Virus record (IMG/VR): IMGVR_UViG_3300044638_008118 | Location: 1 to 20,824 of that record | DNA length: 20,824 nt | Source: a virus | Strand: one strand, 5' to 3' | Shown here: positions 1 to 20,824 of the stretch, piece by piece | How the letters are laid out: each line of letters opens with the position of its first letter | Numbering within the stretch: position 1 is the first letter of the stretch | Notes under the pieces: model-generated | Databases searched by the model: none | The model's input: only the letters and a program-made list of their open reading frames with translations | Told to the model about the DNA's origin: nothing | Program-made: the position numbers and the translations under genes

Positions 1-116
1 TTAAGACCCTCTAAGAATCCTAATTTGTCCCATTTGTTGATTGTGTCTTCTTTGATAACTTTAAGGTGCTTAAGACCGATGTTACCTACAAGACCTGATT
101 CTAATAATGCTCCCAT
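1..116 (-). CDS. 23: Major capsid protein (T4 gp23-like), N-terminal fragment
   Basis: Only the first 38 codons lie in the window; the gene runs off the left edge. The product begins MGALLESGLVGN and continues with a segment reading INKWDKLGFLEGL. This resembles the start of T4 gp23, where a helix of the type LLNKWKPLLEGEGL lies in the propeptide. The main support is position: it directly follows the prohead protease and scaffold-like genes, as 23 follows 21 and 22 in T4-like phages. In that family gp23 forms the hexameric head lattice and its N-terminal propeptide is removed by the gp21 protease. The ATG at 114-116 is preceded by an A-rich leader without a Shine-Dalgarno sequence, 39 nt after the scaffold gene, so the two are probably co-transcribed. 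The fragment is too short for certainty by similarity alone. Confidence 0.72.
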   Translation of the reverse strand, partial: MGALLESGLVGNIGLKHLKVIKEDTINKWDKLGFLEGL

Positions 117-155
117 TTTTAGTATTTGTTTGTTTTATTTATTTTTATTTTTTAT

Positions 156-1697
156 TTATCCGATTTTACTCATCAAATCTTTCATTCTTAAGAATTGAGG
201 ATTCTCATATGTTTTAGATTCAATAAGAGTAGTTGATGAACCTGAAGAAACATTTTTGTTTAATTTAGTTTCTACTGATTCATTGATCGGTGTACTTTCA
301 CTAGTTGATAATTCATCTTTGATCGACTTATAAAGATTTTTTGATTCTTTCAAAGTTTCTACATTATCGAATCTTCTAAGAATGTTAATTTTTTCTTTTT
401 TAGTGGTCGAATGTTCAGTGAACAATCTTGTTGCGTATGCCAAGTTAGAGTTGAAGATTGCAACTTCATTAAGTTTTTCTCTGAAAACATTTAATGCTTT
501 TCTGTACTCTTCATTCTTTTCTCTCAACACATTAACTTCTTCTTGAGTAGATTCTTTTTTAAGGTTTCTATTGTTAGTTATACCTTTTCTAAGACCTTTT
601 GGCCCAAATGCATAACCTCTAGCAGCCTCTTTAGTTTCTTCCTTTTCGAAAGCTTTTCCTCTTAGAGTACCACCTTTTTTGGTTGTAAAATCTTCAGCAC
701 CCTCTTTTGTTTCAGCTTTAACAACTTTTGACTTACCATCTGTATTTTCACCTTTAGGGAAAGATTTCGCCTTTGTTGCACTACCAGTTCCATAGGATTT
801 AGGACCCTCTTTTTTCTTTTCGTTGAATCCTCCGGTTTGTTTCTCGTAAGTGAATTTAGGTCCTTTACCAACAATACCTTTAGGTTTTACTGTCGATTTA
901 CCTTCTCTAACCGATCTTCTATGGTCGTAAGATTCGTCCAAATCATCATCTCCCATTTCGTCGTCGTCATCATCCATGTCTTCTTCCATTTCAATTTCAT
1001 ACATAACTTCTTCTTCCATGTCGTATTCCATGTATTCGTCTTCCATGTATTCGTCTTCCATGTATTCGTCTTCCATGTATTCGTCAGACTCTTCTTCCAT
1101 TTCGATTTCGTACATTACCCCTTCTTCTTCTGATTCGAAATCAATATTGTCAACATCTCCTTTAGAGTTGAATATTGTGTCAATCAACTTATTTCTTTCT
1201 TCAGAGTCGAAATCCATTTCTTCTAAATCCATTGTTTCGTCTAATTCTTCTTCTTGTTCCTCAGACTCACCAAGCTTTACAAGATATTCTACATCAGCGT
1301 CTTCATCACTTAAGTGAATGTCTTCACCGTCTTTTTTAACGATGATTCCATCTTCTTCACCCATAGCTTTGAACACTCTTAGAATTTCTTCGTCAGAAGC
1401 GTCGGTCAAATCGATTGGACTTTCTTCAGAATCCATGTCCATGTCCATATCTAGTTCCATGTCCATTTCATCCTCATTATCAGTATCCATGTCAACGTCT
1501 TCTGTGTCGTCATCCATATCTACATCTAATTCAACCTCATCTTCCATATCTTGTTCTGATAGAGATTCTTTTACTAACTGATTGATTTCTTCCTTCATTG
1601 TAGAAGCAAGTATTCCTTTTGCATTCTGGGCGATAGCTTCTTCAACATTTTTCATTTGAATAAGTGCCTCCTGTACTAAATTTTTATTTTCTTGCAT
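156..1697 (-). CDS. Prohead core / scaffold-like acidic protein (gp22 position)
   Basis: A 513-aa protein in the position of T4 gene 22, between the prohead protease and the major capsid gene. In T4 gp22 is the main internal scaffold and is digested by gp21. Residues about 1-255 are extremely acidic, with Asp/Glu/Met runs. Within them, residues about 204-224 are a four-fold repeat of the pentad EDEYM, flanked on both sides by the phrase VMYEIEMEEE/D. Residues about 256-375 are Lys/Gly-rich and basic, and about 380-450 is a Leu/Glu-rich predicted coiled coil (VLREKNEEYRKALNVFREKL). It is about twice as long as T4 gp22 (269 aa), and I see no direct residue similarity, so the assignment rests on synteny, acidity and coiled-coil character. 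A terminator and two TATTTATA motifs precede it, so it probably heads a 22-23 transcript. Confidence 0.68.
   Translation of the reverse strand: MQENKNLVQEALIQMKNVEEAIAQNAKGILASTMKEEINQLVKESLSEQDMEDEVELDVDMDDDTEDVDMDTDNEDEMDMELDMDMDMDSEESPIDLTDASDEEILRVFKAMGEEDGIIVKKDGEDIHLSDEDADVEYLVKLGESEEQEEELDETMDLEEMDFDSEERNKLIDTIFNSKGDVDNIDFESEEEGVMYEIEMEEESDEYMEDEYMEDEYMEDEYMEYDMEEEVMYEIEMEEDMDDDDDEMGDDDLDESYDHRRSVREGKSTVKPKGIVGKGPKFTYEKQTGGFNEKKKEGPKSYGTGSATKAKSFPKGENTDGKSKVVKAETKEGAEDFTTKKGGTLRGKAFEKEETKEAARGYAFGPKGLRKGITNNRNLKKESTQEEVNVLREKNEEYRKALNVFREKLNEVAIFNSNLAYATRLFTEHSTTKKEKINILRRFDNVETLKESKNLYKSIKDELSTSESTPINESVETKLNKNVSSGSSTTLIESKTYENPQFLRMKDLMSKIG
1026..1085 (-). repeat. Perfect 15-bp tandem repeat, four copies
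   Basis: The 15-mer ttccatgtattcgtc occurs four times head to tail without a mismatch at 1026-1040, 1041-1055, 1056-1070 and 1071-1085. It is in frame in the scaffold-like gene and encodes the acidic pentad EDEYM. Absence of synonymous drift between copies points to recent slippage expansion. Confidence 0.95.
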
Positions 1698-1721
1698 GAA
1701 AAAAACTATTTTATTTTATCA

Positions 1722-1729
1722 TATAAATA
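1722..1729 (-). promoter_or_regulatory. TATTTATA motif upstream of the scaffold-like gene
   Basis: On the minus strand the sequence reads ACTATTTATATG, ending 24 nt before the ATG at 1697. It is one of ten exact copies of TATTTATA that precede genes in the same orientation in this window. Candidate late promoter element; function inferred. Confidence 0.5.
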
Positions 1730-1792
1730 GTGTCCAAATGAAAAAAATTCATTTTGACAATATTATCATCAAAGATTTATTAAATTTTATAT

Positions 1793-1800
1793 TATAAATA
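1793..1800 (-). promoter_or_regulatory. Second TATTTATA motif upstream of the scaffold-like gene
   Basis: Minus-strand GGGTATTTATAATAT, 95 nt before the scaffold gene ATG and just downstream of the terminator at 1815-1840. This placement fits re-initiation of transcription for the scaffold-capsid unit. The roughly 100 bases between this motif and the gene hold only AT-rich sequence and the motif at 1722-1729. Confidence 0.45.
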
Positions 1801-1814
1801 CCCACAAAATAAAA

Positions 1815-1840
1815 AAAGTGGTCAGTCACCTAACCACTTT
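1815..1840 (-). terminator. Rho-independent terminator after the DUF4494-like gene
   Basis: AAAGTGGT at 1815-1822 pairs perfectly with ACCACTTT at 1833-1840 around a 10-nt loop. On the minus strand the hairpin is followed by TTTTTTTATTTT. It lies 20 nt beyond the stop codon of the 69-aa gene and separates the protease unit from the scaffold-capsid unit. Confidence 0.85.
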
Positions 1841-1860
1841 AATAAAACACTTTTAAATTA

Positions 1861-2070
1861 TTAACTAATAACTTCGTCAATCTTACTTTCAGATACTGAA
1901 GTTATTCTCCAATCGTGTGTGAAACCTTCGTACTTTTTAGTTACCTTGGCTTCAACATCAGTTACGGAATAACCGTTAACCAATTTTTCTTCTCTTACCT
2001 TTTTGATCTTTCCCGTGTTCTCATCAGGGAAATCATACTGAATTTTTGCTACAAAATATTTCTCGTCCAT
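1861..2070 (-). CDS. DUF4494-like small protein
   Basis: A 69-aa protein of the form KYFVAKIQYDFPDENTGKIK, then EEKLVNGYSVTDVEAKV, ending WRITSVSESKIDEVIS. The layout (a beta strand, a hairpin containing a lysine-rich turn, an 'LV..YSVTDVEAKV' helix start, then a short strand ending in a lysine-x-x-E tail) matches what I recall of DUF4494, a family of about 70-160 aa common in Bacteroidota and their phages and without assigned biochemical function. The gene starts 4 nt after the stop of the prohead protease gene, so the two are translated from the same message. A strong terminator follows. No catalytic residues or membrane segments are visible. The family call is from memory of its sequence pattern and needs a profile search. 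Confidence 0.6.
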   Translation of the reverse strand: MDEKYFVAKIQYDFPDENTGKIKKVREEKLVNGYSVTDVEAKVTKKYEGFTHDWRITSVSESKIDEVIS

Positions 2071-2074
2071 AATT

Positions 2075-2791
2075 TTATTTTCCCAAAAAATCGTTCAATT
2101 TTTTCATTAAGTCAACTGACTTCTCAACATAATCATTCCCCCCCTTAGATTTTTTTTCTTCTTCCAAATTTTCCTCATATTTGCTTCTTTCATCAGGATT
2201 TGAAAATAGATAAGCTCCTGGTGTGGATGGAGATGAAACTAAGTCAAAACAAATCAGTTCAAAATCATCTTGTACTTCATTTCTTTCACCCACTTTCTTT
2301 AAAGATCCAACTCCCCTTGATGAAATCCCCAAAGTAACACCTTGTCTCATCAAGTTAGCAGCCTGATCTCCTTTTGTGGACACAATCCCTCTTTCATGAA
2401 ATCCAGGTGAAGTCAATAATTTTAACTTACCCATCAAAATATTTTTATCCCACCAAATATCCGTAATTATGTGAGAAACACGATCCAAATCAATAAGTGA
2501 AGATTCAGGGTGATTTAATTCAGATGTTGACAATCCTTTTGCAATTGCTTGTTTGTATCGATCGGCTTCTCTTTTCAATATCCTTTCAGGATATGTTCGT
2601 CCATTTCTGTTTGGAGTGTCATACTTCTGTAAAACAGCATAAAACTCAAATGGATTTCTATAATCCATATTTGAAGCTTCTTTCAAAACTTCTATATTCT
2701 GAGCGTCCTTTGGGGATACATAACCAGCATCCATTTCAATAAGAATACCGTGACCAAGTTCGCTAGCTTCTAAAATTCTTAAATTTTTCAT
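2075..2791 (-). CDS. 21: Prohead core protein protease (T4 gp21-like, peptidase family S77)
   Basis: A 238-aa serine protease that by family knowledge sits in the prohead core, digests the scaffold and trims the capsid propeptide during maturation. Visible family marks are NRNGRTYP (residues 61-68), ELNHPESS with the probable catalytic His94, GISSRG with the probable catalytic Ser157 or Ser158, and FDLVSSPSTPGAYLF with Asp183 just before the conserved SxPSxxGA turn. Length is close to T4 gp21 (212 aa). The last 40 residues are charged and Lys/Glu-rich. Synteny supports the call: it lies between portal and scaffold-like genes, with the DUF4494-like gene 4 nt downstream. The leader carries TATTTATC, one mismatch from the common upstream motif, 14 nt before the ATG. 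Confidence 0.92.
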   Translation of the reverse strand: MKNLRILEASELGHGILIEMDAGYVSPKDAQNIEVLKEASNMDYRNPFEFYAVLQKYDTPNRNGRTYPERILKREADRYKQAIAKGLSTSELNHPESSLIDLDRVSHIITDIWWDKNILMGKLKLLTSPGFHERGIVSTKGDQAANLMRQGVTLGISSRGVGSLKKVGERNEVQDDFELICFDLVSSPSTPGAYLFSNPDERSKYEENLEEEKKSKGGNDYVEKSVDLMKKLNDFLGK

Positions 2792-2820
2792 TTAATATTT
2801 TTTTAGATAAATATATAGAA

Positions 2821-3270
2821 TTAGATTGTTTGATCGGAAATGGTCTTTTTGGAGATGGAAAATTCAAAATATTGATTGGAGTAAACATTGTTCTGATAAA
2901 TTGATTTGACAATGTTTTTCACAGATTCCTTTATTTCATATGATCTGAAATCTGTATTTACGGACGTAAAAAGATTGATTTCTAAATTGAAAAAAGATTT
3001 TTTCCCTTTGGAAATTCCACTTGTTCGTAAATCTAAATCGACAATATTTTTGTCCAAAAATATTTTTTGGTCAAGTGATTCAGTTACTGAATTTTTTATT
3101 TCTCTCCCCAAACTACTTACAACACGATTCCAATTATGGTCATCATTTTTTGGGGTAACCCACGATTGTATGTTAATATAAATTGATTTTAGGTTCTTCG
3201 AATCAACTGTCCCATAGACAGACTTGATTGGGTTGAATAGGTTAAGTTTGACACTTTTACCTTTTTTCAT
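2821..3270 (-). CDS. Unidentified 149-aa protein upstream of the prohead protease
   Basis: I do not recognise this protein. It starts MKKGKSVKLNLFNPIKSVYG and is rich in Lys, Ser and Asn. Alternating strand-like segments (KSIYINIQSWVTP near residues 28-40, FFNLEINLFTS near 92-102) separated by a helix suggest a small alpha/beta fold. No signal peptide, membrane helix or catalytic motif is visible. It ends 29 nt before the protease gene and is read in the same direction, in the interval where T4 carries the small prohead-core genes 67 and 68, so a head-assembly role is possible but only by position. Upstream it is divergent from the S21 gene, and the 98-bp region between them has no exact TATTTATA in its direction. 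Confidence 0.7.
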   Translation of the reverse strand: MKKGKSVKLNLFNPIKSVYGTVDSKNLKSIYINIQSWVTPKNDDHNWNRVVSSLGREIKNSVTESLDQKIFLDKNIVDLDLRTSGISKGKKSFFNLEINLFTSVNTDFRSYEIKESVKNIVKSIYQNNVYSNQYFEFSISKKTISDQTI

Positions 3271-3344
3271 TTGGATAATTTTATGTAAGTTTATTTTCTT
3301 ACAAAAAATATAGATATAAAATCACCTCATGTCAAAATTTTTTA

Positions 3345-3352
3345 TATCTTTG
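3345..3352 (+). promoter_or_regulatory. Host-type -7 promoter element (TATCTTTG) for S21
   Basis: TATCTTTG matches the Bacteroidota primary sigma -7 consensus TAnnTTTG exactly and ends 16 nt before the ATG at 3369. I do not see a clear TTG -33 element at the expected distance, so the promoter may be weak or activated. The region 3271-3368 otherwise holds only AT-rich sequence. Confidence 0.55.
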
Positions 3353-3368
3353 TTGATATTTGTAATAT

Positions 3369-3560
3369 ATGTTAATCGTAAAAATAAAACAAGGAGAAAG
3401 TATAGAGAAAGCTCTCAAGATTCTCAAATCAAAAGTGGTGAAAACAAAACAAAATCAAATTTTATTTGATAATAGGGATTATACAAAAAAATCTGAGATC
3501 AAGAGAGCTCAGATTCTTAAGGCTAAGTTTGTTCAAAAAAAGAAGGATAAATCAAATTGA
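3369..3560 (+). CDS. rpsU: Small ribosomal subunit protein S21 (phage-encoded)
   Basis: A 63-aa basic protein with the S21 layout: a short strand MLIVKIKQGESIEKALKILK, a Lys-rich linker, then a basic helical tail (EIKRAQILKAKFVQKKKD). Bacteroidota S21 has the same length and pattern (strand, 'EGENIEKALK', a break, 'KRLKKERAVYVQK'). S21 binds the 30S platform next to the 3' end of 16S rRNA; in Flavobacteria S21 with S18 and S6 is known to help hold the anti-Shine-Dalgarno tail. Phage S21 genes are known from marine and metagenomic phages. This copy is on the plus strand inside a minus-strand head cluster, has its own host-type -7 element, and overlaps the 3' end of the 231-aa gene by 9 bp. A phage copy could replace or compete with host S21 and bias initiation; that is inference. 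Confidence 0.87.
   Translation: MLIVKIKQGESIEKALKILKSKVVKTKQNQILFDNRDYTKKSEIKRAQILKAKFVQKKKDKSN
3490..3515 (-). terminator. Antisense terminator inside the S21 coding sequence
   Basis: AATCTGAG at 3490-3497 pairs perfectly with CTCAGATT at 3508-3515, with two more inner pairs. On the minus strand it is followed by TTTTTTGTAT. It lies about 40-60 nt beyond the stop of the minus-strand 231-aa gene, so it probably ends the terminase-portal transcript. On the plus strand no T-run follows, so it should not stop S21 transcription. Confidence 0.72.
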
Positions 3561-4247
3561 TTGTTCCAAATTTTTCAGTTTCAAAAAATTTAATTGATCA
3601 AATTTCTCTACCTTGATTTTTTCGATTGTTTCTGAAATTTTTGATTTAATCTCTTCGGATTCTTCACTACTTAATATATCACTTAACTTTGAAATTGTAT
3701 TTTCTTTGATTGTTTGGAATTTCGTTTCCAACGTATGAGTGTCTTCAGACACAATCTGAAAAAATTCCTTTTTAGTATTCTCATCCAAAGATTGGATATA
3801 ATTACTAATTGTTTGATTAGCAACTGCAACCATTGAACTTATTGGAATATTGACACTTTCTTTTACGGTTTCCTTTTGGGACGACACTACCTTGATGACA
3901 TTTTTTTTCGCCTGAACTCTTTCTAATAAATCTACATTTTTGTTGTAAACTAATGTATCAATATCGGCATATTTGTTTTCGACTTTTGACAATGAAGTTG
4001 GTAATTTGATCGCTGGTAAAATTTTGTTCAACAAGCTTACCCCCTCTTCAATGAAAATTTTGGAATCCTGTTCATTCAATCCTTGGGGAGAACTCAGTTG
4101 ATCGTATATCGCATACGCTCTTGACATAGATTTATTACTCAAAACATTGTGTTTGAATTCTCTCAGGCTCTTTTTGAATTCTTGTTCGTTTTTGTAGGAT
4201 TCTAAAAGATTGTTTTCTATCAGGGATTTTATGATTCCAAAAGTCAT
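3552..4247 (-). CDS. Unidentified 231-aa helical protein after the portal gene
   Basis: I do not recognise this protein. It is Lys/Glu/Ser-rich and looks almost wholly helical, with probable coiled-coil stretches near residues 150-231 (NTISKLSDILSSEESEEIK and following). No signal peptide, membrane helix or catalytic motif is seen. It follows the portal gene in the place where T4 has genes 67 and 68, whose products are prohead core components, so a core or scaffold role is a reasonable guess by position and helical character. The exact motif TATTTATA fills the gap after the portal stop codon, 17 nt before the ATG. Its 3' end overlaps the convergent S21 gene by 9 bp and its transcript probably ends at the antisense terminator inside that gene. 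Confidence 0.72.
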   Translation of the reverse strand: MTFGIIKSLIENNLLESYKNEQEFKKSLREFKHNVLSNKSMSRAYAIYDQLSSPQGLNEQDSKIFIEEGVSLLNKILPAIKLPTSLSKVENKYADIDTLVYNKNVDLLERVQAKKNVIKVVSSQKETVKESVNIPISSMVAVANQTISNYIQSLDENTKKEFFQIVSEDTHTLETKFQTIKENTISKLSDILSSEESEEIKSKISETIEKIKVEKFDQLNFLKLKNLEQSI

Positions 4248-4264
4248 TTCTTATATTTTTTTGC

Positions 4265-4272
4265 TATAAATA
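4265..4272 (-). promoter_or_regulatory. TATTTATA motif before the 231-aa gene
   Basis: Minus-strand CCTAATATTTATAGCAAAA, lying directly against the stop codon of the portal gene (4273-4275) and 17 nt before the next ATG. Confidence 0.5.
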
Positions 4273-6108
4273 TTAGGAATTTAATAACTTATCCAATTGT
4301 TTTGAAATTTCTCCTAAATAATCTTGTGCTTGCCCCAAATTTATTATTTCCGACCCCTCTATCATGTTGGTTTCAACTAAAATATTGAGGTCTCTTTTTC
4401 TTGATTCGGGGGTAACTTCTCCTGCTGGTTCTCCAACTCCAGGTGGTGGAGGTGCAATTTCAGGTTCGCCTCCTAAAGGTGGTGCTGGAGGTGCTCCCAA
4501 TTCTTCAGTTCCGCCTGGAGTTGTCTCTGCACCAGCGGCTGGTGTTGACCCTGTCATGCTTCCGTAGAGTTTATCTATATTATCGAATAGTCCTGTTTTT
4601 GTAATAACTGTAGGAGTTGCTTTAAGTTCTTCTCCTACGGCTCTTTCAACTCGTTGTTGTTGTAGATCCAATCTAACCTCATCATCAGACCATCCAAAAA
4701 TGTGTTTCTTAGCCCAAGTAGAGGATGTCGCTTGTATACCATTACCTGGATCGGCGACCAAATCTTTATATAATAAAACTTTCTCTTTCCATACATCTAC
4801 TTTCAGAAGATCCGCTTGTGTCGATGGATTAGTTAGACCTAATGTGAAGTTTGAAAGTTCGTCTTCAAATCCTAATAAGAATAAGTGTACTATGGCAATT
4901 TTGTTCATTTCCGCCAACATACTTTTCTGAATACGATTTATAGTCCTAGCAAAACGGATATCTTGTAATGCTAAATTTTTACCATCACCAACTACTTCTT
5001 CGAATCCTAAAAATGCTTTTGGAACTCTAAGAGCAGTTAAAAGTTTTTTCTGAATATATTCAATATCGGCGATTTCTGAAAGGTTTTGTGCTCCAGCTAA
5101 AGTATCAATCGGAGATGGAGCTGCAGGGTCTCTGACAGGGATGAAATAGTCTTGATCAACCGCCATTTGGTTGAATCTCATGTCTACGTTACCTGTCTTA
5201 CTATCAACTATTTGTTCTCTTTTGAACTTATTGGCAACACGTTGTACATAAGCTTCAACATCATCGTCATTCATATTACCAACAAAAACCTTGAATATTC
5301 TTCTTTCAGGAGCTCTTGAAGTACGATAAATTAACATCGCGTCCTCACATAACAACAACTGTTTCCAAATACGTCTTGCTTTTTCCAACATTGAAGTTCC
5401 GTAAGGTAATTTTCTGTCATCACCCAATAATCTGAAGTGAGCAATTTCCCAAGATTGGAATTCCATGTTTTTGTTTTTCCAAGTGAAATGGAGGGCTTTT
5501 CTGTCTTTATCGACTTCGTTTTTAACATCCACAGAAATTTTTCCACTTGCACCAACCTCATGTCTTTCGATTTCAATGGTTGGAAGTTGTTGACATCCAA
5601 CGACTCCCTTTTCGGGATCCAGTTTCAAATAAACAAAGTTATCACCATACTTACATGTGTTTCTTGTCCACATTGGTAAGTTTGTGTTGATGTCCAAAGC
5701 ATTATTAAATAAATCCGCTAAAACCCCTTTGATTCTTTTAGACTCGGAATAGATTTGTAAAATAAACCCATCTTCATTTGTTGTGGTACATTCTTCAGCA
5801 TAAATGTCCAAAGCCGCAGAAATTTCAGGGGTATATTCCATTGATTCGTAATCATATTGAGCCGACAGTCTTGTTGGTTCATAATAGATTGCTTGAGAAT
5901 ATAAATTGTTTTCTACTTTTGCCCACTGATTGGCAATATAATAAGTTTGTTGAGCTTGAAGTTTTTCTGTCTCGTATTCTTGTCTACTTGTTGTCCGTAA
6001 AAGTTCCTTTTTATCGAACTTGAAAGTAGGATAATCCTGATTGAGAAGTGAATTCGGTCCAAAGGTTTGTGACAATCTTTGCCAAACTGTCATGTTTTGA
6101 TCTGCCAT
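4273..6108 (-). CDS. 20: Portal vertex protein (T4 gp20-like)
   Basis: A 611-aa portal subunit; twelve copies form the DNA channel at the head vertex, dock the terminase during packaging and later the neck. The family signature is clear: DYFIPVRDPAAPSPIDTLAG followed by AQNLSEIADIEYIQKKLLTA and LRVPKAFLGF, matching the gp20 stretch in which 'DYFFP', 'LPGGDNL' and 'KALNVP' occur. Upstream, YTPEISAALDIYAEECTT and WEIAHFRLLGDD are typical of the N-terminal half. T4 gp20 is 524 aa; the excess is mostly a C-terminal Pro/Gly/Glu-rich stretch (residues about 510-570, with APPAPPLGG and APPPPGVGEP) followed by a conserved-looking helical tail. The TATTTATA motif stands 27 nt before the ATG. Terminase lies just upstream and prohead genes downstream, as in T4-like phages. 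Confidence 0.95.
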   Translation of the reverse strand: MADQNMTVWQRLSQTFGPNSLLNQDYPTFKFDKKELLRTTSRQEYETEKLQAQQTYYIANQWAKVENNLYSQAIYYEPTRLSAQYDYESMEYTPEISAALDIYAEECTTTNEDGFILQIYSESKRIKGVLADLFNNALDINTNLPMWTRNTCKYGDNFVYLKLDPEKGVVGCQQLPTIEIERHEVGASGKISVDVKNEVDKDRKALHFTWKNKNMEFQSWEIAHFRLLGDDRKLPYGTSMLEKARRIWKQLLLCEDAMLIYRTSRAPERRIFKVFVGNMNDDDVEAYVQRVANKFKREQIVDSKTGNVDMRFNQMAVDQDYFIPVRDPAAPSPIDTLAGAQNLSEIADIEYIQKKLLTALRVPKAFLGFEEVVGDGKNLALQDIRFARTINRIQKSMLAEMNKIAIVHLFLLGFEDELSNFTLGLTNPSTQADLLKVDVWKEKVLLYKDLVADPGNGIQATSSTWAKKHIFGWSDDEVRLDLQQQRVERAVGEELKATPTVITKTGLFDNIDKLYGSMTGSTPAAGAETTPGGTEELGAPPAPPLGGEPEIAPPPPGVGEPAGEVTPESRKRDLNILVETNMIEGSEIINLGQAQDYLGEISKQLDKLLNS

Positions 6109-6135
6109 ACGTAATTTTACTATTTACCCTGATAA

Positions 6136-6143
6136 TATAAATA
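6136..6143 (-). promoter_or_regulatory. TATTTATA motif before the portal gene
   Basis: Minus-strand AACTATTTATATTATC, 27 nt before the portal ATG, in the 39-bp gap after the terminase stop codon. Confidence 0.5.
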
Positions 6144-6147
6144 GTTA

Positions 6148-7905
6148 TTAGGCTCCAAATAACCATCCATATTTTTGATAATCCGCTTTGGATGCCCCGT
6201 TGTTATTTAATCTTGGATCTCTACCCATTTGTGGTACCATTGGGTTGAAAAAGTCGGATGTATTTTTGTTTTCATTCATGACAGTTGCCCACGAATTCAA
6301 CATTGCTTTTGTATGGTTTACAACTTTGGTCAATGACTGAAAAGATTTTTCGGCAACATAAATTGCCATAGATAATCCCATTATACAGTCATCATGTTGT
6401 CCTTTTTGGTGATCAGGTCTTCCGTTGATATAAACGAAAGTATTCATTTCGTTGTAAGTTCTTCTTGAATAAATTTTAAATCCATGTCTTACCGCTTCTT
6501 CAAAAGCGGCAATTATTTGAACTCGTTTCGTGTTAAAATTTATACCAGGGATTTTGTCATTTATCTTAGGGTCCCATTTCCATTTATTACTAGCGTCAAC
6601 ACCATCAACATACAATCCACCCTGATACTGTAGCTCTTGTAGTTTGCGAGCTGTAGACACCCCCATACCCCCTGTAATGTCAATTACACAGAAGGCATTA
6701 TACATGGTTCCCCACTTATATGCGATTTCGGCTAAAACATCTGGTGGAACTTTACCGACATACTCCAATACCTGTTCTCTTTCATCAAAATCAATAATTT
6801 GTATTGATGAAAAATCCTCAGAGTCACCACGAGAAACGTCAACACCCATAACGTACTTATGACCGTTTTCAGGTTCCTTGAATATCCAAAGAGCGCTTCC
6901 CATCAATTTAGCTTGGGGATCTCTAACTTGATTTTTTGCAATATTTTGCATTAAATCAGAGTCAAATACGTTATCACCTGATCCCAAGAAATTACATTCC
7001 AATTCTTGGGCAACTTTTCGTCTATCGTACTTTAGTTTCTTCACCATCCCTTCGAACCATGAAGAACAAGGCTTATATCCTTTCTCTATGTAATCTTGGA
7101 CTATGTCGTGGTCTCTTTCATATGGGTTATCCACGTTTAACTCAATCACGGTGTCTTGAGAATAATCTTCTCGATTAAGTAAAAAATGAACTAAGTCCGA
7201 AGTTTTTACCATATAAAGATCCTTTGTATATCTTGGATCTCGATACCAAAACATTTCCGATATTTTGAAATCATTCATGCCACGTAGGGCTTGATCGTAA
7301 ATTTCATAATAAATCGGATCGTATCCGTTTGGAGTAGATACAACAATCACTTTACCACCTGTAGAAAGTGATGCCATACAAGCTGACCAGAAGTCACCGT
7401 CAGCCTCGATAAACGCCGCCTCGTCGAATATAAGTATGGTAGGGGTATATCCTCTAAGTGCATCTTTTGATGTGGCAACAGCTTTTACCTCACATCCATT
7501 ATTTAATTTAAAATGTCTTTGTGAATTTTTTTCAACTGAAAATCCTATTCCAACCCAAGCTGGCCATTGTTCAATGAACCCACGGATTTTATTTGCCATT
7601 TCAACTGATGTATCCAATTTGTTGGCAATGATTAGAATTTTCTCAGGTTTTTCTTTTCTTGCGAAGGCAAGTTTTTTTGAAGACCAAGCGGCGGTGACTG
7701 TAGATACACCAGCTTGTCTATATTTCAAGGCTATGTTTTCGTTGTATTTTTCGTAGTCCTCAAGCAGGGATACCTGATCGGGAAAAAGTTCTAAAGGGAC
7801 ATACTTTGAAACTGTGTTGTCGTACGTCTGTAAATAAGTGCGAAGTGCATAAGGGGTATTCCTCATGCACTTCGTGTATTCTATTATTAGTTGTTCTTTA
7901 TTCAC
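6148..7905 (-). CDS. 17: Terminase large subunit (T4 gp17-like ATPase/nuclease)
   Basis: A 585-aa packaging motor: an N-terminal ATPase translocates DNA into the prohead and a C-terminal RNase H-like nuclease cuts it. Visible are the Walker A variant RQAGVST (residues 63-69), Walker B ILIFDE (157-162), the coupling motif STPN (190-193), and the nuclease acidic residues Asp356 in GVDVSRGDSED, Asp409 in CVIDITGG and Asp505/506 in HDDC. Length is close to T4 gp17 (610 aa). The start is GTG at 7903-7905: an in-frame TGA lies four codons upstream and no ATG is available nearby, so GTG is forced. It begins 20 nt after the 425-aa gene with no TATTTATA between them, suggesting it is read from the upstream transcript. 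No small terminase gene was recognised in the window. Confidence 0.96.
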   Translation of the reverse strand: MNKEQLIIEYTKCMRNTPYALRTYLQTYDNTVSKYVPLELFPDQVSLLEDYEKYNENIALKYRQAGVSTVTAAWSSKKLAFARKEKPEKILIIANKLDTSVEMANKIRGFIEQWPAWVGIGFSVEKNSQRHFKLNNGCEVKAVATSKDALRGYTPTILIFDEAAFIEADGDFWSACMASLSTGGKVIVVSTPNGYDPIYYEIYDQALRGMNDFKISEMFWYRDPRYTKDLYMVKTSDLVHFLLNREDYSQDTVIELNVDNPYERDHDIVQDYIEKGYKPCSSWFEGMVKKLKYDRRKVAQELECNFLGSGDNVFDSDLMQNIAKNQVRDPQAKLMGSALWIFKEPENGHKYVMGVDVSRGDSEDFSSIQIIDFDEREQVLEYVGKVPPDVLAEIAYKWGTMYNAFCVIDITGGMGVSTARKLQELQYQGGLYVDGVDASNKWKWDPKINDKIPGINFNTKRVQIIAAFEEAVRHGFKIYSRRTYNEMNTFVYINGRPDHQKGQHDDCIMGLSMAIYVAEKSFQSLTKVVNHTKAMLNSWATVMNENKNTSDFFNPMVPQMGRDPRLNNNGASKADYQKYGWLFGA

Positions 7906-7925
7906 AAGATTTAATCATATTCTGA

Positions 7926-9203
7926 TTATGGTCTCGGGATACCCAAATCTCTGTAAAGCTGATCATAATCATCATCCTCATCATCGGATCCCTCTTCCCC
8001 TTTGAAATCATCATACTCTGTTTTTGATTTCTGAGCCATCTTCATAATTTCTTTGAATTTTGAAGTTGCTCTATTCACTTTCGATTGATCTTCAGAAATG
8101 GCGTCTCCAATTATATCCAAAAATTCTTTCGCAGGTGTTTTGTACAGAATAGTATAAAACCACGGAACTAATCCTTTGTTTTCATCATCAAACATTTCAT
8201 CTGGTAATGCAAACCTGATTTTTTCAACAATCTCAGGACCAATTCGAAGTTGCATTGGTTCATTTGACAATACATCTGTGAATGATCTAACTTGTTGGGA
8301 CATAACAGGGTCTTCAGGTAATCCATGTCTTGCGATTGATTCCTCAATACCTTTTATAATTTCATGACAAACGATTGGGAAGATTAAACCTTCTGCGACA
8401 ATCTTGGTATCAGGTGTATCTTCACCCTCATCTCCTTCATCTTCGTCTTCAGGGTCTTTATTGACAATCTTAACTTTTCCCGCAACCCCATTTCCAGTTT
8501 GTGACATCATTTCAATCATTTGTTCCATTGAAAAATACATGAAATCATTGATTGCCATAATACTCAAATAAGCGGGATATAGTTGTGGATCGATTGCATC
8601 TAACCTTTGTTTAATTTCAGGTTTTTGGAAAATATAATGACCTTTTTTAGCGGCTCCTTGAACAAGAGCGTTGATCATATTTCTTTTATGAATTTCCAAC
8701 TCCATCAATTCTTCGTCTGTCAAATCTTCAACGTCAAAAGAAGGAATTTCAGGTGAATCCTCATCTTCCTTTTTCTTCGGTTTGGTGGCTTGCATTCTGA
8801 AATCTGAAATATTGATAGGAGCCCTATTCAACAACGCCTCAATAGTAAACCAGTCAGAAGGAACCTGTGTTTCTTCTAAACACGCCTCTATAGCAAGTTG
8901 TTCCAATTCCTCTCGATGTCTACCTTCAATTCTTGTGATTGGGGGAACCTTGCTCATCATTTCTTGGATCATCATTCTTTGTACTTGCTCAGAACTGATG
9001 TCTTGGATTCCTGTAACTTGTTTCAGTTTATCCGCGACTTTACCAAATCTTGAACTTACTAATCTTTCAACATCCGCAACTCCTTTTCTTAATGCAGGAT
9101 TTTTTGCGTACAAACTTTCAGGGCTACCCAATTTACGTTCCAATCTTGGGTCCATTCTTTCGGGTCTGTCCCCGTAATTTATCTGTTCTTTAATCTTTGC
9201 CAT
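7926..9203 (-). CDS. Unidentified 425-aa protein upstream of the terminase
   Basis: I do not recognise this protein. It begins MAKIKEQINYGDRPERMDPR, has a largely helical N-terminal half (residues about 50-115, ending IEACLEETQVPSDWFTIEAL), a Lys/Asp/Glu-rich linker near 140-165, a Met-rich helical region (MAINDFMYFSMEQMIEMM, near 220-240), an acidic insert (EDEDEGDEGED) and an acidic C-terminal tail. There is no signal peptide or obvious transmembrane segment. It starts 4 nt after the stop of the preceding gene and ends 20 nt before terminase, so it belongs to the same late operon. A structural, neck or packaging role is likely from context alone; a small-terminase role is not supported because the length and composition do not fit. 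Confidence 0.75.
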   Translation of the reverse strand: MAKIKEQINYGDRPERMDPRLERKLGSPESLYAKNPALRKGVADVERLVSSRFGKVADKLKQVTGIQDISSEQVQRMMIQEMMSKVPPITRIEGRHREELEQLAIEACLEETQVPSDWFTIEALLNRAPINISDFRMQATKPKKKEDEDSPEIPSFDVEDLTDEELMELEIHKRNMINALVQGAAKKGHYIFQKPEIKQRLDAIDPQLYPAYLSIMAINDFMYFSMEQMIEMMSQTGNGVAGKVKIVNKDPEDEDEGDEGEDTPDTKIVAEGLIFPIVCHEIIKGIEESIARHGLPEDPVMSQQVRSFTDVLSNEPMQLRIGPEIVEKIRFALPDEMFDDENKGLVPWFYTILYKTPAKEFLDIIGDAISEDQSKVNRATSKFKEIMKMAQKSKTEYDDFKGEEGSDDEDDDYDQLYRDLGIPRP

Positions 9204-9207
9204 TTTC

Positions 9208-10137
9208 TTATTTCAATAAATTTAAGATAACATCAATTACTTCTTTTTTTGCAACTTCAGGAGATATTCTTCCCGCTTTTGGATCTATTTGTTCACCAGG
9301 TCGTGGATTTTTTCCAGGGTGTGCCGGTCTTGTTCTTGGTTTGGTATCAGGTTTTGTAATTGGTTTAGTTGGTGCAGTAGTTGGTTCCGCGCCAGCTTTA
9401 GGATCTATTTGTTCTCCAGGCCTTGGATTTTTACCGGGGTGAGAAGGTCTAGTTCTTGGTTTGGTATCAGGTTTTGTTGTTGGTTTCACAGGAGCTGTCA
9501 AAGGTGAAGCTTCTGCAAGATATTTTAACAAGTCCCCTTTGGTGATTCTTGGAGGTAAGTTTTTTTCTACTATTTTCATAATTTGAGATTCAATAAACAA
9601 AGATACAGGATTTTTTCCTTCTCCCAACTGTTTTTTTACTTCTTTTACACATCTTTCCCATTTTCTAGATTTTTTTGGTCCAACTTGGGAATGACAAATA
9701 GCCCATGGGTTTGGTTTGTTTTTCTTTGCTTCAGACATTCCCATCATATTTCTGTTATCATCCGAATCATCATCCATTCCATCAGGTGCCATATCATTAG
9801 CATCATGAGGGGCTTCTTGACCTGTAAGATTTTGTAGTGCGTCTGCACCTAAAGCGTTTTTGTCTGTAACATCATCTGTTTCAGTTTCTTTCATTTCACC
9901 CTCTTCCGCAGTAACCATAACTTCTTTTGTGTTAGGGTCTTGTGAAACAACAACATTACCTATTTTACCACCTTTAGGTCCTACTTTATAAGTTTTTTTA
10001 GCGGGTATTTCAGTAACTTGTTCTGATATGAACAATTTTGTGTGAAGAGTTTCGACTTGTGATTCTGTTAACTTACTCACAGTTTTTGCGGACAATCCTT
10101 TTTCGATCAGCTCCAAAGCTTTTTTGTTAATTTTCAT
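9208..10137 (-). CDS. Unidentified late protein with duplicated Pro/Lys/Arg-rich 40-aa repeat
   Basis: About 309 aa if started at the ATG at 10135-10137 (MKINKKALELIEKG); the reading frame extends two codons further to a TTG, which I consider less likely. The N-terminal part resembles a short helical domain (LSAKTVSKLTESQVETLHTK), then a Gly-rich strand region (KVGPKGGKIGNVVV), an acidic Met/Asp stretch, and a compact Cys-containing motif NPWAICHSQVGPKKSRKWER followed by CVKEVKKQ. That motif recurs, as I recall, in other phage proteins of unknown role. The C-terminal part is two tandem 40-aa repeats containing TKPDTKPRTRP and HPGKNPRPGEQIDPKAG, then a short helix. The ATG overlaps the stop of the preceding gene by 11 nt, implying coupled translation. 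Function not recognised; a virion or DNA-binding role would fit the basic repeats but is speculative. Confidence 0.72.
   Translation of the reverse strand: MKINKKALELIEKGLSAKTVSKLTESQVETLHTKLFISEQVTEIPAKKTYKVGPKGGKIGNVVVSQDPNTKEVMVTAEEGEMKETETDDVTDKNALGADALQNLTGQEAPHDANDMAPDGMDDDSDDNRNMMGMSEAKKNKPNPWAICHSQVGPKKSRKWERCVKEVKKQLGEGKNPVSLFIESQIMKIVEKNLPPRITKGDLLKYLAEASPLTAPVKPTTKPDTKPRTRPSHPGKNPRPGEQIDPKAGAEPTTAPTKPITKPDTKPRTRPAHPGKNPRPGEQIDPKAGRISPEVAKKEVIDVILNLLK
9271..9510 (-). repeat. Two tandem 120-bp repeats (40 aa each) in the 309-aa gene
   Basis: Copies lie at 9391-9510 and 9271-9390, with exact 120-nt spacing (for example ggatctattt at 9281 and 9401). At protein level the Pro-rich blocks are nearly identical, but the DNA differs at many third positions. 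This suggests an older duplication kept under protein-level selection. Confidence 0.9.
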
Positions 10138-10522
10138 ATACAACTTTCTTTTCGAATTCTAATACCAAATCTCTTTCATAGAGTTTGTCTTTTATTTCTT
10201 GTTCGGAAATTCCAAATCTGAAAACCATTCTTTTTTGGTTATCTTCATTTTCAATTTCCCAGGCTAAAGCAATGACATCATCCATTACATCTTCCATAGA
10301 AAAAAAATCGGAGTCCTGAATCAATTCCAATTTTAAATTAGTATTTCTCAGAACTCCTACTTTTTTTATGTAATGTAAATCGGGAGGACTTGGATATCCG
10401 TTAGACGGTTTACTATCCCAATCATCTCCCCATACATTCAAATCATCAGAGAAAATGAATTCGTAAAGATTTTGTCCCTTATAATCAGACCCTAATCCAT
10501 TTACGTATATCAGTTTACTCAT
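10127..10522 (-). CDS. Unidentified 131-aa protein
   Basis: I do not recognise this protein. It starts MSKLIYVNGLGSDYKGQNLY and contains a Trp/Asp-rich turn (DLNVWGDDWDSKPSNGYPSP) followed by strand-like LHYIKKVGVLRNTNLKLELI and an acidic helix EDVMDDVIALAWEIEN. The pattern suggests a small alpha/beta protein, with no catalytic motif, signal peptide or membrane helix. Its start overlaps the stop of the 439-aa gene as ATGA (10519-10522), and its 3' end overlaps the next gene by 11 nt, so it is clearly part of a tightly coupled late operon. Those overlaps on both sides make it a secure gene despite the unknown product. Confidence 0.78.
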   Translation of the reverse strand: MSKLIYVNGLGSDYKGQNLYEFIFSDDLNVWGDDWDSKPSNGYPSPPDLHYIKKVGVLRNTNLKLELIQDSDFFSMEDVMDDVIALAWEIENEDNQKRMVFRFGISEQEIKDKLYERDLVLEFEKKVVYEN

Positions 10523-11838
10523 AGAATAACTCCTTCAGGGGAAATTCTAACTTCTCCACCTTTATTTTCAAATACTAAGTTTTTCTTATTTGTTTTTCCA
10601 ATAACTTTAGCTGTTGCATTTTTTTTCAAAAATTTTTCAGCCGCCAATTCTTGTTCAATAGTTTCAGTAAGTTTTACAATTTCTTTCATTTGTCTATCAA
10701 AATCCAAAACTGACTTAGTTCTTCTTGTCATTTGTTTTTCTTTGGTTTCCAAAATTTCTTTTTTTGTTACTTCGAAATATTTTGAAATAACTTTGTCAAC
10801 TTTGGATTCTCCAAAAATACTATCGATGATTGCTCCATTACCGTAATCTTCTTCATCTTCATCAGTTTCACCCATCTTTGAAGAAATGTATGAAGCTACC
10901 ATCGGTGCTGCGATTCTGGCCACAGTTCCCCAACTTTCACCCATTTCCTCTTCTCCCATTTCACCTTCCACAGGTATATCCATATCAGCTTGAATATCTT
11001 CAACCTCACTGTCGTCAGTCAAATCTTCTCCACCCATATCATCTCCTCCAAGATCTTCAGATTCTTCGTCGAACTTAGACATGATATCTTCTTTATCTTC
11101 TTCAGATAGAGAACCTAAATTTAGGGAAGATAAAACCATGTTGATAACATACTTTATGTCTTCAGATGTCATTCCTTCTTCACCATCCAAAGTTCTGATT
11201 TTCTGAGTCAATTTACCTGTTAATTTTTGAATAGTCTTGAAAGTAACTTTTTCACTCTCAGAGCCAGGGCCTTCGACATCAACAGTTGCATCAACATCGA
11301 TTTCAGCTTCGGGTTCCATTCCTCCCATGTCCATACCCATATCTCCTCCTTCAGCGTCCATAGGCATTTCTTCAGTTGGTGATGGAGGTAGTTCAGGTGA
11401 TGGGACTGCAGGTGGTGCGGCTGGTACTTCAGCGGCAGGTGCTGGAGCTGGTGCGGGTTTTGGAGTTTTCAAAGTAAACTTTTTTTGTTCACCAAACAAA
11501 GAAACACCTTCTTCGTTTTCGTTTAACCTGTTTAATTCACCAGCAACTAAGTTCAATCTCTTGAACGCCTGAGAATATGAAGTATAGTATTTTCTATTCT
11601 TCATTGGCTCGATATATTCACTTTGAGATTCAGAAATAGTTTTCTTGATGATGTAACCTTGTCTTTCTTTAACAATTTCGTATTTGTTACCATCAGCCAA
11701 AGAAATTGAATATTCTGACCTAGCCGTTTCATTCATATTTGATGGTATTACTTCGTTGAAACGAGCAATTTCCATAATTCTTTTTATCTTTTCTTGTCCA
11801 GTTAATTTCTCACTGCCAAGTGGTTTCAAATCTCCCAT
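10519..11838 (-). CDS. Unidentified 439-aa protein with acidic and Pro/Ala-rich linkers
   Basis: I do not recognise this protein. It begins MGDLKPLGSEKLTGQEKIKR, with an N-terminal alpha/beta segment (SISLADGNKYEIVKERQGYI) resembling a small folded domain. It then has a Pro/Ala-rich linker (PKPAPAPAPAAEVPAAPPAV, near 128-150), a Met/Asp/Glu-rich acidic region, a helical domain (TIQKLTGKLTQKIRTLDGEE and following), another acidic stretch, and a basic helical C-terminal domain from about residue 340. The alternation of folded parts with acidic low-complexity linkers is like the scaffold-like protein in the same cluster and could indicate an internal head or assembly protein. It is 26 nt downstream of the Thr/Pro-repeat gene and ATGA-coupled to the next gene. 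Function remains unknown. Confidence 0.75.
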   Translation of the reverse strand: MGDLKPLGSEKLTGQEKIKRIMEIARFNEVIPSNMNETARSEYSISLADGNKYEIVKERQGYIIKKTISESQSEYIEPMKNRKYYTSYSQAFKRLNLVAGELNRLNENEEGVSLFGEQKKFTLKTPKPAPAPAPAAEVPAAPPAVPSPELPPSPTEEMPMDAEGGDMGMDMGGMEPEAEIDVDATVDVEGPGSESEKVTFKTIQKLTGKLTQKIRTLDGEEGMTSEDIKYVINMVLSSLNLGSLSEEDKEDIMSKFDEESEDLGGDDMGGEDLTDDSEVEDIQADMDIPVEGEMGEEEMGESWGTVARIAAPMVASYISSKMGETDEDEEDYGNGAIIDSIFGESKVDKVISKYFEVTKKEILETKEKQMTRRTKSVLDFDRQMKEIVKLTETIEQELAAEKFLKKNATAKVIGKTNKKNLVFENKGGEVRISPEGVIL

Positions 11839-11864
11839 ATTATAATTTATTTTTTTCTATTTTT

Positions 11865-13112
11865 TTAATTATTCAACCCTTGGAATCCACCCAAAGATAT
11901 TGCGTTTAATTGAATGATTGTAACATTCCCCTCTTCACTTGTCATTACCTGATAAGGAACTGTAGATCCTGATGGTGCAGTTCCACCACTAAATGAACCT
12001 AACATATCCAAAGTATATTCATATTGGGCATTCACATAAATAGTGTAACCTGAGGTCACACTCGGAGTCGGTGTTGATGTTGGAGTTGATGCTGGAGTAC
12101 CAGTCGGAGTTGGAGTCACGGCCGCAGTTCCTGTAGGGGATGCTGTTATACTTGGTGTTGGTGTGTTAGTTGCTGTGTTAGTTGGTGTTGATGTTTGTGT
12201 CGTAGTAACACTTGGTGTTGGAGTTCGGGTTGCAGTCGCAGTATTAGTTGGTGTTTGAGTTTGTGTTGCCGTATTAGTTGGTGTCTGTGTTGTAGTCGGA
12301 GTTGGTGTGACAGCAGCAGTTCCAGTCTGTGTTGGCGTAGGTGTTTGTGTTGAAGTTGTAGTTGGTGTTGGAGTGTTTGATGCTGTAGGGGTTGGAGTAA
12401 TATCTCCAATACATTCTAAACAAGTGTTCCAAGGCCCATTGAAAATTGTTACTGTCAGTGCTAAAGGAGTTACAATTCCATCTGCAACAGTAAAACATTC
12501 GTGACTACCGTCTTCAAATGATAAATCATAAATTTTATTATTCACCAAACTACCTATAATTTTAGCGTAAATTGTTTCACCTCCCTCACATGGAGTTATA
12601 ATGTAATACGAAAATGGTAATGGCGATTTTGTTGGAGTGGAGGTGTTAGTTGGAGTCACACTTGGAGTGGCAGTTTGTGTTGCGGTATTTGTTGGAGTCG
12701 GTGTGTTAGTTGCAGTTTTTGTAGGGGTAGCAGTATTTGTCGGTGTTACTGTTGGAGTTGAGGTATTTGTTGGGGTCTGAGTATTTGTTGGAGTTAAGGT
12801 ATTAGTTGGAGTCGCGGTATTAGTTGGAGTTTGTGTATTAGTTGGAGTTTGTGTTGGAGTTGCGGTATTTGAAGCGGTTGGAGTTGGTGTAATATCTCCC
12901 AAACAATCAATGCAATTATTCCAAGGTCCATTAAAAATTGTTGCAGTCAGTGCCAAAGGAGTATCAACACCTGGCTCAATTGAGTAACATCCATTACCCC
13001 CACCGTCAATGATTAAATCATAGGTTTTACCCTGAATAAGGTTTTCCTCTGACTTAATATATAATTGTGTTGAGGAATTACAAGATGATGCAATATAAAA
13101 ACTGAAAGCCAT
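11865..13112 (-). CDS. Thr/Pro-repeat protein with a duplicated Cys-containing domain
   Basis: A 415-aa protein with the layout A1 - linker - A2 - linker - B. A1 (residues about 1-75) and A2 (about 163-237) are clear copies: each has a strand FSFYI/FSYYI, one early Cys, a KTYDL/KIYDL strand, a single Cys before S/T, then TPLALT and IFNGPWN followed by CxxCxGDITPTPT. The two linkers are long TPT/TNT/TQT repeats. B (about 350-415) is a small strand-rich domain starting GYTIYVNAQYEYTLDMLG. There is no signal peptide. Late position and modular build with extended mucin-like linkers suggest a virion surface, fibre or head-decoration protein that binds host or polysaccharide; this is inference. The paired Cys in A1 and A2 could form a disulfide or bind metal. 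TATTTATA stands 13 nt before the ATG. Confidence 0.8.
   Translation of the reverse strand: MAFSFYIASSCNSSTQLYIKSEENLIQGKTYDLIIDGGGNGCYSIEPGVDTPLALTATIFNGPWNNCIDCLGDITPTPTASNTATPTQTPTNTQTPTNTATPTNTLTPTNTQTPTNTSTPTVTPTNTATPTKTATNTPTPTNTATQTATPSVTPTNTSTPTKSPLPFSYYIITPCEGGETIYAKIIGSLVNNKIYDLSFEDGSHECFTVADGIVTPLALTVTIFNGPWNTCLECIGDITPTPTASNTPTPTTTSTQTPTPTQTGTAAVTPTPTTTQTPTNTATQTQTPTNTATATRTPTPSVTTTQTSTPTNTATNTPTPSITASPTGTAAVTPTPTGTPASTPTSTPTPSVTSGYTIYVNAQYEYTLDMLGSFSGGTAPSGSTVPYQVMTSEEGNVTIIQLNAISLGGFQGLNN
12052..12893 (-). repeat. Degenerate GTTGGAGT-type repeats encoding Thr/Pro linkers
   Basis: Two low-complexity blocks (about 12052-12402 and 12630-12893) made of imperfect 6- and 12-nt units such as gttggagt and gttggtgt on the plus strand, separated by the duplicated globular domain. 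They encode TPT, TNT and TQT runs and are likely hot spots for length variation. Confidence 0.85.
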
Positions 13113-13125
13113 TTAATTTTTTCTT

Positions 13126-13133
13126 TATAAATA
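13126..13133 (-). promoter_or_regulatory. TATTTATA motif before the Thr/Pro-repeat gene
   Basis: Minus-strand CGTATATTTATAAAGAAAA, 13 nt before the ATG at 13112, within the 44-bp gap between genes. Confidence 0.5.
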
Positions 13134-13156
13134 TACGAATATTCACATTTATTTAA

Positions 13157-13909
13157 TTATTGATAGGTCTCTTCTAATTTTCTCTCAATGGACAACTCTT
13201 TATCCAACGCTTTGTTAGAACTATCAAACAATTTTTGTATATGTCCTGATCTTCTCAAAAATTTAAAAACCAAATTTTCGTAGGATAATTCACCCTCTTT
13301 TTCTAACCCCGATTTCCTATAATCTTTTAGTTTGTCTTTGATTAAATCGATCGTTTTTTGATCATCTTGAGTATCTTTTGATTCAATTACCTTATCAATT
13401 TTTTCAGTCCAGTTTTTGATTTTTTTCTCTAAAACAACTTTATCAATTTCATTTTTGAATTTTTTGGGTTTGTCAATCCATTCATTATTCATGACTGAAT
13501 AGACACCTGACGCGAAATGTGGTTCTTCACTATCTTGAGAATAAAGTTCAACGTCATATCCAAAAATTTTGATATCGTGTTTGTCATTGAAAATTTGTTT
13601 TTTCAAATTGAATAACTCCTTGTATAAAGTAGCTTCATCTTCATACTGTTGGAAATCAATAATTACGTGTAAATCAAAATCGGAGAATTCGGACCAATTG
13701 AAATTAGCTAACGAACCAGTGAGAACTATGTCTTCAACAAAAACCTCGTCTCCTAAATAATCTATAAATTCTTGAGCAATTCTCATCAAACCTTTGTGAA
13801 CCTTTGGTATCATGGTTGCTTTTTGAGGGTCATCGGGTGACTCCCAAATTTTTGGGTTTAATGTTTCCCTAACAGAAAAACTGTCAAGTATTTGTTGGAA
13901 TTTGCTCAT
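13157..13909 (-). CDS. Nucleotidyltransferase-fold protein (Pol beta superfamily)
   Basis: A 250-aa protein with the signature of the nucleotidyltransferase superfamily. VLTGSLANFNWSEFSDFDLH holds the Gly65-Ser66 of the GS motif and Asp77/Asp79 of the DxD metal site, and the strand IFGYDVELYSQD near 115-126 can supply the third acidic residue. The DxD pair is intact, so catalysis is plausible. Substrate is unknown: members adenylylate tRNA, proteins, antibiotics or act in toxin-antitoxin pairs. The C-terminal half (about 145-250) is Lys/Asp/Glu-rich and helical, with two possible coiled-coil segments. It starts after TATTTATAAGG and is read toward the late head genes. No partner antitoxin-like gene is adjacent, so a host-modifying or RNA-modifying role is only a guess. 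Confidence 0.82.
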   Translation of the reverse strand: MSKFQQILDSFSVRETLNPKIWESPDDPQKATMIPKVHKGLMRIAQEFIDYLGDEVFVEDIVLTGSLANFNWSEFSDFDLHVIIDFQQYEDEATLYKELFNLKKQIFNDKHDIKIFGYDVELYSQDSEEPHFASGVYSVMNNEWIDKPKKFKNEIDKVVLEKKIKNWTEKIDKVIESKDTQDDQKTIDLIKDKLKDYRKSGLEKEGELSYENLVFKFLRRSGHIQKLFDSSNKALDKELSIERKLEETYQ

Positions 13910-13912
13910 CCT

Positions 13913-13920
13913 TATAAATA
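13913..13920 (-). promoter_or_regulatory. TATTTATA motif before the nucleotidyltransferase gene
   Basis: Minus-strand CTAATATTTATAAGGATG. The motif fills the gap between the KTSC stop codon (13921-13923) and the ATG, only 3 nt from the start codon. This is too close for a conventional -10 element with a leader. Confidence 0.5.
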
Positions 13921-14163
13921 TTAGATTTTTTTATACTTGAAAGCTTTAGATATTTCTGTAACAAAAAATTTCCCTTGTGATTCGGATAATCTAAACTTTG
14001 TATAAGTTTGATGAGGGACATCATCATATTCATACTTGAAACCGTTATTAAATTCTACTACAAGTTTTTTGGTTTCAGTATCGTATACCGTTTTTTTTAT
14101 GTTGGACGATTTGATTTCATTCAAAATCTTTGTCCCCTGTATCTCTTCTTTCAGTATCGCCAT
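13921..14163 (-). CDS. KTSC-domain protein
   Basis: An 80-aa protein carrying a KTSC domain (named for its lysine tRNA synthetase C-terminal occurrence; function not established). The pattern is complete: SSNIKKTVYDTETKKLVVEF, then NNGFKYEYDDVPHQTYTKF, a short SES turn and GKFFVTEISKAFKY. In the family the features 'S..I....Y......L.V.F..G..Y.Y..VP...Y......S.G..F...I...Y' are typical, and each can be seen here. The gene starts inside the 3' end of the 111-aa gene, with a 47-nt overlap in another frame. The ATG at 14161-14163 is the only Met before the domain, so a shorter product would need a non-ATG start. Confidence 0.85.
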   Translation of the reverse strand: MAILKEEIQGTKILNEIKSSNIKKTVYDTETKKLVVEFNNGFKYEYDDVPHQTYTKFRLSESQGKFFVTEISKAFKYKKI

Positions 14164-14452
14164 CTCTGAGTGGTGTTAATTCGTTTATTTTTAATAATTT
14201 TGGCATGATAAAATCCGAGACTTCATCTTTTGTAACTTTGAATCCGTAATGTTGAAGGAATCTAACAACTTCATTAAATTCATTATTGAACTTTTCTTGC
14301 AGACTCATCATCTTGAAAGTGTATGTTGGTGGATTGTCCAACTCATCTTCACTGAACCCCATTTCCTGTAAATGTTGTCTTAAGGTCAAATAAATGTCCA
14401 AGAGATCTCTTAAAAGAGAAGAATATGTTAGATATTTTTCGAAAGGTTTCAT
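14117..14452 (-). CDS. Unidentified 111-aa protein
   Basis: I do not recognise this protein. It starts MKPFEKYLTYSSLLRDLLDI and looks helical throughout, with a Leu-rich first half, the segment HLQEMGFSEDELDNPPTYTF, and a C-terminal half containing EVVRFLQHYGFKVTKDEVSD. The tail is strongly charged. No membrane segment, signal peptide or catalytic motif is evident. It heads the long minus-strand late operon: the motif TATTTATA is 3 nt before the ATG and the terminator of the UVR gene lies just upstream. Its 3' end overlaps the KTSC-domain gene by 47 nt, so the two are presumably expressed together. Confidence 0.75.
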   Translation of the reverse strand: MKPFEKYLTYSSLLRDLLDIYLTLRQHLQEMGFSEDELDNPPTYTFKMMSLQEKFNNEFNEVVRFLQHYGFKVTKDEVSDFIMPKLLKINELTPLRDGDTERRDTGDKDFE

Positions 14453-14455
14453 AAT

Positions 14456-14463
14456 TATAAATA
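14456..14463 (-). promoter_or_regulatory. TATTTATA motif before the 111-aa gene
   Basis: Minus-strand ACATAATATTTATAATTATG, 3 nt before the ATG and 28 nt after the terminator hairpin at 14491-14519. It could mark the start of the late transcription unit. Confidence 0.5.
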
Positions 14464-14490
14464 TTATGTAAAGTTTTCTTTTACAAAATA

Positions 14491-14519
14491 AAAAACTCTC
14501 ACCAAAAGTGAGAGTTTTT
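14491..14519 (-). terminator. Rho-independent terminator after the UVR-motif gene
   Basis: AAAAACTCTCAC at 14491-14502 pairs perfectly with GTGAGAGTTTTT at 14508-14519 around a 5-nt loop. On the minus strand it is followed by TATTTTGT after a T-run. It begins 3 nt past the UVR stop codon and isolates that gene as a single-gene transcript. The A/T-symmetric arms could also work on the plus strand. Confidence 0.92.
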
Positions 14520-14522
14520 CAA

Positions 14523-14894
14523 TTATTTTAGTTTTCTTAACTGATCCCTAATTTCAATCGATTTTTCAAAGTTTTGTTCTTCGATTGATTTTTTGAGGTC
14601 CTCTTCAAGTTTGTCGATTTCCTTTTGGTTAGATTCCAATTTTTTGATTTGGTCTCTTAGTTCAACCGCTTTTTCAAAATCTTCATTTTCAATTGCGATT
14701 TCAAGTTGTTGTTTCAAATTTTTTGAAGTTGGGTTTGTTTTAGCGTTGTCGTAGTAATACGTAGTTATTTTCATTGTTCCGTCATCTGAAACTTTAGTTT
14801 GAGTTTTCCACTCACCGTTAGATGGGGTTAATTGATTGAACATTTCGTCGAATGCTCTAAAGATGTCGTTATAAGATCTTCTGTTACCAAACAT
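14523..14894 (-). CDS. Small protein with two UVR motifs (McsA/UvrB-C-like interaction modules)
   Basis: A 123-aa protein. Residues 60-87 and 95-123 are two UVR motifs: LKQQLEIAIENEDFEKAVEL then RDQIKKLE, and LEEDLKKSIEEQNFEKSIEI then RDQLRKLK. Each is a helical hairpin with the conserved E.F.KA/SxE/IxRDQ. UVR motifs mediate pairing of UvrB with UvrC and occur in the Clp adaptor McsA and in the middle domain of ClpC. The first 50 residues (MFGNRRSYNDIFRAFDEMFN and a strand-rich WKTQTKVSDDGTMKITTYYY) are not recognised and contain no Cys, so McsA zinc fingers are absent. It is transcribed divergently from the ClpC-type unfoldase across 172 bp and ends at its own terminator. A role as adaptor or regulator of that unfoldase is inferred from the shared motif and adjacency. 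Confidence 0.85.
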   Translation of the reverse strand: MFGNRRSYNDIFRAFDEMFNQLTPSNGEWKTQTKVSDDGTMKITTYYYDNAKTNPTSKNLKQQLEIAIENEDFEKAVELRDQIKKLESNQKEIDKLEEDLKKSIEEQNFEKSIEIRDQLRKLK

Positions 14895-14906
14895 AATTTT
14901 AGTTTT

Positions 14907-14933
14907 TTGTTTTAAGTTTATTTGTTATCTTTG
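14907..14933 (+). promoter_or_regulatory. Distal host-type promoter for the ClpC-type gene (P1)
   Basis: TTG at 14907-14909 and TATCTTTG at 14926-14933 match the Bacteroidota TTG / TAnnTTTG consensus, with a 16-bp spacer that is slightly short. Transcription would start near 14940 and give a leader of about 125 nt containing both dyad sites. Confidence 0.5.
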
Positions 14934-14960
14934 TATTCAAGATTGATGCCCACACAAATA

Positions 14961-14979
14961 TTATGACAATATGTCATAA
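14961..14979. promoter_or_regulatory. Perfect dyad operator candidate, TTATGACA-ATA-TGTCATAA
   Basis: Two 8-bp arms, TTATGACA (14961-14968) and TGTCATAA (14972-14979), are exact inverted copies around a 3-bp centre. The site is centred at 14970 in the divergent region between the UVR and ClpC-type genes. No T-run follows on either strand, so it looks like a dimeric repressor/activator site. It does not match CIRCE or the CtsR box. Confidence 0.7.
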
Positions 14980-15002
14980 AAATCAACCAAATTTGAAAAT
15001 AA

Positions 15003-15019
15003 TATGACAAGGTGTCTGA
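15003..15019. promoter_or_regulatory. Degenerate second operator copy
   Basis: TATGACAAGGTGTCTGA shares TATGACAA and the facing TGTC with the perfect dyad. Its centre (15011) is 41 bp from the first, about four helical turns, placing both on the same DNA face. It ends 4 bp before the TTG of the proximal promoter. Confidence 0.55.
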
Positions 15020-15023
15020 TTAT

Positions 15024-15054
15024 TTGGATAAGAATAAATTTTGATATTACTTTG
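15024..15054 (+). promoter_or_regulatory. Proximal host-type promoter for the ClpC-type gene (P2)
   Basis: TTG at 15024-15026, a 20-bp spacer, then TTACTTTG at 15047-15054 (7 of 8 to TAnnTTTG). The ATG follows at 15067, so the leader would be very short. The same TTG-N20 spacing is found for the tmRNA promoter. Confidence 0.5.
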
Positions 15055-15066
15055 TAAAAAAAAACT

Positions 15067-17082
15067 ATGAACGACTTAATGGACGACGAAGACAAAATGA
15101 TGAGTAAAAAACAGAGATCCACTCAAGAAAGTAGAACTCCTGTACTCGATAACTTCAGTAGAGACCTTAATAAACTAGCTGAAGATGGTAAGTTGGACCC
15201 TGTGATTGGGAGAGATCGAGAGATTCTAAGAATTGCTCAAATTTTATCTCGAAGAAAAAAAAATAACCCAATTATCATAGGAGAACCTGGTTGTGGTAAA
15301 ACCGCGATTGTCGAGGGTTTAGCAATGAAAATTGTTAGTGGTGAATGTCCACGAAATCTATTGGACAAAAGATTGGTAAATCTTGACCTTACTTCAGTTG
15401 TTGCGGGCACAAAATACCGTGGACAATTTGAAGAAAGAATGAAAGTCATAATCGAAGAACTACAGGCGAACCCTAACATCATTGTTTTCATTGATGAGAT
15501 TCATACATTGGTTGGATCTGGTAATTCTGCAGGATCTATGGATGGATCTAACATCTTCAAACCAGCACTATCTCGTGGCGAAATTCAAATCGTCGGTGCA
15601 ACAACTTTGGATGAGTTCCGAAAAAACATCGAAAAGGATGGAGCATTGGAAAGACGATTCCAAAAAATTATTGTTGAACCTTCCACCGTTGTTGAGACAA
15701 TACAAATTCTAAAGAATGTTAGAGACAAATATGAGTCATACCATAAAGTTAGTTATTCGGACGAAGTGGTTGAAACTTGTGTGAAACTTGCTGATCGATA
15801 CATCACAGACAGAGAATTTCCTGATAAGGCATTTGACATCTTAGATGAGGTTGGGGCTCGTATGCAAACTGAGTTGAAGATCCCTGATTCAATCGAGGAA
15901 CTCAAGAAGAAAGCAGCTGAACTTAGACAACAAAAGTTGGACGTAGTTAAGAAACAAAACTACGAACAAGCCGCTCAACTGAGAGATAAAGAAAAAAAGT
16001 TGTTGGACAAGTTGGATCAAGAAAAAAAGAAATTTGAAGAACAACTATCTAAAGACAAACAAAAAGTAAATTTGGAGGATGTTTACGATGTTGTTTCCAA
16101 CATGACTAAAATTCCTGTCAACAAAATGTCTGTGGATGATACCAAAGCATTGTTGAATTTGGATAAACATATTGTTGGGACTGTGATTGGTCAGGATGCC
16201 GCTGTTATCAAAGTCGCAAAATCCATCAAAAGAAATCGACTTGGTATCAAAGATCCTAATCGTCCAATTGGTTCGTTTGTTTTCTTGGGATCTACGGGGG
16301 TTGGTAAAACTCACTTAGCGAAACAACTTGCAAAAGAAATGTTCGGTAGTGAGGAAGCTTTGATTCGTGTAGATATGTCCGAATATCAAGAAAAACACAC
16401 CGTATCCAAATTGGTTGGAGCACCTCCAGGTTATGTTGGTTATGAAGAAGGTGGACTTTTGACTGAAAAAGTTAAGAACAAACCTTACTCTGTTATCTTG
16501 TTTGATGAGGTTGAGAAAGCTCACAAAGATGTATTCACCGTATTACTTCAAATCTTGGATGATGGGCACGTTACAGATAGTTTAGGTAGAAAGATCAATT
16601 TCAAAAATACTTTGATCATCCTTACTTCAAATCTTGGCGTGAAAAAACTACAAGATTTCGGAACCGGTATTGGATTTTCCAACAACTCATACAGTAACGA
16701 AGAAGCGAAAAAAGAAATCTTGATGAAAGAGATGAAAAATTTCTTTTCTCCTGAGTTTATCAATCGTATCGATGATACCATTGTATTCAATTCTCTTTCT
16801 CAAGATGATATCAAGAAAATCACCGATATCGAACTTAAGAAGTTGATGAAGCGTCTCGAAGAAATGAAGTATAAAATTTCTTATGATGAATCTTTGGTTG
16901 AATATCTATCCAAAATCGGATACGATGAAGTATATGGAGCTAGACCATTGAAAAGAGCGATTCAAGACAAAGTAGAGGACTTGTTATCTGAAGAAGTTTT
17001 GACCGATAAGATTGTTGAAGGTAAAACTTACGTAATCAAAGTCGAAAACGAAGAGGTTAAAGTAATTAAGAAAGGTCGGTAA
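15067..17082 (+). CDS. ClpC/ClpA-type AAA+ unfoldase lacking the N-terminal domain
   Basis: A 671-aa HSP100 ATPase with two AAA+ modules. D1 has Walker A GEPGCGKT (72-79), pore loop KYRG (116-119), Walker B IIVFIDE (138-144) and the arginine-finger stretch ALERRF. D2 has GSTGVGKT (408-415), pore loop GYVG (455-458), Walker B VILFDE (476-481) and the sensor-2 GARPLKRAI. Between them (about 270-332) is a short ClpC-like middle domain with the UVR-type phrase NYEQAAQLRDKE. IGF at 535-537, between the sensor-1 strand (ILTSNLG) and FFSPEFINR, is the ClpP-docking tripeptide found in ClpA/ClpC/ClpX and absent from the disaggregase ClpB, so it should feed ClpP. No clpP gene is in the window, so host ClpP is the likely partner. 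Cellular ClpC is about 810-850 aa; here the N-domain that binds adaptors is replaced by about 25 charged residues. A strong terminator follows. Confidence 0.93.
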   Translation: MNDLMDDEDKMMSKKQRSTQESRTPVLDNFSRDLNKLAEDGKLDPVIGRDREILRIAQILSRRKKNNPIIIGEPGCGKTAIVEGLAMKIVSGECPRNLLDKRLVNLDLTSVVAGTKYRGQFEERMKVIIEELQANPNIIVFIDEIHTLVGSGNSAGSMDGSNIFKPALSRGEIQIVGATTLDEFRKNIEKDGALERRFQKIIVEPSTVVETIQILKNVRDKYESYHKVSYSDEVVETCVKLADRYITDREFPDKAFDILDEVGARMQTELKIPDSIEELKKKAAELRQQKLDVVKKQNYEQAAQLRDKEKKLLDKLDQEKKKFEEQLSKDKQKVNLEDVYDVVSNMTKIPVNKMSVDDTKALLNLDKHIVGTVIGQDAAVIKVAKSIKRNRLGIKDPNRPIGSFVFLGSTGVGKTHLAKQLAKEMFGSEEALIRVDMSEYQEKHTVSKLVGAPPGYVGYEEGGLLTEKVKNKPYSVILFDEVEKAHKDVFTVLLQILDDGHVTDSLGRKINFKNTLIILTSNLGVKKLQDFGTGIGFSNNSYSNEEAKKEILMKEMKNFFSPEFINRIDDTIVFNSLSQDDIKKITDIELKKLMKRLEEMKYKISYDESLVEYLSKIGYDEVYGARPLKRAIQDKVEDLLSEEVLTDKIVEGKTYVIKVENEEVKVIKKGR

Positions 17083-17084
17083 TT

Positions 17085-17112
17085 AAAAAGGGGGATATTT
17101 CCCCCTTTTTTT
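17085..17112 (+). terminator. Rho-independent terminator after the ClpC-type gene
   Basis: AAAAAGGGGG (17085-17094) pairs with CCCCCTTTTT (17101-17110) around ATATTT, followed by more T. It starts 3 nt after the stop codon at 17080-17082. Confidence 0.95.
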
Positions 17113-17113
17113 A

Positions 17114-17121
17114 TATTTATA
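17114..17121 (+). promoter_or_regulatory. TATTTATA motif before the metallopeptidase gene
   Basis: TTATATTTATACTTATG on the plus strand, 3 nt before the ATG at 17125 and immediately after the T-run of the clpC terminator. It shows that plus-strand genes also carry the motif in the sense orientation. Confidence 0.5.
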
Positions 17122-17124
17122 CTT

Positions 17125-17733
17125 ATGAGTAATTTTTCAATATTATTAGATCGTTTCAAGAAAAGGTTCCCAAATCAATATCAATCCAAAATTGATATCA
17201 TTGAAAAGTTTGTAACTGATTATATTGAGAAGAGAAACATAAATGTAAAATTTTTAAATTCTTGTTCCGTAGGATTCAAAGGAGTTAGAACAAGAGATCA
17301 AGTTATAATTTGTTCTCCTGTAGAAATGGAAAGTATTGGAGATTTTTTATATACAATATTTCATGAAATCAGACACGAGCAACAAATGAGAGACATTAAA
17401 ATGAGGAACCCTCTCACTGATTTTGATTTGTCCGATTTCGAAGAACTTTATCAACAATATTGGGAAATGGAATTGGATGCTGATCAATTTGCTAAAAATA
17501 TGGTTGCTAAATTGATTATAAAATTGAACATCCCTTTAGAGATAGCTAAAAAATACTTTTCATTATCACCATACGTAGAAAAGTACCCTACGTTGTCGAA
17601 TATGATTCGAAGTAGTGTCTATCAAATTATAGAGGACATAAAAAGAATAAAAAAATCGGGTGGAGAATATACCGATATTCAAGACCACCCGATAGTTAAA
17701 AGACACATCGATAAGTTAGAAGATTTTATTTAA
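17125..17733 (+). CDS. Predicted zinc metallopeptidase (HEXXH)
   Basis: A 202-aa protein with the zinc-peptidase motif HEIRHEQQ (His80, Glu81, His84) at the end of helix FLYTIFHEIRHEQQ, and a downstream helix WEMELDADQFAKNMV whose Glu116 (with Asp120) is the probable third ligand. HEXXH plus ExxAD is the gluzincin layout seen in ImmA/IrrE-like M78 and related minimal proteases. The N-terminal region (residues 1-70) has strand segments typical of such folds, and the C-terminal 60 residues are helical. No signal peptide is present, so it should act in the cytoplasm. Its target is unknown. In M78-type systems the peptidase cleaves a repressor, so a regulatory substrate is possible. It lies between the ClpC-type gene and a convergent peptidase gene with no space at the junction. 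Family assignment beyond the motif is uncertain. Confidence 0.8.
   Translation: MSNFSILLDRFKKRFPNQYQSKIDIIEKFVTDYIEKRNINVKFLNSCSVGFKGVRTRDQVIICSPVEMESIGDFLYTIFHEIRHEQQMRDIKMRNPLTDFDLSDFEELYQQYWEMELDADQFAKNMVAKLIIKLNIPLEIAKKYFSLSPYVEKYPTLSNMIRSSVYQIIEDIKRIKKSGGEYTDIQDHPIVKRHIDKLEDFI
17655..17693 (-). terminator. Antisense terminator inside the metallopeptidase gene
   Basis: ATCGGGTGG (17655-17663) pairs perfectly with CCACCCGAT (17685-17693). Inside is a second perfect stem, GAATAT with ATATTC, closed by ACCG. On the minus strand the hairpin runs into TTTTTTATTCTTTT. It lies 41-79 nt beyond the stop of the convergent peptidase gene, so it probably ends that minus-strand transcript. Confidence 0.85.
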
Positions 17734-18567
17734 TTAAAAGGGGTGAAATTGTCCTTTTGGAACTGACTTTTTGAAATGTAATTTATAACCCAAATCTTCA
17801 ATCATTTTTCTTCCCATTTCAATTCCGTTGAATACATCCTCGATTACTACGTATTCCTCTGGAGTGTGGTAATCGTAATATCCAATAGAAAAATTTATAC
17901 AAGAAAAATCAAATTTTCCTCTCAATGCATAAACATCTGTGTATGGGTGAACCATATACTCCATATAGTCCCAATTCATGCCCTCAGTGAGTACCTTATT
18001 AACTTTTTCGAAAAATTCAGACCCTCTATCGAATAGTATCTGACCGAAACATTTTTCAGTGATCATCCAATTCTCAGGAGCATCGAACTGAATTCCATAC
18101 CCCACATTTTCAAAAAATTTTGGGTCTGCAGATCTTGAACCGATACAACCGATTTCTTCGGACACAAAGAAAGCCGCTTTGAGATACGGTAACTCTTTCA
18201 ATAAAGTAAGACATGCAAACACACCGCATTTATCATCCCCTCCGATACCTGTCGGGGTTTCTCTATCGTTAAATGCCTTCAATGATGGTTTGAGTTCACC
18301 TTGAGCGTTTTTCAACATCATTTCTCTGATGTTGATTGTATCGATGTGGTGAACTGTATCTGTATGTGATATTACACAAGGAAAATAGAAATCTTCTGGT
18401 AACTCTGAGGTTTCTTGTTTGGTCGCATAAACATTCATTTTATCATCAACATAATGATCAATATTGTTTTCGGTCAACCAATTAACCAAGAATTCAACCA
18501 TACGATGTTCTTGGTGAGTTTTTGTGGGGATGCTCAAAACTTCTTTGAGCAAATTTATATCTTTCAT
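17734..18567 (-). CDS. Compact clan-MH metallopeptidase (M20/PepT-like or M28-like)
   Basis: A 277-aa protein with the full two-zinc ligand set of clan MH in order: SHTDTVH (His68, Asp70), GIGGDDKCG (Asp111 or Asp112, bridging), SEEIGCIGS (Glu137 catalytic, Glu138 ligand), FDAPENW (Asp162), and DYHTPEEYV (His244). GGDDKCG and the HxPEEY end resemble peptidase T and other M20 enzymes, which remove N-terminal residues from peptides. M20 enzymes are usually 370-450 aa because of an inserted dimerisation (lid) domain. Here the gap between Asp162 and His244 is only 82 residues, so the insertion is absent, a layout more like M28. No signal peptide. A role in degrading peptides released by Clp proteolysis is plausible but inferred. 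TATTTATA is 10 nt before the ATG and the 348-aa gene precedes it. Confidence 0.85.
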   Translation of the reverse strand: MKDINLLKEVLSIPTKTHQEHRMVEFLVNWLTENNIDHYVDDKMNVYATKQETSELPEDFYFPCVISHTDTVHHIDTINIREMMLKNAQGELKPSLKAFNDRETPTGIGGDDKCGVFACLTLLKELPYLKAAFFVSEEIGCIGSRSADPKFFENVGYGIQFDAPENWMITEKCFGQILFDRGSEFFEKVNKVLTEGMNWDYMEYMVHPYTDVYALRGKFDFSCINFSIGYYDYHTPEEYVVIEDVFNGIEMGRKMIEDLGYKLHFKKSVPKGQFHPF

Positions 18568-18577
18568 TTTATAAAGA

Positions 18578-18585
18578 TATAAATA
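18578..18585 (-). promoter_or_regulatory. TATTTATA motif before the clan-MH peptidase gene
   Basis: Minus-strand CTAATTTATTTATATCTTT, 10 nt before the ATG, in the 20-bp gap following the stop codon of the 348-aa gene. Confidence 0.5.
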
Positions 18586-18587
18586 AA

Positions 18588-19634
18588 TTAGATTTCATCC
18601 AAATTAAATAATGTAGGTTGGTAAAGTAAGTTATAAAAATTATCTTCTGATAAAGATACTGTCTTTTGTTGTAATCCTTTTGATAATGATACACGAACTT
18701 TCATCTCAGGAAAATCAAACCCTTCAATTTTGAATCTAGTTTGTTTTTTGGGGTCTTTGGGTAACACATGCCATTCATCCTGATTAAATTTTTTGGTGAC
18801 TCTAGAAGTCATTTCAGTAAAGTCATCAATATTTGCACCTTCAGCAGAATTTTGAATTTTTTCCAAAATTTTTTCTAAAGTTTGTTTTATACTTCTGTTG
18901 TAACTTTTATCGTCAAAATCACTATCCTTTTCATACTCATAATAATTTTCCATCCATCCACCAGGAGCTTCTTTTTCTTTGAAGTGACTTGATAAAATTT
19001 CTCTGACAGGCTGATGCATCAAATTTGTTCCAATATAGTATTTTAATAAATCTTTGACTTTTATATCAAAACCATCATTATAAATTTCTTCAAAATTCAT
19101 GTCATCATAATATTCCTTCATTTCTTGGGGAATAACATCTTGTAGAGAACTTCTCAAAGCGGAGTTTCTTTCAGACCAATAATCGTATATCAAATCCTTA
19201 GTTTCATTTTTGAAATTTTCATAAAGCTTATCGGCAAGCCTACTTTTGAATCTCTCATTTCCAAAATCCACCTTCATGGGTAAAATTAACCTTGATATTT
19301 CAGTTAGTAACTCCGTATTCTCTTCATCAAGATTATCGAAAGGACCATAACCCTCATAAAATTGATCTGTAATTGAATATAGGTCATAAAATTCGGTACT
19401 TGAATAAGGGTTGTTCAATTCGCTAAGAAGCCATACATCATCACCATCCATACCCAACATTTTGTGAAACTGTTCTGAATCTTTGAATACTATTCGTATT
19501 ATACTTTCGGATGGATCAAACCGATCTTCCTCCTGCATATAAGAAAATAACGGATCAGAGTTTATAAGATCAGATTTTGAAATCTTACCTAAAGCATAAT
19601 TTCGTAAAGCTACGTATGGTCTCATTTGTGACAT
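18588..19634 (-). CDS. Unidentified 348-aa protein next to the peptidase gene
   Basis: I do not recognise this protein. It starts MSQMRPYVALRNYALGKISK (a second Met is at codon 4) and is acidic, Tyr/Asp/Glu-rich and mostly helical, with a strand-rich C-terminal part (RFKIEGFDFPEMKVRVSLSK) and the ending NLLYQPTLFNLDEI. No signal peptide, membrane helix, Walker motif or metal motif is visible. It is co-oriented with the clan-MH peptidase gene 20 nt downstream and shares a divergent intergenic region with tmRNA. TATTTATT, one mismatch from the common motif, is 4 nt before the ATG. The association with proteolysis genes may be functional or merely positional. Confidence 0.72.
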   Translation of the reverse strand: MSQMRPYVALRNYALGKISKSDLINSDPLFSYMQEEDRFDPSESIIRIVFKDSEQFHKMLGMDGDDVWLLSELNNPYSSTEFYDLYSITDQFYEGYGPFDNLDEENTELLTEISRLILPMKVDFGNERFKSRLADKLYENFKNETKDLIYDYWSERNSALRSSLQDVIPQEMKEYYDDMNFEEIYNDGFDIKVKDLLKYYIGTNLMHQPVREILSSHFKEKEAPGGWMENYYEYEKDSDFDDKSYNRSIKQTLEKILEKIQNSAEGANIDDFTEMTSRVTKKFNQDEWHVLPKDPKKQTRFKIEGFDFPEMKVRVSLSKGLQQKTVSLSEDNFYNLLYQPTLFNLDEI

Positions 19635-19655
19635 ATGAAATAAATATCATTTTGG

Positions 19656-19686
19656 TTGTAATTGGAAATATTTATACTTACATTTG
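19656..19686 (+). promoter_or_regulatory. Host-type promoter for tmRNA (TTG-N20-TACATTTG)
   Basis: TTG at 19656-19658, a 20-bp spacer and TACATTTG at 19679-19686, an exact fit to TAnnTTTG. The mature 5' end of the tmRNA is 10 nt downstream of the element, so transcription would begin only a few bases before it. Confidence 0.65.
19669..19676 (+). promoter_or_regulatory. TATTTATA motif upstream of tmRNA
   Basis: Exact plus-strand copy ending 19 nt before the tmRNA 5' end, inside the spacer of the host-type promoter. If both are real, tmRNA could be transcribed from both classes of promoter. Confidence 0.4.
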
Positions 19687-19695
19687 TACAACAAT

Positions 19696-20109
19696 GGGGA
19701 TGAACGGTATTGATTGACATTGTTGGGGATAAGTGGCACGTAGTCAGAATTCATCTATGACTTAAATCTATGGTGAAGAAAGTAAACGGCAATACTCTTG
19801 CTAAGATGTCTGCTTTAGGTTTAACTAGAGAAGCGTCTGTTGTAACTGCTTAATTAGTAGATACAACGTCAGGTCGAATGGGCATATAACCTAGGAACAG
19901 AAGCCCTCTAAGGTGGATACCACCCGAAGCGTATCAAAGGTCTCGTTCAGAGGACTACCTTATTACAAGTGAACTCGACACAGTTGTTGGTGACAATGTC
20001 AAAATAGGAACCATCTATTTCGGAAGGTATGAAAAACCTTGACCTAAACGTGTAGGCATTTATTGTCAAAGTGAGCAAGACGCGAGTTCGAATCTCGCCA
20101 TCTCCACCA
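19696..20109 (+). ncRNA. ssrA: Transfer-messenger RNA (tmRNA), complete, phage-encoded
   Basis: A one-piece tmRNA of 414 nt that frees stalled ribosomes and adds a degradation tag. The 5' GGGGATG pairs with CATCTCC at the 3' end, with one G-U pair. The T arm is GCGAG-TTCGAAT-CTCGC and CCA is encoded at 20107-20109. Helix 2 pairs TTGACA (19714-19719) with TGTCAA (20064-20069). The tag frame most likely resumes at AAC (19785-19787), after AAGTA, and ends at TAA (19851-19853). The stop lies in the loop TTAATTA of a hairpin with GTTGTA/TACAAC and CTGC/GTAG stems, the usual place in tmRNA. The tag would be 22 aa, beginning NGNTLAKMSA and ending REASVVTA, longer than the usual 9-15 aa and without the standard ALAA ending. 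The remainder (19868-20060) is the pseudoknot region, including GGTGG-ATA-CCACC. A terminator follows. Confidence 0.93.
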
Positions 20110-20116
20110 AATAAAG

Positions 20117-20143
20117 AAGGGGTCATTCGACCCCTTTTTTTTT
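20117..20143 (+). terminator. Rho-independent terminator after tmRNA
   Basis: AAGGGGTC (20117-20124) pairs with GACCCCTT (20129-20136) around ATTC, followed by a run of T to 20143. The hairpin starts 8 nt after the tmRNA CCA end. On the minus strand it lies just past the stop of the beta-helix gene, but only a weak T-run follows there. Confidence 0.93.
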
Positions 20144-20824
20144 AGTTTCCTTTTGACGGAAATCTTGTCCATCCATTGACCCATATAGGTTTATCTAATT
20201 CAGGTATTACCACGTCAACTTCTTTATTACTTTTTGATAATGCTAATGTTTTAAGTTGTTCACTTGTTAGAATTGTTGTTGCTCTACTAATGAAATTCAG
20301 AGTTGGATTGAATGTTCCAACAGAATTGTTTTCAAAGACAGATACACCATCTTTTACGAATTGTGCAGTTTCATTACTTTCCAAACTCAATCCACCTTTC
20401 ATCCATCCCCAAACAATACTATTTTTCATAGTGAATTGGGTTGCTCTTCTGAATCTCAATCCGAGATTGTGGTTTGCTAACGCCGAACTAACATTTGGTC
20501 CAACTAAAATCATGTTGAAAAGTTTTGGATGGGTGTAAGGTTGAGCAGATGAGCCAGTTCCATCGTTATCACATTCAATACCATTACCAGCATCACCACT
20601 ATCTACGAATTGTGGGTCTCTTTTGGCAATTCCATTAGTAATGGTGCCTGTGTATCCGAAATCAAAATCGAAATCATCGTCAGCGGTTGCATACGCGTAA
20701 AGATTTTTACCATTTACTGTTCCACCAAAGAATTCAAATGCGTCGTCGTTAGCGTATACTGTTTGGATGTTTTCAAGAATTGTTCCATTACCTACACCTC
20801 CGAGAGTCAATGCATTTATTTCAG
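20142..20824 (-). CDS. Beta-helix surface/fibre-like protein, C-terminal part
   Basis: The reading frame is open to the right edge (residues EINA precede LTLGGVGNGT), so this is the end of a larger gene and no start is present. The 227 visible residues are Asn/Gly/Asp-rich with short strand-turn repeats: TILENIQTVYANDDAFEFFG, TVNGKNLYAYATADDDFDFD, then FGYTGTITNGIAKRDPQFVD and GNGIECDN. This is the pattern of a right-handed parallel beta helix and looks closely like C-terminal regions of large secreted or surface proteins of Bacteroidota. No T9SS sorting domain is seen at the C-terminus, which ends WTRFPSKGN. In a phage it could be a tail fibre, tailspike or virion adhesin. Host-derived acquisition is possible. 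Assignment is by composition and recalled pattern. Confidence 0.68.
   Translation of the reverse strand, partial: EINALTLGGVGNGTILENIQTVYANDDAFEFFGGTVNGKNLYAYATADDDFDFDFGYTGTITNGIAKRDPQFVDSGDAGNGIECDNDGTGSSAQPYTHPKLFNMILVGPNVSSALANHNLGLRFRRATQFTMKNSIVWGWMKGGLSLESNETAQFVKDGVSVFENNSVGTFNPTLNFISRATTILTSEQLKTLALSKSNKEVDVVIPELDKPIWVNGWTRFPSKGN

Follow-up and report, generated by a model that had tools for sequence, protein, structure and literature searches.

An N-domain-less ClpC-type unfoldase from a large phage, its probable phage-encoded ClpP partner and an exchangeable neighbouring gene

The stretch of DNA analysed here (the window) is an entire virus record of 20,824 bases and represents a fragment of a phage genome. 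At 15067–17082 on the plus strand it carries a gene for a 671-residue AAA+ unfoldase of the ClpC type from which the N-domain is absent, as judged from the open reading frame, family matches, alignment and predicted structure. We consider it probable that this protein belongs to a phage-owned ClpC–ClpP protease in which activation or substrate supply has been passed to the product of a small neighbouring gene, hereafter the slot gene. The clpC product would then be the unfoldase half of the protease, and its peptidase partner would most likely be a phage ClpP encoded 21–32 kb downstream, past the end of the contig. With the N-domain lost, activation and/or substrate supply would probably fall to the small, divergently encoded slot protein, whose gene appears to share with clpC an operator-like palindrome located between them. 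During infection, such a complex may serve in protein quality control or in selective degradation.

Architecture of the phage ClpC

The two AAA+ modules of the ClpC class can be recognized in the window protein from their Walker A motifs (residues 72 and 408), Walker B motifs ending in DE (residues 144 and 481), Arg residues and pore loops (KYRG, residue 116; GYVG, residue 455). In an alignment of 38 sequences, comprising 24 phage and 14 Bacteroidota ClpCs, these residues, the catalytic ones included, are invariant. An earlier note on this DNA had described the ATPase motifs and both pore loops as intact, and this is confirmed. We rely on the alignment for invariance since a regular-expression census of the Walker motifs gave counts that were too low owing to allowed substitutions. 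The protein also has a short coiled-coil M-domain of the ClpC type (residues 280–312; 15904–16002, plus strand), which contains a UVR motif (..QNYEQAAQLRD..) and an aromatic residue, a Tyr, at the position of Staphylococcus aureus F436. An aromatic residue, mostly Tyr, is kept at this position in the phage ClpCs.

The IGF tripeptide expected to dock onto ClpP is located at residues 535–537 (16669–16677, plus strand), in a flexible loop, at the ClpP-loop position that the earlier note had assigned to it. Across the phage and Bacteroidota proteins of the alignment, the first residue of the tripeptide varies conservatively. A PhiGF sequence is present in each of the 80 phage copies that extend this far (IGF in 52, VGF in 27 and LGF in one), and host Bacteroidota ClpC has either VGF or IGF. 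In S. aureus, the AGF sequence of ClpC docks into the H-sites of ClpP and its mutation abolishes the interaction (PMC12521514). In the predicted structure, everything from residue 24 onward resembles ClpC, and model confidence is very low for residues 1–20 and for the IGF loop (531–540), as expected for flexible segments.

In ClpB/Hsp104 proteins the M-domain is long and two-winged and a PhiGF loop is lacking; ClpL, an N-less disaggregase, is not known to have this docking loop either. Identity with ClpB/Hsp104 was rejected on the basis of the ClpC-type UVR M-domain, the PhiGF sequence and a score of 832 bits, well below the 1232 set as cut-off for ClpB, and identity with ClpL on the basis of PhiGF in 80/80 phage copies. 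The window protein fell under the cut-off of each of the NCBIfam models for ClpB, ClpA, ClpK and ClpG. These comparisons support the previous assignment of the protein as a protease-type ClpC rather than a ClpB.

Absence of the N-domain was evident from several lines of evidence. The protein begins with a short leader (residues 1–24; 15067–15138, plus strand) in place of the N-domain, the first 20 residues of which are predicted to be disordered (pLDDT <50), and an in-frame stop is present four codons upstream of the clpC ATG. The related phage copies were the first 80 such loci on viral contigs, and 78 of them include the 5′ end; in 78/78 the start is preceded by an in-frame stop and followed by no more than a short leader. 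The earlier note had named an upstream in-frame N-domain in relatives as evidence that would count against it. In these 78 copies the leader preceding the TPVLDNF block is 19–26 residues long, except in locus L062, where it has 36. By comparison, 182–220 residues make up the N-terminal part of Bacteroidota ClpC in 80/80 loci, and in the one protein tested (Myroides) this part corresponds to Clp_N. The nearest solved sequences, which are Firmicutes ClpCs (the best being S. aureus ClpC, with 818 residues), aligned with the window protein only from their residue 146, and the PHROG family ‘ATP-dependent protease’ matched it only from profile position 156. Clp_N was not found among the best 25 of the 40 Pfam matches of the window protein, nor in any frame of 28 long related phage records. 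A mis-called start or an upstream N-domain is therefore excluded by the in-frame stop and the 78 relatives alike, and a stand-alone N-domain protein elsewhere in the phage was rejected on the search of the 28 records. Since Clp_N was not found, we describe the protein as a ClpC-type N-less unfoldase and not as a full ClpC. In the absence of the N-domain, adaptors of the MecA, McsB or ClpS type that bind this domain would have no docking site on the phage ClpC, and the loss of the MecA and McsB site, as previously proposed, is thus supported at the level of sequence.

The clpC gene is under strong purifying selection (dN/dS ~0.03–0.06 against near relatives, with dS partly saturated). Directly 3′ of it is a strong intrinsic terminator (17085–17113, plus strand; GGGGG-ATATTT-CCCCC followed by a T-run). 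Around clpC, matches to σ70-type promoters did not exceed chance level, and we claim no promoter on the Bacteroidota-type TTTG/TAnnTTTG reading, for which a loose pattern was used.

A close experimental parallel is the engineered ΔN-ClpC of S. aureus, which resembles the phage protein in having no N-domain, an M-domain aromatic residue and a PhiGF loop. This variant binds ClpP without an adaptor and assembles into inactive head-to-head rods via the M-domain aromatic F436, and when the M–M contact is broken it becomes an active, toxic protease (PMC12583610). By analogy, the phage ClpC is predicted to bind ClpP and to form head-to-head rods, and since it resembles a natural ΔN form that retains the aromatic residue, it should need its M-domain contacts to be opened. 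The S. aureus protein is a laboratory construct, whereas the phage form has been fixed by evolution and is adjoined by a UVR or Hsp20 gene. If it is indeed a natural ΔN ClpC, it would allow the recent model in which the N-domain holds ClpC at rest and the M-domain imposes a block to be tested on a form already fixed by evolution.

The slot gene and the intergenic palindrome

Divergent from clpC is the slot gene (14523–14894, minus strand), which encodes a 123-residue protein with two UVR motifs. It matches PF02151 (UVR) in two stretches (E 2.7e-15), corresponding to two copies of the type of motif found in the M-domain of ClpC. Full-length McsA identity was rejected, because the score against the McsA family NF053706 (47.8 bits, confined to the C-terminal UVR part) is far below the cut-off of 210. 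The model of the UVR protein is weak (mean pLDDT 69), a fold search with it gave no significant match, and no homologue was found in the phage collection.

The position is not always occupied by the same gene. In relatives it holds the UVR protein, another small protein or neither, and the alternative protein is an Hsp20 (PF00011, E 1e-11 to 3e-14 in the four tested). Among the 28 long records, Hsp20 is present in six, in every case at the slot; the others have a stand-alone UVR gene there, apart from one with neither, and the two genes never occur together (0/28). On a quick ClpC tree the distribution requires at least six exchanges between UVR and Hsp20, or eleven changes if ‘neither’ is counted as a third state. 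Residues of the M-domain that might distinguish UVR-type from Hsp20-type ClpC were also sought and set aside, as few positions vary and these are confounded by ancestry. Neither slot gene is present at 17–18 loci, so the gene is dispensable for some ClpCs; in such lineages ClpC would need no slot protein or would use another factor.

Between the window and its nearest long relative, G016, the slot gene has a dS of 0.40 compared with 1.10 for clpC. This hints that, at the sequence level, the slot gene has been exchanged separately from clpC, and the low value suggests recent recombination. The UVR slot gene has a dN/dS of 0.05–0.25, and purifying selection on both it and clpC supports a function for each. 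Most neighbouring genes have dS values to G016 above that of the slot gene (~0.6–2.6), and the gene at 10127–10522 has a similar one (0.32).

The region separating the slot gene from clpC contains one or two copies of a palindrome of the form TGACA-N3-TGTCA. In the window, an exact copy (TGACAATATGTCA, operator-like site 1) is located at 14964–14976 and a degenerate second copy (TGACAAGGTGTCT, operator-like site 2) at 15005–15017. Across the related loci, the copies lie mostly between −60 and −110 relative to the clpC start. At least one exact palindrome is present in 32/35 UVR-type, 9/18 Hsp20-type and 0/17 slot-less upstream regions, counts that are inflated by kinship among the sequences; shuffled upstream sequences contain it at a frequency of ~0.0006 (~0.06%). 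Fifteen phage records totalling ~2.6 Mb contain 15 exact palindromes, 11 of which are at the slot, and on this distribution we rejected a phage-wide operator. Neither phage clpP nor host clpC has the palindrome in its upstream region. In G016, a TGACACTTTGTCA palindrome at 282385–282397, which may have arisen by chance, precedes a sigma-factor-like gene (g373) by ~300 bp.

How a slot protein might act on ClpC can be envisaged from known interactions. The UVR protein could pair with the M-domain of ClpC, thereby breaking the head-to-head ring contacts, and/or deliver substrate, whereas the Hsp20 of other lineages would hold misfolded clients and so supply ClpC. In plastids, proteins with UVR domains interact with ClpC (PMC8889267), and in Mycobacterium tuberculosis ClpS can act on ClpC1 via the M-domain without the N-domain (PMC6274998). 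On this scheme, an N-less ClpC should become active, or receive its clients, through a small UVR protein or an Hsp20. The most serious alternative is that an unrelated stress gene occupies the slot and happens to share the intergenic region, so that the swap and the palindrome concern the slot gene alone; this competes with the partner part of our explanation and not with the ClpC–ClpP part. The disappearance of the palindrome together with the slot gene while clpC remains, and the lower dS of the slot gene, which suggests separate exchange, both speak for it, and we regard it as quite possible, albeit short of an even chance, given that UVR proteins (of McsA/ClpF type) and Hsp20 both belong to proteostasis families and that the palindromes are positioned close to the clpC start.

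A ClpP encoded by related phages

The earlier note had seen no clpP gene. This is correct for the window, and the reason is that its contig stops 3.7 kb past clpC. The nearest long relative (G016, 326 kb) has a collinear homologue for all 21 window genes tested. When the search was extended to fuller genomes of relatives, ClpP (PF00574) was found in 22 of the 28 longer ones, with E-values down to 4e-59, including five of the nearest on long contigs (G001, G002, G016, G017 and G026). In each of the 13 records for which the distance was computed, clpP has the orientation of clpC and is located 20.8–31.7 kb downstream of it. Among the clpP-less records other than G023, three (G009, G014 and G025) end 10–23 kb after clpC; in G015 and G028 ~35 kb of downstream sequence is present and contains no clpP, and some lineages such as these may lack the gene or keep it elsewhere. 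In 17 records we found neither a phage ClpX, the weak matches being to clpC itself, nor a ClpS, and both were discarded as alternatives. With no ClpX and no Clp_N, ClpC is the sole Clp ATPase found for the phage ClpP (Lon and HslU were outside the search).

The alignments inspected show that the catalytic Ser, His and Asp are kept in the phage ClpPs, which in a tree form one well-supported clade that also includes the ClpP of LR745206, a phage of 635 kb, and is separate from host ClpP. The position equivalent to Tyr63 of S. aureus ClpP, the pocket or gate Tyr, is occupied by His in 18 of the 22 phage proteins and by Tyr in four, whereas Tyr is kept in 29/29 Bacteroidota ClpPs and 4/5 huge-phage ClpPs. 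A phage ClpP with mismatched pockets had been named as evidence against the earlier note, and the 18 proteins with His go some way towards this. Since the Y63A mutant of S. aureus ClpP is constitutively active (PMC9035409), it is a reasonable inference by analogy, and no more, that the Tyr to His change alters the gate of the phage ClpP; docking could also be altered. A second, diverged type of phage ClpP is found at loci L343–L346 (the ClpPs of G027, G019, G020 and G005), three of which are identical; here TPGG replaces SPGG, MTHM surrounds the active His and the gate Tyr is retained.

Since 22 of the 28 longer relatives encode their own ClpP, a phage ClpC–ClpP pair becomes the leading reading in place of capture of the host enzyme. 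We also considered a chaperone role, in which the N-less ClpC acts chiefly to unfold or remodel structural proteins of the phage as virions are assembled, the slot Hsp20 or UVR protein serving as its helper, and ClpP is a separate enzyme. The location of clpC near portal, terminase and head-protease genes in both the window and G016, the Hsp20 at the slot in relatives and a DnaJ-like ORF noticed on sequence inspection of G016 would fit such a role, which we judge unlikely on the grounds that PhiGF, unneeded for remodelling, is retained in every copy and that clpP is retained at much the same distance from clpC, without a change of strand. Less likely still is the proposal of the earlier note that phage ClpC uses IGF to dock on host ClpP, redirecting proteolysis and ignoring the adaptors: the universal PhiGF in phage copies, the ClpP (PF00574) encoded by 27/27 Bacteroidota genomes and the missing clpP downstream of clpC in G015 and G028 are in its favour, but most relatives encode a ClpP in the same genome, and this ClpP belongs to the clade, shared with LR745206, that is distinct from host ClpP.

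The phage-owned ClpC–ClpP protease can be extended into a more elaborate scheme, which we put forward as speculative and rather doubtful as a whole. In this scheme the N-domain and adaptor layer of a private ClpCP has been replaced by a plug-in slot, where UVR activates ClpC or Hsp20 feeds it clients; slot gene and operator have been exchanged repeatedly between phages; and the gate change from Tyr to His in ClpP confers specificity on the pair or leaves it constitutively open.

More broadly, a phage-owned ClpC–ClpP pair would mean that a proteolytic machine of their own is carried by many large Bacteroidota phages, with a ClpP gate residue mostly unlike that of the cellular ClpPs sampled. Such a machine is relevant to the question of how phages control protein quality or take over the host.

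Lineage, related systems and neighbouring genes

When the tree is rooted on Firmicutes sequences, the ClpCs of these phages group in a single clade (100/100) next to Bacteroidota ClpC, and the best explanation is that they descend from, or are a sister line of, the latter. Over the AAA+ core the phage proteins are 55–60% identical to ClpC of Myroides, Flavobacterium and Tenacibaculum, with which they share the M-domain and the V/IGF docking loop; the difference resides in the N-terminal part described above. Two huge phages, LR745206 and LR756502 (642 kb), also encode an N-less ClpC (701 and 707 residues, respectively) with a short leader, plus a ClpP. Their ClpCs are placed inside Bacteroidota in the same tree, unlike those of the phage clade, which suggests a separate origin, although a joint clade was not rejected (AU p 0.117). 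Since the ClpP of LR745206 is in the phage clade and its ClpC elsewhere, clpC and clpP do not always travel together.

Phage-encoded Clp proteases are already known. Genes of the ClpA type and ClpP are listed for jumbo phages in published surveys (PMC7824862, PMC6102473). Large phages with a ClpA/ClpC-type ATPase, some also with ClpP, include RaK2, PA5oct, Atu_ph07 and the PBECO4-like slurp01; these ATPases show only ~35–43% identity, and those of RaK2, PA5oct and Atu_ph07 retain Clp_N, in contrast to the phage ClpC studied here. The swap at the slot and its palindrome are, in our opinion, the most interesting unexplained part of the system.

The window virus is best explained as a large T4-like phage of (freshwater) Bacteroidota. 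From published description it probably belongs to, or is near, the moraphage lineage, which comprises large aquatic phages whose predicted hosts are Bacteroidota; a ‘ClpA’ VOG is among their common genes (24 of 28 genomes), and some have Hsp20 and DnaJ (PMC12619734). That description mentions neither ClpP nor the N-domain loss or the slot, and in the literature searched we found no account of the loss, of the ClpC–ClpP pairing of the lineage or of the slot.

The surroundings of clpC are rich in peptidase-like genes. Directly downstream, at 17125–17733 (plus strand), is a gene for a zincin-like protein with a HEIRH motif, 77% identical in G016, which had no family match above the cut-off. It is followed at 17734–18567 (minus strand) by an M20/M42-like peptidase gene (phrog_4191, E 1.5e-33), possibly equivalent to the ‘putative peptidase’ VOG of the moraphages. 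Further from clpC, a long, repetitive, low-complexity protein rich in TPTPT (11865–13112, minus strand) is 84% identical in G016. At the right edge of the window (20142–20822, minus strand), an ORF corresponds to the C-terminal portion of a lipoprotein-like gene, 96% identical in G016, where the gene is situated beside one for an 828-residue outer-membrane protein resembling TonB-dependent receptors (Plug, OMP_b-brl_3; G016 159919–163598). Such an outer-membrane receptor pair is unusual on a phage.
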